IMG/VR virus record: IMGVR_UViG_3300042383_000245 | Location: 1 to 64,000 of that record | Length of the DNA stretch: 64,000 nt | DNA from: a virus | Direction: 5' to 3' (one strand) | Part shown: piece after piece, positions 1-64,000 of the stretch | How positions within the stretch are numbered: position 1 is the stretch's first letter | Layout of the letters: every line of letters starts with the position of its first letter | Notes under the pieces: generated by a model | Database searches by the model: none | Told to the model about the DNA's origin: nothing | The model's input: the letters and a program-made list of their open reading frames with translations, nothing else | Program-made: the position numbers and the translations under genes

Positions 1-1
1 G

Positions 2-544
2 TTGGTAAACTTTCTGATCTGCGACGTGTCGTCAAGGAACACTAAGGCGTACAAGGAGATGGTCGAGGCCCACAACACCGAGATCATCCTACTCTCGAAA
101 GAGGTAGAGGAACTTGAGGCCATGGTCGACTCGATCAAGGGACGCATGGACTTCTTTGACATGATCTACCAAGACGGAAACATCTACGAACAGCCGGGGA
201 TATCAGCCGTGTGTGGAGAGATATGGAAGGGAAAGGCAGACATCATCTCAAGCGAGTTCGTGATCGACCTCAAGACCACCAGTAGCCTAGACGAGTTCAA
301 GTACTCGGCGAGAAAGTACAACTACGACTCGCAGGCGTACATCTACAACCAGATCTTTGCAAAGCCCGTTATCTTCATCGCCGTTGAGAAGGGAAGCAAC
401 AAGACCGGCCTGTTTGACTGCTCAGAGGACTTCCTGGACCGCGGGAAGGAAAAGGTGCAGAAAGCAATCGAAGTGTGGCGCAAGTTCTTCGGCCCAAATA
501 AAACAGAAGACATCACCCAATACTACACAAAAGAAACACTATGA
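2..544 (+). CDS. RecE-type PD-(D/E)XK exonuclease, 5' truncated by the window edge
   Basis: Only the C-terminal ~180 residues are present; the frame is open to the window edge, so the true start lies outside. The nuclease core is visible: a GKADI segment, then IDLKTT (the D-x-K of the PD-(D/E)XK fold) at about residues 87-92, then SQAYIY, matching the QxxxY-type motif of RecB/Cas4/RecE-like nucleases. Phage members of this group (exonuclease VIII, DUF3799-like) resect double-stranded DNA for single-strand annealing. The next gene, an SSB-like protein, starts inside this stop codon (ATGA overlap), which fits a recombination pair. No annealing protein is visible here; it could lie upstream of the window. 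Family call is firm; the exact substrate is inferred. Confidence 0.75.
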   Translation: MVNFLICDVSSRNTKAYKEMVEAHNTEIILLSKEVEELEAMVDSIKGRMDFFDMIYQDGNIYEQPGISAVCGEIWKGKADIISSEFVIDLKTTSSLDEFKYSARKYNYDSQAYIYNQIFAKPVIFIAVEKGSNKTGLFDCSEDFLDRGKEKVQKAIEVWRKFFGPNKTEDITQYYTKETL

Positions 545-834
545 GTACACTAATCAGTTTATCGATCGACGTGACCAAGATCACGAAAAGCAAAATCAAG
601 GACGGCAAGTACCTTGACGTAACCATCTCTGTAGATGACCAAACCAACCAGTGGGGGAAGAACGCTTCCATCTACGAGTCGCAGACAAAAGAAGAACGCG
701 ATTCTAAGGCCTCTAAGAGCTACATCGGAGGCGGGAAGGTAGTTTGGACTACCGGAACCATTACAGTGGCTGAGAAGAGCTCTAATGAGACCAAGAAGGC
801 TCCAGAGCCACCCCAAGAAGAGTTGCCCTTCTAA
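541..834 (+). CDS. SSB-like single-stranded DNA-binding protein
   Basis: A 97-residue protein with a short beta-rich body (DGKYLDVTISVDD, KVVWTTGTITV), then a polar linker with KKAPEPPQ, ending in EELPF. An acidic tail closing in L/I-P-F is the protein-interaction tip of bacterial and phage SSBs (DDDIPF in E. coli). It is shorter than E. coli SSB (178 aa) but comparable to small phage SSBs. It is translationally coupled to the exonuclease upstream. The role, coating ssDNA during recombination and replication, is inferred from the tail and neighbours; I do not see a complete classical OB-fold signature. Confidence 0.55.
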   Translation: MSTLISLSIDVTKITKSKIKDGKYLDVTISVDDQTNQWGKNASIYESQTKEERDSKASKSYIGGGKVVWTTGTITVAEKSSNETKKAPEPPQEELPF

Positions 835-883
835 AAGGTAACCGATGCTTCGGGATGGGTGGAAACACTCCACCCATGTCGAT

Positions 884-1090
884 GTGTCGATTTTCTGTCT
901 CTCTACTGTATATATATATTTATATACTATTTTATTTTTTCTCTGAAAAAGTAATGAGAATAGTAAAAATCGACACTAAATAGTTAAGTAACAGAAATTC
1001 AATGCGTTTGGTTGTGTCGTTTTATTTTGAAATCGACACTAGATCGACACAAACGCCAAAAAACCGACACAAAATGCAAAAAATCGACAC
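884..1090 (+). repeat. Iteron module 1 (CGACAC repeats plus AT tract), candidate replication origin or regulatory region
   Basis: Seven copies of a ten-base element AAATCGACAC or a near variant are visible: inverted at 884-893 and 1014-1023, direct at 967-976, 1030-1039, 1041-1050, 1061-1070 and 1081-1090. The last four are spaced 11, 20 and 20 bp, one or two helical turns, as in initiator-bound iterons. Between the first inverted and first direct copy lies a strongly AT-rich tract (about 908-940). A second module with the same order and almost the same spacing lies at 56,990-57,196. The last repeat overlaps codons 3-6 of the gene starting at 1074. Whether this is an origin or a transcription-factor array cannot be settled from sequence. 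Confidence 0.65.
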
Positions 1091-1286
1091 AAACGGAGTA
1101 CCTTTGTACGCTCGAATTGTACGGGCGACTGTAAATGACAAGAGGAGAATAAGAGTTTACGTGGACCAAGAGAGGGTCGGAGAGTTTGACACAATACAAG
1201 AAGCAATTAAATTTATAACACATGATAGAAGCAAAAGAGAAGGCCATGCGGATGGTCGAGTACTACCTGAAGAACACAAGCTTTAA
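1074..1286 (+). CDS. Small protein of unknown function, possible AP2-like beta-sheet DNA binder
   Basis: The ATG at 1074 is chosen because longer in-frame starts run into the iteron array. The 70-residue product contains RRIRVYVDQERVGEFDT followed by IQEAIKFI: a beta-hairpin with the 'x-F-D-T-x-x-E-A' turn and helix seen in AP2-type and integrase N-terminal DNA-binding domains. It has no visible Shine-Dalgarno. Its 3' end overlaps the next gene by 65 nt, so its last ~20 residues may carry little function. Its position directly behind the iterons would suit a repeat-binding or regulatory protein, but this is inference. Confidence 0.45.
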   Translation: MQKIDTNGVPLYARIVRATVNDKRRIRVYVDQERVGEFDTIQEAIKFITHDRSKREGHADGRVLPEEHKL

Positions 1287-1446
1287 GATGGACGACGACT
1301 CACGGGTCGAGTGGCCGACCGCAAAGCTGTTCGCGACCAAAGAAATTCAGAGCATGCTCGGTGTGGCATTCACGTTCACCGGAAAGCAAGCCGACGAGAT
1401 GTACGAGTACCTTCACAGAGTAAGACTAGAGATAGACAAGTTATGA
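1222..1446 (+). CDS. Small hypothetical protein
   Basis: 74 residues, mostly alpha-helical and charged, with no recognised domain. It contains MRMVEYYLKN near the N-terminus and EMYEYLHRVRLEIDKL at the C-terminus. It starts inside the previous gene and its stop overlaps the next start (ATGA), so it belongs to a tightly coupled run of short genes (1074-1828) ahead of the primase-helicase. Coding is supported by the chain of ATGA overlaps. No function can be assigned. Confidence 0.6.
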   Translation: MIEAKEKAMRMVEYYLKNTSFKMDDDSRVEWPTAKLFATKEIQSMLGVAFTFTGKQADEMYEYLHRVRLEIDKL

Positions 1447-1634
1447 CACCATACGAAAGAGCGTTACAACTAAAGGAGAGTTTCAATCACGCATTGACAA
1501 CGAGAGATTGTGCGATGGTTTGCGTTAATGAGCTGATAGAAGTTGCTCTCTGGGCGGGTGACATTGACGGCGAGATTGAAGAGGGCTCAAAGGAATACTA
1601 CGTGATAGTGAAAGAAGAACTTAGAAAATTATGA
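1443..1634 (+). CDS. Small hypothetical protein
   Basis: 63 residues beginning MTPYERALQL; the ATG at 1443 overlaps the preceding TGA, and its own TGA overlaps the next ATG at 1631. This coupling is the main reason to accept it and to choose this start over an upstream in-frame one. It is acidic and helical, with a CAMVCVNELIEVALW segment. No domain is recognised. Confidence 0.6.
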   Translation: MTPYERALQLKESFNHALTTRDCAMVCVNELIEVALWAGDIDGEIEEGSKEYYVIVKEELRKL

Positions 1635-1828
1635 GCGACATAACTAAATGCGATGGCGATGAATGCCCAATGAAAGAAAGCTGTTACCGATTTACAGCAC
1701 CAGCAAGTGAGTACCAGTATTACTTTACCGAGTCTCCGATCAAGGACGGCAAGTGCCACATGTACTGGGGAGAGGTACAGCAGTCAATAATGGACGCACT
1801 TCAAGACATTGTCAATGGTAAGCCTTGA
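1631..1828 (+). CDS. Small cysteine-rich protein, possible zinc-binding
   Basis: 65 residues with four cysteines: C7, C12, C18 (CDGDECPMKESC) and C42 in the segment ending CHMYWGE. The spacing suggests a small zinc or metal site rather than disulphides in a cytoplasmic phage protein. Start and stop are coupled to the neighbours (ATGA at 1631; the next gene starts at 1815 inside this one). Similar short Cys-rich ORFs are common next to phage replication genes, but I cannot name a family. Confidence 0.6.
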   Translation: MSDITKCDGDECPMKESCYRFTAPASEYQYYFTESPIKDGKCHMYWGEVQQSIMDALQDIVNGKP

Positions 1829-2120
1829 CCTTGGAGGGTGCACGGCTATGCAGTACGCGTCGCTAGTCCTCATCGAGGACATGGGCTACTCCTACGGGAA
1901 GGCCGGCATTAAACTTGGCATATCACGCTATGCCGCATTTCAATTATACAAACGAGCAAAACTTAAATTAAATGAAAAACGTAACAATATTCAAAAGTAT
2001 CAAGGATACTTCGGCTCCGTTCTACAGGTCAGTAGAGTACATAATCCACCGCATCAGGGAGGGGAAGTCGAAGGACATCGTAAAGAGGATCAGAGAGGAG
2101 AAGGACAAGGACAAGCGTAA
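1815..2120 (+). CDS. Helix-turn-helix-like small protein, long overlap with the next gene
   Basis: From the ATG at 1815 the first ~55 residues look like a real helix-turn-helix: helix YASLVLIEDMG, turn, then SYGKAGIKLGISRYAAFQLYKRAKLKL, with the 'A-G-x-x-L-G-I-S' pattern of a recognition-helix turn. After about residue 55 the frame continues into the primase-helicase for 149 nt, and this tail (NPPHQGGEVEGHRKEDQRGE) looks non-native. Either the gene truly overlaps that far or the working protein is essentially the N-terminal half. It could be a small transcription or replication regulator. Start and first half are fairly sure; the C-terminus is doubtful. Confidence 0.5.
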   Translation: MVSLDLGGCTAMQYASLVLIEDMGYSYGKAGIKLGISRYAAFQLYKRAKLKLNEKRNNIQKYQGYFGSVLQVSRVHNPPHQGGEVEGHRKEDQRGEGQGQA

Positions 2121-4368
2121 CCTAATCAAGAAGGAGCTTCCGGCCATCTGCTTCTCCGGTGAGTTCACACGCAGGGAAGACTCTGCACTGGTCAACCACT
2201 CTGGCGTTATCTGCCTCGACTTTGATGGCTTTGCCAAGAAGTCAGACATGCTGGCCAAGAAGGACGAGTTCACCAAGGACAAGTACACCCTGTCTGTGTT
2301 CATCTCTCCATCTGGTGACGGGCTCAAGTTGCTGGTCAAGATACCGGCAGACGAGAACAAGCACAAGACATACTTCAAGGCACTCGAGAAGTACTACAAC
2401 TGCGAGCAGTTCGACAAGACATCAAAGAACATCAGCCGTGTCTGCTACGAGTCTTACGACCCGTTGATCTACCACAACCCAGACTCCAAGGAGTGGGACA
2501 AGTTGGCAGAGGAGGAGTTCGAGCCGATCGAGAGGCCGGCCAACAGGAAGACCATCACCGTAACCGACCAGAACGAAATCATCAGACGCCTTCGCATGTG
2601 GTGGGACCGCGAGTACGGCATCGTGGTTGGGGAGAGAAACCAGAACATCTACGTGCTGGCTGCCGCCTTCAACGACTTTGGTGTCAACAAGGAGCTGGCC
2701 ACCTACGTGCTTGGGGAGTTTGCCCACGACGGATTCCCGCTGTCTGAGATCAGAACGACGATCGACAGCGCCTACCGCAAGGAGATGAACTTCGCCACCA
2801 AGTACTTCGAGGACAGAGATGCCATCGACAACGTTCGCCGTCAGATAAAGAAGGGCGTGCCAAAAAAGGATATCCGTCAACAGCTGAGAGAGTCCGGTCT
2901 GAATGACGAGATAACCGACGCCGTAATGGTGAAGATCGAAGAGGACTCATCAAGCAAAGAATTTTGGACCAAGTCCTCCAAGGGCGTGGTCTCTGTAGTG
3001 CACTACCTATTAAAAGAATTTTTAGAAGACCATGGCTATTTCAAGTATTCACCGGAAGGTACAAAGAATTATATTTTCGTTAAGGTTACGAACAACCTTA
3101 TATCGAATACGACTGAAGATGAAATCAAAGACTTCGTTCTAGACTACCTGTTTAAGATGGACGACCTGTCGATCTACAACCACTTCGCCGACAAGACACG
3201 CTACTTCAAGGAGGACTTCCTGTCGCTTCTTTCTCCGGTCGACGTGTACTTTGTGGAGGACGACAAGGAAAATGCCTACCTGTACTACCGCAACTGCGCC
3301 GTAAAGGTGACGTGCAACGACATTACCATGATTGACTACGTCGACCTCGGTGGCTACGTGTGGAAGGACCAAGTGATTGACAGAGACTTCCAGATCTGCG
3401 ACGCCTACGAGTGTGACTTCAAGACGTTCATCAGCAACGTGTCTGGCGGCGAGAAGGAACGCATCCGCTCTGTTGAGAGTACGATTGGTTTCTTGCTACA
3501 CAGCTACAAGAACCTTGGCTACTGCCCAGCGGTCATCATAAACGACGAGGTGATCACGGATAACCCAGAGGGAGGAACAGGTAAGGGCCTGTTCATGAAC
3601 GCCATCTCACGGATGAAGAAGTCAGCGGTGATCGACGGTAAGAGCTTCAACTTTGAGAGGAGCTTTGCATACCAGACCGTGTCGACCGACACGCAGATCA
3701 TTGTGTTCGATGACGTGAGACGCAACTTTGACTTCGAGCGCTTGTTCTCTATCGTAACCGAGGGGATCACGCTTGAGAAGAAGAACAAGGACGCCATCAA
3801 GATTCCGTTCCACAAGTCGCCGAAGGTGGTCATCACCACCAACTACGCGATCAAGGGAAAGGGCAACTCATTCGAGCGACGCAAGTGGGAGCTGGAGTTC
3901 AAGCAGTACTACAGCAAGGACTTCACGCCACAGGTTGAGTTTGGCCGTCTGTTGTTTGAAGACTGGAACGAAGACGACTGGTGCAAGTTTGACAACTACA
4001 TGGTCAACAACTTGAAGAACTACCTCTGCTTCGGCTTTATCAGATCAGACTTTAAGAACTTGAAGACGCGTAAGTTTATCGCCGAGACGGACCACAACTT
4101 CTGGGAGTGGATGACAGACAAGGAGAACAAGTACGTGAAGGTCAACACCAAAATCTACAAGGAGGACGTCCACAAAGACTTCGTCATGGACAATCCAGAC
4201 TACGGTCAGCGCGGAAAGACATCGATCTCGTTGAACAAGTTCTACAAGTGGCTTGAGGCATTCGGCCTATTCTATACTGGAGAGACTCCCGAGCAGGGAC
4301 GCGACGGGTCTGGACGATGGATCAAGTTTGTACGCAGTGAACCAGAACAATCTGAATTTGAGTTTTAA
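1972..4368 (+). CDS. Primase-helicase: BT4734/VirE-N N-terminus with SF3-type AAA+ helicase
   Basis: 798 residues in two parts. The N-terminus matches BT4734/VirE-N domains of Bacteroidota mobile elements: ICLDFDG (D83, D85), SPSGDGLKLLVK (112-123) and SRVCYESYDP (155-164), which resemble archaeo-eukaryotic primase active-site motifs. The C-terminal half is a DUF5906/VapE-like SF3 helicase: Walker A NPEGGTGKGL (K538), Walker B VFDDV (D580-D581), and a sensor-1 ITTNY segment about 30 residues later. The Walker A lysine is followed by Gly instead of Ser/Thr. Role: unwinding and probably priming at the origin. The start is fixed by the conserved KNVTIFKSIKDTSAPF opening. It is followed without a gap by a second helicase. 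Confidence 0.85.
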   Translation: MKNVTIFKSIKDTSAPFYRSVEYIIHRIREGKSKDIVKRIREEKDKDKRNLIKKELPAICFSGEFTRREDSALVNHSGVICLDFDGFAKKSDMLAKKDEFTKDKYTLSVFISPSGDGLKLLVKIPADENKHKTYFKALEKYYNCEQFDKTSKNISRVCYESYDPLIYHNPDSKEWDKLAEEEFEPIERPANRKTITVTDQNEIIRRLRMWWDREYGIVVGERNQNIYVLAAAFNDFGVNKELATYVLGEFAHDGFPLSEIRTTIDSAYRKEMNFATKYFEDRDAIDNVRRQIKKGVPKKDIRQQLRESGLNDEITDAVMVKIEEDSSSKEFWTKSSKGVVSVVHYLLKEFLEDHGYFKYSPEGTKNYIFVKVTNNLISNTTEDEIKDFVLDYLFKMDDLSIYNHFADKTRYFKEDFLSLLSPVDVYFVEDDKENAYLYYRNCAVKVTCNDITMIDYVDLGGYVWKDQVIDRDFQICDAYECDFKTFISNVSGGEKERIRSVESTIGFLLHSYKNLGYCPAVIINDEVITDNPEGGTGKGLFMNAISRMKKSAVIDGKSFNFERSFAYQTVSTDTQIIVFDDVRRNFDFERLFSIVTEGITLEKKNKDAIKIPFHKSPKVVITTNYAIKGKGNSFERRKWELEFKQYYSKDFTPQVEFGRLLFEDWNEDDWCKFDNYMVNNLKNYLCFGFIRSDFKNLKTRKFIAETDHNFWEWMTDKENKYVKVNTKIYKEDVHKDFVMDNPDYGQRGKTSISLNKFYKWLEAFGLFYTGETPEQGRDGSGRWIKFVRSEPEQSEFEF

Positions 4369-5621
4369 TGGAAAATAAAATCACATTAAGGCCATATCAG
4401 CAGGCTATCGTGGAAAAAACTTGCAAATTATTGAGGGATGCCCCTCGTTTTGCATATCTTTCCATGGAGGTTAGAACCGGTAAAACACTTACGGCACTGT
4501 CCACACTTGACTGTGCGGGCGGTGTTGCGAGTGTGCTCTTTGTAACGAAGAAGAAAGCGATCGAAGGAATCAAGAAAGACTACAACGCTCTGGCTCCATC
4601 GTATAAGTGCGACTTCATAAACTACGAGAGCCTGCACAAGATAGTAGACATATGCTACGACGCGATAGTATTCGACGAGGCACATGGCATGGGAGCATTT
4701 CCCAAGCCATCGCTAAGAGCGATCGAGGCTAGGCGCTTAGTACATCACTGCGACCCGTATGTAATCTTCCTGTCTGGAACGCCATCGCCCGAGTCGTACT
4801 CGCAGATGTACCACCAGATGTGGATACTTGGATACCGGTCTCCGTTTGCCGAGCCGACGTTCTACAAGTGGGCACACAGCTACGTCAAGATATGGGAGCG
4901 GATGATCAACGGTTTTCGTGTACACGACTACTCCAATGGCATCCAAGAGAAGATCATGGCAGAGGTTAAGCCATACATGATCAGCTACACGCAGAACGAG
5001 GCTGGCTTTACTTCCAAAGTAAACGAGCACGTGCTGAAGGTCAGGATGAGCAACACCACATATATGATCGCAGACAAGCTAAAGCGTGACCTGCTGTTCG
5101 AGGGCAAGGACGACTTGATACTCGCCGACACACCGGTCAAGCTCATGCAGAAACTGCACCAGATCTACAGCGGAACTGTCATCCTAGAGTCAGGAAAGTC
5201 TGTGGTTCTAGACAAGACCAAGGCTGAGTTCATCAAGGGGCGCTTTGCAGGAAAACGCATAGCGGTCTTCTACAAATTCCAAGAGGAGCTAAAATGCTTA
5301 TTGTCTGTCTTTCAAGAAGATATGACCACCGATTTAGGAAAATTTCATGCAGGTGAGTGTAACAATTTTGCTATACAAATTGTCACGGGGCGTGAGGGCA
5401 TCTCTTTGAAGGAGGCAGACTTCTTGGTCTACTACAACATCGACTTCTCCGCAACGTCTTACTGGCAGAGCAGGGATCGCCTAACTACGATGGACAGACT
5501 GGAGAATAACGTGTACTGGATCTTCGCGGAAGACGGCATTGAGGAGAAAATTTACAAGGTTGTTCAACAAAAAAAGCCTTACACCGTGTCGCATTTTAAG
5601 AAGGATTTATTATCTTTGTAG
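4368..5621 (+). CDS. SF2 DEAD/SNF2-like DNA helicase
   Basis: 417 residues. Helicase motifs in order: RPYQQ (Q-motif-like, 8-12), EVRTGKT (Walker A, 34-40), DEAH (103-106), SGTP (motif III, 136-139), then in the C-terminal RecA lobe GREGISL and the arginine-finger motif QSRDR (367-371). This is the arrangement of phage SNF2/UvsW-like helicases, which remodel branched DNA in replication and recombination. The start overlaps the primase-helicase stop by one base (TAATG), implying coupled expression. The specific DNA substrate is not visible from sequence. Confidence 0.85.
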   Translation: MENKITLRPYQQAIVEKTCKLLRDAPRFAYLSMEVRTGKTLTALSTLDCAGGVASVLFVTKKKAIEGIKKDYNALAPSYKCDFINYESLHKIVDICYDAIVFDEAHGMGAFPKPSLRAIEARRLVHHCDPYVIFLSGTPSPESYSQMYHQMWILGYRSPFAEPTFYKWAHSYVKIWERMINGFRVHDYSNGIQEKIMAEVKPYMISYTQNEAGFTSKVNEHVLKVRMSNTTYMIADKLKRDLLFEGKDDLILADTPVKLMQKLHQIYSGTVILESGKSVVLDKTKAEFIKGRFAGKRIAVFYKFQEELKCLLSVFQEDMTTDLGKFHAGECNNFAIQIVTGREGISLKEADFLVYYNIDFSATSYWQSRDRLTTMDRLENNVYWIFAEDGIEEKIYKVVQQKKPYTVSHFKKDLLSL

Positions 5622-5625
5622 TCCC

Positions 5626-5886
5626 ATGTTAGAATCTAAGCTGCAATCAAAGATGATCAAGCTTGCTGAGGATTCTGGGTGGTACGTCCTAAAACTTTTG
5701 AGCACAAACAAACCAGGGATCCCCGATCTGTACATGTATCGGGCGGGGAGAACTGTCTTTGTTGAGGTCAAGAGGGAGGGAGGGAAAGCCAGGCCACTGC
5801 AAGAGTATCGAATTAAGGAGCTGAACGCAATAGGGATCGAGGCACTAGTCTGCGATTCAATCGAAAAATTTAAAGAACTACTATGA
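5626..5886 (+). CDS. VRR-NUC domain nuclease
   Basis: 86 residues from the ATG at 5626. It is a minimal VRR-NUC (PD-(D/E)XK superfamily) enzyme: an N-terminal LESKLQSKMIKLAE helix, GIPDLYMY supplying the catalytic Asp, VFVEVKREGG supplying E-x-K, and a closing Q-x-x-Y helix. Stand-alone phage VRR-NUC proteins act on branched DNA such as Holliday junctions, in line with the helicase directly upstream. It overlaps the next gene by 4 nt. Family confident; the branched-DNA role is family knowledge. Confidence 0.85.
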   Translation: MLESKLQSKMIKLAEDSGWYVLKLLSTNKPGIPDLYMYRAGRTVFVEVKREGGKARPLQEYRIKELNAIGIEALVCDSIEKFKELL

Positions 5887-6263
5887 AAAAGTTAATATCA
5901 CAAGCACACCAAGTAGCCAAGGACAAAGGTTTTTGGGAAGGAGAAAGAAACAAGCCAGAGATGCTGATGCTCATCGTATCAGAAGTGGCAGAGGCCCTTG
6001 AAGCCTTGAGGAAAGATCACTACGCAGACAAGGCTGCCGTAGAATTATTATCAGACGACTTCTTCGCAAGGGGAGGCACAAAAGAAGAGTATGCAGAAAT
6101 TTTTAGAAATAATGTTAAGTCTAGCTTCGAGGACGAACTGGCTGACGTGGCTATCCGTTTGTTTGATTTATGCGGTGGTCTTGACATTGACCTTCACAAT
6201 CACATTCAACTTAAAATGGCGTACAACAGTACGAGAGAGCATAAACACGGTAAGAAATTTTAA
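5883..6263 (+). CDS. MazG-like nucleoside triphosphate pyrophosphohydrolase
   Basis: 126 residues, all-alpha. It shows the MazG/dUTPase-2 metal motifs: an E-x-x-E motif in LIVSEVAEALEALR (EVAE) and, about 60 residues later, FEDELADVAIRLFDL (E-x-x-x-D). Such enzymes hydrolyse (d)NTPs to monophosphates and, in phages, can clean the nucleotide pool or lower (p)ppGpp-related alarm signals. It sits between a nuclease and the ribonucleotide reductase, so a nucleotide-pool role fits. It is translationally coupled upstream (ATGA). Confidence 0.8.
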   Translation: MKKLISQAHQVAKDKGFWEGERNKPEMLMLIVSEVAEALEALRKDHYADKAAVELLSDDFFARGGTKEEYAEIFRNNVKSSFEDELADVAIRLFDLCGGLDIDLHNHIQLKMAYNSTREHKHGKKF

Positions 6264-6266
6264 ACT

Positions 6267-8123
6267 ATGGAACTAGAAAAAGAAATACTATCGGACATCG
6301 TTGTATGGTCCAAGTACGCACGCTTCGTGCCAGAGCTGAACAGAAGAGAGACATGGAAAGAACTTGTTGACCGCAACAAGCAGATGCACTTGAAAAAGTT
6401 TCCTGACCTGTCGGTTACAATCGAGCGTGCCTACGAGTTGGTGTACGACAAGAAGATCCTTCCGTCCATGCGTTCGTTGCAGTTCGGTGGACGCCCCATC
6501 GAGGTAAACAATACCAGACTGTTCAACTGTTCGTACCTGTCGGTTAACGATTACCGTGCGTTCTCTGAGACAATGTTCTTGTTGTTGTGTGGAACTGGCG
6601 TTGGATACTCTGTACAGAGCTTCAACATAGACCAGTTGCCACCGATCACAAAGGCAACTAAGACACGCCGCTACCTAGTTGGCGACTCTATAGAGGGATG
6701 GGCCGACGCAGTAAAGGTGTTAATAAAGGGATACTTGGGTCTTAGCTCTACCATCCCAGCGTTTGACTTCCGTGCTGTAAGACCAAAGGGCGAGCGATTG
6801 ATCACCTCTGGTGGTGTAGCTCCGGGACCCGAGCCGTTGAAGATCTGCCTAATGCACATACAAGCTGTGCTTGACCGCAAGCAAGACGGGGAGATGCTTA
6901 CGTCATTGGAGTGTCATGACATCATGTGCTTTATCGCTGACGCGGTATTGAGTGGTGGTATCAGACGCAGTGCCATGATCGCTTTATTTGACATCAGCGA
7001 TGAAGATATGCTCACGTCTAAGTTCGGCAACTGGTGGGAACTTAACCCACAGCGTGCCCGTGCAAACAACTCGGCCATCCTAAACCGTGATAGTGTATCT
7101 AAAGAAGAGTTCATGTCGCTTTGGAAAAAAATTGAGCTGAGCAACTCTGGTGAGCCGGGCTTCTACTTCAGTGACAACGAGAACATGGGCACCAACCCTT
7201 GCGCCGAGATCGCTTTGAACCCGTTCCAGTTCTGTAACTTGGTTGAGGTGAACGCCTCTGACATCAAGGACCAAGACGACCTTAACGACCGCGTGTATTG
7301 GGCCGCTGTTATCGGAACCTTGCAGGCATCTTACACAGACTTTCACTACCTCCGCCCGATCTGGAAAGAGACCACAGAGAAAGAGGCATTGTTGGGCATC
7401 GGCATGACCGGTATCGCTAGCGGTGCGGTGATGAAGATGAACTTGCAAAATGCTGTGAACCAAGCCATTTACGCCAATGATACTATCTCTGATGCTATCG
7501 GAATCAACAAGGCGGCTCGCATTACCTGTGTGAAGCCATCAGGTACCTCTTCCTTGGTGTTGGGTACTTCTTCTGGTATCCATGCATGGCACGATGAGTA
7601 CTACGTCCGCAGAATGCGTGTAGGAAAGAACGAGGCAATGTACACATACCTGTCACTGTACCATCCAGAGATGTTGGAGGACGACGTGTTCAAGCCAACA
7701 CAGCAGGCGGTTATCTCTGTTCCTCAGTCAGCACCAGCTGGTGCCATCACTAGGAATGACGAGGGAGCGATCGAATTTTTGGAGCGTGTTAAGTACTTCC
7801 ACCAGAACTGGATCACACCTGGTCACCGCAGTGGGGACAACACACACAACGTGAGTGCGACCGTTACGATGAAGAACGACGAGTGGCCATCAGTTGGGGA
7901 GTGGTTGTGGGAGAATAAGTCACACTTCAATGGTCTTTCGTTCTTGCCTGAGGACCTTGGAAGCTACGCACAGACACCATTCGAGAGCATCACAAAGCAG
8001 GAGTACGAGCAACTCGTTACAAATCTTAACGCCTTGAATGTCGCAAATATTGTAGAAATGAGCGACAACACAAAGTTGATGGATCAAGCCGCGTGCGCCG
8101 GTGGTAACTGCGAAATTGCATAA
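6267..8123 (+). CDS. nrdJ: Adenosylcobalamin-dependent (class II) ribonucleotide reductase
   Basis: 618 residues, a single-chain reductase. Visible active-site residues: C88 (FNCSYL), the thiyl-radical Cys and acid in NPCAEI (C312, E314), the partner Cys in FQFCNL (C323), and a C-terminal CAGGNC pair (C610, C615) with the C-x4-C spacing of the class II shuttle cysteines. GTGVGYSVQ, DSIEGWADAV and KPSGTSSLVLG match monomeric class II enzymes. No NrdB-like small subunit is nearby, which supports the B12-dependent class. It makes dNTPs for phage replication. No cobalamin riboswitch is present upstream (only 3 nt separate it from the MazG gene). Confidence 0.85.
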   Translation: MELEKEILSDIVVWSKYARFVPELNRRETWKELVDRNKQMHLKKFPDLSVTIERAYELVYDKKILPSMRSLQFGGRPIEVNNTRLFNCSYLSVNDYRAFSETMFLLLCGTGVGYSVQSFNIDQLPPITKATKTRRYLVGDSIEGWADAVKVLIKGYLGLSSTIPAFDFRAVRPKGERLITSGGVAPGPEPLKICLMHIQAVLDRKQDGEMLTSLECHDIMCFIADAVLSGGIRRSAMIALFDISDEDMLTSKFGNWWELNPQRARANNSAILNRDSVSKEEFMSLWKKIELSNSGEPGFYFSDNENMGTNPCAEIALNPFQFCNLVEVNASDIKDQDDLNDRVYWAAVIGTLQASYTDFHYLRPIWKETTEKEALLGIGMTGIASGAVMKMNLQNAVNQAIYANDTISDAIGINKAARITCVKPSGTSSLVLGTSSGIHAWHDEYYVRRMRVGKNEAMYTYLSLYHPEMLEDDVFKPTQQAVISVPQSAPAGAITRNDEGAIEFLERVKYFHQNWITPGHRSGDNTHNVSATVTMKNDEWPSVGEWLWENKSHFNGLSFLPEDLGSYAQTPFESITKQEYEQLVTNLNALNVANIVEMSDNTKLMDQAACAGGNCEIA

Positions 8124-8129
8124 TAAAGC

Positions 8130-8216
8130 TGTCCAGTTTATTATGCAAAAAACTGGACAATAATTCGGTAATTCTCCGAAAAGTCCCACATTATTTGACA
8201 GTAGTGTGGGCTTTTT
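8130..8216 (+). terminator. Three consecutive hairpins downstream of nrdJ, the last followed by a T-run
   Basis: Stem 1: 8130-8139 with 8150-8159 (10 bp, perfect). Stem 2: 8164-8168 with 8176-8180 (5 bp). Stem 3: 8185-8190 with 8205-8210 (6 bp), followed by TTTTT at 8212-8216. Together they form a plausible intrinsic terminator and 3'-end stabilising block for the replication operon. Confidence 0.6.
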
Positions 8217-8441
8217 CATTCATTAGTGCAGTAAAATGCATTAATGTATGAATAAGTGGTCATAAAGGGTACAAATTGCAGTAATTTGTGCTTTTTAAGA
8301 CACATTATTTGTGATTTTATCACAAAAAACAACCATTAAAATGGTTAAAAATGCCCAAAACAGGGGTAAATAACCATTATAATGTGCATTTTGAGCAAAT
8401 AAGAATTTTGCACAAGGTATTACTTTTCGATACTTTATGCA
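8217..8441. repeat. AT-rich gene-free stretch with short palindromes
   Basis: No gene is seen between the hairpins after nrdJ and the promoter at 8442. The stretch is AT-rich. It holds a palindrome at 8308-8326 (TTTGTGAT, 3-nt spacer, ATCACAAA), another at 8331-8346 (AACCATT, 2-nt spacer, AATGGTT), and a further direct AACCATT at 8372-8378. These look like operator or protein-binding half-sites; a role in replication is also possible. Confidence 0.4.
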
Positions 8442-8505
8442 TATCTTTGCACTTAGACCTAATGTCCCCACCTGCATACCGTTAGATCTGCTCGTGGGGC
8501 TTTTT
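8442..8505 (+). ncRNA. Possible short RNA: promoter followed by terminator hairpin
   Basis: TATCTTTG at 8442-8449 matches the Bacteroidota -7 box. About 16 nt later a CCCCAC/GTGGGG stem (8466-8471 with 8494-8499) is followed by TTTTT (8501-8505). A transcript from this promoter would be only about 50-55 nt and would contain no ORF. It may be a small RNA or an unused terminator. Confidence 0.35.
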
Positions 8506-8615
8506 ACACCTAACTATAATTCGGCAGAATTACTAACAATTGCCAGTAAATAGAAAAAGTGGCAAATGTTTGCACAAAAAATGCACAAATTGCACAATTT
8601 ATTTAATAAAAACAT

Positions 8616-8682
8616 TATATTTGCATTGTTCATATCTCGTTGGGGAACATTGGGGCTTGGCTCGTCCGGCCCCATTGTTTTT
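8616..8682 (+). ncRNA. Promoter plus terminator-like hairpin in the leader of the 8,689 gene
   Basis: TATATTTG at 8616-8623 is a -7 box. Downstream, GGGGC (8652-8656) pairs with GCCCC (8669-8673), followed by a six-T run ending at 8682, only 6 nt before the ATG at 8689. This could be an attenuator for the following operon or a second short RNA. It shares the GCTCGT tract with the element at 8442-8505. Confidence 0.4.
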
Positions 8683-8688
8683 TAAACC

Positions 8689-8874
8689 ATGAAATCCGAA
8701 AACAAAAACATCGCAAACTACGTCAACCACGTCATGAACGAGTTGAACTCACTGTCTACCGACCTTTATGAGGCCATGATGGACCAAGAAAATGACGAGG
8801 TCAAGAAGATCGTAGAGACAATGATACCCATCCTTAAGGATATCCAGTCGACCCACACAAATGAAATCGTATAA
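8689..8874 (+). CDS. Small helical hypothetical protein
   Basis: 61 residues, acidic and predicted all-helical (VNHVMNELNSLSTDLYEAMM, then VKKIVETMIPILKDI). It starts 6 nt behind a hairpin with a T-run and overlaps the metallophosphoesterase start by 14 nt. No domain is recognised. Its leader position suggests its expression sets that of the next gene. Confidence 0.6.
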   Translation: MKSENKNIANYVNHVMNELNSLSTDLYEAMMDQENDEVKKIVETMIPILKDIQSTHTNEIV

Positions 8875-9973
8875 GCAAGAGGCTATTGAGCTATTCAACG
8901 AGGGAAAGCTCAACAAGTCCCAGATCGCTAGGCAATTGAAGGCCAAGTACAATCTGCCGATGTCCGCAGAGACAGTGAGGAAAGAGGTTTGTAGGCAAGT
9001 AGGTAAACACAAGGCACTCGTTCAAGAGTGTGAAACGTTGGGAATACCATCAGAACAAGTAAAACATTACTGGCACAAAGGGAAACACTTCTCTATCAAT
9101 GTCAAGGGATCTGACGCTCCGTCATACGAGGAGATCCGTGACGAGATGATCGAGCAGATGTCCAAGTACTCACCGCAGTACCAGTACATCCACAGGAGTC
9201 AGAGCCGTGACGGACACCTATTGGTATTGGACCCAGCTGACATACACATCGGAAAGCTCGCTAGTTCTTTTGAGACCGGCGAGGAGTACAACAACCAGAT
9301 CGCTGTACAGCGTGTAAAGGAAGGCGTTAAGGGCATCTTGGACAAGACCGCAGGGTTCAACATCAACAAGATCCTTTTCATCGCAGGAAACGACATCCTA
9401 CACATTGACACGCCAAGAAGGACCACCACGTCTGGAACGTTCCAGGACACGGACGGCATGTGGTACGACAACTTCTTGATCGCAAAACAGCTATACATTG
9501 AGTTATTGGAGATGTTGGTTACGGTTGCAGACGTTCACTTCTGCTTCAACCCGTCAAACCATGACTACACCAATGGTTTCTTTTTGGCCGACACGATTCA
9601 GTCTTGGTTCTCTAAGAGTGAAAACATTACCTTCGACTGCTCTATTGCACACAGAAAGTACTACACTTACGGGGACAACATGATTGGGTCAACACATGGA
9701 GATGGTGCCAAGGCACAGGACTTGCCGTTATTGATGGCACAAGAAAGTCCACAGTCATGGGCACAGACCAAGCATCGCTATGTGTATACACACCACGTGC
9801 ACCACAAGACGTCCAAGGACTACATCGGTGTTACTGTGGAGAGTCTACGTTCACCGTCTGGGACAGACAGCTGGCATGACCGAAATGGTTACAAAGGTGC
9901 TCCCAAGGCGGTGGAGGGATTCCTCCACCACCCAGAGCACGGGCAGATCGCTAGGATCACCCACATATTCTAG
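8861..9973 (+). CDS. Metallophosphoesterase with N-terminal helix-turn-helix
   Basis: 370 residues. Residues ~1-45 form a resolvase-like HTH (IELFNEGKLNKSQIARQL). The rest is a calcineurin-type phosphoesterase: ADIHIG (D127, H129), GND (166-168), SNHDY (N223, H224, D225), THGDG (H279, D281) and YTHHVHH (about 310-316) supply the two-metal site. Such proteins occur in many Bacteroidota phages, often annotated as DNA repair exonuclease-like; the HTH suggests DNA targeting. It ends convergently with the giant virion gene: both stop codons lie in one CTAG at 9970-9973. Confidence 0.75.
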   Translation: MKSYKQEAIELFNEGKLNKSQIARQLKAKYNLPMSAETVRKEVCRQVGKHKALVQECETLGIPSEQVKHYWHKGKHFSINVKGSDAPSYEEIRDEMIEQMSKYSPQYQYIHRSQSRDGHLLVLDPADIHIGKLASSFETGEEYNNQIAVQRVKEGVKGILDKTAGFNINKILFIAGNDILHIDTPRRTTTSGTFQDTDGMWYDNFLIAKQLYIELLEMLVTVADVHFCFNPSNHDYTNGFFLADTIQSWFSKSENITFDCSIAHRKYYTYGDNMIGSTHGDGAKAQDLPLLMAQESPQSWAQTKHRYVYTHHVHHKTSKDYIGVTVESLRSPSGTDSWHDRNGYKGAPKAVEGFLHHPEHGQIARITHIF

Positions 9974-12900
9974 TCTTCCTCTTCAACAACCTCAGCGCGT
10001 TTCTTTATCTTCTTGTTGATCTGGCCAACAATGTAGGCCACGTCAGCAGGAAGCAAGCCGCCATAGTACCCGGTCATGATCGCAGCGTTGATACGTGCCA
10101 TGTCGGCATCACCTTCAAGAATCTGCTTTTCACGCTTGGTGCCATAGCTCTCTTCTTTAAATGTGCCATCGATGGCCATGTCGTAGTAGTCGGCAAGCTC
10201 CAAGGCTTTCTCAAGCGCGATACCCTGTGTACCCAACATATCTAGGTAACCTTGGTTCTCCTTGTCGTACAGTCTGAACTTAACACGATCGTCCTCTATG
10301 CCAAACCAGTCAGCTGGAATTTCGCTAGACAAATTTGTTTCATCAAGAATGTAGTTGATTCCCTTGCTAGCAAGTAGGTCAGCTCCAGGAATCGGCGGAA
10401 CAAAGAAGTCCTTCATGAAGTTCTGCGCTGTGTATGCAGACCTGCGGAGAATCATCTTCTTCTTCTCTTCTTCCCTGTCGTCCTCGTCGTCCTCTCCAGA
10501 CACGGCGGCAAGTATGTTCATTGCAACTTCCCAAAGCATTGAGTTTGCTGCGTAGCTGATTGCAGAGAACGCTCCAAGCTCTACAAGAGCACCGGCCAAT
10601 GACAACGCAGCTTCCTGCCTGTCTTCAGTTGTGGTAACAGCTTTGTTTGACAAAGTGCGAACATCGGCCCAGATACGTGTCTTTTGGTTAAGCACAAACG
10701 TCATCAATGGGAAGATCGCTCTTCTCAAGAATGCCTTTGCAGGATCCTTGCTGGCCATGAACTCGCCCTGCATGTCAGAGTCACTGATGTTCTGTTGAGA
10801 GTCAACCATCATCTGTGCATAGTCAGCAGCTTTCTTGTTTACTTCGTGGGTGTTCCAGTTGATGCCGGATGTCTTGATGCCCTCTTTCTTGAGGCCCTTC
10901 TTGTAGAAAGACAACCAAGATGAACGAGCAGTCATGATGTCTGGATACTTAAGAGTAAGCTCAAGCATCAAGTTACTGTATGCAGCAACGCCATCAACAC
11001 CACGCAACAATAAGTTCTTTTCAGCCTCAACCAACTGGCGGTTGATAGACTTCAATTCACCCTGTGAGCTAATGCCACGGTTGGCGATTGGATAACCGGT
11101 TCTGTCGATGAACGAGAAACCACCCACCATCAATGTGCCAAGGTCAAGTCTTCCAGTCTGAACGAGCGTGTTGAACAATGGAGGAATAGACTGCTTGAAC
11201 GGCTGTGACAAACTGAATAATGCCTTTGCGGTACCAAACGACGCAACTGCGTTGACCAATCTGTTAAGAGTCTTGAGTTCGCTTTGGTCTACATAACCTT
11301 GGCCCTTGGCCCTGTTTACATAAGACACCAAACGCTTCTTGTACACGTTCTTGTCTTCCTTGCTAGCGAACAGCTTGCTGAAGTCTTTAGACGTTACAAA
11401 GCCTTTCATCTGCATAACAGACCCGGCAGTCTCTACGTCAACCATGGCATTTGTCAATGCGTTCACGTTGTTAACGTCGAAGTCCAAGTTAACGATACGA
11501 GTCTTGACACCGTTCTTGTTCTGTGGCAAGTTCTTGATACGCTTGTTTTCTTTCAGCGATCCAGACTTTTCGGTGCTAACGTTCTCAAAGTTTCCAAAGA
11601 AACCAGAGTCGAAGTCTTCTTCGGCGGCTGGCGATACCTCTTTTAATTGGAATCTGTCAGGGGTAAAGTTGCTGTCTCTTGACAACAGAGTGTTGTACAC
11701 GTTTCTAGACACCTCGTCCATGCGGTCGTAGTGCTTGGACCACTCGTTCACCCACCAGTCAACAGCTTTCTTGTTAACTTCGCTAACATTTGCACGTACC
11801 TCTTTGGCGTTATTAGCGTCTTTTAGGATCTTGTTGTAGACCTTCTCTACCACTTCGCCCTTCTTTATTTCGGCGTCTGTGCTGTTTTCTGGGTCTTTTA
11901 GCGCCTGTATTGTTTCCTCAATGAGTGATTTGCGCCTATTAAACTCGTCTTGCGCCTGGAATTCATCTCCAATAACTGTTCTTGAAACAAATGCAAGCAT
12001 TCCGCGTTCAACAACATTCTCGCTTGACAAGAAACCTTTAACCTTTGAGAACGTAGCAACATACTCTTTAACAGCCTTCTCGACGATCTTGATGGCCTTT
12101 GCCTTACCGTTTGACACTCCGGTCACTCCAGATGCTTCGGATACTTCTAAGGCCCTGCTAGTGCTTCCCCACATCAACTTATTAAGCATTGGCAACGACG
12201 CGATCTGTTCTGCCCAAATTCTACCTGCTCCTTTAGAGAAGTACTTCTTAAACGGAATAGACTTGAACCCTTTCTTTGCAAGCTTCTCTGCGTTGAGAGA
12301 TCCTTCGTACAGATCAACCATGCCAACAATACCAGAGGTAACGCCATTGGCAATGAAGTTGTTCGCATACTCAAGTGCCTTAACGGCCTCTGCAAGTGAT
12401 AAGTTATCAAGGTCCATCTTGGCAAGCTTGACGATGGCCGACTTTTCGTCTTGTGTTAGATCGATCGGATCGCCAGTGAATGGGTCTTCGCCTGTTCTTG
12501 CGATCTGAAGTAGAATTGGAGATACCTCGTCCATCATTTGCTTGACAGCGGCCTTCGCCTCTTTTGCTTTGGCTTCTGACTCGTCTTCGTTCTCTTCGAT
12601 GGCGGCAACTACTTTTTTGATTTCGTTGATGGTCATCTTACTGTCCAACACACCAGCATCCACCAAGTCTTGGTACTTGCTCAAAATTTCATTCTTGATC
12701 TGCTCCCTCTGTGCTTGAATCTCCTTGTCGATGTAAGAAACCATGTCGGTCATGTTTACCAATGAACGCATCTTAACGTCACCTGTCTTACGAGACACAG
12801 ACTTAAGGATTTGCTCAGCATTGTTGAGATAGTCGTCGATGTTTTCTACACGCGATGGATCGATCTCTGCAAAAGTCTTTGCAAGCTTTGAGCTTTCGGC

Positions 12901-15900
12901 TTGGTTGTCAGGATTCTTTGCAGCCTTTCTGATGGTCTTACGAAGCTTTGTAGCCTCTTTCACCTTGTCAGCATACTCAGCGCTCTGGAATACGTTGGCC
13001 ATGTAGTCAACGAACCTGTCACGCATGTCTGGATTCAAGATGTTCATGCGGTCGTATCTAGCCAAAATGGTGCTTGCTTGCTTGGCAGAAATAACACCAC
13101 GGCCAGCCATGCCACGAAGTGTATTTGAGATTTGCATTCTTAACTGCTTAACAAACGCAACGGCGTCTTTAGCAGCCTTGGCCTCTAGTTTGATTTGGTC
13201 CTTAAGGGCAGTCTTCTCATTTACGGTCACCTTCTTGGTGTCTTTGATCTGACCTAGGATCTTGTCTACAGACGGAGCTACTTTAAATTTCTCTCCGCGA
13301 AGCTTTACAAAGTCACGGATGATCTGCTCACGCTGTGAGTCGTCGGCTCTTTCGTAAACAGCTGACTTCTGAATGTAGCCAACTGCATTTGCTGTGGCCT
13401 GGTTGTATGAGCCAGTACGGTTCATGGTCTTTTCCAATATGCCTTCAACCTCACCCATCATACGCTCGTATCCAGGGATGGTGTTCACCACAACCTTCTG
13501 AGACTTGGTAGTAACAGTAGGCTTTGCCTTCTCGATCAGCATGATCTTGTTGCTTGTATATGGCGACAACGTGAACTTACCACTATCGAATCTTCCGAAG
13601 TCGTTTGGAGATTCATATGAAAGAGTATTGCCATCAACAGCTACAACAGTGGCGTATCTTCCATACAAGAATATCTCGTCACCTACCTCGTATGTAGGTT
13701 CTGGGATCTGCTTGAAGCCAGTGTACTCTGCCTCAGGCTTTAAAGCCTTAGTAGTCTGTGCACGGTAACTCTTAGGTCCTCCCCAGTTGGTGACTAGCAT
13801 GTCGTAACCGTTCTCTGCGGCGACTTTGGTCACCCAAGCAGCCGAGTTGTTTGCGTCAAACGCATACTTTGTTGGCCTGTCTTCGTTACCACGGTTTCTG
13901 TACGCTTGGAATCTTTGTCTTGCCTCTTCCTCGAAACCTTCTGGATCGTGAGATACGGTTCCTTTTTCTGTGCTTCCGTAGAAGTATACCTTGTCTTTTG
14001 GAACTAAAACTGTGTGTGGAACATTCCCAACACCACTTTCTACTTGACCTTGCTTTGTATAGTACATCGCAACACCACCAACTGCAGAAATAGCGGATAC
14101 CTCTTCGCGACTCGTGAAGTTCTTCTTAGAACCAGACATCGGCTTGATGGTGTCTCTAAGCTCGTCAGAGTAGTGAACGAACACGTAGTTGCCTTTACCA
14201 TCGTCGGTCAATACCTCGTCAACAACTGTTGGTACGTTCTTCTGTGAGCGTGACTTAACTACTATCTCTTTGTCAGAAGCAATACGGCCCATTCCCATTC
14301 CCATTTGGGCTAATCCCAACTTGGCATTTGACGCCTTCTCTCCAGACATAGTTGTAATAGCCTCAACAGCTTTTGGCCTGTAGTTGAACACCTTTAATAC
14401 TGGTGGCTTACCGCTCTTTGTTACAATAGAAAAAGGATAGCTTGGATGTTGGTCGTCTTTTTTTACTACAACGTCTTCATCCACCTCAACAATGGCGTAT
14501 GCATTTCCAGAGTCCAATCCAATCAACAAGCGCTCGGTTAAAACTGTACCTATTTGCTGGCGAATTCCGCCCTTAGAGAACTGAATATTTTTAGTAGCCC
14601 CTAAAGCTTTTTGTATTTCTTTAATGTTTTTATTAGCAGATTCTAGCTTACCAATTTCATTTACTAGCGTGCTAAAAAAATCTCCACGCTTAGCAAATGT
14701 AGAATCAGACACATTCATGAACTTGTCTTCAATGTCTTTTTGAATTTGCTTAGCAGAATTATTTCCAGAAAAGTCAATATTATAGGCTTTCCCTGCAGAA
14801 GTTAAAGCTTTTCTAAAGTCAGAAGTAGAAATAAGATTGTCAAATACAAGCTCCTCCAAAATACGCATAGCGGCTTTTACTCCTTGAACAGAGCTAATCA
14901 TTTTGTCTTGGCTTCCACGAACCAAAACCATACGCCCAATACCGTCTGTAGATTCTTTGCGTGATTTATTTATGTAGTTGGCAAGAGTTTTAGCGCTGTT
15001 TTGTTTTCCAGATGCCCATACATTACCAAACTTAAGTACATAATAAATCCCTCCATTCCCCTCCATGATCTTCTTCCCTTTGTAATTAACGTTTCCTACA
15101 AGCAAATTATCTGGTTGGTGAGTTGCCACTGGCTGACCAGCCGCTTCATCTATAGATGCATTTTGAACCACCAACTTGCGATCAACCAAGTCTTGGAACG
15201 CGGCGTCGTCCTCAAAGTATTGAATATCAAAGTCGCCTATCTTCTGGCTTCTATTTGAAAATACTTTTTTGGTATCTTTAATTTCCTGAGTGTTTTTTTC
15301 CCTAAAGAAAGTAGACACATCCTCGCCTTTTGCCACCTTGTTAGAGATGGTAATCATGAAACCAAGGATATCGTCTGGAGTTGCTTCGTCCAAGAACTGC
15401 TTCTTGCCGGTGAACAACTGAGCGAACTTGTTGATCACGTCTCCGATCTTCTGTAGCAATGACTTCTGCTTGGCGTCTAGTGATCCTTTCTTAAATCCAT
15501 CAGCAACCAACATGCCACCGAGCTCAGCCATGTACTCAGAGTACTTGACGTCTTCGTAGCCCCTTTGGTTAGAGAACTTAGTTAAAGCGTCTGCGATCTC
15601 TCCATAGCCATTCAATCGTAGCTGACGGTCTATCTCATCTCTGAACTCTTTAAACTTCGCCTGATCGTCTCCAAATGCGTCATTGAGCATGGTTTCCCAA
15701 ATCTCGTGTCCAATGGTAATAGTGTCAGCCTGCGACTTGTCAAGAACGATGGCGAATGGCTTACCGTTGACGAATACCGTTTGACCGCGAGTCTCTGTTG
15801 TAAATCCTTCCGCCACGTCAGCAGCTCGATCTGGAGCGACACCAGACAATGCCTCGGCGATCTGAAGCTGGGCGTCTTCTGTGTTCTCGGCTACGATGAT

Positions 15901-18330
15901 CTTAAGATCAGGAGCAACGACTTTTAAAGACTGGGCAGAGTTGGCTACGGCTTGGTCAAATTCAGATTGTTGCTGTACAGGGTATGCTTCTTGTACTTGT
16001 GGTATAAATTGATCCCTATAAGCCATAGCTTGATCGTAGTCGTCAAACTTTTGCTCTTGAATATCAAGTTTGTTTTCGGGGTCATAAACCATGGCCACAA
16101 CATCTGGTGTACCATGCTTCTCCTTGTTCCACCCCTCTGGAGCGTACTCCTCGTTGAACGGAACTCTAGAAACCACTCTAAATCCGGCTTTCTCGTAGAT
16201 GGGCGTAAGGTAGTTGTCGAAGTTATCCAACTTGATACCTCCAGCATCAATAGCTTTTTGAAGAAGTTTTTGTGCAACTCCTTTTGCTTTTGATCCGATC
16301 TTCTTGAATAGACCCTTGATGTCTCCTTCTTTTGAAACCACAACCCCCCCATCTTCGTCTGAAATAACAGTGCCTTCTTTTGCCGCTTCTTCGGTTACCG
16401 AATCAACAGACCAGTATTGCTCTGGATCAGACTGTTTGGTTTCTTGTAAGTCAGCAATGTACTGAGCTACTTCTTCTTGGGCTTGACCTTCTTCGGTAAC
16501 GACTTCAGGTTCTGCTTGGGGTTCTCCTTGCGCCACTTCTCCGCTAACTGCGGCTCCTGGCTGTACAGGTACTTCACTTGTTGTTTGCTCTTGAATGGCA
16601 TATGTTTTTAGCTTGTTAAGTTTTTGTGCTAATACTTGACCGAGAATCTTTTTTTCTTCTGGACTCTCAGCTGCGTTGTACTCATCTTTAACTTGTCCTA
16701 CCTCATCCAATGCGTCGTAGGCTTCTTGTTTTTTATCATCTGGCAACGAGTCGAACACAGGGAAGAACTTCTCGTATGCAGAGTACTTCTTGTCTCTTTC
16801 TTCGGCAATTCTTTTGTCGTACTCGTCCTTGGCAGTTTGACTAACAGCCTCTTCCTTTAACTTTCTGTATTGATTGATTTTTTTAGAAGAGTCAGCAATT
16901 TCTGGATTTACAATTGTAGCAATATCGCTCTTCAACTTCAGGTTGGCATCAGTCTCAATACGCTTTATGTACTTCTTCTCTGCTGCTGTCTTTGCCTTTT
17001 CTCCAAGATAATTGATCGCCGCTGGTGGAATAGCGCTAACAGGCTCAGCAATCATTTCATATGCAATTTGACGAGCGTCTAATTTGCCATCAGCAATTAA
17101 TTGAGCAGTAGTTTCTCCGGCACCTCCAAGAGCTGCCTGTACTGCTGTTTCTTTTGCGCCAGCCTTAATCACTTCTTTTGTGGTCGCCTTGGCCGCTGTC
17201 TTAAACAACTTACCTGCAAGACCACCAGACACTGCGTCAAAAACAGCAACTGGAACACCACGTTTAAGAGCGTAAGACTTGGCCTCGCTAATTTTTTCTG
17301 GATTTGAAAATGCTTCTTTTAATTGATCTTCACTTGTAATGTCAACTCCAGCATCTCTTAGAGCTCCCATTAATGAGCTTGAATATTCCAACGCCAAAGA
17401 AGTTGCTCCTGCATATCCAGCGGCAGCCCCCGGTGCTGCACCAAGGCCCAGTATTACAGAGCCCGTAACGGCTCCAGTAGCAGCCCCGGCCGCACCAGCC
17501 TCGTATGCGGCAGACATAGATATAATAGAAGATGCTAGTACGTTTGGTAGGTTCTTTAAAAATCCAACAACCCCACCTTCGTCTTCTATAGCGTTATCTT
17601 GTATCAGCTTGTTTAAGCTAGCTATTCTTTCAAAATCTATTTCGTCAATATTGTCATTCCGTCCAAGCTTGGCAATTTCGTCAGCCAATGTTCCAGCGGC
17701 TACAGACCCGTTTACAATTCTTTCAATATAGCTTGGAGCTGTTGGGCCTTCTACGGCCGCTAATACTTCTTTCGCATACTTCTTTGTTTCTGGCTTTTCT
17801 GTAATAATCCCAGCGGTAAACGCGTCACCTCCTGGAGACTTCTTAGTGAGAATTTCGCCAGCACGCTTTACGTCTTGTGCGAATGGGTTTTCTTGCACAG
17901 CTGGCGCATCTCCAATCACGGTTGTCTCTTGGACGGCGCCTCTGAAAGGCATCATCATCTCAAGATCCTTTTCGGTCAATTGTGCAGCAGGTGCTGCAGG
18001 GGCTACAGGTTGAGCAGGTTTACCCTTGACGTCATACCTTTTTCTTGCAGAAGGCGCCGGCGCCCCATCTGGGCCCATCGCTCCAGTAGCCGATGAAGTA
18101 GCTTGCTGACCTTGTTGAGAAGGAGAAGCCGATTCTTTTTTTTTTACTTGTGTAAAGTACTTGCCCTTAAAGTCGTTAAAAGATTTTGTGTACAAACCTT
18201 GGTCATACACGACTTGATACAACTTAGACATATTTTGCTCGTCAGAATATTTACTAACGAATTCATCGTATGATTTTGTGTAAAGACCATTGTCTTTAAC
18301 TACTGAATAAAGGTTTTCTATTTCTGGCAT
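9970..18330 (-). CDS. Giant polyvalent internal virion protein
   Basis: 2,786 residues, last gene of the virion arm. Seen: two N-terminal repeats ('LYxVVxDxGLYTKSxxxF', ~5-27 and 35-57); an Ala/Gly-rich hydrophobic segment (~255-330) suited to membrane insertion; a long acidic Gln/Glu-rich stretch; a TIGHEIWE segment near 873 that looks like a zincin HExxH with the second His lost; an ADP-ribosyltransferase-like region (~1380-1530, starting FVHYSDELRDTIKP); coiled coils; and another hydrophobic stretch (~2570-2610). Such mosaics are the polyvalent proteins phages eject with their DNA. Residues ~1007-1257 are encoded by DNA clearly more AT-rich than its flanks, suggesting an acquired module. 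Individual domain calls are tentative. Confidence 0.7.
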   Translation of the reverse strand: MPEIENLYSVVKDNGLYTKSYDEFVSKYSDEQNMSKLYQVVYDQGLYTKSFNDFKGKYFTQVKKKESASPSQQGQQATSSATGAMGPDGAPAPSARKRYDVKGKPAQPVAPAAPAAQLTEKDLEMMMPFRGAVQETTVIGDAPAVQENPFAQDVKRAGEILTKKSPGGDAFTAGIITEKPETKKYAKEVLAAVEGPTAPSYIERIVNGSVAAGTLADEIAKLGRNDNIDEIDFERIASLNKLIQDNAIEDEGGVVGFLKNLPNVLASSIISMSAAYEAGAAGAATGAVTGSVILGLGAAPGAAAGYAGATSLALEYSSSLMGALRDAGVDITSEDQLKEAFSNPEKISEAKSYALKRGVPVAVFDAVSGGLAGKLFKTAAKATTKEVIKAGAKETAVQAALGGAGETTAQLIADGKLDARQIAYEMIAEPVSAIPPAAINYLGEKAKTAAEKKYIKRIETDANLKLKSDIATIVNPEIADSSKKINQYRKLKEEAVSQTAKDEYDKRIAEERDKKYSAYEKFFPVFDSLPDDKKQEAYDALDEVGQVKDEYNAAESPEEKKILGQVLAQKLNKLKTYAIQEQTTSEVPVQPGAAVSGEVAQGEPQAEPEVVTEEGQAQEEVAQYIADLQETKQSDPEQYWSVDSVTEEAAKEGTVISDEDGGVVVSKEGDIKGLFKKIGSKAKGVAQKLLQKAIDAGGIKLDNFDNYLTPIYEKAGFRVVSRVPFNEEYAPEGWNKEKHGTPDVVAMVYDPENKLDIQEQKFDDYDQAMAYRDQFIPQVQEAYPVQQQSEFDQAVANSAQSLKVVAPDLKIIVAENTEDAQLQIAEALSGVAPDRAADVAEGFTTETRGQTVFVNGKPFAIVLDKSQADTITIGHEIWETMLNDAFGDDQAKFKEFRDEIDRQLRLNGYGEIADALTKFSNQRGYEDVKYSEYMAELGGMLVADGFKKGSLDAKQKSLLQKIGDVINKFAQLFTGKKQFLDEATPDDILGFMITISNKVAKGEDVSTFFREKNTQEIKDTKKVFSNRSQKIGDFDIQYFEDDAAFQDLVDRKLVVQNASIDEAAGQPVATHQPDNLLVGNVNYKGKKIMEGNGGIYYVLKFGNVWASGKQNSAKTLANYINKSRKESTDGIGRMVLVRGSQDKMISSVQGVKAAMRILEELVFDNLISTSDFRKALTSAGKAYNIDFSGNNSAKQIQKDIEDKFMNVSDSTFAKRGDFFSTLVNEIGKLESANKNIKEIQKALGATKNIQFSKGGIRQQIGTVLTERLLIGLDSGNAYAIVEVDEDVVVKKDDQHPSYPFSIVTKSGKPPVLKVFNYRPKAVEAITTMSGEKASNAKLGLAQMGMGMGRIASDKEIVVKSRSQKNVPTVVDEVLTDDGKGNYVFVHYSDELRDTIKPMSGSKKNFTSREEVSAISAVGGVAMYYTKQGQVESGVGNVPHTVLVPKDKVYFYGSTEKGTVSHDPEGFEEEARQRFQAYRNRGNEDRPTKYAFDANNSAAWVTKVAAENGYDMLVTNWGGPKSYRAQTTKALKPEAEYTGFKQIPEPTYEVGDEIFLYGRYATVVAVDGNTLSYESPNDFGRFDSGKFTLSPYTSNKIMLIEKAKPTVTTKSQKVVVNTIPGYERMMGEVEGILEKTMNRTGSYNQATANAVGYIQKSAVYERADDSQREQIIRDFVKLRGEKFKVAPSVDKILGQIKDTKKVTVNEKTALKDQIKLEAKAAKDAVAFVKQLRMQISNTLRGMAGRGVISAKQASTILARYDRMNILNPDMRDRFVDYMANVFQSAEYADKVKEATKLRKTIRKAAKNPDNQAESSKLAKTFAEIDPSRVENIDDYLNNAEQILKSVSRKTGDVKMRSLVNMTDMVSYIDKEIQAQREQIKNEILSKYQDLVDAGVLDSKMTINEIKKVVAAIEENEDESEAKAKEAKAAVKQMMDEVSPILLQIARTGEDPFTGDPIDLTQDEKSAIVKLAKMDLDNLSLAEAVKALEYANNFIANGVTSGIVGMVDLYEGSLNAEKLAKKGFKSIPFKKYFSKGAGRIWAEQIASLPMLNKLMWGSTSRALEVSEASGVTGVSNGKAKAIKIVEKAVKEYVATFSKVKGFLSSENVVERGMLAFVSRTVIGDEFQAQDEFNRRKSLIEETIQALKDPENSTDAEIKKGEVVEKVYNKILKDANNAKEVRANVSEVNKKAVDWWVNEWSKHYDRMDEVSRNVYNTLLSRDSNFTPDRFQLKEVSPAAEEDFDSGFFGNFENVSTEKSGSLKENKRIKNLPQNKNGVKTRIVNLDFDVNNVNALTNAMVDVETAGSVMQMKGFVTSKDFSKLFASKEDKNVYKKRLVSYVNRAKGQGYVDQSELKTLNRLVNAVASFGTAKALFSLSQPFKQSIPPLFNTLVQTGRLDLGTLMVGGFSFIDRTGYPIANRGISSQGELKSINRQLVEAEKNLLLRGVDGVAAYSNLMLELTLKYPDIMTARSSWLSFYKKGLKKEGIKTSGINWNTHEVNKKAADYAQMMVDSQQNISDSDMQGEFMASKDPAKAFLRRAIFPLMTFVLNQKTRIWADVRTLSNKAVTTTEDRQEAALSLAGALVELGAFSAISYAANSMLWEVAMNILAAVSGEDDEDDREEEKKKMILRRSAYTAQNFMKDFFVPPIPGADLLASKGINYILDETNLSSEIPADWFGIEDDRVKFRLYDKENQGYLDMLGTQGIALEKALELADYYDMAIDGTFKEESYGTKREKQILEGDADMARINAAIMTGYYGGLLPADVAYIVGQINKKIKKRAEVVEEED

Positions 18331-18331
18331 A

Positions 18332-19714
18332 TTAGTCTAAGACCCCTCTTTTAGTGGTGTTTTGATTGTTAAAAAATGCTTGTTCATAGCTTATTGATTG
18401 CCCGGGAGTGAGAGTCGCATTAAGCAAATCGTTAATTAACCTTTTTGCATCGTCTCCAGAACGCGTCAATGGTTCCCTAATAGTTTTCGTCTTTCCTGTT
18501 TTAGGGTCAACAAAATCATATTCTACATCAACTTCAATTCCCTTTAGTGGATTTCTATTTTTGTCCGTACCTTCTAAAGGCTTAACAGATACAACTTGAA
18601 CGTCTTTGTTGTTTATTTTTAATGGCTGGTTGAGTATATATTGTCTGTATGAGTCTGGATCATTGTATATTCTATTGACCAGCTCTCTTCTGTTGTTTAC
18701 GTTGACATCTCCTCCGCCCCCACTTCCTGATCCAGAAGTGCTACTTGACGCTCTTTCGACCGGTCTTGGCTGTTCTTTTTCTACGTCAACTCTAGAGTCA
18801 ACCAATCTATCCAACACGGCTCTTGCCTCGTCTTCTTGAGCCTTGGTTAGCCTTGGAGTTACGATACCATTTGGTCCTGCAACTAACTGTATAGCCTTGC
18901 CTCCGGCTGCTTCGATTTCTTTCTTCTGCTGCGGTGTCTCGTAGAACTCGTATCCACCAACATAGTCAGCCAAAATACTAGCAGCTCCGCGTGGGCTCTG
19001 CATTAACGACTTGGTGAAGTTTGCCTTTGCTTTCTGATACTCGTTAGCATCTTTTAAAATAGGAGACGTAGTCCATATTCCGTTGACATACTTAGACGTT
19101 TCTCCAAGTCCCTTAGTAAACCTTTCTACTTCAGAAATAACATCTAATCTTTCTGGCGTCTGGTTCTCTGGAATAAGCATTGACTTGAAGTCTACAACCA
19201 TTCCGGTATCTGGATCTGTCATTACAACACCATTGGTGCTAGGATCTACAACCAATTGCTTGTTAGCAACGTCAGCAAGCTTTGACTGTTTGTCTAAAAA
19301 GAACTCGCCAAGCTTTGACGCTTTTGGGTCGTTCAAGTACTCAATCTGCTTTGCGATGATGTCGTTGTAAGACTTTGAGAATTCACCCAAGTACTTCCAG
19401 TCTTCAGACATTCTGCCTACACGAGCCTTGTACTCTGTTGGTGTGATCTGTCCGTTCATCAACTGCTTCTTCAAGTCCAACGTGGTGCTACGAACGCGAT
19501 CGGCTCCGTTAAGGATCAATTCGTTGAAACTACCAGATTGACCGGGCTTGTATTCTTTAGACGCAGTTACTAGATCGTCTGCTGATTTCTCGAGAGATTC
19601 TCTTTGTTTCTGTCTGTCTGTTTCAATGGCGTCAATATCCGTGATGGCACCCTGTGCGATCTTGAGCCAATTTACTGGTTCGGGCCTGCCTTGGTATCCT
19701 AAGTATTCTGCCAT
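18332..19714 (-). CDS. Probable internal virion (ejected) protein
   Basis: 460 residues, largely helical with charged coiled-coil segments (ETDRQKQRESLEKSADDL; KKQLMNGQITPTEYKARVGRM) and a Ser/Gly linker (SSSTSGSGSGGGG, about 325). It lies between a small membrane-type virion protein and the giant polyvalent protein and is separated from the latter by 1 nt. No enzyme motif is seen. The N-terminus (MAEYLGYQGRPEPVNW) and position match mid-sized internal core proteins of crAss-like and T7-like phages; this is inferred from order. Confidence 0.6.
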   Translation of the reverse strand: MAEYLGYQGRPEPVNWLKIAQGAITDIDAIETDRQKQRESLEKSADDLVTASKEYKPGQSGSFNELILNGADRVRSTTLDLKKQLMNGQITPTEYKARVGRMSEDWKYLGEFSKSYNDIIAKQIEYLNDPKASKLGEFFLDKQSKLADVANKQLVVDPSTNGVVMTDPDTGMVVDFKSMLIPENQTPERLDVISEVERFTKGLGETSKYVNGIWTTSPILKDANEYQKAKANFTKSLMQSPRGAASILADYVGGYEFYETPQQKKEIEAAGGKAIQLVAGPNGIVTPRLTKAQEDEARAVLDRLVDSRVDVEKEQPRPVERASSSTSGSGSGGGGDVNVNNRRELVNRIYNDPDSYRQYILNQPLKINNKDVQVVSVKPLEGTDKNRNPLKGIEVDVEYDFVDPKTGKTKTIREPLTRSGDDAKRLINDLLNATLTPGQSISYEQAFFNNQNTTKRGVLD

Positions 19715-19717
19715 GTC

Positions 19718-20461
19718 TTAAAATATTGGGCTAAACGTGCCGTCTGGATTCATCTTCATGTTGAAGGCTGTCAATGGCTTTTGTCCGCCAGCAACACCAG
19801 AAGGTGTCATCAATCCTGCAGCAGGAGAAAACGTTGGCTTTGGTGCAGCAGGTACGGTAGTCTTTAGGCCCATTCTGTTAATTCCACTCAAGTCTGGAGC
19901 TGACCGTTGTGCGTCATACAATGGCTTCCCCTCTAGGTATTGGCCATATCCAAGCTGAAGAGCGCCAAGTCCAGCTCCAATTGCTTGGTTAGCAATTTGC
20001 CTGTTCTCAGATGCTGCCAGCTGTGCTCCCTCTAGCTCTCCTGTTGCAATGCCAACTTCTCTACCAACTTTACGTCCCTCGATTTGTTGACGAGTTTGTG
20101 CACGCATCAAGTCTCTTTGGTATTCTTGGTTCTGAAGATCTGCGCCTAATTCCAAGTTTGCTTGGTTTGATTGTTGTGTAAGTGTAGGAAGACCGCCGAT
20201 AACGCCAGCCGCACCTGCTCCCTGCAAGGCCTCTACACCGGTAGCTACTTGTTGTTGTACGCCTTCTTGTGCTAGGTCGTATCCCATGGTTGGAACCTGT
20301 AGACCAGCCGAATAATCTGTTTCTGAAATGTTACGAAGCTTAGCCGCTGCGTCTTTTGCGGCGAAATCTGCTTCTTTTCGACGCTTATTTGCGGCGATTG
20401 CCTGCCCAGCACTTGCTGCGGCGGAAGCTCCTGCAATTATCAATGATGTTGTTGCTGCCAT
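19718..20461 (-). CDS. Internal virion protein, gp14-like
   Basis: 247 residues. The N-terminus (TTSLIIAGASAAASAGQAI, then ANKRRK) is a hydrophobic Ala/Gly-rich helix with a basic stop, followed by long Gln/Ala-rich helices and a Gly-rich middle (GAGLGALQLGYGQYL). This is the profile of small internal virion proteins such as T7 gp14, which insert in the outer membrane on ejection. It sits between the GNAT-like gene and the larger internal protein. No enzymatic motifs are visible. Confidence 0.6.
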   Translation of the reverse strand: MAATTSLIIAGASAAASAGQAIAANKRRKEADFAAKDAAAKLRNISETDYSAGLQVPTMGYDLAQEGVQQQVATGVEALQGAGAAGVIGGLPTLTQQSNQANLELGADLQNQEYQRDLMRAQTRQQIEGRKVGREVGIATGELEGAQLAASENRQIANQAIGAGLGALQLGYGQYLEGKPLYDAQRSAPDLSGINRMGLKTTVPAAPKPTFSPAAGLMTPSGVAGGQKPLTAFNMKMNPDGTFSPIF

Positions 20462-20462
20462 T

Positions 20463-20870
20463 TTATAATACTTTAACTAGCTCTGTACACCCAACGCTAC
20501 CCTTTTGAAAACCACACTCAACGTACTTATTGATGAGCGCTTCGTTCCTTAGTGACACGTAGGCATACTTTGCTCCGTTTTCTTTTCCGTATTCTGACAG
20601 AGTGTCTATCAGGAACTTAATCGCGTCTTTGCGATCAAGCTCCTTGTATTCAATGTTGGACACAATAAACTCTATCCAAACAGCTTTTGAGTTGGTAAAG
20701 TAAATGTACCCAGCACAGATGTCAACACCATCCTTTGAGACCATGATGCCACCTCGTCCGTCATTTGGCAAGAAGTCTCTACCCGGCGCTTCCCATCTCC
20801 ACTGCTTCCACCACTTTGTCAAAGTGTTATCGTAGTCTTGATCGGTTAACGGTCTGGGGCTGAAACTCAT
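20463..20870 (-). CDS. GNAT-family acetyltransferase-like protein
   Basis: 135 residues with a GNAT-like layout: GGIMVSKDGVDICAGYIYF (beta-2/beta-3), VWIEFIVSN (beta-4), DAIKFLIDTL (helix), YAYVSLRNEALINKYVECGF (the 'N-x-x-L-x-x-x-Y-x-x-x-G-F' C-terminal motif). The acetyl-CoA pyrophosphate loop Q/RxxGxG/A is weak. GNAT-like genes in this place of the tail cluster recur in Bacteroidota phages. It has its own promoter box 7 nt upstream of ATG. Substrate unknown. Confidence 0.65.
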   Translation of the reverse strand: MSFSPRPLTDQDYDNTLTKWWKQWRWEAPGRDFLPNDGRGGIMVSKDGVDICAGYIYFTNSKAVWIEFIVSNIEYKELDRKDAIKFLIDTLSEYGKENGAKYAYVSLRNEALINKYVECGFQKGSVGCTELVKVL

Positions 20871-20877
20871 TGCTACG

Positions 20878-20885
20878 CAAAGATA
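20878..20885 (-). promoter_or_regulatory. -7 promoter box TATCTTTG before the GNAT gene
   Basis: Matches TAnnTTTG on the minus strand; 7 nt separate it from the ATG at 20870, so the message would have only a few leader bases. Confidence 0.6.
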
Positions 20886-20891
20886 GCGAAG

Positions 20892-21641
20892 TTATGGGTA
20901 ACTTTTGAATACCTGTGAAGAAATTGCAAATAATTCTACAGCAGTAGAGCTAGTATTCTCAAGCAGTACACTCATGAAGTATCCGCGTGCACCGTAAGAC
21001 TCTGCAACTGCATTTTTGACAAACACAATAAAGTTTCCAGCAACCGGAACAGTACCACCAACTACCATGTTAATGGTAACGGATGTTGCGTTGTGTGCAG
21101 TCACGACACCAGAGATCGTCAGTCCTCCAACAGCTCCAATGTATATGATGTCGCCAATGCTGACGGTGGTTCCAATATCGAACGTGAAGTTTATTCTGTA
21201 GTTGCTAGCAGAGATGAGCGTTACTGAAGATGCAGATCCAATGCCCTGAGTAGACATGGCTTTTAAGTCTACGGTATCTGGGTTTCTACGAATGTATGTA
21301 AAGTAGTCTCCTTCCTTCAACTCAAAGTACGACGCTTCCATTACTCCAGAGTTTAGGTCTGTGGTAATCGTAGCCTTCCATGGAGAGTCAGTCTCGCAGG
21401 CAAGCGTCTTGAACATCTTAGACTCGCTTGGCGCATCGTTGAAAACCACAGTTACGGTAGATGGCGCAGACGCGGCACCGTACCAGCTATTGCGTGTTGC
21501 ATTGGTGTTGTGCTTCCACAACTCACCAGACTTGAACGTGTACAAAAAGTTGTTCATGTTTGTCATCCACTCAGGATAGTAGGAGTGGAAAGATGTCCAC
21601 CCCTCGAGCATTGGTGAGTATGTAAGAGTATAGTTAGCCAT
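20892..21641 (-). CDS. Tail-hub associated structural protein
   Basis: 249 residues, beta-rich. It opens with YSPMLEGWTSFHSYYPEWM, a segment I associate with crAss-like and related tail-knob clusters ('YS...GWTSF.SY.P'), followed by repeated Thr/Val-rich strands (TVSIGDIIYIGAVGGLTISG). No enzymatic motif. It follows the large tail-hub gene and has its own -7 box 4 nt before the ATG, so it can be transcribed separately. Assignment is from context and a remembered motif. Confidence 0.6.
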   Translation of the reverse strand: MANYTLTYSPMLEGWTSFHSYYPEWMTNMNNFLYTFKSGELWKHNTNATRNSWYGAASAPSTVTVVFNDAPSESKMFKTLACETDSPWKATITTDLNSGVMEASYFELKEGDYFTYIRRNPDTVDLKAMSTQGIGSASSVTLISASNYRINFTFDIGTTVSIGDIIYIGAVGGLTISGVVTAHNATSVTINMVVGGTVPVAGNFIVFVKNAVAESYGARGYFMSVLLENTSSTAVELFAISSQVFKSYP

Positions 21642-21645
21642 TACA

Positions 21646-21653
21646 CAAAGTTA
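21646..21653 (-). promoter_or_regulatory. -7 promoter box TAACTTTG, leaderless spacing
   Basis: TAnnTTTG on the minus strand ending 4 nt before the ATG at 21641; transcription would start at or next to the ATG. Confidence 0.6.
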
Positions 21654-21658
21654 CGACA

Positions 21659-24600
21659 TTAGCAGGCTTGAGTTAGTATCCATGCCGTCCCGCTCCACTG
21701 GTGTGCGTTAAGCGGTGCCGCTTGGTTTTTGTAGAAACCAGCCGGTGCAGGTGTAGTTCCAGACGAGTTCAAGTACAATGTACCACTAACTCCGACAGTT
21801 CCGTTGGTCCAGTAAGAGTAGTATGCTGTAGATGCACAAACGGCAGACTTGGTTCCTGCGTCAGTTAAGAACACCTCAGTCAGAGGAGCGGCTTCACCTG
21901 TGCATATCGCACAGCTTCCTGATGTTACCAGAGTAGTTGGCACGTTGAACGTTGCAGTCTGTGGAAGTAAGTCAGCAGTCTTGGTCCAGCAGTTACCATC
22001 TGTGGTCTTGAAGATAGTACCATTTGCAATCACGCGAACTACCGCGTCGTAAAGAACTGCACTGTACGTGCTGTTACACAATGTGGCTTGGTAGTACCCG
22101 CCAGCAGGCGGTGTTGGTGGCGTTGGAGGGGTAGATCCGCAGTTAAATACCGCCGAAACTACTCCATCATCAGAGATTTGGCAACTTTGGTTATTGTTAA
22201 TCTTGTACCACAAGTTGTTCCCGTCAAAAGTATTTCCGCCTCTAGCCTGCAAGTAAACGGTGTCTCCAACAATTGGATACGTGTAGTATCCGTTGTGGTA
22301 CAGATAGTCCCATCCAAGAACCAGCAATGCACACGCTGATGCAGACGTAGCCTGTCCGTTGATGAACACTTCAAACGACGTAGCAGGCGTGTCATTCAAC
22401 ACAGAAGAAATTACAATCTGCGTAGATGGCCCAGTGCCGAAGCAGTTGGTAGCAGTAAATGAGGCTTGATATTCTCCGATTCCCTCAACAGTTCCGCTTA
22501 TTGCGCCAGTAGCAGACTCAAACGAAAGACCAGCGGGTAGTGAGAAACCAGAACATGCTCCAGCTCCAGCTAGCGTAGCGTCTGCAGATCCAGATATTTT
22601 GCTTACAGTTCCAGAGGCAAAGCATCTAGACGCTGTCTCGCCACCAGACACAACGATGGTTTCGTAGTATCCGGTCTCGCAGTTAGCTCCGTAGAACACG
22701 GCACCCTCAGATCCTCCGAACAAGTTGAAGTTGGTGCAAGCAGAAACCAAGGTGTAGCTAGTTGGGCTGTTTGTTGCTGGAACCTTAAAGTTCACTTCCT
22801 GTCCAAGTGTAAACTCCATGTCAGAAGCTGTAACAATTGGAGGGGCAGTCTCTACGCAAACACAACTAGCAAGCTCTGTAACTACTCCGTTTGAGGTAAT
22901 GAACACTAGGTTGGTTCCTGTCTTGTGGTATGCGTTTCCGCCATTGTACACGGTAGCGCCGGCGGCATCATTGTACACGGTACATCCGATTGACACGGCT
23001 CCGCCGTCAGCGTTGTGATACTTAGTGGTTGATGGTGTCTGTGCACAAACGTTTGCAAGCGTGCCATTGGTGGTGTCAAGAGTAAACGAACTCAAGGCGG
23101 CACACGCGGTAGTTGCTGTCCAGCTATTTGATGATAGTGGAGAGTAAACGGTAAGCACGGTTTCTTCCGTAGACGTTTTAACAAAGCTCAGAGTTCCTGT
23201 GCTGTTGTTAACTAGGCCATTGTAAGGGAAGGACAATGCGATGTCACCTGCCAAAACTCCAGCAGCGATCAAAGCGTTGTAGTTAGCCAAACTGTTAAGA
23301 CCAACATATCCGCTGTCTGCAACGATGTTGCCACCGATGGTAACTACGAAACGATCAGGAGTAGACTGTGCGTCATATGTAAATGAAGCACGTCCGTTCC
23401 CGGCGCCCATGTTCACAATGGTAGGAGTAGTTGAGGCCTCTCCGCTGTACGACACGGACGATCCACACGCCACAGTATTTCTGTAGTCCCAAACCAAGTA
23501 CAGGTACGCCTCGTTAGAGGGGGCTGTATAAACAAATGTTCCGCTGTACTCTGAGCCAACAAGCGACATAGTCACCGGAGTTCCAAGAGATACAACAGTA
23601 GCGTAATCTTCCTCCGTGTATTCCGTGTTAGATACCAAGTAGTACACCTTGTTCCCAGTTGACGGGATGAATGGATTCAACTCAGCGTCTAAAGCAGATG
23701 CGTTGTTCTTGTATGCGTAAACAGTTACGGTGTCTCCAGGAGCAGGAATACCATTTGTTCCAGCCACGTCTGAAGTGGTGTCGAACAACGCTACATCTAC
23801 CGGCTTGAAGATGGTATCGTTAAACTCGTATCCTAGCGTTCCTGAGCTAGAATAATTGTATCGCTGGCTTCCTACCTTTCCGCTTTCTTTTGGATCGCCT
23901 ACAACGAATGTAGAGCGACGCTTGATAACGGTAGCAGTCTGTGTGATTGTAAAGGTTCTCACAACTCCACAAGATGCAGTGATGGTAAGAGTCGCTGTAC
24001 GAGAAACGCCAGTGTTGTTAGCTGCGATATCAGCCTCTACGTCTTGGTTTCCTGTTCCGCTAGACGGAGCAACAGTCATCCAGTTCGGGATGTTTGTAAT
24101 AACCCATCCAGAGTTTGACTGAATATCGAAAATGTTCTTGGTTTGTGCTGACTTGTCGACGGTCAAAGAAGAAGGCGTAACAGTCAATTCGCAAGGAGAC
24201 GCAGTGTCGTCGTTAGACGTGAGCACGTACATCTGGTTGTATGGATCAAACGTTCCGATCTTCTGCCTGTTGATTCCAGCGATGAACAGGTCCTTGAACC
24301 AGTCTCGCATGCCCTGCATAGATATTTCTTGGATGACATTGCCGGTCATTGACAATGCAACACCACGGCGAGCATCTGTAAAGAACAAGTTGCCGCCCCA
24401 CACAGCAAAGCTCTCTGGGTTTAAACTGATTCCGTATTCTCCGGGGAACGCGATCTGCGTTCCAAGTACTTCTGGGATGCTAACGATAGATCCGCCACCC
24501 ACTGAGTCGCTGATCAAGTTTTTCCCGTAAAGAGAAACAGACACCTTGTTCTCTTGGAATACCACCAAGTCTGTGTCTCTAGCATAAAGCTTTTGGATGC

Positions 24601-27535
24601 TTCCAAAGAAACGATCCAAGTACTTAAAGTTTGCGGTAGACAGGTTGAACTCGTTGAGCCTATTGGTGCCGGTATCCTCGCGGAATACACCACTGTATGT
24701 CAATCCGTTTGTTACCTGCTCTTGCTCGTAGTTCTCGATAGTAGACAACACACGTGGGCTGTACTGCATCAACGAGCCATTGAAGTCATCTCTGATACGA
24801 TCGCTCTCTACGCCGTTTCTAAAGCAAAATGCATTATATACATTATCCAATTGAACCACGGCAGACTTCTTGGTAGATCCTGCACCTGCGCGTGTCTGTG
24901 TTGTTATGTTTCCTTCGTGAAGCCCGTTACTAACGCCAAACGTTGCTACCTCGTGGTAGATGTCTGCGTCGCTAGAGTTTGGAACAGTTTCAAGTACAAC
25001 CGGATTTTCAACCTGTGTGATTGTAAAGTCAACTGTCAATAACGCCCTGTCGCAGTCTCCAGATCCTGATCCGCCTGGCGTATTTGCGTAGCCAAGGATG
25101 TACATCCTAACAGCGCCAAGCGTTGATTGGTTGGTGATGTTAATGTTGTCTACAATGGTAAAGTCTACAGACCTTCTGAAGTAGATGCTTCTGTAGCCCT
25201 TGTTGACGCCATCGGCCAACATCGCAAACTTCTTATAAGCTCCATCTTCAATAAACCACTCTTCAATATTCGCGTAGTTGTTGGATGACACGAATGTTTG
25301 AAGTGGCTGATCTGATCCACCCACAACCTTTGTTTCGTCTATTTTAAATGTGATTACAGCACCGGCTTTGATTTCCAAGTCTGTTTCACCACCAGCCACT
25401 GACCCATTAGAGTCAAGCTCTCCGGGGATAATAGCACAGTTTCCAATTGGGTCTTTAGGAGCACTACTAGAAGTTCTGTCTCCAAAGTAGTTTAGACCAT
25501 TGTTTGATCTGCAATTGATTCTCCAGCTGTCACCAATTACGTGCCCATTTACGGTTGCGAATTTTATGTTTGCAATGTCTCTTCCGTTCTCGTCCTTTAA
25601 TACCTGATTGGCTCCAGTAATCGCAACACCAGACTCGATAACCTTTGAAGATCCGAACATCGTGTACTTGTACGTGTTCTTTCCGTCTATGGTCAATGTA
25701 TATCGGATGTCCTTTGAGTTGTTCATCGAGATCCAGTTAGGATCTACTGACAGGTTGTTTAGCCCATTTCCATAAAAAATCGGAGCCTCGATAGTAGCAA
25801 ATCTAGTTCCGTTCAGTGGGTCGAACGTGCTTCTACCCGTACAGAACGCTTTTGTTGGCACGCCAGTGCGTCCCTTACCTACCGATTGGTATGTAAATAA
25901 GTTGTCATCGTTAAATGCAACATTGTTCTCTATCTTGATCTTTAAGTAAACGCCCGGGACATTAGGCCTAGCGGTGTTGTTCAAGAAGTCTTTAGCCTTT
26001 ACCTCGACCTCTAGAACCTTGTACTGCTCAGCGCTGTACGTGATGCCAATAGGGTTTGCTTTGATTACAACGTAGTCGTTGGCCTTTACCTTGTCTACGT
26101 CTGACTCGTTGATCAACATGTAAACAAAAGGTCCGTCTGTATAAAACAGTGTCGGGAAAATATTGTAGTAAGACCCCTTGTTCTGCTTGATCATTACGCG
26201 ATACTTCGTAGCAAATGCAGGAGCTTCATTGTTGATTGTAAGTAACAACTTGTTTCCGGTGTCAGAGTTCTCTGGACCAATGTAAACAGAGTTGTCTACA
26301 GACGTAAGCACCGTGCTCATGCGTCCGTATGCGTCAACATAAGAGATACCAATCTCGTAGTCTCTGTCGCTACGCATGGTCTTAACCGGGTCACCGATAA
26401 CGTATGTTGTAGACAGCTTGCTTTCTGGAACCACATCAACACCATAGTTCATGGTAATGCCACCGCCAGCGATGTCTACAATGTTGTAGAACTGCGTGTA
26501 GTTACCGTATACCAAACGACTACCGATAAGCTCTTGAGCTTTTGCCTTCAACGGGACGTTGTCGAACAAACGGGTCAGTTGGCTAGTGGGAAGAACGCTG
26601 TAGATTTTGTTGTTAGAGAATGACTGAAAGGTAGCCGTAGTTCCTGTTAAGCTTACAGAGCTAACATTTCCTGACACGATCTGAGCCCTAGAGAAGCTGT
26701 CAATAACGCTCACATTTAAGCCAGACGAATCTCTGAATACAAGTTGTATCTCTTTTACAATATCAGACCCAATATCAAAAGATACGTCAGCTGAGTTGTA
26801 GAAGTTAACCATAGACTTGTTTATGCCAGTCCCGTAGTCGTATTGAAAGTCTTTTGGAAAGAATGCAACCTCAGAGAATGGAGCCAACGAGCTATACTCG
26901 TTGTTCTGATACTTGTACCTGTAAGAGAAGTACAAGAACTTGTCGGTCATGTTGTTCGTGTCAGTCCCGTCAGTCTTCAACGCGATTGTAGGCGCTGTCA
27001 ACGGTGGTTTTACGATAACATTGATCTCTTCTTCTGTAAAATTATTGTATGGGTAGTATGTCTTGGTGTCGATTCTGCGAGGAGGATTCAATCCATCCGT
27101 CCAGAACAACAGGTCACTAATGTAGTTTACACCGGTGATCAAGTACTGAGTGTTGAAGTTGAGAACATTCGCGGCACCGGCCCTTGTGTCCATAGCCAAC
27201 ACGGTGGTCAAGCCAGTCAATTCATTGTATGATGCAATGATATTTCCTCCTGCAGCCTTTACAAACCAGAATATCAAAAACTCAGAAGGAACCGCAATGG
27301 ATCCGATAGCCTTTGCTCCGGTTAATGAAAATGCCGACCCAGAAAACGCAGTAGCAGCAGCAGCTAGTCCGCTTACTTTGGTATTTCCAAGCTCGTTCGA
27401 CAGAGCGCCAACGTCTGACCCCTCGGACGTGCCGATGGTAACGTTCATTGCATCTCTGTACTGTCCATCTGGGACCAGGCGCTCGTCCAGGTCCTTGTTC
27501 ATTATACCAGCTACTAGGCTTCTCTTTAACTCCAT
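21659..27535 (-). CDS. Large tail-hub ('muzzle'/stabilisation-like) protein with BACON and Ig-like modules
   Basis: 1,958 residues. The N-terminus (KDLDERLVPDGQYRDAMNV) is the signature of the stabilisation/muzzle protein of crAss-like and related podoviruses. A beta-rich body follows to ~1100. Residues ~1112-1200 form a BACON domain (WVITNIPNWMTVAPSSGTG, RTATLTITASCGVVRTFTIT). An Ig-like He_PIG unit lies at ~1650-1715 (LPAGLSFESATGAISGT). About four Cys/Tyr-rich modules of ~80 residues with 'YYY..NG' and 'G..VY' motifs surround it and run to the C-terminus. It likely closes the tail and exposes glycan-binding modules to the host surface. N-terminal family call is good; the binding role is inferred from BACON and Ig content. 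Confidence 0.75.
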   Translation of the reverse strand: MELKRSLVAGIMNKDLDERLVPDGQYRDAMNVTIGTSEGSDVGALSNELGNTKVSGLAAAATAFSGSAFSLTGAKAIGSIAVPSEFLIFWFVKAAGGNIIASYNELTGLTTVLAMDTRAGAANVLNFNTQYLITGVNYISDLLFWTDGLNPPRRIDTKTYYPYNNFTEEEINVIVKPPLTAPTIALKTDGTDTNNMTDKFLYFSYRYKYQNNEYSSLAPFSEVAFFPKDFQYDYGTGINKSMVNFYNSADVSFDIGSDIVKEIQLVFRDSSGLNVSVIDSFSRAQIVSGNVSSVSLTGTTATFQSFSNNKIYSVLPTSQLTRLFDNVPLKAKAQELIGSRLVYGNYTQFYNIVDIAGGGITMNYGVDVVPESKLSTTYVIGDPVKTMRSDRDYEIGISYVDAYGRMSTVLTSVDNSVYIGPENSDTGNKLLLTINNEAPAFATKYRVMIKQNKGSYYNIFPTLFYTDGPFVYMLINESDVDKVKANDYVVIKANPIGITYSAEQYKVLEVEVKAKDFLNNTARPNVPGVYLKIKIENNVAFNDDNLFTYQSVGKGRTGVPTKAFCTGRSTFDPLNGTRFATIEAPIFYGNGLNNLSVDPNWISMNNSKDIRYTLTIDGKNTYKYTMFGSSKVIESGVAITGANQVLKDENGRDIANIKFATVNGHVIGDSWRINCRSNNGLNYFGDRTSSSAPKDPIGNCAIIPGELDSNGSVAGGETDLEIKAGAVITFKIDETKVVGGSDQPLQTFVSSNNYANIEEWFIEDGAYKKFAMLADGVNKGYRSIYFRRSVDFTIVDNINITNQSTLGAVRMYILGYANTPGGSGSGDCDRALLTVDFTITQVENPVVLETVPNSSDADIYHEVATFGVSNGLHEGNITTQTRAGAGSTKKSAVVQLDNVYNAFCFRNGVESDRIRDDFNGSLMQYSPRVLSTIENYEQEQVTNGLTYSGVFREDTGTNRLNEFNLSTANFKYLDRFFGSIQKLYARDTDLVVFQENKVSVSLYGKNLISDSVGGGSIVSIPEVLGTQIAFPGEYGISLNPESFAVWGGNLFFTDARRGVALSMTGNVIQEISMQGMRDWFKDLFIAGINRQKIGTFDPYNQMYVLTSNDDTASPCELTVTPSSLTVDKSAQTKNIFDIQSNSGWVITNIPNWMTVAPSSGTGNQDVEADIAANNTGVSRTATLTITASCGVVRTFTITQTATVIKRRSTFVVGDPKESGKVGSQRYNYSSSGTLGYEFNDTIFKPVDVALFDTTSDVAGTNGIPAPGDTVTVYAYKNNASALDAELNPFIPSTGNKVYYLVSNTEYTEEDYATVVSLGTPVTMSLVGSEYSGTFVYTAPSNEAYLYLVWDYRNTVACGSSVSYSGEASTTPTIVNMGAGNGRASFTYDAQSTPDRFVVTIGGNIVADSGYVGLNSLANYNALIAAGVLAGDIALSFPYNGLVNNSTGTLSFVKTSTEETVLTVYSPLSSNSWTATTACAALSSFTLDTTNGTLANVCAQTPSTTKYHNADGGAVSIGCTVYNDAAGATVYNGGNAYHKTGTNLVFITSNGVVTELASCVCVETAPPIVTASDMEFTLGQEVNFKVPATNSPTSYTLVSACTNFNLFGGSEGAVFYGANCETGYYETIVVSGGETASRCFASGTVSKISGSADATLAGAGACSGFSLPAGLSFESATGAISGTVEGIGEYQASFTATNCFGTGPSTQIVISSVLNDTPATSFEVFINGQATSASACALLVLGWDYLYHNGYYTYPIVGDTVYLQARGGNTFDGNNLWYKINNNQSCQISDDGVVSAVFNCGSTPPTPPTPPAGGYYQATLCNSTYSAVLYDAVVRVIANGTIFKTTDGNCWTKTADLLPQTATFNVPTTLVTSGSCAICTGEAAPLTEVFLTDAGTKSAVCASTAYYSYWTNGTVGVSGTLYLNSSGTTPAPAGFYKNQAAPLNAHQWSGTAWILTQAC

Positions 27536-28434
27536 TACTTGATCCAGTTATCTTGGTTTCTCAATACCATTAAAATGCGTCCTGCACTGATATTGGACAA
27601 TCTAATCTTTGCGTTTCTAAGCATCGCCGACTTCTCTTCTCTCGCACGTCTTACAACGTACTCTTGAACGCCAACCTTGTTGTTCAACACGGCCCACTTA
27701 ATGTAAGCGTAGATGAACTCTTCTGCAAGCTTGTTTACCTTCACAGCATCGTCGTCGCCATTTTCTAGACCATCAGAGATGTACTCAATAACGACCAATT
27801 TATTGCTCATGCCAGAACTGAAGTGCATAACTCCAGCCGCTTTGTCAATTCTGAATGTGGGGTTTATGTTCGCAGCTTCTGCGTTCAATCCAAAGAAACC
27901 ACCAAGGTTGTAGTTGAAGTACCAGTACCCATCTACGTTCCATCCCCAACGGCCATTGGCCCAGCCCTCTCCGTAGAAGATGTCGTATGGGTATCCTTGT
28001 ATGCGCTTGATGTCAAGCTCAGAAGTTCCTGTAATTACGTTTCCGTCTTGGTCGTACAACACGCTGTCACTAGAGTCCTTCAAGTATGCCTGTGCATAGT
28101 TGACACTCCTGTTCTCGTGTAGCGTGTACAATACACCCTCAACCTCCATAGAGATCCTAGCGTAGTTCACGTAGTCTGGAGGCAACACCAAGTTTAAGTC
28201 TGATCCTACGTTAAGTTCTAGGACCTTAATGTTCCTAGCCGCGTCATAGTTCAACTCTTGGATTGCACGCTTCGCATGGAAAAGTGCATTGTATCTGTTC
28301 AGCGTTCCGATCAACTTGTCGTCGCCAACATACATCAACATGAAGTTGTTAACGATGTCGGCCAAAGACACGTACTGATAGTCTCCGCTGTTATTTGGGT
28401 CAGAATAGTATGCTTGGTTAGTTATGTATGCCAT
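27535..28434 (-). CDS. Tail connector / ring protein 2-like
   Basis: 299 residues. The helical N-terminus (IVNNFMLMYVGDDKLIG, then FHAKRAIQELNYDAARNIK) followed by a beta-rich middle (PYDIFYGEGWANGRWGWNV) and a C-terminal helix is the layout of connector proteins beneath the portal in crAss-like phages. It lies between the smaller connector candidate and the tail hub, overlapping the hub start by 1 nt. No enzymatic motif. Role inferred from motif memory and gene order. Confidence 0.65.
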   Translation of the reverse strand: MAYITNQAYYSDPNNSGDYQYVSLADIVNNFMLMYVGDDKLIGTLNRYNALFHAKRAIQELNYDAARNIKVLELNVGSDLNLVLPPDYVNYARISMEVEGVLYTLHENRSVNYAQAYLKDSSDSVLYDQDGNVITGTSELDIKRIQGYPYDIFYGEGWANGRWGWNVDGYWYFNYNLGGFFGLNAEAANINPTFRIDKAAGVMHFSSGMSNKLVVIEYISDGLENGDDDAVKVNKLAEEFIYAYIKWAVLNNKVGVQEYVVRRAREEKSAMLRNAKIRLSNISAGRILMVLRNQDNWIK

Positions 28435-29126
28435 TAGCTTTGCTTAGTTTGTTCTGCGTTATCTGATCCTGTGGCGAACTGCACTACTTCAGCTTCGCGA
28501 ATATTCACGCCGGCGTATGACAATATCTTGAAAACTAAGTCGTTTTGTGAGCTTTGCGGAAGCTCAAAGTCTTGATAGTCAACAGCTGACTGGTTGAATA
28601 TAGGCGAGCCTGCCACGACAGTATATGTCCACTTAGGATCAAGAGGGTAGCGAACATACATCGCACTGACGCTACTCGTGATCGATGTTGGGTAAACCTT
28701 AATATCATCTCCTTTTTGGTAATATGCTGGATAGGCTGTGGTTGGTGCAGTAATGTTTGAACTCAATAAGTTCATCACCTTGTTCTGGGCCACATATTCA
28801 ATTTCTTTAGTGCCGTATAGTACAACATTAACGTAGTACCAATCAGCAGGAAGGGCAAACGATTGAGAAGGAGAATCGTATACCAGAGTAGATGACGTAG
28901 AGAATTCATCAATTGTTTCTGCAATATTTTTTTGAATGTTAGCGTATCCATCATTTGCCAGTCTGGCGTTTCTTTTATTTACCCAGTTGGTATAGTCGTA
29001 AAAGTACTGCTCAAAGATTTCAAGCTGTGCTTGCTTGGCAAATAAGTTGAACTCCTCCGGCGTAATATAACCGTTGTTATCCTTATTAAGGATAGCCATA
29101 ACAGTATTTCTTACCGTGTTTATCAT
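28434..29126 (-). CDS. Head-tail connector / ring protein 1-like
   Basis: 230 residues from MINTVRNTVMAILNK. I reject an in-frame start 30 nt upstream because a TATCTTTG promoter box (29134-29141) ends 7 nt before this ATG. The N-terminus contains NKDNNGYITPEE, formally close to an EF-hand loop (Asn at position 1), but 'GYITPEEFN.F.KQAQLEIFE' is conserved in this phage connector family, so calcium binding is uncertain. The beta-rich remainder fits a ring protein under the portal. Its stop overlaps the next connector start by 1 nt. Confidence 0.65.
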   Translation of the reverse strand: MINTVRNTVMAILNKDNNGYITPEEFNLFAKQAQLEIFEQYFYDYTNWVNKRNARLANDGYANIQKNIAETIDEFSTSSTLVYDSPSQSFALPADWYYVNVVLYGTKEIEYVAQNKVMNLLSSNITAPTTAYPAYYQKGDDIKVYPTSITSSVSAMYVRYPLDPKWTYTVVAGSPIFNQSAVDYQDFELPQSSQNDLVFKILSYAGVNIREAEVVQFATGSDNAEQTKQS

Positions 29127-29133
29127 GTCATCA

Positions 29134-29141
29134 CAAAGATA
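29134..29141 (-). promoter_or_regulatory. -7 promoter box TATCTTTG before connector genes
   Basis: TAnnTTTG on the minus strand, 7 nt before the ATG at 29126. It lies just behind a terminator hairpin (29149-29174), so it begins a new transcript for the tail genes. Confidence 0.65.
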
Positions 29142-29148
29142 ACAAAAA

Positions 29149-29174
29149 AAGGCCACCCCTTGCGAGATGGCCTT
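29149..29174 (-). terminator. Intrinsic terminator between the 29,476 gene and connectors
   Basis: A 7-bp stem AAGGCCA/TGGCCTT with a 12-nt loop, flanked by an A-run on the left (T-run on the minus strand) and T-rich sequence on the right. It can end transcription from the minus strand and possibly the plus strand. Confidence 0.7.
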
Positions 29175-29194
29175 CTTTCAAATAGTTTTAATGG

Positions 29195-29476
29195 TTACGC
29201 TACAGCAATTCCACTAACTGCGTATGGAAGGTTTGATACAGTGTACGCAACATTAGTCCAAGAAGTCTGCAAAGCAGCAACTACGGCGTTTTGAATTGCG
29301 TCACGCTCTGTTTCGTCTCCAGCGCCAGCAGTGGCATGTGTAAGTGTAACCACTTTGCCGCCACCATAAGTGACAGTAACGGTGGTTGTAGAGGCTTGTT
29401 CAATCAAAATGATTCCTGTAGCCTGAACTAGCTGATTTTGTTCGCTAGTAACTGGGATGCTTAAAAATTTCTCCAT
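29195..29476 (-). CDS. Small virion-module protein, possibly head decoration
   Basis: 93 residues: MEKFLSIPVT...ILIEQASTTTVTVTYGGGKVVTLTHA, then an Ala-rich helix (ERDAIQNAVVAAL). The compact beta plus helix form recurs as a small conserved protein in the structural modules of marine and Bacteroidota phages. It has its own promoter (4 nt before ATG) and terminator, so it is a monocistronic unit, which suits an abundant protein. Function not established. Confidence 0.55.
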   Translation of the reverse strand: MEKFLSIPVTSEQNQLVQATGIILIEQASTTTVTVTYGGGKVVTLTHATAGAGDETERDAIQNAVVAALQTSWTNVAYTVSNLPYAVSGIAVA

Positions 29477-29480
29477 ACAA

Positions 29481-29488
29481 CAAATATA
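29481..29488 (-). promoter_or_regulatory. -7 promoter box TATATTTG, leaderless spacing
   Basis: Minus-strand TAnnTTTG ending 4 nt before the ATG at 29476. Confidence 0.65.
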
Positions 29489-29495
29489 CGAATAA

Positions 29496-30236
29496 TTACG
29501 ATAATTTATTCTTCACAACTTCAGCAACTGGCAATCCCTCTTCGCTTTCAAAGTATACGGTCAACGCAGACACTGCGTCATCTCCTGGCTGTAAGTTCAT
29601 TAACTTTCGCTTATTTCCAGGAATGTTAAACCAGATCTCTCTGTTGTTGTTACGCAATGTAAACATTCCCGCGTCCAAAGCTCTTGACGCCATGGCTGTG
29701 TCTTGCAAGTCTGGATCTGCTACCATCTCTAAGAACTCTTTTGGATACTGTCTAGCGTACAACAAGATGTCTCTCTTGATTTCTGGTGTGGTCATCGTTT
29801 CAATAACGCCACCATACAATAATTGAGCGATAGACAACATGGTTTCTAACTCCAAGTTTCTCGCGGCAATCTGTGCGTCCAACTCAATATTGAGTTCTTC
29901 GATGTCCTTAGCAGCCTCTTTCTCTGTGTTAAGCTCTCTAAATACGTCTCCATTCAATGGGTGTAAGTCCATGAATTTACTAAGCATTGGATTGTTTGAA
30001 GACACAATTAATACACCATCTTCAAAGATGATTGGTTCCAAAATCGCCTTGTCGTCCTGTTCATCCTCGAACACTGACTTTTGATTTCTAGAATAACGAA
30101 GTGCTCGGTTTGCAGTTCCGTCAAAGTGCAACAAAGAAAAACGCTTGGTGTTTCTCGAAGGCAACGTGTAGCTCAATGGAGCTTTGTCTTTTGTAAGGAT
30201 GAATACTCGATCCTTTAGCTGATTTGATTGTTTCAT
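29496..30236 (-). CDS. Conserved structural-module protein, unknown role
   Basis: 246 residues from MKQSNQLKDRVF. A longer reading from 30365 would cross the promoter (30258-30265) and capsid terminator (30272-30298), so it is rejected. Motifs: SRNTKRFSLLHFDGTANRALRYSRNQKSVF, then an acidic central helix (NTEKEAAKDIEELNIEL) and an alpha-rich end. Similar proteins sit next to capsid genes in other large phages. It could be a head-associated or assembly protein; no catalytic motif is seen. Confidence 0.55.
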   Translation of the reverse strand: MKQSNQLKDRVFILTKDKAPLSYTLPSRNTKRFSLLHFDGTANRALRYSRNQKSVFEDEQDDKAILEPIIFEDGVLIVSSNNPMLSKFMDLHPLNGDVFRELNTEKEAAKDIEELNIELDAQIAARNLELETMLSIAQLLYGGVIETMTTPEIKRDILLYARQYPKEFLEMVADPDLQDTAMASRALDAGMFTLRNNNREIWFNIPGNKRKLMNLQPGDDAVSALTVYFESEEGLPVAEVVKNKLS

Positions 30237-30257
30237 AATTTGATTTGATTTACGGTA

Positions 30258-30265
30258 CAAATATA
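30258..30265 (-). promoter_or_regulatory. -7 promoter box TATATTTG with A-rich leader
   Basis: 21 nt before the ATG at 30236. The leader contains AATCAAATCAAATT; a similar AATCAAAT tract precedes groEL, the scaffold gene and the 53,179 gene, and may help initiation without a Shine-Dalgarno. Confidence 0.65.
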
Positions 30266-30271
30266 AACAAA

Positions 30272-30298
30272 AAGGGTGAGTACATTGTACCCACCCTT
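30272..30298 (-). terminator. Intrinsic terminator after the major capsid gene
   Basis: An 11-bp stem with one mismatch and a 3-nt loop (30272-30283 with 30287-30298), followed on the minus strand by a T-rich run. It lies 21 nt beyond the capsid stop codon. Confidence 0.75.
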
Positions 30299-30319
30299 CT
30301 GTGATAATCTTGGTTAAGA

Positions 30320-31720
30320 TTAAGCGGTCTTGAACAAGAAGAAGTTGTTCGCGCCCAATGTGCACAATGCACGCTCAGACAAGAAGTTAACTCTCATTGC
30401 ATCCAAATCGCTAGTAGAAGCACCACCGGCAGAACCAGTAATCCAAGTCTTGTAGCGACGGTTTTCAGTTTCGCTAGCGCGGTAACGAACGTGCAAGAAA
30501 GGACGCTTAGCGTTCTTGCCCAACACCATGTCGTAAACGCTAGTAGAACCAGCAGGAACCAACACACCATTAACTTCACCACCAACGATACCACCACGCA
30601 AAGTTGCGTCGTTCAAGTATTTCCAGTCGGTCTTGTAGAAGTCATAACCACGCTTGAAGCCTTTGAAGCCCAAGTTCAATGCCATGTTCTCGTCGTTGTT
30701 GAACACACCGTAGCTAGTTCCGTTAACGCCGTAGCTGTTTTGGGTAGACAACATATCATCGATGTCGAAACCGAAGTTACGGTTAACGAACAACATGTTT
30801 TCTTGGATAGAACCTTGCTTGTCCAAACGCTGAATGATTGCGTCGAAGTCGGCCAAAGTGCTTGGGTTACCACCACCCCAAACGTTTCCACGCTGTTCGA
30901 TAGTGTAGAACAAACCGTCGGTACCCTTGTTTCCTACGTCACCGGTAGCTGCGATAGCGCCAGAGGCGGTCTCAGCAGGAACACCTTCGATCATAGCCAT
31001 TTCCAAGTAGTCCTCGAAACGCAAACGAGTTTCGTGCTCAGACTTGATGTACCACAAGTAGCCAGTTGCACCATTCTCAGTAGTAACTTCTACCCATCCG
31101 ATCTGAGCCATGTCAGAACCAGATACTTCGTAGTTGTCCTTGATAATGATAGGGCTGTTGTCAAAGATTGAATCTTCAGCCTCCAAAGAGCCAGCCATTC
31201 CATTGCTGCCCTTTTTAAACTCAGAACCGTAAACAAATGCAGTAGAAGTAGTTGATACAGGAATAGTTTGACCACCAGCAGCGTAGTAAGCTACAGTGAA
31301 AGTCAATCCAGATACTGCGGTGATGATAGCTTTATCGCTTTGGGTACCACCAGCATTGCGAGACAAGAACACAGTCTGACCTACGCGGAAGTTACAGGCA
31401 GTAATGCCTGAGTCAGCAACTGTCCAAGTAGCGGTGTCAGAAGCAGCAGCAGCAGCAGAAGTACAGCTTACATACTTGGTATGCAAACGACCTTGCTCTG
31501 CCCACTTAATCAAGTCAGAGTTAGAAGGCATCTCAGCACCTACTTGGCGCAAGAAAGATGCGATAGAGCGATTACCGTAACGCTCGAATTCCTTCTCGTA
31601 AGTATCAGGAAGATACTGATTCAAGAAATCGAAGTTGGTAATGTAATTTGAAGGCAAAGTTGCCTTAACGGATGAGGGGGTTATAGCAAACCCGGGACTC
31701 ACTTGAACTGATCCAGCCAT
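30320..31720 (-). CDS. Major capsid protein
   Basis: 466 residues, downstream of a scaffold-like gene and portal. The sequence has the HK97-fold profile: a helical N-terminal arm (ITNFDFLNQYLPDTYEKEFERYG), a Ser/Ala-rich inserted beta subdomain, the E-loop/P-domain region (EHETRLRFEDYLEMAMIEG) and a compact A-domain end (FLSERALCTLGANNFFLF). Gly and aromatic content is typical of crAss-like capsids. It is followed by a strong terminator, as expected for the most abundant message. Assignment rests on order, length and composition. Confidence 0.75.
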   Translation of the reverse strand: MAGSVQVSPGFAITPSSVKATLPSNYITNFDFLNQYLPDTYEKEFERYGNRSIASFLRQVGAEMPSNSDLIKWAEQGRLHTKYVSCTSAAAAASDTATWTVADSGITACNFRVGQTVFLSRNAGGTQSDKAIITAVSGLTFTVAYYAAGGQTIPVSTTSTAFVYGSEFKKGSNGMAGSLEAEDSIFDNSPIIIKDNYEVSGSDMAQIGWVEVTTENGATGYLWYIKSEHETRLRFEDYLEMAMIEGVPAETASGAIAATGDVGNKGTDGLFYTIEQRGNVWGGGNPSTLADFDAIIQRLDKQGSIQENMLFVNRNFGFDIDDMLSTQNSYGVNGTSYGVFNNDENMALNLGFKGFKRGYDFYKTDWKYLNDATLRGGIVGGEVNGVLVPAGSTSVYDMVLGKNAKRPFLHVRYRASETENRRYKTWITGSAGGASTSDLDAMRVNFLSERALCTLGANNFFLFKTA

Positions 31721-31743
31721 AGTTTTGTTTTTTTAGTTTTTTG

Positions 31744-32865
31744 TTATCTGTTACTCATTTTTATCTTGAGCCCACTTCCGTGGTCAGAGTCCAAAGCAAC
31801 AACTTTGAAACCAGTTGTAGGCGTGAGCTGTGGTGCCGACCGAACGTCCATCTGGATATTCTTTGACTCCTTCGCTACACTGTCTACTGCTGCAGCTCTG
31901 CCTTGCTCATAAAAGTGCTTGGCAAAACTGTCTGGGTTCATCGCTACTGCGATAGCTCTGTGGTATGCAGCTGGGTCTTTAATGAATCCTTTCTCGTCTA
32001 AGAAAGAACCAATAAACTTGCTTACGTCAGATTGAGCCTTCTTCAGTTGTTCTGTGTTGCCGGGTTTAAACGAGAGAGACTTGTCGTCGATCTTAAATTC
32101 AAAACCTTTGAACTGATCGCTGAAAAGCTCGTCTGTCTTCTTAGCAAAGAACTCTGAGCGCTCTAACTGAGCCTTCTGCACTTCCTCGGATTCTTGAGCA
32201 TATCTTTTGAAGTCCTCGTACATACTTTTCTCTTCGTCAGAAACTAAGCCACCCCTTGACTCAACGGGCACCTTGTACTGTTCCTTCAGCTTGTTGAAGT
32301 AGTCCTTGGCCTTTGCAAGATCTTTTTTCATTGCTAGCTTCTTTTTCTTAACGTCTTTTGGATCATCAAGGTCTTCATCAAATTCGTACCGAGTCTCGAT
32401 TTCGTACTTTACGTCTTCGTCGTCATACTCTGGGTTATCCTGTTTGATGAATTCAGCTAGCAGTTGATTTGCAGGAACGTCATCGTAGTTCTTATTCAAC
32501 TGAATAAAATCTTCGATTCCTCGTCCGGTCTCTTTCTTGTATTTCAAGAACGCAGACACGTCTTCTGGCAGTTCCTCCGCCTCTTTTCTCGCCTCGAACA
32601 AATCGTCAACTGAGTTGATTTCTTTGTTGTACCGATTTTTTAAATATGTAAGAACGTCTGTATCTTCTAGCTCCTTGGCTTGCGCCTCAGTGCTTTCGAT
32701 CTTTTCTGTTGTCCCGTCAGCTGCCACTACTGTGGTTTCTGCCGGGACTTCTTCTGACGACAAGCCGTGCTTTTCGTCATGCTCTTTTAGAAGTTGCTCT
32801 TCGATTTCTTGAACAGACTTCTGTTCCTCGAAGGCTACTTCCTTTACTTTGAATTCATTTTCCAT
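31744..32865 (-). CDS. Head scaffolding-like protein
   Basis: 373 residues, very acidic and helical, rich in E/K/D with long coiled-coil stretches (EIEEQLLKEHDEKHGLS; VKKKKLAMKKDLAKAKDYF). It lies directly between portal and major capsid genes, the usual place for a scaffold, and ends with a basic tail (GLKIKMSNR) like the capsid-binding ends of other scaffolds. It has its own promoter box and A-rich leader. No protease motif is visible. Confidence 0.6.
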   Translation of the reverse strand: MENEFKVKEVAFEEQKSVQEIEEQLLKEHDEKHGLSSEEVPAETTVVAADGTTEKIESTEAQAKELEDTDVLTYLKNRYNKEINSVDDLFEARKEAEELPEDVSAFLKYKKETGRGIEDFIQLNKNYDDVPANQLLAEFIKQDNPEYDDEDVKYEIETRYEFDEDLDDPKDVKKKKLAMKKDLAKAKDYFNKLKEQYKVPVESRGGLVSDEEKSMYEDFKRYAQESEEVQKAQLERSEFFAKKTDELFSDQFKGFEFKIDDKSLSFKPGNTEQLKKAQSDVSKFIGSFLDEKGFIKDPAAYHRAIAVAMNPDSFAKHFYEQGRAAAVDSVAKESKNIQMDVRSAPQLTPTTGFKVVALDSDHGSGLKIKMSNR

Positions 32866-32886
32866 ATAAGATTTGATTTTATATCA

Positions 32887-32894
32887 CAAATTTA
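32887..32894 (-). promoter_or_regulatory. -7 promoter box TAAATTTG before scaffold and capsid genes
   Basis: Minus-strand TAnnTTTG, 21 nt before the ATG at 32865, with an AATCAAAT leader. It probably drives scaffold and major capsid up to the terminator at 30272-30298. Confidence 0.65.
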
Positions 32895-32911
32895 CGAATA
32901 AATGTGACACA

Positions 32912-35341
32912 CTATTTTGGCTCAAACGACGCTAGGTCAAAGCCATCAAGGGTGTCTTCATTCGACTCGAAATCAACCGGTGGCAAGTTGTTTTTTCTTT
33001 GCTCGATCAATTTTGATTGCTGTGTATTTTGAAGAGAAACTCGCTTATCTTTAGCTTCTTCCTTCATTTTTTCTTTGTCGTTAATCATGCTAGCGTCAAC
33101 GCCCTTCAACTGCATGTTCATCTGGAACTCTTGCTGCATTAATTGCAACTTAATCTGAGCTTCCTGCTGCATTGTCTGAACTGAGAACATAGACTCTGCC
33201 TCCTTGATGCGGATCTTAGACTGTGTCTCTGCTTCGATCTGTGCCATCTTGGCCTCGGCTGCTGCCTGTGTTGCGGCGATGTTAGACTGAGACTGGAACT
33301 GAGACATCATCTGCTGTTTCTCCATGTCCTTCTTCTCCTTGTCCTTGCGCTTAACCTTCAACAACTGATTGGCAACCTTCAAGTTCTTTATCTCGCGGAT
33401 GTCGATTGCGTCCTCGAGGGCGATCTGGTCACGGCTCAATGCCATCTGGATGTTAGCCTCGAGCTGTTGCTTCTCCTCTTCGTCAGGCGAAACCTCGATG
33501 AAGATACCAAAGTCGTGCAAGTAAAGGTCCTTGATGCTGTCTAGGATCTGGATGTTGTACTTACCGATCTGGTTAGCGAACTCCTCGCGGAACTCAGCGT
33601 ACTCCAAGATGTCAGACACACGGCAAGACAACGCCTCAGACAACCTGCGTGTAATGAAGATACCACCGTCAAGAATGTGACGAGTTGCAGTGTTCGAGTT
33701 GGCGGCTGCCAGCTTCTGTACGCCCACCAAAGCATCGGCGCTAGGCATAGACCCGTCGCGTGCTTCGTTAAGACCTGTAACGTCGCGTAGCATTCCCATG
33801 TACTGATTGTACGCTGCGATCAGGCTAGAGATTTTGCCCTGTGCTGAACTGTGGTTCAGCTCCTGGATTGGAACACGTGCGTTGTTAAACTCTCCGTCCT
33901 GTGTATAGCTACGTCCGATTACACTACCGGTTTGGAAGTACATGCGTAACGCATCCTCTGGATTGTAAGCGGCACCGTTGCCAAGGTCAACCTCGTTCAG
34001 TCCATCAGCGTCAATAAACACACCATCTGGTACCATCTTGGTCAACACCTGTTGCAACTTAAGGTGAGTCATCTGGATCAAGTCAGCGAATGCTGTCATC
34101 CTGCGGCCCAAAGACTCAATGGCTCCCTTGTACATACGAGGGGCAACCATCACGTAGTTTGAGTACGCATACTGTGACGCAGACTTGGGGCGTGCCATGT
34201 TCTTGGACAGCTCCCACTTGATCAACTTATTTGAGCCAAGGATCAAGATACCCTCGTACCAAACGTCAATACGCTTCTCGATACGCTCGAATCTTTCCTC
34301 TTGGTCTACTGGAGGGTTGAAGCTCTCGTCCTTACGGATTATACGCTCTCCACCGCTCTCCAAGAACTTCTTCTTGTATACGAAGGTCTTGTCAGTTTTG
34401 TAGTTAAAGTACAACAGGGTTACAACGTCCTTGTCGAACAAGTCGTTCCTGTATGTACGCATGATGCCATAGTAGTCCCACCAAGCAGATCCGAGCTGTG
34501 ACGCTTCTTCTAGTTCTGGCTTTGTGATGTCTGGTTTGATCTTGATCAACTCGGTGATCGGAACCTGTTTTACTTCTCCCCAATAGAATACGTCGTCGAA
34601 ATAGGGTGACTCGGTGTAGCTGTATACCAAGTTGGCGGGGTCGACATATTCAACCTTAACCCCGGCTCCTGGTAGAAATGAGTGCTTCGCACCACCGATA
34701 CCCAGAGTGGCAAGGTCGTAATCGATACGTTTTTTAGTGTCTGCATAGTTGTTCTGTTCAAGTAGAGTATTGATTGCTTGCTCTTCTGCAATCTCGATGC
34801 TTGGCTTATACTTCAACTGCATGTAAAGCTGCAACTCCTCATCGTTTGATGGAAGCTCCTCTACATTGGTGTTGAACGCGTCTACGCCAAACTGTTCCTT
34901 TGTCTGTAGCAAGAAATCCTTAGCGACCATGTCGCCTTCGATCATGTCTTGGAACTGGTTACGCTGATCTGCCGCTAGTGCATCTTGCGCTACGGCCTTT
35001 ACTGAAAAGTTTCTATCAGCCATTCCATTAACAACAATGTCAATGAACTTAGGCATGATAGGTACCGGTGTCCAAGAAAGGTTTAAATACGATAGGTCTC
35101 CATCGAATGACATCTCCTTTTTGTACTTCTCAACGGACTGCTCTCCGCGTGCATACAGGCGCAAACGGTGGAACTCCACCCACTGGTTATAGAACCTGCA
35201 CGAGCCTGCGTCTTTTCGGAACCACTCCGACTGCACCGCTAACCCAACCTGTAGACCGAACTCTTTAGACGCCTTCTCAGCGTCCGTGGCCAGCTGGCTT
35301 GGGAAGGTAGTTGCATTGATTATTATTTTTGGATCTGTCAT
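32912..35341 (-). CDS. Portal protein
   Basis: 809 residues. Motifs RLRLYARGEQSVEKYKKEM, DLSYLNLSWTPVPIMPKFID and VVNGMADRNFSVKA match portals of crAss-like podoviruses. The middle contains the DDVFYWGE and YGIMRTYR segments, and the C-terminus is a long Gln/Met-rich helical barrel (AEAKMAQIEAETQSKIRIKEAE). It forms the dodecameric DNA gate at the capsid vertex. It overlaps the terminase stop by one base, a TerL-portal order common to this group. Confidence 0.8.
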   Translation of the reverse strand: MTDPKIIINATTFPSQLATDAEKASKEFGLQVGLAVQSEWFRKDAGSCRFYNQWVEFHRLRLYARGEQSVEKYKKEMSFDGDLSYLNLSWTPVPIMPKFIDIVVNGMADRNFSVKAVAQDALAADQRNQFQDMIEGDMVAKDFLLQTKEQFGVDAFNTNVEELPSNDEELQLYMQLKYKPSIEIAEEQAINTLLEQNNYADTKKRIDYDLATLGIGGAKHSFLPGAGVKVEYVDPANLVYSYTESPYFDDVFYWGEVKQVPITELIKIKPDITKPELEEASQLGSAWWDYYGIMRTYRNDLFDKDVVTLLYFNYKTDKTFVYKKKFLESGGERIIRKDESFNPPVDQEERFERIEKRIDVWYEGILILGSNKLIKWELSKNMARPKSASQYAYSNYVMVAPRMYKGAIESLGRRMTAFADLIQMTHLKLQQVLTKMVPDGVFIDADGLNEVDLGNGAAYNPEDALRMYFQTGSVIGRSYTQDGEFNNARVPIQELNHSSAQGKISSLIAAYNQYMGMLRDVTGLNEARDGSMPSADALVGVQKLAAANSNTATRHILDGGIFITRRLSEALSCRVSDILEYAEFREEFANQIGKYNIQILDSIKDLYLHDFGIFIEVSPDEEEKQQLEANIQMALSRDQIALEDAIDIREIKNLKVANQLLKVKRKDKEKKDMEKQQMMSQFQSQSNIAATQAAAEAKMAQIEAETQSKIRIKEAESMFSVQTMQQEAQIKLQLMQQEFQMNMQLKGVDASMINDKEKMKEEAKDKRVSLQNTQQSKLIEQRKNNLPPVDFESNEDTLDGFDLASFEPK

Positions 35342-37551
35342 TATTTTCTTAACTCGCTGTGAAAGCCTTTGTTATCGTATTGTGCAAATTTAAGGCTTAT
35401 TTTTGACTTCTTTACCTCGGGTACATATAAATGTCGTTGCGTTGCCATAATGGCAAGGCCAGAGCTGATAGATGCGTCATGCTTTGTACGATTGTTGATG
35501 TCAAACCGTGCCCAGTCCTCTAAAGTTCTAGTGAACGGCATGGTACCCATCTCGTCTACTGGCCTGTAAGTTCCCTCCATGTCTATGCCAACATGCTTCT
35601 CGATATACGTCTCAATCGCAGCTGCGTGTGCCTGCTTTACGTCCTCTGATGAGTTGGGTATTCCACCAATCTCTAGTTCGGTTTTTGACAACTTGGCAAT
35701 GGCTTTGTCTGGTCTGTTCATCGCAAATGCACGATACCCCCTATTCTTGAAGTGATATAGCAGTCGTGGCTTGTTGTTCTCCACAAGGATCGGCATGCCA
35801 TAGAAGAAGCAGGCCATCAGTACGTCCTCAAAGAATATTTCAGCCGTCTGTGGACGTGCAATGTACTCAAGAAAAAACTCGTTAACCGGCCCCTCGTCCA
35901 TGTGGAACTTGGTCAGCCCGTGTAGCGATCCGTTAGATCCGCCACCGCCAACGGCACCAGAGATGTCGTATGGGTCACACCCAAAGCAGCCCATGTGCTC
36001 ATTGCCCGGCTTGAACCTGCCGTTTATCTTTAATACCTTGTTACGCTTGTTATGCTCAGGCATCCATGACACCAAGAAGCGCCCCTTTCGGTCTGGAGTC
36101 CACACCACCTCTGAATCCTTTACACCATCTTTCCAGTGGAACGAGCCGCGTGTGATGGACTGGATCTGCACCATCGTGTCGTTGTAGTCGATCTGCTGGT
36201 AGATCTTGGTCAAGTTGAACAGAGAAGACTTACTCTCGTCACGGAACGCGTGCGACTCCGTGCGTGGAAACTGACGATAGAATTCGTTTAGTGCGTCCGC
36301 GTCGCTCTTCAGTGCTGCAACTTCGTTCTCCCAGTACTCAACAACGCTCTGTATAATCCAGCTCCCGTCGATACTTTTGATTGGATTCTCTGGCTTTTCA
36401 AGCACAGGCCAGCCATGCTCGTCGATAAAACCTTCAAAGTTCCACTCCATGGGAATAAACAGTGAGTACAGGCCGCTCTTGGTCTGTCCGTTACTGCTTC
36501 GCTTCCTTGGGTCTGAGTCGTAGTAGATATCCTTGAACCCAGATCCACCCTTGTCGAGTGCGTTCGAGGTAGAGCCCATCATACACTTTCCAATGATCCG
36601 CGAACCAAGACGCAAACATGTTTTAGTTACACGCCAGTTATTCTCAATGTTATTTGGTGCAAGCCACTTCCCTGATTCGTCATGAACCAGCAGTTTCAAC
36701 TTCTCACCGTCATAGCTGTTGTCAGCCGTATTCTTCCAGTCAATAGACGTGTCAAGTCCCTCGATCTCCTCCTCGTTCTTATCCATGTTCTTCCGCGTAA
36801 TCTTAGACGCTGGAACACGGTAGCCAAGCTCAGTCTTTGGCTTGTCCATACCATCCTGCACCGGCTTGAAGAAGAACGGGTAATTGTTCGATATTGGCAC
36901 GACCTTGTCCGTGAACATGATCTTGGCATCGTTACCGGTCTTTGACAGGATACCTAAACGAGCGTTCTTATTGATAGTCGCCGTATTAACCAGCTCAGAT
37001 GAGCTCATAAACGAAAATCCAGAACGACGGTTCTTGAGGTAACACATTCCAAAGCACCTTGTGTCTGCCTTGCACGCCTCCCAGAAAATAAAGAATATGC
37101 GGTTAGATTCACGAAACTCTGGAAGACCAACATCAATCTTGGTCCACTGCAAATACATGTAGTGAGTTCCCGTAATGTAGGTCTTCTGCTTGTTGTTCAT
37201 GAACCAGAACCCGTTGTCCCTCCTGTCGAACTCGGTCTCGATGTAGTCAATCCACTTGGTCTTGAACTCGTTGTCGTACTTGTTCCAGTCGAATATGGTC
37301 TTGATCTTTGCTAGGTCTTTGGGATACTCCTGTGTCTGCCACTTGGCGCCACGGTTCTGTATGTCCTTCGGCATCGGCAGTGCGATACGAAGTCCGTTGA
37401 TCTCGTAGATTGGCCCGATGGTTCCGTCCTTTGATATGACCACAAAGTCATGCGTCGGATCCCACCCGTACTCCCAAGACTTGTCTTTGTTCTTCTTGTT
37501 TAAGACCTCTGGTCTTACAACATCTTTGAGTACTTGGTACAGCTTGGTCAT
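35341..37551 (-). CDS. terL: Terminase large subunit
   Basis: 736 residues. ATPase half: a degenerate Walker A near KNRRSGFS (173-180), Walker B LLVHDES (D291, E292), and the coupling motif MGSTSN (325-330). Nuclease half: CFGCDPYDISG (catalytic Asp about 528) and FFEDVLMACFFY (~567). It cuts concatemers and pumps DNA into the prohead. The sequence resembles crAss-like TerL. Small upstream genes include the likely small subunit. Confidence 0.85.
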   Translation of the reverse strand: MTKLYQVLKDVVRPEVLNKKNKDKSWEYGWDPTHDFVVISKDGTIGPIYEINGLRIALPMPKDIQNRGAKWQTQEYPKDLAKIKTIFDWNKYDNEFKTKWIDYIETEFDRRDNGFWFMNNKQKTYITGTHYMYLQWTKIDVGLPEFRESNRIFFIFWEACKADTRCFGMCYLKNRRSGFSFMSSSELVNTATINKNARLGILSKTGNDAKIMFTDKVVPISNNYPFFFKPVQDGMDKPKTELGYRVPASKITRKNMDKNEEEIEGLDTSIDWKNTADNSYDGEKLKLLVHDESGKWLAPNNIENNWRVTKTCLRLGSRIIGKCMMGSTSNALDKGGSGFKDIYYDSDPRKRSSNGQTKSGLYSLFIPMEWNFEGFIDEHGWPVLEKPENPIKSIDGSWIIQSVVEYWENEVAALKSDADALNEFYRQFPRTESHAFRDESKSSLFNLTKIYQQIDYNDTMVQIQSITRGSFHWKDGVKDSEVVWTPDRKGRFLVSWMPEHNKRNKVLKINGRFKPGNEHMGCFGCDPYDISGAVGGGGSNGSLHGLTKFHMDEGPVNEFFLEYIARPQTAEIFFEDVLMACFFYGMPILVENNKPRLLYHFKNRGYRAFAMNRPDKAIAKLSKTELEIGGIPNSSEDVKQAHAAAIETYIEKHVGIDMEGTYRPVDEMGTMPFTRTLEDWARFDINNRTKHDASISSGLAIMATQRHLYVPEVKKSKISLKFAQYDNKGFHSELRK

Positions 37552-37838
37552 TTAGAGAACCTTTCCGCAAAGCCCTTCTTAGTCTCGACAGCGTCGGGAG
37601 TCTTTTTGGCCTCCGGTGCGTCGAGCATGTTCTTCTCCTCTTGGATCCGCTTGAGGATGTCAAACGCGTCCATGATGGCAAGCTTCTTTGTCGCCGCAGC
37701 GTTCTTCAACTTGTCGGCAGACAGGTCAGTATCTGAGCCACCATTAAGGATTGGTTCTTTAGCCACCAGTATTAGCTCCACAATGGCTTTCTCTGCGGCA
37801 GCGATGATCTTCTCTTTAAACTCTCTCTCGGTTGTCAT
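37548..37838 (-). CDS. Candidate terminase small subunit
   Basis: 96 residues, all-helical, directly upstream of terL with an ATGA overlap. It starts MTTEREFKEKIIAAAEKAIVE and has a central helix AIMDAFDILKRIQEEKNML and a basic end. Length and place suit a TerS, but no clear HTH is seen. Could equally be another packaging accessory protein. Confidence 0.45.
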   Translation of the reverse strand: MTTEREFKEKIIAAAEKAIVELILVAKEPILNGGSDTDLSADKLKNAAATKKLAIMDAFDILKRIQEEKNMLDAPEAKKTPDAVETKKGFAERFSK

Positions 37839-38392
37839 AGCGCTACACAGATATTTTTGCTCATCATGCGGTACAGTTTCTCTCCGTCGACCTTAAACTC
37901 GTACTCGCTCTCTGGCTGAAAGCTGATCAAGTCGCCGTCTTTTAGGCCCTTTGAGTAAAGATACTCATTCCCGTATCTAAGAACACCTAACAATGGCTTC
38001 TCTAGGTCCGTAGACATAATTACACCCTCGTCGTAGTTCTCTACAGGCTTGACCATGCAGTACGGGTGTGGAGCTTTCCACTGTCCGTCGTGCTTGTACA
38101 AAAAGTACTGGTCGTCTTCTATTAGAAATGTTTTGTCTCTGAAGTGCGATGGCCCGTAGACCTCCTTGCCACGGATGTCGAAGTACTTTCTAAACACGTT
38201 GTGGTGCACCATCAAGATGTCACCAGGGGTGATCTCCCCGGTGTATAAAATTGGAGTGGCGATGACCGTAGCGAATCTGTTCGTTACTGTGTGGTCCTCC
38301 TTCGATGCGCTCAGTATGAGCCCAATTTCATTTGTGTTGTCGTAAAGCTTGTCGCCAACAGGCTCTACTACAAAGCAGAGCGGTGATTTCAT
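37835..38392 (-). CDS. GroES-like co-chaperonin protein with two Cpn10-like halves
   Basis: 185 residues. Half one (~1-95): FVVEPVGDKLY, ATVIATP, GEITPGDILMVHHNVFRKYF, the order of Cpn10 strands with the 'G-D-x-V' core. Half two (~105-185): CMVKPVENYDEGVIMSTDLEKPLLGVLRYG, GLKDGDLISFQPESEYEF, YRMMSKNI, again Cpn10-like. It would be a tandem GroES-like protein, distinct from the short GroES encoded with GroEL at 53.6-55.4 kb. It may help fold capsid or terminase proteins; its position next to terL fits. The family call is by pattern and needs a profile search. Confidence 0.55.
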   Translation of the reverse strand: MKSPLCFVVEPVGDKLYDNTNEIGLILSASKEDHTVTNRFATVIATPILYTGEITPGDILMVHHNVFRKYFDIRGKEVYGPSHFRDKTFLIEDDQYFLYKHDGQWKAPHPYCMVKPVENYDEGVIMSTDLEKPLLGVLRYGNEYLYSKGLKDGDLISFQPESEYEFKVDGEKLYRMMSKNICVAL

Positions 38393-38397
38393 TTTAT

Positions 38398-38616
38398 TTA
38401 AAAGTCTATATCGTATTCGATCGATATCGGCATGTTGTTATTGAACGATTTCCACAGCAACACGCCAGATTCGTTCTTGATCCAAATCTCAATGAATCCA
38501 TTGTCACGCATAATAATCAAGTCGATGAAATATTCACCACGCAAAACGTCTTGCCCATGAAGGTAGTTCATGGCGTTCTTGTAGTCTGCACCAACTGATA
38601 TCTTGCGTATAATCAT
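38398..38616 (-). CDS. Small conserved virion-module protein
   Basis: 72 residues from MIIRKISVGADYKNAMNYL; the ATG overlaps the upstream stop (ATGA), so the longer in-frame reading is rejected. The pattern 'ISVGADYKNAMNY..GQ.VL' and the end FNNNMPISIEYDIDF recur as a small protein near packaging genes in Bacteroidota and crAss-like phages. Beta-rich, no catalytic motif, function unknown. Confidence 0.6.
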   Translation of the reverse strand: MIIRKISVGADYKNAMNYLHGQDVLRGEYFIDLIIMRDNGFIEIWIKNESGVLLWKSFNNNMPISIEYDIDF

Positions 38617-38873
38617 AAAGCTGACCAGCCAGATGACTTGTATTGATACAAGCCCTCTGTAGCGTCTGTTTGGTATACTACCTGACCCAATGTAGCGGTC
38701 AATGCCAATCGTTGAGCCTGAGTCACCTGTGGGGCTCCTGAGGTCCAAGCGTAGTCGGCAACTGCGTCTACTGTGGTATTTTTTGTTGCACCACCGGCAG
38801 GGGTGTCAGACATCAACAGCTTCTCGGTTCCTACCAAGGCTGTGTCGGTTGTGTAGTTGTTAATGTTACCCAT
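38613..38873 (-). CDS. Small virion protein with fibre-type motif
   Basis: 86 residues. The N-terminus (GNINNYTTDTALVGTEKLL) and C-terminus (GQVVYQTDATEGLYQYKSSGW) are motifs frequently found in head-fibre and tail-fibre attachment proteins; 'VYQTD.TEGLY.Y.S.GW' also appears in longer fibres. Coupled to both neighbours by short overlaps. Probably a minor structural protein. Confidence 0.55.
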   Translation of the reverse strand: MGNINNYTTDTALVGTEKLLMSDTPAGGATKNTTVDAVADYAWTSGAPQVTQAQRLALTATLGQVVYQTDATEGLYQYKSSGWSAL

Positions 38874-39108
38874 TTTTTATTTCTCCTGTACTTAGGTCGA
38901 TCGTCACGTTACCGTACTTCTCGAACAGCTCTGCTTGGAACTTTGAAAGCTCCTCAGCAGCTACCTCGATCTCGAACAGTGCGCTCTGTTTCTTGGTCTT
39001 AAGTCTTGACAAAGATACTTCAATGTCAGCAATTTCTTCCTTTAGGGTCTTAACTTTAAAGTTTAAGTCCTTTAAGCTTTCCAATTCGGTTGATTCAAGT
39101 GTATTCAT
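38866..39108 (-). CDS. Small coiled-coil protein, paralogue of the 40,084-40,356 product
   Basis: 80 residues: a long charged coiled coil (LKDLNFKVKTLKEEIADIE) ending in 'EKYGNVTIDLSTGEIKNG'. The product at 40084-40356 has the same form, ending 'SSYGKGQLNLESFEF'. Paired or repeated copies of this protein are common in Bacteroidota phages. Function unknown; possibly a virion or scaffold accessory. A TAGATTTG box lies 7 nt before its ATG. Confidence 0.6.
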   Translation of the reverse strand: MNTLESTELESLKDLNFKVKTLKEEIADIEVSLSRLKTKKQSALFEIEVAAEELSKFQAELFEKYGNVTIDLSTGEIKNG

Positions 39109-39515
39109 TTACTTACAAATCTAATGATAATAATTAATAAAAGCAATATCAGTGCTGCCCAAATTGCGGTCTGCACGTCTGTCATTCCAGCCTTTACTAC
39201 TTTTGGTGGTAACTGGAATGGAATCTTCGTGGTGATGCGAACGGTGTCTGACTTGCACTTGGTGTATACCTTGATCACGTTGTCCTTGCGGATGACCTGT
39301 GTGTACACGAAGCTGTCCTCAATAGTAACGGTGTCGTACTCGGTTGTAACAAAGCTGTCGTATAGGACTCTCTCTTTTGTGGTGATTACCGTGTCATGAA
39401 CCAATACGGTATCGCCACCCTTCAGCAGTGAGGGGTCTTTTTTAATTGCACGATTTAAGTGCCAGTTAGCACTGCAAGATGTGAAAAGAAGGATGGCGAC
39501 AGCGTACTTTAACAT
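39105..39515 (-). CDS. Probable unimolecular spanin (u-spanin)
   Basis: 136 residues with an N-terminal lipoprotein signal (hydrophobic AVAILLFTSC, acylated Cys at 14), a Thr/Val-rich beta domain and a C-terminal transmembrane helix (IWAALILLLLIIIIRFV, ~117-133). An outer-membrane lipid anchor and an inner-membrane helix in one chain is exactly the T1 gp11-type u-spanin, which fuses the two membranes at the last step of lysis. A holin-like gene lies 0.27 kb upstream, with one small gene between. The -3 position of the lipobox is Phe, slightly off consensus. Confidence 0.65.
   Translation of the reverse strand: MLKYAVAILLFTSCSANWHLNRAIKKDPSLLKGGDTVLVHDTVITTKERVLYDSFVTTEYDTVTIEDSFVYTQVIRKDNVIKVYTKCKSDTVRITTKIPFQLPPKVVKAGMTDVQTAIWAALILLLLIIIIRFVSK
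39116..39123 (-). promoter_or_regulatory. -7 promoter box TAGATTTG
   Basis: Minus-strand TAnnTTTG, 7 nt before the ATG at 39108, inside the 3' end of the spanin gene. It allows independent start of the packaging gene transcript. Confidence 0.5.
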
Positions 39516-39799
39516 TTCCAGCGTTTACGTGCCTGTCTCAGGCGTGAATTTGGATCAGCAGCTGCCTTTGGGAAGTCTGCCATCTGTCCTGCACTGCGAG
39601 CACAGAAAGACTTACGACGCTTTGCGTCAGCACTTCCAGCCTTTACTTTGCCAGTAACTGCAGTCTTTAGCTTTGATCCTGGGTTTGCCTTGCGGTATGC
39701 GGCCACTCCCTTAGCGGTCATGCCAGCCCCCTTGCTTGTAGGCAAGTAGTTGGCACCCTTTCCGGTTGTAGTCTTTGGTATTGGCTTATCCTTCGGCAT
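39509..39799 (-). CDS. Small basic conserved phage protein (DUF6321-like)
   Basis: 96 residues from MPKDKPIPKTTTGKG; a TAAATTTG box 12 nt upstream supports this start over a longer reading. Motifs GMTAKGVAAYRKANPGSKLKTAVTG and AKRRKSFCARSAGQM, ending KRWKC. This is a widespread small Lys/Arg-rich phage protein with conserved Cys; it might bind DNA or sit in the virion. Placed between holin-like and spanin genes. Confidence 0.65.
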   Translation of the reverse strand: MPKDKPIPKTTTGKGANYLPTSKGAGMTAKGVAAYRKANPGSKLKTAVTGKVKAGSADAKRRKSFCARSAGQMADFPKAAADPNSRLRQARKRWKC

Positions 39800-40016
39800 T
39801 GTCTTTATTGGCAAATTTATCGATGCTTGTAAACCCAAGGCATGCGATCACCACAAACTCGACAGCGGCTACTAGGTCTTTGCTAGGAGCAATGTCCTGC
39901 GGGCTCAAGCTGTTGTGTGCCATAGTTGCAAACAATACAAGTGCACCCACAATACCCACTACACGCTTAGACGAAATCTCGCCCTTGTCACCCTTAAACA
40001 TCTGTAATAATTTCAT
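39786..40016 (-). CDS. Holin-like two-helix membrane protein
   Basis: 76 residues with two transmembrane segments (VVGIVGALVLFATMAHNSL, ~19-37; VAAVEFVVIACLGFTSIDKF, ~49-68), a basic N-terminus and a short charged tail. Size and topology suit a class II holin, and the u-spanin candidate follows. Other small membrane proteins at 51-53 kb are alternatives, so the holin call is tentative. Own promoter box 4 nt before ATG. Confidence 0.5.
   Translation of the reverse strand: MKLLQMFKGDKGEISSKRVVGIVGALVLFATMAHNSLSPQDIAPSKDLVAAVEFVVIACLGFTSIDKFANKDNAEG
39812..39819 (-). promoter_or_regulatory. -7 promoter box TAAATTTG
   Basis: Minus-strand TAnnTTTG, 12 nt before the ATG at 39799, within the end of the holin-like gene. 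Confidence 0.45.
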
Positions 40017-40020
40017 TCCT

Positions 40021-40028
40021 CAAATATA
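40021..40028 (-). promoter_or_regulatory. -7 promoter box TATATTTG, leaderless spacing
   Basis: Ends 4 nt before the ATG at 40016; those 4 nt are AGGA, too close to act as a Shine-Dalgarno. It follows a terminator (40038-40060). Confidence 0.65.
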
Positions 40029-40037
40029 CAAAATAAA

Positions 40038-40060
40038 AAGGCAACCACTTGGGCTGCCTT
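40038..40060 (-). terminator. Intrinsic terminator after the 40,084 gene
   Basis: An 8-bp stem with one mismatch (40038-40046 with 40052-40060), followed on the minus strand by a T-rich run. Confidence 0.65.
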
Positions 40061-40083
40061 CTTAATGTGTTGAATGATAGAGT

Positions 40084-40356
40084 TTACTTTACCACTTCCA
40101 TGGTTGGCTCTTCGGCTGGGATAAACTCGAAACTCTCCAAGTTCAACTGACCCTTTCCGTAGCTAGACTCCAAGCCCTTGAAGAACTCACCCTGTTCTGA
40201 AGCAAGTTTTACCTTGGCCTCTAAAACCTGTGACTTCAAGCTTTCCAAGTCTGACATCTGGAAGCTAATTCTGCCCAAATCGCTAATGATAGCATTTGCT
40301 TGCTGTTGAAAACCTTTCAAGGATTCAACTTCTTCTTCTGTTAATTTGATTGACAT
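40084..40356 (-). CDS. Small coiled-coil protein, paralogue of the 38,866-39,108 product
   Basis: 90 residues: coiled coil (ESLKGFQQQANAIISDLGR; LESLKSQVLEAKVKLASEQ) then 'SSYGKGQLNLESFEFIPAEEP'. Same architecture as the 80-residue product 1 kb away, so an old duplication is likely. Monocistronic, with its own promoter and terminator. Function unknown. Confidence 0.6.
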   Translation of the reverse strand: MSIKLTEEEVESLKGFQQQANAIISDLGRISFQMSDLESLKSQVLEAKVKLASEQGEFFKGLESSYGKGQLNLESFEFIPAEEPTMEVVK

Positions 40357-40375
40357 ATGTATAAAATTAGTAGTG

Positions 40376-40383
40376 CAAATATA
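40376..40383 (-). promoter_or_regulatory. -7 promoter box TATATTTG
   Basis: Minus-strand TAnnTTTG, 19 nt before the ATG at 40356. Confidence 0.6.
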
Positions 40384-40393
40384 TGATAAAGTA

Positions 40394-40876
40394 TTAACAA
40401 TCCTCTACTTTGGTAGCACCATACAAAGAAATTAATTTTTCTTTGAGTTTACCATAAGCGTAAGCGAAGATGTCAACACCCTGCAATGGAGACAAGTCAA
40501 TAACATTACTCTTGCGAGTTCCTGTCATTTCTTTTTCTACTGGAACCATTTCCTTAACGGTCTCAGATACTTCTTCTCCTGCATCGTTGGTGTAGGTCTT
40601 TACAACCTCTTTTTCTTCTTGTACAGTTTGAGTGTAGGTGTAGGTCTCTTCTACTTCTTTCATCAAGGAAACGTTCAAAGATTCTCCGATTTCAATGTTT
40701 TGAGCCTGAGCTCCCATCATCATACTGTTCTCTTTTGCTGCTGCCTCGTTCATGTAAAGTTGAACACGGAAGTTTGCGCTACCAGACTTACTGATCTGAT
40801 AATCAGCGATGCGAATGTATGCTTCATTTGTGATGCCACGATTCGTGCCGATGGATTTTGTTACTTTTAATGCCAT
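40394..40876 (-). CDS. Conserved virion-module protein, unknown function
   Basis: 160 residues from MALKVTKSIGTNRG; a TATATTTG box ends 4 nt before this ATG, so the nine-residue longer reading is rejected. Beta-strand N-terminus (NEAYIRIADYQISKSG, ANFRVQLYM), a charged Thr/Glu-rich repeat region (EVEETYTYTQTVQEEKEVV), then a C-terminal helix (DIFAYAYGKLKEKLISLYG). Similar short proteins accompany tail-fibre genes in Bacteroidota phages. No enzymatic motif. Confidence 0.55.
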   Translation of the reverse strand: MALKVTKSIGTNRGITNEAYIRIADYQISKSGSANFRVQLYMNEAAAKENSMMMGAQAQNIEIGESLNVSLMKEVEETYTYTQTVQEEKEVVKTYTNDAGEEVSETVKEMVPVEKEMTGTRKSNVIDLSPLQGVDIFAYAYGKLKEKLISLYGATKVEDC

Positions 40877-40880
40877 AATG

Positions 40881-40888
40881 CAAATATA
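40881..40888 (-). promoter_or_regulatory. -7 promoter box TATATTTG, leaderless spacing
   Basis: Ends 4 nt before the ATG at 40876. Confidence 0.65.
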
Positions 40889-40906
40889 CTCAATATTTAA
40901 CAAAAA

Positions 40907-41476
40907 TCAATACACCCTAACATAGATGTTCTGACCGTTTCCTGTGTGGTCAATTATTCCAGATGATGCACTTGCACCGGGCGCTACTTGATACGGAGAG
41001 CCACCGAAGTCTGTCCACGTACTTCCGTTGTATGAGTACTCTACGGTTACTGTAGGGAACGGAGGAGGACCGGGCGTTGCGATAAAGTTAACCTGTAGGG
41101 TTATCTGGTCCCAGTGTGGAACACCGCCACCACCCTGTGTTGTGTTTGGTGGTACTCCGTTGACCGTAAAAGGAGATACAGCAGGATTTAGTCCTGGAGT
41201 ACCTATACCCATCGATCTAATAACTTGAAAGTTGCAACTTATAAGGCTTGCTGGTACTGATGACTGAACTTGGAAAGAGTATCCCACCTTCGCCTCTAGG
41301 TTGTAGAATCCGCTCATTTTGATGGTTGTTTGGTTCACGTAGTCATATGCATCAGCGTATCCATCAAACAGCCTGTAGTCGTTGAACTGCGAGAACAGGG
41401 CAGGACTTGGAGTTGTGATGTCCAAGTCCGTTATCAAGTCCCCGATGAGTATTACCCCAGATGTTGGCGTGCTCAT
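40907..41476 (-). CDS. Tail-fibre associated protein, unknown role
   Basis: 189 residues, beta-rich and Pro/Gly-rich (TQGGGGVPHW; FIATPGPPPFPTV; EYSYNGSTWTDFGG). The ATG overlaps the tail-fibre stop (ATGA), so it is probably co-expressed with the fibre and may be its cap, chaperone or tip. The 'YSYNGSTWTDFG' segment resembles Ig- or carbohydrate-binding-like modules. No firm family. Confidence 0.5.
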   Translation of the reverse strand: MSTPTSGVILIGDLITDLDITTPSPALFSQFNDYRLFDGYADAYDYVNQTTIKMSGFYNLEAKVGYSFQVQSSVPASLISCNFQVIRSMGIGTPGLNPAVSPFTVNGVPPNTTQGGGGVPHWDQITLQVNFIATPGPPPFPTVTVEYSYNGSTWTDFGGSPYQVAPGASASSGIIDHTGNGQNIYVRVY

Positions 41477-44400
41477 TTCTCAAGCATTTTAATTCTATTC
41501 TCCAATCTTTCGATTGTAGCCTGTTGTTCTTTCATTCCCTCAATTAATAAAGCTACCATGTTAGAGTACGCTACGTTCAGAGTACCGTCTGGGTTTGCAG
41601 AGACAACCTCTGGCAGTACCTTCTGTACTTCCTGTGCGATAACCCCGGCTCTTCTAGTACCTGTCTCATCGTCTGTACGCACGTATGTGTAACCGTTCAT
41701 CTCTTTTACCTTCTCGATGGCATTCTCAATCCTCTTAACTTCTTTCTTAACTGTGATGTCCGAGAAGGCTGCAATGTCATGAGACGCATAGATTGATATC
41801 CCCGATGTATTCCCCTCAACGTGTAGATTATAGGATGGGCCGGTAGTACCAATACCAACGTTGCCAGTTTTAGTGATTCGCATACGCTCAGTAAGCGCAC
41901 CGCCATTTGGATGGGTTGAAAAAGAAAGATTAGACCCAGTATTCGTCCCAACGATACCAGCCCCTAAATCTGTTAATTCATCTTGAACACTTGCTACAAA
42001 AGAATTTTGATACCCAGTGGAGTTTTGCCCTAGGAATACAATATATCTCACTCCACCATTATTGCCCGGACTCTTTACGTGAAGTATTTCGCTTGGACTA
42101 GTAGTACCGATACCTACGTTGCCTGCACTATTTATTATTACCTTGTCGTTATTATTTACTCGGAATCTTATGTTATAACCAGTCTTTGAATTAATAAACG
42201 TTTCTCCATCATTTGCAGATAGAAAAGAATATTCACCAGCTACAGCTCTTGATGTATGGGAAAATTGTGCATTTGCTGATGTATATGATGGAACTTCACC
42301 AATAAATGCGTTGTTTATTATTCCATCACCTCCACTAACTTGAAACTTAGCCCCAGGACTAGTAGTACCTATACCTACGTTTACATTTGTAGAGGTATAA
42401 ATGCGTTGATTTCCACCGTCTAAAAATAATTGCGTGTACGCACCGCTACCATTGCTATTTTGTATTCTAAGAATTCTTTCACCAGATGAATTACCAACTT
42501 GTTCAATGTATTGACCGCTACCATCAGTTCCAGTCACTATATATCTTCCTGCTCCACCTTGAAATATTGCAATATTTCCAGTAGTGCCAGTTACTACGTG
42601 AAACTTAGATGACGGAGTCGTAGTTCCTACACCCAAGTTGTCGTAAACAATCAAACTATCCTCAATAGTTGTTAGCTGATTTACAAATAATGTTTCGTTT
42701 ATATATGCATTTCCAGATACGTGAAGTTTATAGTTAGGACTAGTAGTACCAATACCTACGTTACCAGATGATAAAATGCTTAAAAACGTATTAGCTCCAG
42801 AATTCCAACTACCAGGTGAGGTGTTGTATTTAATATCAAACCTACCACCGTAAAAATCTAACCAGGGAGTGCCACTACCTACAGATAAAGCAAGACCATT
42901 GTTGTTACTACCGGAGCTATTTAAAATTCTAATAGCATTATCATTACCTGTAGCAACATCTAGCTTATAAGCAGGACTAGTAGTACCAATACCCACGTTG
43001 CCTGCATCTGTAATTGTAAAATGTTGTACCCAACCAGTTCCAGAAACCCATGTAAAAAATCTATGCCCATTTTGGTCAGCGTGATAATCTATACCTCCTC
43101 CATAGCTATTGTCGATTCGCAACGTTCCACTGTTGCCTCCATCGTAGAAGTATAAACCTCTAGTATTTATATTTCCAACTACTTCTAATTTAGCATTAGG
43201 ACTAGTAGTGCCAATACCTACGTTGCCAGTAGAGGTGATGTAAAGCCTATTGGTAAGATTTACCTCATCATAAATCTGGAATGCGCCACCATTAGATGCA
43301 ACGCTATATCGGTCAACACCGCCAGTCCTAAACATAATTCCAGCATTAGTGTCTTCAACTAATATGCGAGAACCAACAACATGAAATTTAGTTGCAGGAC
43401 TAGTAGTGCCAATACCTACGTTGCCAGCAGAGGTGATGCGCATACGTTCGGTGTAAGAAGAAGCACCATTTGTACTGAACGAAAATACTATTGCTCTTGC
43501 ACTATCTGTTGCTATGTTTCTAAGATTAGTATCTCCACTTACCGCATCTATAATAGCAGATTGATATTGATAACCTCCACTTGTACCACGATAAATTCTC
43601 AAAGTATCGGCTGCATCATTTGTAGTATTATTTAATACCATATTCGTTGCCGTAACCGATGAACTAAACGTAGCTGCACCTGTTGAGGCTGCAATCTTCA
43701 ATACATAAGTGTTTAAACTTCCTGCCATATATAGCCAAAAGTCATTGCTTACGTTATCTAATTGCCAACTTCTTGTTCCACTTAAATAGCTTACTAAAGA
43801 TGTATAGCTTGTTGTATTATCTGTTCTATATGCAGGGTTACTTCCGTTAACTCTCACCGTTCCACTCACATCAAGTTTATAAGTATCATTAGTATTACCA
43901 ATGGATACGTTACCTGAAGCGTTTAACGTCATTAAAGGAGTAAATGAAATAGAGTTTCCTGCTGTCCCACTTGGTGCAGAATACCAAATATGATTACCCG
44001 TTGATTGTTGATAGAATGATGCTTCGCCTGTGTTCTTATATATCCAAGTTCCACCGGCATCAATATAAGCGTTTCTTAATAATCTAAAAGGACCTGTTCC
44101 ATTACCTGCAACATTACTATCTGCACCACCTATTTCTATTGCTCTCCAAGTAGAGAACCACGCACTTGGTGTTACTCCTAAACCTAAATTGCCTGAAGCG
44201 TTTAAAGTTGCTCTTAAATTTCCACCTGTATAAAAAGCCATTGTGTTAGCAACAGCACCACCACCAATTTGCCAATGAGTAGTTCCACCATTTGTTTGTG
44301 ATGAAATTCTATTATATATAGCACCTGCATCAGTTGCACCTACTAAATTTATTGCGGAAGCATAACCACCTCTTCTTTGTTCAACTCTAAAATATGTGTC

Positions 44401-47400
44401 ATCAAAACCAACAGAAGAAACAGTTAATAAAGCCGAAGGAGCATCAGTACCAACTCCAACATTAGAACCATTATCAAACAACTGACTATTACCTATTGTA
44501 CTTGTACCTGTGAATTTAGGTAGGTAGTTGGTAGTACCTGAACCTGTGATTGCACCACTACCAATTGCTTGGGTAGACAATAATCCATTTGCATCAGCAA
44601 CAACCATTCTTGTTCCTGTACCTGCAAGGTTACTAAATGTAGCTGCGCCTGTTGAATTTGATAGCCTAAATACAGGACTTGTACCATTATTGTTGTGGCT
44701 AATTGAGAAGTCTTGAATTGTATCACCCGATATACCAGATGTTAAAAACCATTTAGCTGCAGTTGAATATCCTTGTAAGCCTACAGATGCATATCCATTT
44801 GTTGCATGGTATATATCTAACATAGCCCCCGGACTAGTAGTACCAATACCTACGTTGCCATTATTCAGTATTCGCATCACCTCTCTTTGAGTAACAATGT
44901 TGTCGGTTACTACAGATGATGTCGATACGTTAAAATACATTTCACCAGCACTACTCAATCCTACATTTCCAGAATACCCTGTTGTTCCTGCTTTCCAGCC
45001 ACTGTTATAATACTGATTGAATCCGATAATTGGATCATCGTTTATTATATAAACTGGCCTTGCTGTACCAAATCGTGCTGTTGTATTACTATACGGGGAT
45101 GTTCTAACGTCCAATCCAGTTACTGGACTAGTAGTCCCTATACCTACGTTGCCGCCATTTGTCATTGTTAACCTACTAGTTAAGTTAGAGGCACTTCCTG
45201 CGGTTATTCCTGTCCCTGTACTAATATCTAATGCGCCATCATTAAAATTTAATACCGCTGATTTATAGGCACTGTATTTATTAACCCATCCTGATGCTCC
45301 GTAAACGGTATTAAATGTTATATAGGCATCATAATCGTTTCTAAACAATACTCCAAACCCACCAGAATTAAATGAATTGTATGAAGAGTTAGTTGTAGTA
45401 TAAGAACCACTACCTAGCTGTAATATACTAGAAGGACTACTAGTACCTATACCTACGTTTCCTGCAGAGGTAATAACCATCCTTGAGTTTGCCAATGTAG
45501 CACTTGAATTGTCAGCATCGTTATTATTAAGAAAATGGATGCTTCCTTCTGCCGCACTACCAGTTCTTTGAAAAACAATGGCTGATTTTCTGTAAAGTGA
45601 ATTTGACTCTCGATACCCAAAATGAATACCAGTCCATTCCCCAATAGCTAAAGCATTAACACCGACAGATGCAAAATTGCTAGCCGATGTAATTACCTCT
45701 AATGGCTTTTGTGGGTCAGTAGTACCAATCCCTACGTTACCAGCTGAGGTAATACGCATACGTTCTGTTGGAGACCCACTAGTGCTAAACGTTAAGAAAC
45801 TATCTGAACGTACATCTGCACCATTTGAATATCTAAAGTAAAGAAATTTAGCTGCGGCAACATTTTCCGTGTTGATTACTATTCCATCTCCCTCAACTTG
45901 TAATTTGGCAGATGGACTACTAGTACCTATACCTACGTTACCTGATCCTGTAATTGTAAGCCTGGTTATGTCATTAGTACGAAGGTTTAATAACCTATTA
46001 CTAAATACAGTGATATTTTTATCTTCATCACCACTAAATGAAAACTCAGACCCAGATAATGTAATCCTACCTGCGACTGCAAGTTTTTCAGTAGGACTAG
46101 TAGTACCTATACCTACGTTACTAGATGCGTCAATACGGATTGCTTCATTACCTGCCGATATAATTCTAACATAGTTATTTGCTCCAATCCCACCTATGTT
46201 TGTACGATTGATTCCTCCACCATCATAAGCAAAAAGTCCATAAACAGACGTGGCATCTGAATCTCTAAGGTATATAGCAGCACCAGTTGATGATTGAATA
46301 TCTAAAGCCTTTCCGTATGACAATGTATCTGCTGGACTAGTAGTACCTATACCTACGTTGCCATTCCCTTTTAATACTAATTGATTTTCATTACCTAATC
46401 CAGCTCCCAACTTAAAAAGTATATCTGCGCTGCTATAGGTAGGAGAAGTATATATCGAACCTAAAGTGGATCCTGCTTGTGTGTATTTCAATTCTATACC
46501 AAATGCAGTGCTTGATCCTCCAAACCTTGCTTCTCCTGTATAATTTCCTCCACCCCCAACTTGGTGCAGTGGACTTAGTGGACTAGTAGTACCAATACCT
46601 ACGTTCCCGCCTGTTGGGTTAATAACAAATGCTTTTGTAGAAGGTGTAAAGTTAAATATTGAATATCCGCTTGTTTCATTGTATACTTGGAAGATGTTGT
46701 TATAAGTACTCATTGATACTTTAACTGCTCCTGTACCTGTATAATCTGCAACAAAACCTGCCTGTGAAGCATTGGTATTTACAAAACCTAAATTGGTTAA
46801 TGAAGTTATATTACTACTTGCTGTTACGCTATATGAAAATGTAGCTGCTCCTGCAGAGGCTATTCGGAATGTCTCTGTTCCAAGTCCAGCGAACCCCCCA
46901 CCAGTTATTACAAAATCAGCCCCATCGTTTATTCCGAATTGCCAAGAATATGTATTGTTTGCTGCTGAGTATATTGCACTTGCATTTACCGATGGGCGAT
47001 ATAGCAATACATTTTGCCCACGTACATCAAGTTTTGCATATGCACTAGTATCATTTATTACAACATTTCCAGAGTAGTCAATTAAGAAACGATATAGTTG
47101 ATCAGTTCTGTCATAAACAAACCAATTACTAGAAGTGTTGGCTTGTATTTCCCAACGTTTTCCAGCGCCAGGCGTCATCTCTATACCTGCAGAACTTGAA
47201 CTAGAGCGTACTCTAAGCTGTGTATAAGAACTGTTCAGAATATCTAATCCTATACCTGCTGATTCTAAACTAGGAGATCCGGTTCCAATACCTACCGCCC
47301 CATCCCCACGAACATACATACGTGTAGATCCGTTAGAAACTAAACTCATTAAATAGGTCGCTGAAGTAGCATTGGTTCCAGCATCTATGTATGCGCCATA

Positions 47401-48840
47401 CCCCCCACCATGAGCAAAATATGCCGAGGCGCTAGCATTGGATGAAAATCTTCCAGCCCAGTCACCAGCTACTCCGCTTACATCTAACTTAAATCCAGGA
47501 CTAGTAGTACCAATACCTACGTTACCTGAGGCGTGTTTTATTGTAAATTCCTGTTGCCCAGCACCAGGATCCCCACTAACAGAGGGTAGTGTTCTTATAT
47601 AAAAATCACCAGCAGTATAATTATTTGCACTCCCAACAAGCCACCCCTTAGAATTGAATGAATCCCACATTCTAATAGCAGGGGCAGTTGGCCAAGTTTG
47701 ACCGCTTCCATTCAGCTCTAATCTACCATATGGGCTAGTAGTTCCAATGCCTACGTTCCCACTAGATGTAATTACAAGTCTTGGAGATCCATTTGGAACA
47801 GAAATGCCAAAATCTGCTGTATTGTTAGCATTAACATCGGTTAAAATTGCTGCTATATTGGACCCCGTATAGTCGTGGAAACCTATTGAATTCCTTTTAT
47901 TACCAGTTAATGGAGTTTGAATATATTGAGACCAAGTACTAGCTCCATCTACAAGTATACTTAACTTACCAACAGGACTAGTAGTACCAATACCTACGTT
48001 GCCGCTAGAGGTGATACGCATACGCTCGGTGGCAAGATTACTACCAGCATAGAACACCATTGATGCAGCAGTAGAACTCTCTTGTAATGCAAACAATCCC
48101 GCAGCTGCGTTATACGAAGAGTTTGTATAAAGGCCAATACCAGCAAGGTCTCCATTTGCATTATTACTGTTTACAATTATATGACCAGCATATCCATCAC
48201 TATCTAATGGATTAGATATAAATGCACGAGAATATAACTGTCTAAATTGTCCATTAACCTGAAGTTTTGAAATTGGAGCAGTAGTACCGATACCTACGTT
48301 ACCACTGCCATTAAAATAAAGTCTTGCTGTACCTGCATTAATTGGATCACCACCACCAGAATTACTTTGATAAATACCAAAATCATTTGCTGCTAAGTTT
48401 GTTGTTGCAAATCCCCAACTGGTAGTACCGCTTGTTGACCTCATTTTAAATGTTGCTACATCTGGCGTTGTAATTGTTATGCCATTATATGTAGATGCTA
48501 CAACTTGAAGTTTGTCAGTTGGACTTGTAGTACCGATACCTATATTGCCATTGTCTTGCATTACCATGTGCCAAGATGTACCAGCATTATTGCCTAAATA
48601 CATCTGACCATTGTAGTAATCCATTTGAAATCCATCTCCACCACCTTCAGCAGAAAATAGAAAATCTCCTGAGTTTATTGTTATGCCTCCGCTAGTATAT
48701 GTAGGAGAATATATAGTTCCTTCTACATGAAGTTTGTAACTTGGACTAGCCGTTCCAATCCCTACTGTACCCAATACATAGGCATTCTGTTCCACGCCAA
48801 GGTTTGTCTTGGCGAGTATGTCTGTTATGAATTTTCTCAT
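41473..48840 (-). CDS. Giant tail fibre with S74 intramolecular chaperone domain
   Basis: 2,455 residues. About 26 copies of a GNVGIGTTSP motif, each followed by a KLxVxG strand, mark repeat units 60-110 residues apart, forming a long beta-rich trimeric shaft. The C-terminus is a peptidase S74/endosialidase autochaperone: FSDITVKKEVKRIENAI (predicted cleavage Ser2360, Lys dyad following), AGVIAQEVQKVLPEVV, NMVALLIEGMKEQQ and a final coiled coil. The domain folds the trimer and then cuts itself off. It recognises the host surface. The gene is more AT-rich than its neighbours, as is common for exchanged fibre genes. Confidence 0.85.
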   Translation of the reverse strand: MRKFITDILAKTNLGVEQNAYVLGTVGIGTASPSYKLHVEGTIYSPTYTSGGITINSGDFLFSAEGGGDGFQMDYYNGQMYLGNNAGTSWHMVMQDNGNIGIGTTSPTDKLQVVASTYNGITITTPDVATFKMRSTSGTTSWGFATTNLAANDFGIYQSNSGGGDPINAGTARLYFNGSGNVGIGTTAPISKLQVNGQFRQLYSRAFISNPLDSDGYAGHIIVNSNNANGDLAGIGLYTNSSYNAAAGLFALQESSTAASMVFYAGSNLATERMRITSSGNVGIGTTSPVGKLSILVDGASTWSQYIQTPLTGNKRNSIGFHDYTGSNIAAILTDVNANNTADFGISVPNGSPRLVITSSGNVGIGTTSPYGRLELNGSGQTWPTAPAIRMWDSFNSKGWLVGSANNYTAGDFYIRTLPSVSGDPGAGQQEFTIKHASGNVGIGTTSPGFKLDVSGVAGDWAGRFSSNASASAYFAHGGGYGAYIDAGTNATSATYLMSLVSNGSTRMYVRGDGAVGIGTGSPSLESAGIGLDILNSSYTQLRVRSSSSSAGIEMTPGAGKRWEIQANTSSNWFVYDRTDQLYRFLIDYSGNVVINDTSAYAKLDVRGQNVLLYRPSVNASAIYSAANNTYSWQFGINDGADFVITGGGFAGLGTETFRIASAGAATFSYSVTASSNITSLTNLGFVNTNASQAGFVADYTGTGAVKVSMSTYNNIFQVYNETSGYSIFNFTPSTKAFVINPTGGNVGIGTTSPLSPLHQVGGGGNYTGEARFGGSSTAFGIELKYTQAGSTLGSIYTSPTYSSADILFKLGAGLGNENQLVLKGNGNVGIGTTSPADTLSYGKALDIQSSTGAAIYLRDSDATSVYGLFAYDGGGINRTNIGGIGANNYVRIISAGNEAIRIDASSNVGIGTTSPTEKLAVAGRITLSGSEFSFSGDEDKNITVFSNRLLNLRTNDITRLTITGSGNVGIGTSSPSAKLQVEGDGIVINTENVAAAKFLYFRYSNGADVRSDSFLTFSTSGSPTERMRITSAGNVGIGTTDPQKPLEVITSASNFASVGVNALAIGEWTGIHFGYRESNSLYRKSAIVFQRTGSAAEGSIHFLNNNDADNSSATLANSRMVITSAGNVGIGTSSPSSILQLGSGSYTTTNSSYNSFNSGGFGVLFRNDYDAYITFNTVYGASGWVNKYSAYKSAVLNFNDGALDISTGTGITAGSASNLTSRLTMTNGGNVGIGTTSPVTGLDVRTSPYSNTTARFGTARPVYIINDDPIIGFNQYYNSGWKAGTTGYSGNVGLSSAGEMYFNVSTSSVVTDNIVTQREVMRILNNGNVGIGTTSPGAMLDIYHATNGYASVGLQGYSTAAKWFLTSGISGDTIQDFSISHNNNGTSPVFRLSNSTGAATFSNLAGTGTRMVVADANGLLSTQAIGSGAITGSGTTNYLPKFTGTSTIGNSQLFDNGSNVGVGTDAPSALLTVSSVGFDDTYFRVEQRRGGYASAINLVGATDAGAIYNRISSQTNGGTTHWQIGGGAVANTMAFYTGGNLRATLNASGNLGLGVTPSAWFSTWRAIEIGGADSNVAGNGTGPFRLLRNAYIDAGGTWIYKNTGEASFYQQSTGNHIWYSAPSGTAGNSISFTPLMTLNASGNVSIGNTNDTYKLDVSGTVRVNGSNPAYRTDNTTSYTSLVSYLSGTRSWQLDNVSNDFWLYMAGSLNTYVLKIAASTGAATFSSSVTATNMVLNNTTNDAADTLRIYRGTSGGYQYQSAIIDAVSGDTNLRNIATDSARAIVFSFSTNGASSYTERMRITSAGNVGIGTTSPATKFHVVGSRILVEDTNAGIMFRTGGVDRYSVASNGGAFQIYDEVNLTNRLYITSTGNVGIGTTSPNAKLEVVGNINTRGLYFYDGGNSGTLRIDNSYGGGIDYHADQNGHRFFTWVSGTGWVQHFTITDAGNVGIGTTSPAYKLDVATGNDNAIRILNSSGSNNNGLALSVGSGTPWLDFYGGRFDIKYNTSPGSWNSGANTFLSILSSGNVGIGTTSPNYKLHVSGNAYINETLFVNQLTTIEDSLIVYDNLGVGTTTPSSKFHVVTGTTGNIAIFQGGAGRYIVTGTDGSGQYIEQVGNSSGERILRIQNSNGSGAYTQLFLDGGNQRIYTSTNVNVGIGTTSPGAKFQVSGGDGIINNAFIGEVPSYTSANAQFSHTSRAVAGEYSFLSANDGETFINSKTGYNIRFRVNNNDKVIINSAGNVGIGTTSPSEILHVKSPGNNGGVRYIVFLGQNSTGYQNSFVASVQDELTDLGAGIVGTNTGSNLSFSTHPNGGALTERMRITKTGNVGIGTTGPSYNLHVEGNTSGISIYASHDIAAFSDITVKKEVKRIENAIEKVKEMNGYTYVRTDDETGTRRAGVIAQEVQKVLPEVVSANPDGTLNVAYSNMVALLIEGMKEQQATIERLENRIKMLEK
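41840..48770 (-). repeat. DNA repeats encoding the GNVGIGTTSP units of the tail fibre
   Basis: The repeated codons appear on the plus strand as near-identical blocks reading like GGACTAGTAGTACC followed by ATACCTACGTTGCC, about every 200-330 bp. Copies differ mostly at third positions. They are long enough to support recombination that adds or removes fibre units. Confidence 0.75.
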
Positions 48841-48849
48841 TGAATTATA

Positions 48850-50283
48850 TTATGCGATTTTGATTACAAGTACTCTTAGTGTGTTAATTGGTTGTGGAAG
48901 TGAGAACCCTAGTGTTACTACGTTTGTAGTAGTGCGAATCATGTCGCACTCGATGTTGTCTCCAGTCGATATCTCGTATACCTGCACCATCACGTCTAGC
49001 GTGCCAAGGTTGTGAGTAACGATCATGCTATTAGCTAAAGATGCAGGACCTGTTGTTGCGTAACGAAGTCCAGCAAGGCCAGATGGAGTAACAACTACCG
49101 TAGAGCTAGAAAGGGCGTTCACCTCGGCTGTTGTAGCCAACTCAACTACTCCGACTGCACTTGTAGTGGCATTTGTGCCTGCGATTCCAATACTGGTTGT
49201 TCCAGAGCCCGTAACAGCGACACCGTTAGAGCCAGTGATTGTGATTCCGGTGATGATGTCGGCGGCTAGGTCAGCAGATGTTAAGTATTTAACAATTCCA
49301 CTATCACCAACCAAGTACTTGTTGCCAGAGTACCCCGCTCCAGCATCGGCGATTGATCCGATGTGGAAAGGCTGATCCACAGTTGACCAGTAGTCTCCGC
49401 TCTCGATCCACAAGAAAGAAACGTTAGGACTAGTTCCACGCTCGATCTCAATACCTGCGTTCAGCGATGGAGCTCCAGTCTCGTTCTTGTTTAATATAAT
49501 GATGTTGTCACCAATCTCTAGCGTGGTAGAGTTGATGTATGTAACAGTTCCATTTACAGTCAAGTTACCACCGATGGTTACGGTTGTTCCGTCGTCCGTA
49601 ATTGTGCTATTTACAAGCTGAGACCCGTTCCATTTGGTCAAAGTGTTTGCAGACAAAGAGCCTGCTCCAGCAAGTGCTACGTCGTCAGCGTTAACCGTGA
49701 TACCTGTACCCGCTCCAACAGTAAACGTGCGAGACGCTGTGATGTCTCCTCCGCCTGTCAAACCTGCCCCTGCTGTAAGTACTACCGCAGAGTGGTCTGT
49801 GTTACGAGTAGACGTGGTGTCCAAGGCTACATCGTCAGCGTTGACTGTAATACCTGTACCAGCTCCGATGTTAAGCGTTGCAGACGATCCAAGCGAAATT
49901 GACCCGCCTCCGGTAAGACCCGACCCAGCAGTAACTGTCAGTGCTGAGTTGACCAACATCGCGTTGGTAACACCACTAGCCTTGATATATAGTTGGTTAA
50001 ATCCGTTCACACCAATAGACGAGTCATCATATACCGTGTTGATGGTCAAGTCCCTGGTTCCAGTGATCGAGATACCGGATCCAGCCGTAACCGACCTAAG
50101 GTCACCACCAACGTCGATCCATGCAGTTCCGTCCCAGAAGTAGATAGACTTATCGCCAACACTGCTGTCGTAGTAAATTTGGCCCTCTACTGGAGAAGAA
50201 GGTGCCGTCGCTAAGTTCTGTATCCTAGCGTTTAAAAGTTCGTTCTGGTTTAAGTCTAAGGAGACTAAAAATTTTCTTGCCAT
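48850..50283 (-). CDS. Tail fibre / collar-type protein
   Basis: 477 residues. Begins KFLVSLDLNQNELLNARIQNLA and contains EGQIYYDSSVGDKSIYFWDGT, a motif that anchors many phage fibres. Two blocks of 'AGSGLTGGG..S...T.NIGAGTGITVNADDVAL' form a repeated beta-prism-like shaft. The C-terminus (MIVTHNLGTLDVMVQVYEI) resembles receptor-side modules also seen at the end of the next protein (WNITHTLNKFPSVSVVDSA). Likely a second fibre or the connector to the S74 fibre. Confidence 0.65.
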   Translation of the reverse strand: MARKFLVSLDLNQNELLNARIQNLATAPSSPVEGQIYYDSSVGDKSIYFWDGTAWIDVGGDLRSVTAGSGISITGTRDLTINTVYDDSSIGVNGFNQLYIKASGVTNAMLVNSALTVTAGSGLTGGGSISLGSSATLNIGAGTGITVNADDVALDTTSTRNTDHSAVVLTAGAGLTGGGDITASRTFTVGAGTGITVNADDVALAGAGSLSANTLTKWNGSQLVNSTITDDGTTVTIGGNLTVNGTVTYINSTTLEIGDNIIILNKNETGAPSLNAGIEIERGTSPNVSFLWIESGDYWSTVDQPFHIGSIADAGAGYSGNKYLVGDSGIVKYLTSADLAADIITGITITGSNGVAVTGSGTTSIGIAGTNATTSAVGVVELATTAEVNALSSSTVVVTPSGLAGLRYATTGPASLANSMIVTHNLGTLDVMVQVYEISTGDNIECDMIRTTTNVVTLGFSLPQPINTLRVLVIKIA

Positions 50284-50284
50284 G

Positions 50285-51157
50285 TTAGTTTAGATAAGCT
50301 TTTCCTGAAAAAGATGATGAAAATGTTATAGTTATGTTGTTTTGGTCGACGAAATGAACGTCTCCCTCTACTTCGTTGTTTGCTGAGTCTACTACGCTTA
50401 CAGACGGGAATTTGTTAAGCGTGTGTGTTATGTTCCATGTATTAGACGGAGATCCTTGCGTGAATATAAAGGTCTCTGGAGTCTGTGCTTGGTTGACCCA
50501 CAGCCCTGTTCCAGAGTCATACGCTAGGACCTGGTTGTCCTGCGGAGAGTTGATGCTTACATCATGCAGCTCGTAAAGCTCATACCCGTTCTGTATGTTC
50601 ACCTCGATCACGCCCTGAGTTGGATGCGACCTTACCACAACCCCAACGTACACCAAGTGATTTGGTGCAAGCTGCTTTGCTGTGGTGTATGTACCGGCAA
50701 CTGTAGCGCTCAAGTACAGCTGCGTGCCCTCCGGTATAGACTGTGTGTCAAGACCTGACAGCTTCCCAATTACAACGACAAATCCGTTGCTATTGTTTGA
50801 GATACTGTCTCTAACAAACCCAAACGTCTGTGCAGAAGTTGCATCTCCAGTAGCAATGGCCTTTGTGACTCTAGGAAGGTTTCCATGTGCCCCGTTGATA
50901 TAAACGATTGTCCCACGCGTAAGCGTGGCGCCGGTCTGATTGTAAACTTCGGTAATAAGGGTCGTAGAACTAGACGCAGGAACCGGTCCGATCAGTGATA
51001 TTGTAACGTCACCCTCTCCAGATGCTGGACTGATGGTAATGTTTTCGCCCGCAATGATCTTAGACACGTACTTTGCGTTGACACGCTTCAGTATGTAGTC
51101 TATTGATTTCCTTACATCAACTAAGTATTCGGAGTATTTGGTTGGCGGCCTAAACAT
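50285..51157 (-). CDS. Tail fibre-family protein
   Basis: 290 residues: N-terminal helix (SEYLVDVRKSIDYILKRVNA) for attachment, then a beta-rich domain with the DUF2190-like phrase NQTGATLTRGTIVYINGA, and a terminal 'NITHTLNKFPSVSVVDSANNEVEGDV' module shared in form with its neighbour. First gene of the fibre operon, with a promoter box 5 nt before ATG. Confidence 0.6.
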   Translation of the reverse strand: MFRPPTKYSEYLVDVRKSIDYILKRVNAKYVSKIIAGENITISPASGEGDVTISLIGPVPASSSTTLITEVYNQTGATLTRGTIVYINGAHGNLPRVTKAIATGDATSAQTFGFVRDSISNNSNGFVVVIGKLSGLDTQSIPEGTQLYLSATVAGTYTTAKQLAPNHLVYVGVVVRSHPTQGVIEVNIQNGYELYELHDVSINSPQDNQVLAYDSGTGLWVNQAQTPETFIFTQGSPSNTWNITHTLNKFPSVSVVDSANNEVEGDVHFVDQNNITITFSSSFSGKAYLN

Positions 51158-51162
51158 TTATA

Positions 51163-51170
51163 CAAAGATA
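51163..51170 (-). promoter_or_regulatory. -7 promoter box TATCTTTG before the fibre operon
   Basis: Minus-strand TAnnTTTG, 5 nt before the ATG at 51157; expected to drive the fibre genes down to 40.9 kb. Confidence 0.65.
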
Positions 51171-51188
51171 ACCAACTATTGCGTTAGT

Positions 51189-51452
51189 TTACTTCTTTGT
51201 TGACTTTCCGTTGCTACCCTGTCTCGCTCTGTTCTTCGACTTGTGCTCTAGAACCATCTTGCCGTCCTTGGTGTGGCTGAGGTCCATAGACTTACGCTTT
51301 CCGTAGATGCCTCGCTCACGAGCTTCGGCGTTCAGCTCAGCGCGATACTTGTTGCGTGATGGGGTAGACTGATACGACTTCTCCTTGGAGTAGTCTCTTC
51401 CGGTAGCCTTGTTGCTACCCGGTCTAGTGTTTTTTCCTGTAATCTTTGCCAT
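51189..51452 (-). CDS. Small basic conserved phage protein
   Basis: 87 residues, Lys/Arg-rich. Motifs RNKYRAELNAEARERGIYGK and DLSHTKDGKMVLEHKSKNRARQG; the latter 'DLSH..DG..V.E..S.NRARQG' phrase recurs in small proteins of many large phages. Possibly virion- or DNA-associated. Last of four overlapping short genes (51,424-51,814 and this one). Confidence 0.6.
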   Translation of the reverse strand: MAKITGKNTRPGSNKATGRDYSKEKSYQSTPSRNKYRAELNAEARERGIYGKRKSMDLSHTKDGKMVLEHKSKNRARQGSNGKSTKK

Positions 51453-51531
51453 CTAAGTACTCTCCTATAATATACGAAATGCCTATTGTAAAGGTAACGA
51501 ACAACGTCCCAAACAAGAAGCCCTCCATCAT
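51424..51531 (-). CDS. 35-residue single-span membrane peptide
   Basis: Starts ATGATGGAGGGC; product MMEGFLFGTLFVTFTIGISY followed by IIGEYLDGKDYRKKH. One transmembrane helix with a basic tail. It overlaps the stop of the gene before it and the start of the next by 29 nt. Coding is suggested by position and hydrophobic pattern; could be a lysis accessory. Confidence 0.45.
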   Translation of the reverse strand: MMEGFLFGTLFVTFTIGISYIIGEYLDGKDYRKKH

Positions 51532-51674
51532 TTCTTTTTGGCTGTCTTTGCTGACTGCTTGAATGCTTTCGCTGTCGGTGCACCCTTGGTCCCCGGCTTA
51601 CGCATCTTCTCACCGCTTCCGGCTTCGATACGCTTCTTCTTTGCGTTGATGTTTGCGTACAGTCCGTTTTTCAT
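51528..51674 (-). CDS. 48-residue lysine-rich conserved protein
   Basis: Starts MKNGLYANINAKKKRIEAGS and ends AFKQSAKTAKKK. The phrase 'GSGEKMRKPGTKGAPTAKAF' is one I recognise as recurring in Bacteroidota phage genomes. The start overlaps the upstream stop (ATGA). Basic, probably nucleic-acid or virion associated. Confidence 0.65.
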   Translation of the reverse strand: MKNGLYANINAKKKRIEAGSGEKMRKPGTKGAPTAKAFKQSAKTAKKK

Positions 51675-51814
51675 CGTCCCTGTCCCTTATATTTCTTGAC
51701 GTAGTTCTTCGATGTCTTCATTGAAGAGCTCTTCTTCTTAGACACAACGCCGGGGCGCTTAATCGATGCCTTTGGCTTCCACTTGGCAGCCTCTGATTTT
51801 ACTTTTGCTGCCAT
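51671..51814 (-). CDS. 47-residue lysine-rich protein
   Basis: Product starts MAAKVKSEAAKWKPKASIKR and ends NYVKKYKGQGR. Very basic. Its ATG lies inside the end of the signal-peptide gene and its stop overlaps the next start, so it belongs to the same message. Function unknown; akin to the other small basic proteins of this arm. Confidence 0.55.
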   Translation of the reverse strand: MAAKVKSEAAKWKPKASIKRPGVVSKKKSSSMKTSKNYVKKYKGQGR

Positions 51815-52245
51815 ATGTATAATCTGAAATATTCAAAATCTTCTTTTCCGCCCTCTTCAACGTAGTTCAAGTAAGCCTCGTATATCGGGCCTCCGAAACT
51901 AACTTCTTGATAAGAGGTGTCAACGCCACTGCCAATCATTTTAACAGCGTAAAATTCAACCTTGTGCTCCATTTCTTCCACTACGTGCTTGACTTCTTCA
52001 ACCTTTGCCTCAGCAACAACAACAGCTTCTTTCAGTTCGGCTTTCTCTTCTTGCTTTTGTGCAACAAGTGCTGCACTTTTGGTTTGAGCAACTTTGGTTA
52101 CCTGTGAGGCCAAACTCAAATTTCTTTGAATCTTTGCCATCATCATCTCAATCTCGTCTATTGGAGGAGTGGTAACTGCCCCTACGGGAAATGCAAGTTC
52201 TACAGCCAATAAGAAAAAACAAAAGGCAATGATGAAAGTCCTCAT
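51799..52245 (-). CDS. Secreted or periplasmic coiled-coil protein
   Basis: 148 residues. Signal peptide (FIIAFCFFLLAVELAF, to about 23), then a long Ala/Glu/Lys coiled coil (KAELKEAVVVAEAKVEEVKH), then an aromatic C-terminal region. It lies behind two small membrane genes. Could be a periplasmic spanin-like partner or lysis regulator; no family recognised. Confidence 0.55.
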   Translation of the reverse strand: MRTFIIAFCFFLLAVELAFPVGAVTTPPIDEIEMMMAKIQRNLSLASQVTKVAQTKSAALVAQKQEEKAELKEAVVVAEAKVEEVKHVVEEMEHKVEFYAVKMIGSGVDTSYQEVSFGGPIYEAYLNYVEEGGKEDFEYFRLYIWQQK

Positions 52246-52499
52246 AGCTTTTTAACGGTATTTATAATCCTAAGCTCAGTTATTGCAGCAGAGAGGGCAG
52301 AATCGCTTCTCTTGAGGGCATATGCCATCTTATCGATTTTGATCTCCATGGCGTCGATCTTTTTGTTGGCCTTCTCGATCTGCTCGGTGTATCCTGAGCG
52401 AAGGTCCACGTACAAGTAACCAACAACAAGCAGCATGCAGAACGCAACGGCTGCTACTGGGTTCTTTTGAAATTCAGAAAAGCTAACGGGTAGTTTCAT
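52242..52499 (-). CDS. Membrane-anchored coiled-coil protein, i-spanin-like
   Basis: 85 residues: one N-terminal transmembrane helix (VAAVAFCMLLVVGYLYVDL, ~14-32) and a charged coiled coil (EQIEKANKKIDAMEIKIDK). This is the topology of Rz-type inner-membrane spanins, though it is short. Coupled to both neighbours by ATGA overlaps. Confidence 0.5.
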   Translation of the reverse strand: MKLPVSFSEFQKNPVAAVAFCMLLVVGYLYVDLRSGYTEQIEKANKKIDAMEIKIDKMAYALKRSDSALSAAITELRIINTVKKL

Positions 52500-52672
52500 T
52501 TTTTAATAATTCCTTTTACGTAGTAAATGCATGCAAGAATTCCAGAGATGCAACCAATAACACCAACAATCATAGAAATAATAGGTTGCCACGCTGTAGC
52601 GAATGACGCAACTGCGGCTACTCCCGTTATTGTTGTGAGGGTATTAGCCGCTGAGTCTGTTTGGTGGATCAT
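52496..52672 (-). CDS. Holin-like two-helix membrane protein
   Basis: 58 residues from MIHQTDSAANTLTT; this ATG overlaps the upstream stop (TAATG). Two hydrophobic segments (GVAAVASFATAW and IISMIVGVIGCISGILACIY) and a Lys-rich end (YVKGIIKK), typical of small class II/III holins. With the coiled-coil membrane gene next door it could be the actual lysis pair. Confidence 0.5.
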   Translation of the reverse strand: MIHQTDSAANTLTTITGVAAVASFATAWQPIISMIVGVIGCISGILACIYYVKGIIKK

Positions 52673-52929
52673 TACCAGAGAGCTACGATGTTTGTTGCAG
52701 AAGTTCCAGTGGCCCAAACCTTAACGACTTGGATGCTCATAAATGTTCCAACAGGGACAGCGGAAAAGGTAACTTCGTCGCCACCAACAGTGGTAACTTT
52801 CACGTTTCCAGCGCCTCCGATGTACAACAAACAACCATTGTTGCTTGTGCCTCCAGTAATTGGCGGAATATTTGCAGAATCAGACGGTGTAACCGCTGCT
52901 GCACGACCTGCTTGTAGTATCTGATACAT
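52672..52929 (-). CDS. Small beta-rich virion protein
   Basis: 85 residues: SDSANIPPITGGTSNNGCLL, VKVTTVGGDEVTFSAVPVG, FMSIQVVKVWATGTSATNIV. Such proteins, with the 'FM.IQV.KVWATGTSAT.IVALW' end, recur in marine and freshwater phages as minor structural proteins. It opens the 52.9-51.2 kb group and has a promoter box 7 nt upstream. Confidence 0.55.
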   Translation of the reverse strand: MYQILQAGRAAAVTPSDSANIPPITGGTSNNGCLLYIGGAGNVKVTTVGGDEVTFSAVPVGTFMSIQVVKVWATGTSATNIVALW

Positions 52930-52936
52930 AATACTA

Positions 52937-52944
52937 CAAATATA
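52937..52944 (-). promoter_or_regulatory. -7 promoter box TATATTTG
   Basis: Minus-strand TAnnTTTG, 7 nt before the ATG at 52929. Confidence 0.6.
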
Positions 52945-52947
52945 ATA

Positions 52948-53106
52948 CTAATCTTTTTTCTTCTTGTAAGGCACCAGCTTGTTCAAAGCCTCCTGTCTGG
53001 CATCGCATCCGCAGTTTTCTCCGAACAAACTTTTCACCAATGCCTCTATTCCAGTCGCCTTTGTGATAACGGCTACGGTGTCTCCCAAGCCCTTTTGCTT
53101 CTCCAT
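52948..53106 (-). CDS. 52-residue conserved small protein
   Basis: Starts MEKQKGLGDTVAVITKATGI, centre ENCGCDARQEALNKLVPYKK. Two Cys in C-G-C plus a Lys-rich end. I recognise this short 'KGLGDT...T..TGI...CGC..R...LN...P' protein from Bacteroidota phages; function unknown. A TAATTTTG box ends 4 nt before its ATG. Confidence 0.65.
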   Translation of the reverse strand: MEKQKGLGDTVAVITKATGIEALVKSLFGENCGCDARQEALNKLVPYKKKKD

Positions 53107-53110
53107 TTAA

Positions 53111-53118
53111 CAAAATTA
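53111..53118 (-). promoter_or_regulatory. -7 promoter box TAATTTTG, leaderless spacing
   Basis: Ends 4 nt before the ATG at 53106. Lies 3 bp from the divergent plus-strand promoter (53122-53129). Confidence 0.55.
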
Positions 53119-53121
53119 GTT

Positions 53122-53129
53122 TAAATTTG
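53122..53129 (+). promoter_or_regulatory. -7 promoter box TAAATTTG for the 53,179 regulator
   Basis: Plus-strand TAnnTTTG with TTTTG 24 nt upstream as a possible -33 element; back-to-back with the minus-strand promoter at 53111-53118. Confidence 0.55.
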
Positions 53130-53138
53130 TTACAGTTA

Positions 53139-53155
53139 TTATACCAGAGGTATAA
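53139..53155. promoter_or_regulatory. Operator-like palindrome TTATACC-AGA-GGTATAA
   Basis: A perfect 7-bp inverted repeat placed about +7 to +23 relative to the 53122 promoter. Nearly the same palindrome (TTATACC-TGTA-GGTATAA) lies at 57749-57766 in the divergent control region, suggesting a shared regulator, perhaps the 53,179 product itself. Confidence 0.55.
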
Positions 53156-53178
53156 CTACAGCAATAAAATCAAACTAA

Positions 53179-53646
53179 ATGGACAACAAAGAACTAGCAC
53201 AGAAGCTAGCGTACATGCCGATCATATCGAAGTATGTACAACGTAAGTACGAAATTACAGCGGCACAGATGAGCGTGCTGCTTTTCATCTACCACAAGCG
53301 GCTATTCCCGCTACGCCAGTACTTTAACTACAAGTGCATGTTCAAGTGGGAGGCCAAGGCGTTCCACGAGATGCAGCGGCGTGGTTTTATGAAGATCGCA
53401 AAGGAGTCGTCCAAGAAACTGGGCGTTATCTACGCCTCGACCCGCAAGACTGACAAGATCGTTGAGGAGTTCTTTGAGATGCTACGAGACGATGTCTACA
53501 TCTCCACTGACCCGGAAGTGAACCCGCTGTTTAAGCGGGAAGACTTCCAAGACAAAGTGTTTTCTAATTTTATGAAGGCAATCAATCGAGAACGAGAACG
53601 ACGTCCCGCTCCTGGATTATATGATACGGACGATTCTGAATTCTAA
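53179..53646 (+). CDS. Winged-helix (MarR-like) regulator candidate
   Basis: 155 residues, the only plus-strand gene inside the virion arm. The N-terminal half (YEITAAQMSVLLFIYHKRLF, WEAKAFHEMQRRGFMKIAKE, LGVIYASTRKTDKIVEEFF) has a winged-helix/MarR-like order: helix, helix, recognition helix, then a 'wing' of basic residues. The acidic tail is probably disordered. It has its own promoter and an operator-like palindrome in its leader, as autoregulated repressors do. Its end overlaps groES convergently by 65 nt. Regulatory role inferred. Confidence 0.55.
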   Translation: MDNKELAQKLAYMPIISKYVQRKYEITAAQMSVLLFIYHKRLFPLRQYFNYKCMFKWEAKAFHEMQRRGFMKIAKESSKKLGVIYASTRKTDKIVEEFFEMLRDDVYISTDPEVNPLFKREDFQDKVFSNFMKAINRERERRPAPGLYDTDDSEF

Positions 53647-53845
53647 CGCCATGACCGGCTCTACGATCGTAGTATACGATTGTACCACCGTTTATGTCAG
53701 GTATAACGTCTTGGCCCACGTGGATACACTCCGCCTTCCCGTACCGCAGGTCGTTCTCGTCTGTTGATGTCATGATGAGCCCAGAGGAGGCTTTCGTCTC
53801 CTCTTTGATTGGCTCGATTACTATGTATTTTCCTATGGCTCTCAT
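53582..53845 (-). CDS. groES: GroES-like co-chaperonin
   Basis: 87 residues, close to the bacterial GroES length (~97). Cpn10 pattern: MRAIGKYIVIEPIKEETKASSGLIM (first strand and mobile loop), GKAECIHVGQDV, GGTIVYYDRRAGHGV, ERDVVLVLD. The ATG lies in the groEL stop (ATGA), so it follows groEL; in most bacteria groES comes first. The mobile loop lacks the clear IVL tripeptide but has SGLIM. It would cap the phage chaperonin during folding of virion proteins. Confidence 0.75.
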   Translation of the reverse strand: MRAIGKYIVIEPIKEETKASSGLIMTSTDENDLRYGKAECIHVGQDVIPDINGGTIVYYDRRAGHGVRIQNRPYHIIQERDVVLVLD

Positions 53846-55416
53846 TTGGCTCTTGCGTTAGTGATGATACAGTTGGTGCTCATGATCGTCGTGGCGACGC
53901 TTACGGCGTTCTCTAAGGCACTCTTGGTGACTTTTAGAGGGTCTATGATGCCCATCTCGATCATATTGCCTACACGGGCCTCTTTCACGTCGTATCCGTA
54001 GCCGAACTGTCCTTGATATCCCAAGGCGATGTCGCCCTTGATCTCGTTCGCGTCGTATCCTCCGTTTGCCAAGATGGTATTGAACGGCTGCTGCATGGCA
54101 TGCTTGAGGATGTTCTTTGCTGTCGAGCAGCCACACATCTCACCTGCGATGTTCAGAAGCGCCACACCACCACCGGGCAGGATGCCTCCCTCCATGGCGG
54201 CCTTGGTCGCGTACACCGCGTCCTCGACCCTGTCCTTCTTCTCTTTCATCTCCACGTCGCTCTGTGCGCCGACGTAGATAACACCAACACCACCTGCAAG
54301 GTTCGCCAAACGCTCCTCTAGGTGCTTTTTCACGTACTCGTTGGTCGCTTCCTCCAGTTTTGTGCGGATGGAATCGACGCGTGTCGCAACTCCAGCCTGA
54401 GACTCGTCGTCCGTCATGATAACAGTGCTGTCCTTAGCAACCACCACCTTGTTGGCGTGGCCTAGGTCAGCGAACGAAATGGTGAACAGGTTGTCGCCCG
54501 TCTCGTCAGAGATGTACTTGGCGCCGGTTGCGGCCGCGATGTCCTCCATGATCTCGGAGCGGTTGGCACCGAAGCTTGGTGGAACGATGGCGCAGACCTT
54601 GATCACTCCCTTCATCTTGTTCAAGTTTAGGCTGTTCAATGCGTTCTCCGCCAGCTCCGCGATGATCAGTATGCTTTTTCCTTGCTGCACGATCGGAGCC
54701 AATAGGTGCTCGATGTTGTTCAAAGACGATATCTCCTGGTCAGAGACCAGTATGTAGCAGTCCTCGAGGATCGCTTCGTTCTTTTTCTGGTCCGTGATGA
54801 AGTACTTCGACATGTAGCCCCTGTTTAGCTTCATTCCAGACACCACCTCTGAGTAAGTCGTAGCGTTGTTCGACGCCTCAACCGTTACAACGCCGTCTTT
54901 TGACACCATGGTATACGCGTCAGCGATGATCTGCCCCAGCTCTGGGTCATTATTGGCCGAAATGGTAGCCACAGACGCCAATGATTCGTCGGTTACCGGT
55001 ATCGCCATCGCGTCCAGAGCCTGTCCAACAGCAATTGCGAGGTCTTTCACCTCTCTGAGAACCTTTGTTGGGTTGTCCTCTGGCTTGATGAACTGCTGGT
55101 AGCCATGGATCAGGGCCTGCGTAAGCACCACAGACGTAGTTGTCCCGTCACCGGCAGCTGTTGCAGTCCTCTCAGAAGCCTCACGGACCATCTGCACGGC
55201 CAAATTCTGCGTTGGATCGTCCAATACGATGGACCTTGCGACGCTAACACCGTCTTTTGTTACGTGAATTCCGTGTGTGAACTGGTCAGACTCGATCAAT
55301 ACGGTCTGGCCACGGGCTCCGAGGGTGGATTTTACGGCATCGGCGATGATGTCAATGCCAGACACCAGCTTTGCACGGGCGTCAGCCCCAAATTCTACAT
55401 TTTTTACAATATTCAT
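53842..55416 (-). CDS. groEL: GroEL chaperonin
   Basis: 524 residues from MNIVKNVEFGADARAKLV; the 20-residue longer reading crosses the promoter at 55434-55441. Visible motifs: STLGARGQTVLIE, VTKDGVSVARSIVLDDP (catalytic-site region), AAGDGTTTSVVL (nucleotide site), GGILPGGGVALLNIA in the equatorial domain. It lacks the GGM-repeat tail of E. coli GroEL (ends TNARAK). Phage GroELs are known but uncommon; they fold capsid or tail proteins. Monocistronic pair with groES, preceded by a strong terminator and its own promoter. Confidence 0.9.
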   Translation of the reverse strand: MNIVKNVEFGADARAKLVSGIDIIADAVKSTLGARGQTVLIESDQFTHGIHVTKDGVSVARSIVLDDPTQNLAVQMVREASERTATAAGDGTTTSVVLTQALIHGYQQFIKPEDNPTKVLREVKDLAIAVGQALDAMAIPVTDESLASVATISANNDPELGQIIADAYTMVSKDGVVTVEASNNATTYSEVVSGMKLNRGYMSKYFITDQKKNEAILEDCYILVSDQEISSLNNIEHLLAPIVQQGKSILIIAELAENALNSLNLNKMKGVIKVCAIVPPSFGANRSEIMEDIAAATGAKYISDETGDNLFTISFADLGHANKVVVAKDSTVIMTDDESQAGVATRVDSIRTKLEEATNEYVKKHLEERLANLAGGVGVIYVGAQSDVEMKEKKDRVEDAVYATKAAMEGGILPGGGVALLNIAGEMCGCSTAKNILKHAMQQPFNTILANGGYDANEIKGDIALGYQGQFGYGYDVKEARVGNMIEMGIIDPLKVTKSALENAVSVATTIMSTNCIITNARAK

Positions 55417-55433
55417 ATTTGATTTTATTAGTG

Positions 55434-55441
55434 CAAATATA
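55434..55441 (-). promoter_or_regulatory. -7 promoter box TATATTTG before groEL
   Basis: Minus-strand TAnnTTTG, 17 nt before the ATG at 55416, with an A-rich leader containing AATCAAAT. Confidence 0.7.
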
Positions 55442-55447
55442 AACAAA

Positions 55448-55469
55448 AAAAGGGCCGTTAAGCCCTTTT
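55448..55469 (-). terminator. Intrinsic terminator upstream of groEL
   Basis: A perfect 8-bp stem AAAAGGGC/GCCCTTTT with a 6-nt loop, and a T-run on the minus strand. It ends the transcript of the small basic genes 56,345-55,490. Confidence 0.75.
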
Positions 55470-55489
55470 CTGTCACATTGTCGTGAAAA

Positions 55490-55699
55490 TTATTTTCTCT
55501 TGGTCATCTTGCCACTGCCGTACTGGCTTCTGGTAGTGTATGTCTGGTACTCCTTCACTGGAGTCGCCATGTCTGACTTTTTGAGCTTCGATGGCTGTGC
55601 CTTTGTTGCCTTTTTGCCGATTACGCCCTTGGCCATCAACACGTCCTTCTTGGTAACCTTTCCGTCACCGCTCATGTCTGGGAATTTTTTATTTTTCAT
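55490..55699 (-). CDS. Small protein with an EF-hand/dockerin-like loop
   Basis: 69 residues. Near the N-terminus FPDMSGDGKVTKKDVLMAKG holds a calcium-loop pattern D-x-S-x-D-G-x-V-x-x-x-D as in single EF-hands and dockerins, and the 'GDGKVT.KDVL...GV' phrase is widespread in small Bacteroidota phage proteins. The C-terminus is Lys/Ser-rich. Could bind Ca2+ in the virion; not proven. Confidence 0.6.
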   Translation of the reverse strand: MKNKKFPDMSGDGKVTKKDVLMAKGVIGKKATKAQPSKLKKSDMATPVKEYQTYTTRSQYGSGKMTKRK

Positions 55700-55704
55700 T
55701 TCTT

Positions 55705-56019
55705 TTAGAATTTACTTTTTGACTTACAAAAGTTATTGCCAACGCCGCAGTTACCAGAACCACGAGACACTGTAGAAGAACGTACTTTCATCTTTGTCTT
55801 CTGTACGTTTGCACGCATCTTGTCTCTCATCAAGTCGATGCCCTTTCCGCTAGACACGTTTGACTTCTTCTTCTTTACTGTACCTGTATTAATAGCAGGC
55901 ATAGCAGGACCTCTAGTGTCATCTTTCTTTGGTGGGTTAAAACCAGGAGCCATAAATGGCTTAGTTGCCGCCTTGACTGTCGGCTTTACCGTTGGTGTAG
56001 GGTTCTTTTTAGTTGCCAT
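55705..56019 (-). CDS. Lysine/proline-rich small protein
   Basis: 104 residues, Lys/Pro/Thr-rich N-terminal half, then KGIDLMRDKMRANVQKTKMK and a Cys-containing tail (GSGNCGVGNNFCKSKSK). Low complexity and basic; possibly packaged with the DNA. Overlaps the upstream gene by one base. No family recognised. Confidence 0.5.
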   Translation of the reverse strand: MATKKNPTPTVKPTVKAATKPFMAPGFNPPKKDDTRGPAMPAINTGTVKKKKSNVSSGKGIDLMRDKMRANVQKTKMKVRSSTVSRGSGNCGVGNNFCKSKSKF

Positions 56020-56330
56020 TATTTTGTTTTCTTTTTACCACGACCCATTTGACGCAGTTCTTTGTTTGTTGGTCCTTGTCCAGTTCCTAATCTTGGATCA
56101 TTTGAATTCATATATCTATCCGATCCCCTTTGTTTTTGTCTTGCTCTAACCTCAGAAATGACAACGCCAGTAGCAGCACCAATAGCGCCTCCAACTTTTG
56201 CCATAGTATCTTTGCGCTTTGCCTTTTTCATCTCAGCGGTCTTCGCTGGTGTCATGGGAACCTTTGGGGCTGCCTTCTTGGCCTCCTTCTTGGTAGCTGG
56301 TCCCATCATGGGCTTCTTTGGTTTCATCAT
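56019..56330 (-). CDS. Lysine/alanine-rich small protein
   Basis: 103 residues: MMKPKKPMMGPATKKEAKK, Ala/Lys repeats, then a Gly/Ala hydrophobic patch (AKVGGAIGAATGVVISEV) and a basic end. Similar in style to the 57,315-57,494 product ('NNPMPPQT...KQAKKTMMMAEAM'). Promoter box 7 nt upstream. Function unknown. Confidence 0.5.
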   Translation of the reverse strand: MMKPKKPMMGPATKKEAKKAAPKVPMTPAKTAEMKKAKRKDTMAKVGGAIGAATGVVISEVRARQKQRGSDRYMNSNDPRLGTGQGPTNKELRQMGRGKKKTK

Positions 56331-56337
56331 AATGCTA

Positions 56338-56345
56338 CAAAGATA
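56338..56345 (-). promoter_or_regulatory. -7 promoter box TATCTTTG
   Basis: Minus-strand TAnnTTTG, 7 nt before the ATG at 56330; overlaps the 3' vicinity of the endolysin candidate. Confidence 0.6.
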
Positions 56346-56346
56346 A

Positions 56347-56925
56347 TTATAAATCCCTACTCTCGATCAGCGTGTAGGTCCACTTAGTACCCTTGTCGAG
56401 CTGCACTACCTTCATAAACTCATCGAAGTCCTTGATCCGCTTAAATACCTGACAGCCCTCAGACCAGTTCTCTACCACCGCCGAGTCGGCGCCCGCGTGG
56501 TGGATGTTGATGCCAAAGATTCCGGTGTCAACCTTGGTCTCATCGAAGACCATGTCCTTGTTCGCATCCCTGTATACCTTCACCGGCCCGCATTGCTTCA
56601 ATGCCTTGTACTTTCCCTGATGTAAACCAACAAAGTGTGACCCTGGGTACTGCCCCGGTACAACGCGTGCAACGCCACCCGCATTGTGGAACTGCTTCAC
56701 AGCCTTCGTCCCCGGATCAGTGGTACACGCCCACTTGTGGAAACACCACACGCCCTTGTCATTCTTGTACGACAATGTCATCCAGTCGTCAAAGACGTTC
56801 GTTACCTTCTTGCCGGGACTGGAGTTCCGAACACCAATCACATTCATGTTGTACTCTCCATTCTCAAAGTACTTGTAACCAAGCTTGGCACAAGCAGCCA
56901 TTACTGTCTCTCTTGTAATTTCCAT
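56347..56925 (-). CDS. Candidate endolysin / YkuD-like cell-wall enzyme
   Basis: 192 residues from MEITRETVMAACAKLGYKYF; a TATCTTTG box ends 4 nt before this ATG, so a longer reading is rejected. N-terminal 'YNMNVIGVRNSSPGKKVTNVFDDWM' and the core GINIHHAGADSAVVENWSEGCQVF, where His and, 14 residues on, S-E-G-C are laid out like the H...S-x-G-C catalytic pair of L,D-transpeptidase-fold enzymes. Such proteins take the place of endolysin in several Bacteroidota phages. Enzyme class is inferred. Confidence 0.6.
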   Translation of the reverse strand: MEITRETVMAACAKLGYKYFENGEYNMNVIGVRNSSPGKKVTNVFDDWMTLSYKNDKGVWCFHKWACTTDPGTKAVKQFHNAGGVARVVPGQYPGSHFVGLHQGKYKALKQCGPVKVYRDANKDMVFDETKVDTGIFGINIHHAGADSAVVENWSEGCQVFKRIKDFDEFMKVVQLDKGTKWTYTLIESRDL

Positions 56926-56929
56926 AGTA

Positions 56930-56937
56930 CAAAGATA
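56930..56937 (-). promoter_or_regulatory. -7 promoter box TATCTTTG, leaderless spacing
   Basis: Ends 4 nt before the ATG at 56925. Confidence 0.65.
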
Positions 56938-56989
56938 AGCCATGGACACGAAAGCATACAAGACCTCACGAGTGAGCTCTTATACCGTT

Positions 56990-57196
56990 GTGTCGAAAAT
57001 TGGGTTCCCTACTACTACTATATATAAATACTATATTTATATTTTTTTTTAAATCCTTAATCAAGGAGAAAAAAACGACACAAATAGAATAATATATTAG
57101 AAATCAATGAGTTAGACCATGTCGCCTCCAGTGTCACTTTAAGTAGAATCGACACCTGTCCACGCAAAACCGACACTTATCCACAAAAACCGACAC
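56990..57196 (+). repeat. Iteron module 2 (CGACAC repeats plus AT tract)
   Basis: Inverted copy at 56990-56999; direct copies at 57072-57081, 57146-57155, 57167-57176 and 57187-57196, the last three spaced 21 and 20 bp. An AT-rich tract (57014-57055) lies between the inverted and first direct copies, 82 bp apart start to start, against 83 bp in module 1 at 884-1090. No gene is seen between 56,938 and 57,266, so this gene-free stretch is essentially the module plus spacer. Confidence 0.65.
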
Positions 57197-57266
57197 ATAA
57201 TCAAGCCACTTTTTGGATTGGTTATATAGCAGGTGTGTAAGAGCTCCGCTGACATTTGGTACATAA

Positions 57267-57300
57267 AACAGAAAAGGCCCCGATGTCGGAGCCTTCTGTT
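57267..57300 (-). terminator. Intrinsic terminator after the 57,315 gene
   Basis: A long stem of about 14 bp with one bulge and one mismatch around a tight loop, with T-rich sequence following on the minus strand. Confidence 0.7.
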
Positions 57301-57314
57301 GGGACCAGGTGGTG

Positions 57315-57494
57315 TTACTTACAGCTACCTTTCACCTTCATGGTGAGGGGCATGTCTGTCATTTTCTTTGCCATTGACATGGCTTCCGCCATCATCATGG
57401 TCTTCTTTGCCTGCTTCATCATAGACTTTTGCTCCGCCATTTTGGCGATGCCAGTTGTCTGTGGAGGCATCGGATTGTTAAGTGGTTTCTTCAT
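57315..57494 (-). CDS. 59-residue Lys/Met-rich small protein
   Basis: Product begins MKKPLNNPMPPQTTGIAKMA and ends TMKVKGSCK, with KQAKKTMMMAEAMSMAKKM between. A near-consensus -7 box (TATCTTCG) ends 4 nt before ATG and a strong terminator follows the stop, so it is a one-gene transcript. Basic and Met-rich, similar in style to the 56,019-56,330 product. Function unknown. Confidence 0.6.
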   Translation of the reverse strand: MKKPLNNPMPPQTTGIAKMAEQKSMMKQAKKTMMMAEAMSMAKKMTDMPLTMKVKGSCK

Positions 57495-57498
57495 GTTG

Positions 57499-57506
57499 CG
57501 AAGATA
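57499..57506 (-). promoter_or_regulatory. Near-consensus -7 box TATCTTCG, leaderless spacing
   Basis: One mismatch to TAnnTTTG; ends 4 nt before the ATG at 57494. Confidence 0.45.
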
Positions 57507-57536
57507 CTACAAGTTTGTCATTCACAGAGTGAACGA

Positions 57537-57671
57537 CTACCAAATGAATGTTACACGGAACAAACCTAAGTTGATGTCCAGTTCCTGGTGCTCGCCAGGA
57601 TAGTTAGACTGAAAGTACTCGACGCCGAATAGAAAGGCGGAGGGAAATAATAAGGAGATCTCGATACCCAT
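57537..57671 (-). CDS. 44-residue conserved hydrophobic small protein
   Basis: Product MGIEISLLFPSAFLFGVEYF then QSNYPGEHQELDINLGLFRV and TFIW. I recognise the 'IEISL.FPS.F.FG.EYF......LDI.L.LF.V.F.W' pattern as a very common tiny protein of Bacteroidota phages. A TACTTTTG box ends 4 nt before ATG. First gene of the minus-strand arm. Function unknown. Confidence 0.7.
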   Translation of the reverse strand: MGIEISLLFPSAFLFGVEYFQSNYPGEHQELDINLGLFRVTFIW

Positions 57672-57675
57672 GTAG

Positions 57676-57683
57676 CAAAAGTA
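57676..57683 (-). promoter_or_regulatory. -7 promoter box TACTTTTG, leaderless spacing
   Basis: Ends 4 nt before the ATG at 57671; a palindrome (57686-57705) lies just upstream, where a repressor would compete with RNA polymerase. Confidence 0.6.
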
Positions 57684-57685
57684 AG

Positions 57686-57770
57686 TATAAGTCGCCAGAC
57701 TTATAAGTGCCAATTATAAACCTATAGGCTTATAATCGACCATGTGATTTATACCTGTAGGTATAATACC
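57686..57770. promoter_or_regulatory. Cluster of operator-like palindromes in the divergent control region
   Basis: Four inverted repeats in 85 bp: TATAAGTC-GCCA-GACTTATA (57686-57705); ATTATAA...TTATAAT around CCTATAGG (57713-57736); TTATACC-TGTA-GGTATAA (57749-57766); GGTAT-A-ATACC (57760-57770). The third matches the palindrome in the leader of the 53,179 regulator. They lie between the first minus-strand gene and the early plus-strand cluster, where a lytic switch would act. Confidence 0.6.
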
Positions 57771-57789
57771 GGGGAGTACTAGATGTTTA

Positions 57790-58000
57790 GAGATTCTGGG
57801 TAACCCCCCCATATTGCGCGTCCGGCCCCCGATCGGAAAGTGATCTTTTTTGCCCCACCCCCCTCGGGTTCTGTCGGCCCGTCCCGAATTTTTGGGCTTT
57901 TCGGCCTCGCGTCGACGTCGTCGATGTGACCGCCCCGATACGCGCCCAACAGCCCGTCAACCCGCGGAAACGTTGGGAACGCGCAGAGTTTCCGTTGGCT
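57790..58000. other. GC-rich patch without a convincing gene
   Basis: About 200 bp with C-runs and clearly higher GC than the rest of the window, bounded by AT-rich sequence. Open frames exist on both strands but are Arg/Pro-rich, overlap each other and have no promoter box or recognisable motif. It may be a structured RNA, an origin element or recently acquired DNA. I see nothing else between 57,771 and 58,107. Confidence 0.5.
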
Positions 58001-58107
58001 CTCGCATGCACATCGCATTTGAAACGCAACTTCCCTATCTCTCGCCATTTCACGCAGTTATGCGAATTGTCATGGAAATGTCATAAGATTAAAATATACG
58101 AAAATAA

Positions 58108-58135
58108 ATGTTGACATGCATAGAATTGTCAACAT
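58108..58135. promoter_or_regulatory. Operator-like palindrome upstream of the early cluster
   Basis: ATGTTGACA (58108-58116) and TGTCAACAT (58127-58135) are perfect 9-bp arms with a 10-bp spacer, so the centres lie about two helical turns apart. The right arm ends 7 bp before the -7 box at 58143, so a bound protein would cover the promoter. Confidence 0.65.
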
Positions 58136-58142
58136 AAAGAGT

Positions 58143-58150
58143 TACTTTTG
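58143..58150 (+). promoter_or_regulatory. -7 promoter box TACTTTTG of the early cluster
   Basis: Plus-strand TAnnTTTG, 24 nt before the ATG at 58175; overlapped on its upstream side by the palindrome at 58108-58135. Confidence 0.65.
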
Positions 58151-58174
58151 AATTGTCTTAAAACAAACACAGAT

Positions 58175-58447
58175 ATGAACACAATCTCAATCAACGCAGA
58201 CAGCCAATTCTTCCAAGACTTAATGGACGAGAGCAAGGCAATCAACATCAACGGCAACATGGTTGCCAAGGGTTATTGGAACTTGGTTCTATCAATCCGT
58301 GACTGCTCCATGTACGCCAAGGTAGGCATGAAACCACATCGCCATTGGAAGATAACCGACGTAAAGAAATACTTCGGCATCAAGGGTACAGCACAGCAGA
58401 TACACGAGCAACTTGTACAAATCAAAGAGGCAATCACCGAAGGTTAA
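58175..58447 (+). CDS. Early-cluster hypothetical protein 1
   Basis: 90 residues from MNTISINADSQFFQDLMDES, chosen because the -7 box at 58143-58150 lies upstream and a longer reading would begin inside the promoter. Predicted mixed alpha/beta with GYWNLVLSIRDCSMYAKVG and a C-terminal helix. No family recognised. Its stop codon TAA is the last three bases of the 5' strand of stem I of the first hammerhead ribozyme, so translation end and ribozyme folding are physically linked. Confidence 0.7.
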   Translation: MNTISINADSQFFQDLMDESKAININGNMVAKGYWNLVLSIRDCSMYAKVGMKPHRHWKITDVKKYFGIKGTAQQIHEQLVQIKEAITEG

Positions 58448-58495
58448 CTGACGAGTCTTAACTAGACGAAACGGGGCTCACGCCCCGTCTTAACC
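58442..58495 (+). ncRNA. Hammerhead ribozyme 1 (type I)
   Basis: Complete core: stem I GGTTAA (58442-58447) with TTAACC (58490-58495); CTGACGA (58448-58454); stem II GTCT/AGAC (58455-58458, 58464-58467) with loop TAACT; GAAA (58468-58471); stem III six further base pairs (58472-58477 with 58482-58487) after the conserved A15.1-U16.1 pair (58471-58488); C17 at 58489. Predicted cut between 58489 and 58490, leaving a 19-nt leader before the next ATG (58509). All invariant core positions are present. Confidence 0.9.
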
Positions 58496-58508
58496 AAAAC
58501 AAAAGAAC

Positions 58509-58817
58509 ATGAAAATCTACTCAGTAAACAAAAGCGAAGACGGGTTAATGACCCAAGCATTCACCAACATCAAAGCCTTGTACAACGGCATCGTTGAGCA
58601 CGGGTACAACGCAGAGACCATCACGATGGTAAGCAGACCCGACGATAGGTCAAACATGCAAGGCTACAAGTTCACGGACGTGAAATTCACATATGCGAAC
58701 CTAGTCAAGGCATTGCGAGATTCATCGGACGGAGGTCGGTTATACGAACGGGTGACCATCAACTGCGAGAGGGACAACTTCATGTACGTATCGGAGCACC
58801 AAATCGTATCAAAGTAA
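58509..58817 (+). CDS. Early-cluster hypothetical protein 2
   Basis: 102 residues: MKIYSVNKSEDGLMTQAFTN opening, an alpha/beta body (VKFTYANLVKALRDSSDGGR) and a C-terminal YVSEHQIVSK. No domain recognised. The leader after ribozyme cleavage is A-rich with no Shine-Dalgarno. The stop is immediately followed by the second hammerhead. Confidence 0.7.
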   Translation: MKIYSVNKSEDGLMTQAFTNIKALYNGIVEHGYNAETITMVSRPDDRSNMQGYKFTDVKFTYANLVKALRDSSDGGRLYERVTINCERDNFMYVSEHQIVSK

Positions 58818-58875
58818 GGTTAACTGACGAGTCTTCAGTAGACGAAATGGGCTGGCCATCCAGCCCATCTTAACC
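58818..58875 (+). ncRNA. Hammerhead ribozyme 2 (type I)
   Basis: Stem I GGTTAA (58818-58823)/TTAACC (58870-58875); CTGACGA (58824-58830); stem II GTCT/AGAC (58831-58834, 58840-58843), loop TCAGT; GAAA (58844-58847); stem III 10 bp including the A-U pair (58847-58856 region with 58860-58868), loop CCAT; C17 at 58869. Predicted cut 58869/58870, 21 nt before ATG 58891. Stem III is a different sequence from copy 1 with pairing kept, i.e. compensatory change. Confidence 0.9.
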
Positions 58876-58890
58876 AACACACACATAGAC

Positions 58891-59289
58891 ATGAAGCACC
58901 TTATCAAATTACCCCAAGTGAATCCCGTTTACATCGTATCAAGCGAAGACGACAGCATGTACGCTGTGGTAGAACACAACGAGACCCTCGCCCACATCGT
59001 CGAGACCATCGACGGCACAAGGCAGACCTTGTACTTCCCCAACGGCGGAGAGATGTACTTCCAAGATACTGACCTACACCAAGTGATGAGCCATGTGCCA
59101 AGCAGAACCAACTACGACATGGCATGGATGTGGTTTCAAGAGAACGAGTTTTCGTTCTTGCATGACCGAGGAAACGGAACAATCCAAGTGTACGTTGAGA
59201 ACCCGAACAAAACTCAGCAATGCTACATGGACATATCACCCGAGGAGATTGACTATCGTGCTCAACTTTGGAGAGAGTCAAGAGGTTAA
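58891..59289 (+). CDS. Early-cluster hypothetical protein 3
   Basis: 132 residues: a beta-rich N-terminus (NPVYIVSSEDDSMYAVVEHN), then aromatic-rich region (YDMAWMWFQENEFSFLHDRG) and an acidic C-terminus. No recognised family. Stop codon lies within stem I of the third hammerhead (59284-59289). Confidence 0.7.
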   Translation: MKHLIKLPQVNPVYIVSSEDDSMYAVVEHNETLAHIVETIDGTRQTLYFPNGGEMYFQDTDLHQVMSHVPSRTNYDMAWMWFQENEFSFLHDRGNGTIQVYVENPNKTQQCYMDISPEEIDYRAQLWRESRG

Positions 59290-59339
59290 CTGATGAGTCC
59301 TAGGTGGACGAAAGGGCTGGCCATCCAGCCCTCTTAACC
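59284..59339 (+). ncRNA. Hammerhead ribozyme 3 (type I)
   Basis: Stem I GGTTAA (59284-59289)/TTAACC (59334-59339); CTGATGA (59290-59296); stem II GTCC/GGAC (59297-59300, 59306-59309), loop TAGGT; GAAA (59310-59313); stem III 7 bp plus A-U pair (59313-59320 with 59325-59332), loop CCAT; C17 at 59333. Predicted cut 59333/59334, 20 nt before ATG 59354. Stem II differs from copies 1-2 by a compensated T-A to C-G change. Confidence 0.92.
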
Positions 59340-59353
59340 AAAACAACAACGAC

Positions 59354-59584
59354 ATGCAAAACGAAATGACCAAACTACTCACCGAGTATTCCGACGCAAA
59401 AAATTACATCCTCAAAATTACTGACGAGTATTACGACGCAATGTCATACGACATCGAGGGATGGTGGAACTTAATCGAGGATGACGAGGCTGACGAGAAA
59501 GACCTACACGAACTTCGCCTTCAAGTACATGCAGTAAAGTCTTTGCACATGGCTTTGTCTTGCCTTAAGTATAAGTTCTCCTAA
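59354..59584 (+). CDS. Early-cluster hypothetical protein 4
   Basis: 76 residues, acidic and helical (MTKLLTEYSDAKNYILKITD; LHELRLQVHAVKSLHMALSC). No domain recognised. It is the last gene of the ribozyme-punctuated run; no hammerhead follows it, and a new promoter box begins 2 nt after its stop. Confidence 0.65.
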   Translation: MQNEMTKLLTEYSDAKNYILKITDEYYDAMSYDIEGWWNLIEDDEADEKDLHELRLQVHAVKSLHMALSCLKYKFS

Positions 59585-59586
59585 AA

Positions 59587-59594
59587 TAAATTTG
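59587..59594 (+). promoter_or_regulatory. -7 promoter box TAAATTTG
   Basis: Plus-strand TAnnTTTG two bases after the stop at 59584; would start a message with a ~45-nt leader before the ATG at 59646. Confidence 0.5.
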
Positions 59595-59645
59595 GTAGAT
59601 ACAAAACTAAACTTTAATATTGTGAACACTTTAATAACAACGAAC

Positions 59646-60584
59646 ATGAATACACCACAAACATTGTTGGCACACTTGCGGAACGCAGAGACCAACCACA
59701 TCGGATTCTCTTACAACATCAACAATGGCGACTCAAACCCCGAGACAGGGTACATGGTATCACGTGTTGGCCACGAGGAGATTGTACCACAAGGCGCTGA
59801 CCTTGTAGCCTATGGCAAGCACTACTTCCTCCGCCATGCTGAGCAACTAGCGGAAGACAACGCCTACATGGGCTGTTGGTACAACGGCAGTCAGTTTGTA
59901 TTTGACGTATCAGAGAACGTACAAACCAAGGAGGTCGCTATCGTATTGGGCGAATACAACAAGCAAGACGCAATATGGGACTGCGCGAGCGGATCCGAGT
60001 ATAGGCTGATGAGAGAGGGCGACAACCCCTCTCATTTGGTGACCATCTACTACAACGACGTGTTCGTCAGCGAAGAGCCAAACGAAATCTATGCGAACTG
60101 CCCGTACGTGAACATGCCAATTGCCGAGGCAACAAGGTATGCAGACCGAATGATTGAGAACGGAGATTGGGACGCATACTGCATCCCCGAGTTGTGCAAC
60201 CACGAAGTAAAATTCACCGAGGTTTCATTTCAAAGAGATGGCGATGCAGAAAAAATCTACACTAAAGATGAACTTTATGCAATCATGCGTTCATTTGTCG
60301 AAGACACTCGAGGCGACAAGCCATGGGTCGACGCAGATGACGAGTGGTTTGAGCAATTCACCAAAACAAATACCGAGGTTTTGTTCCAAAGGGATGGCGA
60401 CGAGGCCAGCCTAGGTGAGTATAAGGATGCGGACTACCAAGCCATGCTCGATACATTGGACGTGGCAATGGATGAGTTCTCTCAAATCTATAACCACTCA
60501 GCATCGAACGAATTTCGTGAGTACTACGAAATGCACATGACCCAATTGGACAATATCATCAACCTAATTAACAAACTGAAATGA
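59646..60584 (+). CDS. Early-cluster hypothetical protein 5
   Basis: 312 residues from MNTPQTLLAHLRNAETNHIG. Acidic, mixed alpha/beta; two similar phrases 'FTEVSFQRDGDAE' and 'NTEVLFQRDGDEA' about 55 residues apart hint at an internal duplication. Contains IVLGEYNKQDAIWDCASGSEYR and a C-terminal helical bundle. No known domain. The start is placed after the promoter at 59587; it is coupled to the next gene by an ATGA overlap. Confidence 0.7.
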   Translation: MNTPQTLLAHLRNAETNHIGFSYNINNGDSNPETGYMVSRVGHEEIVPQGADLVAYGKHYFLRHAEQLAEDNAYMGCWYNGSQFVFDVSENVQTKEVAIVLGEYNKQDAIWDCASGSEYRLMREGDNPSHLVTIYYNDVFVSEEPNEIYANCPYVNMPIAEATRYADRMIENGDWDAYCIPELCNHEVKFTEVSFQRDGDAEKIYTKDELYAIMRSFVEDTRGDKPWVDADDEWFEQFTKTNTEVLFQRDGDEASLGEYKDADYQAMLDTLDVAMDEFSQIYNHSASNEFREYYEMHMTQLDNIINLINKLK

Positions 60585-60844
60585 GCACCGAACAAAAATT
60601 CACCATCGACGAGTTCTTAAAATTATCGGAAAGGTACTTCTATGAGGAGTACCATAGGGTAACCGAGAGCGTGTTCAAGGACATCAACCCGTCGATGTTC
60701 ATCGAGCAAGAGTTGTACTTGTACGGAGGTAACCAAATCAAGACGAACTACAAGTGGAACAACGGCACATGGATATTAGTAGACAAGGTCTACATGAGAA
60801 CAAACAGCGAATTCAAACAATACATAAAGGAGAACTTAAAATGA
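60581..60844 (+). CDS. Early-cluster hypothetical protein 6
   Basis: 87 residues: MSTEQKFTIDEFLKLSERYF, then a beta-rich end (YLYGGNQIKTNYKWNNGTW, ILVDKVYM). Start and stop coupled to neighbours through ATGA overlaps. No family recognised. Confidence 0.65.
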   Translation: MSTEQKFTIDEFLKLSERYFYEEYHRVTESVFKDINPSMFIEQELYLYGGNQIKTNYKWNNGTWILVDKVYMRTNSEFKQYIKENLK

Positions 60845-61365
60845 AATACAAATTGACAACCACACGCACCTACGTCACGGAGATGATAGTGGTAGCAGAG
60901 AGCGAGTCCGACGCATGGGACTGGGTTAACGAGAACAGCGACCTAGTTGCTGAGGCAGAACTTGAGCAGATGAACGTCGTCGATGAAGAGTCAACGCTAG
61001 AGCCATGCATCCCCAGTCCGAACGAGTACGACGAGTTGCAGTCACTTGCCTACAACATTCAAAGCCAACTGCAAGCATATAGACACGTTAGTGACTTCAT
61101 CCCAAGCGAGATGCACAAGGCATTGGCAAAGATGACTGAGCCAATAGTGGAGACGCACAAGGTAAGCACAAACTACATGGGGTTTACTACGGGAGCATAC
61201 AAATATGTTGACGAGTTGAACAAACTGATAGGACGCAACGCTTTCTCATGTCGTGCTACGGATGTAGACCCATACCCTTACAAAAATTGGATAGTCTTTG
61301 GAAACAATATCACCGACGAAGAAATCAACCGACTCAACTTGAGGCAAGATTTTATCATCGATTAA
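60841..61365 (+). CDS. Early-cluster hypothetical protein 7
   Basis: 174 residues from MKYKLTTTRTYVTEMIVVAE, the ATG overlapping the previous stop. The N-terminus resembles the 'YxVxxxxxVExxVEAxSExEA' small alpha/beta domain found in many short phage proteins (VAESESDAWDWVNEN). C-terminal half is helical with DVDPYPYKNWIVFGN. The two A residues of its TAA stop begin the first tRNA-like minihelix. Confidence 0.65.
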   Translation: MKYKLTTTRTYVTEMIVVAESESDAWDWVNENSDLVAEAELEQMNVVDEESTLEPCIPSPNEYDELQSLAYNIQSQLQAYRHVSDFIPSEMHKALAKMTEPIVETHKVSTNYMGFTTGAYKYVDELNKLIGRNAFSCRATDVDPYPYKNWIVFGNNITDEEINRLNLRQDFIID

Positions 61366-61407
61366 CCACGAAAGGAAACGAGAGGGGTTCAATTCCCCTC
61401 CGTGGTT
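61364..61407 (+). ncRNA. tRNA-like acceptor/T-arm minihelix 1
   Basis: Outer stem AACCACG (61364-61370) pairs with CGTGGTT (61401-61407). A T-arm-like hairpin, stem GAGGGG/CCCCTC (61382-61387, 61395-61400) with 7-nt loop TTCAATT matching the T-loop consensus TTCRANN, stacks directly on it. D and anticodon arms are replaced by an 11-nt A-rich linker. This is the minimal substrate geometry for RNase P. It begins within the stop codon of the preceding gene. A weaker hairpin follows at 61411-61433. Confidence 0.6.
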
Positions 61408-61470
61408 CAAATAGGGACTCGATGAAATTGAGTTCCACAACTTAACAAGCAATCTAATAAAACTCAATAC

Positions 61471-61740
61471 ATGAACATTCAAACAATTTACAAGAGACAA
61501 AAGTCAGCAGGTGTTGACTACATGCAACGATTAATCAACAACGGCTCAGTATGGGCAATGGAAGGGTCAATGGGACGTGAGGCAATGCGCTTACTTGAGA
61601 TGGGCATTTGCATGCTACCCAAGAAATCATTCACGGACTACTACGGCAATCGCATCCCGTCACGCGACGAACTGAAAGGATGTACCAAAGGAACATACGC
61701 CAACGCTGTACGCTACTGGTCTAACGGATGGGAGGACTAA
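61471..61740 (+). CDS. Early-cluster hypothetical protein 8
   Basis: 89 residues: MNIQTIYKRQKSAGVDYMQR, GREAMRLLEMGICMLPKKSF, DYYGNRIPSRDEL. Helical N-terminus and basic overall, 'MEGSMGREAMRLLEMG.CMLP' is a plausible conserved core in short phage proteins. No family named. Stop is 2 nt from the next start. Confidence 0.65.
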   Translation: MNIQTIYKRQKSAGVDYMQRLINNGSVWAMEGSMGREAMRLLEMGICMLPKKSFTDYYGNRIPSRDELKGCTKGTYANAVRYWSNGWED

Positions 61741-61742
61741 AC

Positions 61743-61961
61743 ATGAAATACATTTTAACTGGCCTAAGAGCCATCCATTACCATGCCGAGGGCAACTACG
61801 AAGAGGTAATAAACTTAATCAAGCAGAACGAGGCAGACATCTTTGAGATAGACTCATTGGACGGGATATACGAACTGCTCGAACAACTTAGGGGATGGGA
61901 TGACTACTGCGTAATCACCAGCCTTGAGAGAAATAAAATATTACATTTCTATGACAAATAA
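61743..61961 (+). CDS. Early-cluster hypothetical protein 9
   Basis: 72 residues from MKYILTGLRAIHYHAEGNYE; the 15-nt longer reading would overlap the previous stop and has no support. Acidic, alpha/beta. No domain recognised. Confidence 0.6.
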   Translation: MKYILTGLRAIHYHAEGNYEEVINLIKQNEADIFEIDSLDGIYELLEQLRGWDDYCVITSLERNKILHFYDK

Positions 61962-62015
61962 ATTAGGTTATCAACAAGATAGTAACTAATATTGCACCAA
62001 CCAACCAACAAACAT

Positions 62016-62420
62016 ATGAACAAAACAATCACAACCCCCGACAATTTCACATGGCACATCATCGAGCCACGTGTAGCACAAATCATCCACCAAGCGGACT
62101 ACCCAGTCTATCGCATCTACGACGACATGAGCGAGTCATTGCTTGAGGAAGACCACAGGTTCAACGCTGACTACTGCTACGGCATTGAAGAGCCAGCAAA
62201 TGACATGGTGTACACACTATGTGGCAAGACTGCTGTATCGTCTTTCATGGATAGAGAGTACGACAAATGCCACGACTCAATCTTCGCCTACCGCACGTCG
62301 GACATCCACTTCTTCAGCCCAAAGGCCAGCCCCAAGGAGGTCATCAGAGTGCTGAGATACTGCGACGCGACATGCTACGTAGACAAATCTGACTTTTTAA
62401 ACATCATCCAACATGGCTAA
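62016..62420 (+). CDS. Early-cluster hypothetical protein 10
   Basis: 134 residues from MNKTITTPDNFTWHIIEPRV. Contains YRIYDDMSESLLEEDHRFNA and SPKEVIRVLRYCDATCYVDK. A one-mismatch -7 box (TAATATTG, 61987-61994) lies 21 nt upstream. Ends inside the next gene by 8 nt. No family recognised. Confidence 0.65.
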   Translation: MNKTITTPDNFTWHIIEPRVAQIIHQADYPVYRIYDDMSESLLEEDHRFNADYCYGIEEPANDMVYTLCGKTAVSSFMDREYDKCHDSIFAYRTSDIHFFSPKASPKEVIRVLRYCDATCYVDKSDFLNIIQHG

Positions 62421-62982
62421 TCATTGCTACAACTCCGCATCAATCGAAGGAAGCAAGCAGATGCTTGACCTATTCGAGCAACGACTCAACGAGGCAACAA
62501 AGATATCTCGCACGCTTTACAACAACACTTTCTACCAAGTCTTAGGTAAAGAACCAGTTGATGGTGACGTGTACAACACCTTCGGATCACGATGGTTTGA
62601 CCCAATGTGGGAAAGACATTCAGCAACTAGTGGTGTATTGTCTGGAGACTCAGCATGGAGTCCAGTAAGTGAGTTCTTTAGATTATTGTCTGACGTGTAC
62701 CAACTAGAGATAACCTCTACATACGAGGAGTGTGGAGACAACTTCGGTGGATGGTTTGACTGCGAGAACGGAGAGATGACAAGAGACATTACCACATCGT
62801 TCTATGCGTTCAGATATATGGACGACAGAGAACACACGATGGAGACCATGCTAGAGGATGCGACTGACGGGTACTGGGAGAGCGTTGACGACTTCGACTC
62901 AGAACTGCTAGAGATAATGAGAGAGAAAGACAGGGCGGAGTTGATTGAGGCGGTAAACAAATACATAGCAGAGCAGGGTTAG
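62413..62982 (+). CDS. Api92-like / DUF1281-type protein
   Basis: 189 residues opening MANHCYNSASIEGSKQMLDL, the signature of Api92-like proteins ('M.N.CYN.....G'), followed by SAWSPVSEFFRLLSDVYQLE and YEECGDNFGGWFDCENGE, which match the ferredoxin-like domain of that family. These proteins are common on phages and mobile elements; their function is not established. The C-terminus is acidic and helical. Confidence 0.65.
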   Translation: MANHCYNSASIEGSKQMLDLFEQRLNEATKISRTLYNNTFYQVLGKEPVDGDVYNTFGSRWFDPMWERHSATSGVLSGDSAWSPVSEFFRLLSDVYQLEITSTYEECGDNFGGWFDCENGEMTRDITTSFYAFRYMDDREHTMETMLEDATDGYWESVDDFDSELLEIMREKDRAELIEAVNKYIAEQG

Positions 62983-62994
62983 TCCCCTCTCTGC
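62968..62994 (+). other. Hairpin spanning the stop codon of the Api92-like gene
   Basis: GCAGAG (62968-62973) with CTCTGC (62989-62994), continued by AGGG/CCCT, 10 bp with one bulge. No T-run, so more likely a 3'-end stabiliser than a terminator. Confidence 0.45.
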
Positions 62995-63015
62995 TAGCGA
63001 CAGCACCATTTCACA

Positions 63016-63147
63016 ATGGTACTGCCACGTTCTTTGACATATTGGACGATTGTTTGGCGGTCGAATGACCGACCAACTATGTACGCACACTGGACTGAGT
63101 CCCAGTCCTTTGAATCGTGGGTGGAACACCACGGGGTGATGCGGTGA
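63016..63147 (+). CDS. 43-residue possible protein
   Basis: Product begins MVLPRSLTYWTIVWRSNDRP, centre YAHWTESQSFESWVEHHGV. Aromatic/charged pattern ('YWTIVWRS...Y..W.ESQSFE.W') looks like a real short phage protein rather than random sequence. No promoter box or Shine-Dalgarno is seen. Its stop lies 4 nt before the second tRNA-like minihelix, the same arrangement as other genes of this cluster. Confidence 0.45.
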   Translation: MVLPRSLTYWTIVWRSNDRPTMYAHWTESQSFESWVEHHGVMR

Positions 63148-63150
63148 ACA

Positions 63151-63197
63151 GCATGGGATATGAACGGGTATACGGGGTTCAAATCCCCACCCATGCA
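63151..63197 (+). ncRNA. tRNA-like acceptor/T-arm minihelix 2
   Basis: GCATGGG (63151-63157) pairs perfectly with CCCATGC (63190-63196), followed by an A at the discriminator position. Inside, GGGG-TTCAAAT-CCCC (63174-63188) forms a T-arm with a consensus T-loop. Only 16 nt lie between the 5' acceptor strand and the T stem, so D and anticodon arms are absent. Placed 4 nt after a stop codon. Confidence 0.6.
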
Positions 63198-63264
63198 CAA
63201 AGGCTAGCCATCACTAGCCCTCAACGATAGGTTGTAAATGATATTTGTTTTAAGGTTTTAATGT

Positions 63265-63289
63265 GGGAGACTGATGGGTCTCCCTTTTT
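63265..63289 (+). terminator. Terminator-like hairpin in the leader of the 63,300 gene
   Basis: GGGAGAC (63265-63271) and GTCTCCC (63278-63284), 7 bp perfect, then TTTTT. It ends 10 nt before the ATG at 63300, like the hairpin at 8652-8682, so it may terminate the upstream message or attenuate the next gene. Confidence 0.6.
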
Positions 63290-63299
63290 AAACAAGACT

Positions 63300-63536
63300 A
63301 TGAAATTTAAAGACATACTAACTGAACGCTTTCCCACCATCGTGATAGTGGAAGAGCCATGCATGATGGCCTACGCGGACTGTTTCTGCGTGAGGTCGAA
63401 CGGCAAAGACTCCAAGGGATTCCCACTGATATCCATCAGTGTTGGAAACTCGGACGAACTGGAACACTTTTTATTTGAGCACGGATACTTCTCGGAGTTC
63501 GTGAGCGAGACTGAACTAGCAATTTGTAAAGAATGA
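63300..63536 (+). CDS. Early-cluster hypothetical protein 11
   Basis: 78 residues from MKFKDILTERFPTIVIVEEP, start placed after the hairpin. Contains CMMAYADCFCVRSNGKD and ISISVGNSDELEHFLFEHGY. Alpha/beta, three Cys in the first half. No family recognised. Overlaps the next gene by 4 nt. Confidence 0.6.
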   Translation: MKFKDILTERFPTIVIVEEPCMMAYADCFCVRSNGKDSKGFPLISISVGNSDELEHFLFEHGYFSEFVSETELAICKE

Positions 63537-63967
63537 GATACTACGCAAAAAATTCTCAAGAGGCACGGAGTATGCTTCTTGACATGCACAATGGACAGCA
63601 GTCCTACGCACTAACCCTTGAGTCATGTGGATGCGGTGACGGATACGCCATATCCGATCCGATAGACGACAGCAAAAAGGTTGTAATATGCCACACATGT
63701 GAGGCTGAGGTTGACAGGCTGATACCTCTTGACAACTATGCGGTTGATGGCTTTGGATACGACCCACGGACTGACAAGCCATTGCCGATGCCTTCGGAGT
63801 ACAAGTTGCTGGAAGACACGATGGAGGAGAGCGACAAAGACCACATGTTGGAGGACGTTTTCTACTACATGAAGAGACACAAAAACATGCTCACAAAGGA
63901 TGGGCGTTACTTACTAATTCAATACCTCGGAGACGACAACATAACGATTGGAATTTATGAACACTAA
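63533..63967 (+). CDS. Early-cluster hypothetical protein 12, possible zinc site
   Basis: 144 residues: MRYYAKNSQEARSMLLDMHN, then ESCGCGDG and VICHTCEAEV, whose C-x-C and C-x-x-C pairs could form a zinc finger or rubredoxin-like knuckle; C-terminal helix and DGRYLLIQYLGDDNITIG. Coupled upstream (ATGA). Could be a small host-interaction or nucleic acid-binding protein. Confidence 0.65.
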   Translation: MRYYAKNSQEARSMLLDMHNGQQSYALTLESCGCGDGYAISDPIDDSKKVVICHTCEAEVDRLIPLDNYAVDGFGYDPRTDKPLPMPSEYKLLEDTMEESDKDHMLEDVFYYMKRHKNMLTKDGRYLLIQYLGDDNITIGIYEH

Positions 63968-64000
63968 ACTATTCAAGAAGATTAAAAGACGCTACGTTTA
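63957..64000 (+). CDS. Start of a further gene, cut by the window end
   Basis: ATG at 63957 overlaps the end of the previous gene by 11 nt and opens MNTKLFKKIKRRYV, still open at the window edge. Basic N-terminus. Only 14 complete residues are visible; identity unknown. Confidence 0.4.
   Translation, partial: MNTKLFKKIKRRYV

What the first reader, a model, noticed from the sequence alone, without database searches (positions are those of the whole stretch)
58442..59339. Three tandem type I hammerhead ribozymes punctuate the early gene cluster
Seen directly: three complete hammerhead cores (CTGANGA, GAAA, C17, paired stems I, II and III) at 58442-58495, 58818-58875 and 59284-59339. Stem I is identical in all, while stems II and III differ with compensating changes, so structure is being kept. 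Each lies between consecutive small genes. Hammerheads are known self-cleaving RNAs, but a serial array that separates each gene of a phage operon is, to my knowledge, not a described arrangement. It would turn one early transcript into single-gene mRNAs with defined 5'-OH ends.
Basis: partly seen in the sequence, partly recalled or inferred. Interest (0 to 1): 0.96.

Follow-up and report, generated by a model that had tools for sequence, protein, structure and literature searches.

The report
Self-cutting RNAs between phage genes
Three small self-cutting RNAs (hammerhead ribozymes) sit between four consecutive small genes of a phage related to flavobacterial phages and very probably cut its messenger RNA into single-gene pieces; the arrangement was first described in 2011, but here it follows a strikingly constant layout found in many phages and missed by standard annotation.

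Summary
All three elements are complete type I hammerheads at the stated places. None reaches the Rfam cut-offs, but a covariance model built only from other phages scores them 62-65 bits (E about 1e-12). The same compact hammerhead occurs in many IMG/VR phages. With stem I left free in the search, 66 of 73 candidates with a stem III pair in stem I, with changing base pairs; slid controls give none.

Layout is constant. The upstream stop codon lies in or at stem I, and the cut falls 19-21 nt before the next ATG here (usually 18-29 nt elsewhere). All ribozymes of a locus lie on one strand. This supports cutting of a multi-gene transcript into single-gene mRNAs. Cleavage itself is untested.

The novelty claim fails. 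Perreault et al. 2011 (PMC3088659) described multiple hammerheads flanking single genes in prophages, proposed the same function, and showed cleavage of three tandem arrays in vitro and one in E. coli.

What is added: a fixed stop-ribozyme-leader-start module, a compact subclass that Rfam cut-offs miss (0 of 56 in 17 loci), single examples in named isolates (Cellulophaga phi18:3 and phi19:3, Flavobacterium elemovirus), and a sister phage that keeps the ribozymes while genes between them are exchanged.

The parts
58175..58447 (+). gene 1 (90 aa, unknown); its TAA stop lies inside stem I of ribozyme 1
58442..58495 (+). hammerhead ribozyme 1 (type I); C17 at 58489, cut expected between 58489 and 58490
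58490..58508 (+). 19-nt leader left on gene 2 after cleavage (TTAACCAAAACAAAAGAAC)
58509..58817 (+). gene 2 (102 aa, unknown); TAA stop directly before stem I of ribozyme 2
58818..58875 (+). hammerhead ribozyme 2; C17 at 58869
58870..58890 (+). 21-nt leader left on gene 3
58891..59289 (+). gene 3 (132 aa, unknown); TAA stop inside stem I of ribozyme 3
59284..59339 (+). hammerhead ribozyme 3; C17 at 59333
59334..59353 (+). 20-nt leader left on gene 4
59354..59584 (+). gene 4 (76 aa, unknown); no ribozyme follows it

Best explanation
These are three compact type I hammerhead ribozymes that punctuate a polycistronic phage transcript. Once transcribed, each folds and cuts itself after C17. The upstream mRNA keeps its whole reading frame and ends in the stem III hairpin with a 2',3'-cyclic phosphate, a form that 3' exonucleases should attack poorly. 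The downstream mRNA starts with a 5'-OH and a short unstructured leader of 19-21 nt that holds the ribosome entry region. The result is single-gene mRNAs with defined ends. Shown here by sequence: ribozyme identity, conservation of structure and catalytic residues, strand and position rules. Inferred: cleavage in infected cells, end chemistry (from hammerhead chemistry), and the benefit (uncoupling translation and decay of neighbouring genes).
For: Complete cores and stems. A model trained on other phages gives E about 1e-12. With stem I free in the search, 66 of 73 candidates with a stem III hairpin have at least 5 paired bases in stem I with all Watson-Crick types represented; slid pairing gives 0 with 6 pairs; strands swapped between ribozymes pair in 159 of 5256. 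A stems-only scan finds 226 structures, of which 221 carry CTGANGA, and position 17 is C 204, A 21, T 1, never G, the known catalytic constraint. Of 274 nonredundant relatives, 258 have an ORF start downstream, mostly 18-29 nt after the cut, and upstream stop codons fall at fixed offsets; the antisense control is flat. 92 loci hold more than one ribozyme, none on both strands; median spacing 480 nt, about one small gene. In phages with Shine-Dalgarno leaders the same ribozyme sits just upstream of the Shine-Dalgarno site. Tandem arrays of this kind cleave in vitro, and one does in E. coli (PMC3088659).
Against: No RNA data: cleavage is not shown for these molecules. Short spacing between stop, ribozyme and start could partly reflect genome compactness. 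A relative with a 62.6% identical portal protein (MW202828) has no match to the model, so the ribozymes are dispensable. Loci were found by searching for the core, so core conservation is partly selected; extra copies in arrays were not.
Confidence: 0.78

Rival explanations
1. The ribozymes cut, but the selected effect is at one end only: either the hairpin-capped 3' end of the upstream mRNA or the clean 5'-OH leader of the downstream mRNA (a natural ribozyme insulator). Separation of genes is a by-product.
For: Elemovirus has a second, weaker candidate (16 bits, E 0.37) in front of the first gene of an operon, without an upstream gene. The leader carries the host-type ribosome site.
Against: Both the stop side and the start side are held at narrow distances in most cases.
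Confidence: 0.3
2. Cleavage is gated by translation: a ribosome ending at the stop codon in stem I covers the ribozyme, so the RNA is cut only after the ribosome leaves.
For: Stop codons overlap stem I or the core at fixed offsets (-10, -6, -1, 0) in most cases.
Against: The conserved sequence itself supplies TAA and TGA in two frames, and compact phage genomes favour overlap, so the offsets need no regulation.
Confidence: 0.15
3. The ribozymes are spread mainly as repeats: shared sequence at gene borders lets phages exchange gene cassettes, and cutting is secondary.
For: Sister phage L433 keeps three ribozymes while genes 1 and 2 are replaced by unrelated genes.
Against: Shared sequence is very short; stems diverge with compensation and the catalytic core is kept, which recombination alone would not require.
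Confidence: 0.1
4. The structures act without cutting, as terminators or simple hairpin spacers.
For: Stem III is a strong G+C hairpin.
Against: No T run, and the terminator scan finds none there; catalytic residues would not be needed.
Confidence: 0.03

Closest known systems
Clustered hammerheads flanking genes in prophages (Perreault et al. 2011, PMC3088659)
   Same: Several hammerheads close together flanking single small genes; [quoted passage not shown] three arrays cleaved in vitro, one in E. coli.
   Different: Here a compact type I form with near-invariant layout (stop in stem I, cut 19-21 nt before ATG); hosts of related phages are Flavobacteriia; mostly in phage contigs rather than prophages.
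Hammerhead_1, Rfam RF00163
   Same: Core, three stems, open stem I.
   Different: Pentaloop II of form T-N-A-N-T in relatives (the Rfam consensus shows a six-base loop CAAAUA) and A on both sides of the 6-bp stem I; score 27.7 against a cut-off of 34.
RAGATH-1 hammerhead, Rfam RF03152
   Same: Hammerhead core and strong stem III; third element scores 36.5 bits.
   Different: The RAGATH-1 model has an upstream hairpin and a one-pair stem II; the window elements have a 4-bp stem II and no well-formed upstream hairpin.
RiboJ-type ribozyme insulators (synthetic biology; from general knowledge)
   Same: A hammerhead placed before a ribosome site to define the 5' end.
   Different: Engineered and promoter-proximal; here natural and between genes.

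Membership tests
Type I hammerhead ribozyme | Catalytic core C3 U4 G5 A6 N7 G8 A9, G12 A13 A14, A15.1-U16.1, H17 | tested here: met
   all three elements
Type I hammerhead ribozyme | Stems I, II and III around the core, stem I open-ended | tested here: met
   covariation in relatives
Type I hammerhead ribozyme | Tertiary contact between loop II and stem I side | tested here: inconclusive
   Conserved T-N-A-N-T loop and A flanking stem I in most relatives suggest one; structure not determined
Type I hammerhead ribozyme | Self-cleavage after H17 | not testable with these tools
   needs in vitro transcription
Rfam RF00163 (Hammerhead_1) | Score at or above the gathering cut-off | tested here: not met
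   27.7 against 34 bits for the first element; a curated threshold, not a biochemical criterion
Rfam RF03152 (RAGATH-1) | Gathering score and upstream hairpin | tested here: not met
   36.5, 24.8 and 19.7 against 56.3 bits; hairpin imperfectly paired
Clustered phage hammerheads (Perreault 2011) | Several hammerheads close together flanking single genes of a phage | tested here: met
   compared

The most novel reading that the evidence does not exclude
A compact, Rfam-missed hammerhead class is a standard mRNA-punctuation module across many phages, and because the upstream stop codon lies in stem I, cleavage is timed by the terminating ribosome, so that the switch from operon to single-gene mRNA depends on translation.
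Probability: 0.15. Interest if true: 0.82.

Novelty: new member of a known kind. Interest (0 to 1): 0.55.

Why it matters
The role of hammerheads in bacteria and phages is called an open question in the 2017 review (PMC6155905). The fixed stop-ribozyme-leader-start layout gives a sharp, testable prediction of both mRNA ends. Named isolates with known hosts carry examples (Cellulophaga phages phi18:3 and phi19:3, Flavobacterium elemovirus on strain BAL314), so it can be tested in infected cells. Standard Rfam annotation found none of 56 such ribozymes in 17 loci, so the class is probably badly under-counted in phage genomes.

Tried and rejected
Rfam at gathering cut-offs as a test: negative, but it also misses all 56 related ribozymes, so it is not informative here. 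RAGATH-1 membership: rejected. Terminators: rejected. Circular RNA through a phage ligase: no RtcB or RNA_ligase family in this phage. blastn of the ribozyme against named phages: only chance-level matches. Reversed-sequence control of the stems-only scan: invalid, because complementing keeps the stems; not used. Host-genome element: 1 of 148 Bacteroidota genomes, the centre genome chosen because it has one (only the top candidates of each genome were scored). Homologs of gene 2 in viral contigs: none. Coordinate slip for gene 1 was corrected to 58175. A paper search on phi18:3 failed on the colon in the name.

Full report
WHAT IS THERE. The window is nearly all of a 65,286-base virus record. 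Its portal and primase are related to those of flavobacterial phages: an uncultured podovirus from Manatee Spring (MW202828), Maribacter phage Panino, the Flavobacterium elemoviruses and Cellulophaga phages. A rightward cluster of small genes starts at 58175 (by sequence), divergent from the structural genes on the minus strand. Between the first four genes lie three hammerhead ribozymes, exactly as reported. Gene products have no known family above cut-off.

ARE THEY REAL. Rfam at gathering scores is silent. With relaxed thresholds Hammerhead_1 and RAGATH-1-hammerhead match below their cut-offs. I built a model from 35 ribozymes of other phages. It scores the three window elements 64.7, 62.9 and 62.3 bits, E about 1e-12. 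The finder gives 300 hits in the first set of loci and none in reversed sequence. In the set where stem I was left free, 66 of 73 candidates with a stem III hairpin pair in stem I over five or more bases, with changing pairs; sliding by 1 to 3 bases never gives six pairs. On the model alignment 14 of 16 pairs change on both sides; full pairing there is partly by selection, so one search is the cleaner test. A stems-only scan that ignores the core recovers CTGANGA in 221 of 226 and never G at position 17.

THE COMMON LAYOUT. Relatives share a 6-bp stem I flanked by A on both sides, a 4-bp stem II and a loop II of form T-N-A-N-T. The A-A flank persists when stem I sequence is entirely different (36 of 66), which suggests a tertiary contact between loop II and the stem I border; this is inference. 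The upstream stop codon lies in stem I, in the core or directly before it. The cut lies mostly 18-29 nt before the next ATG; 244 of 395 show both rules together in a strict count. In the window the leaders are 19, 21 and 20 nt, and the stops are in stem I, directly before it, and in stem I. Leaders are A-rich in the TTAA stem I group (SD-like motif in 28 of 234) and more often carry a Shine-Dalgarno-like motif in the others (43 of 78). No locus has ribozymes on both strands. Arrays reach nine in one phage record and nine in a 5.8-kb contig binned with an Aliivibrio MAG.

SISTER PHAGE. L433, from a phage whose portal protein is 99% identical, has three ribozymes at the corresponding place. The third is nearly identical. 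The second keeps its stem II but has another stem III and A17. The first keeps stem III while stem II is changed with compensation. The genes before and after the first ribozyme are unrelated to those of the window, while gene 3 is 88% identical. In L433 gene 3 has a leader-like sequence (ATTAACTAAAAACATAGACATG) but no ribozyme in front. So genes turn over faster than the ribozymes that separate them.

NAMED ISOLATES. Model R1 finds one ribozyme each in Cellulophaga phages phi18:3 and phi19:3 and in elemovirus genomes of groups C, E and F, among annotated small genes; the other related or control isolates searched have none. They are therefore not essential.

MECHANISM. The simplest account is co-transcriptional self-cleavage that turns an operon transcript into single-gene mRNAs with hairpin-protected 3' ends and short 5'-OH leaders. 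Sequence shows the parts and their placement; cleavage, end chemistry in the cell and benefit are inferred from hammerhead biochemistry and from the published cleavage of similar arrays. No RNA ligase of the RtcB or RNA_ligase families is encoded, which makes phage-driven circularisation less likely.

KNOWN OR NEW. Perreault et al. [quoted passage not shown] coli. The 2017 review says that hammerheads lie close together flanking small ORFs and calls the role open. The arrangement is therefore known and this is a new member. The additions are the precise layout, its wide occurrence, its invisibility at Rfam cut-offs (0 of 56 in 17 loci) and testable isolates. The literature library holds open-access papers only and no preprints, so a later survey of phage hammerheads may exist that I could not see.

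Noticed in passing
window 53842-55476 (-): The phage encodes its own GroEL-type chaperonin (Cpn60_TCP1, E 1.4e-57; phrog_5725).
   Followed up: no
window 57660-57785: Stretch of short inverted repeats (ACTTATAAGT, CCTATAGG, ATACCTGTAGGTAT), well conserved in the sister phage L433; possible regulatory or replication site.
   Followed up: no
window 58111-58133: TTGACATGCATAGAATTGTCAA inverted repeat directly upstream of a TAnnTTTG-like box (58143-58150): operator-like arrangement before gene 1.
   Followed up: no
L087, L130, L274: Three ribozymes with CCGATGA in place of CTGANGA (U4 to C) but otherwise intact stems; possible slower variants.
   Followed up: no
L433 2970-3003: Leader of gene 3 keeps the ribozyme-type sequence although the ribozyme in front of it is absent: possible loss or exchange scar.
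   Followed up: partly
NC_021789.1 752-1678 (-): Cellulophaga phage phi19:3, which carries a hammerhead, also encodes an RNA ligase family protein.
   Followed up: no
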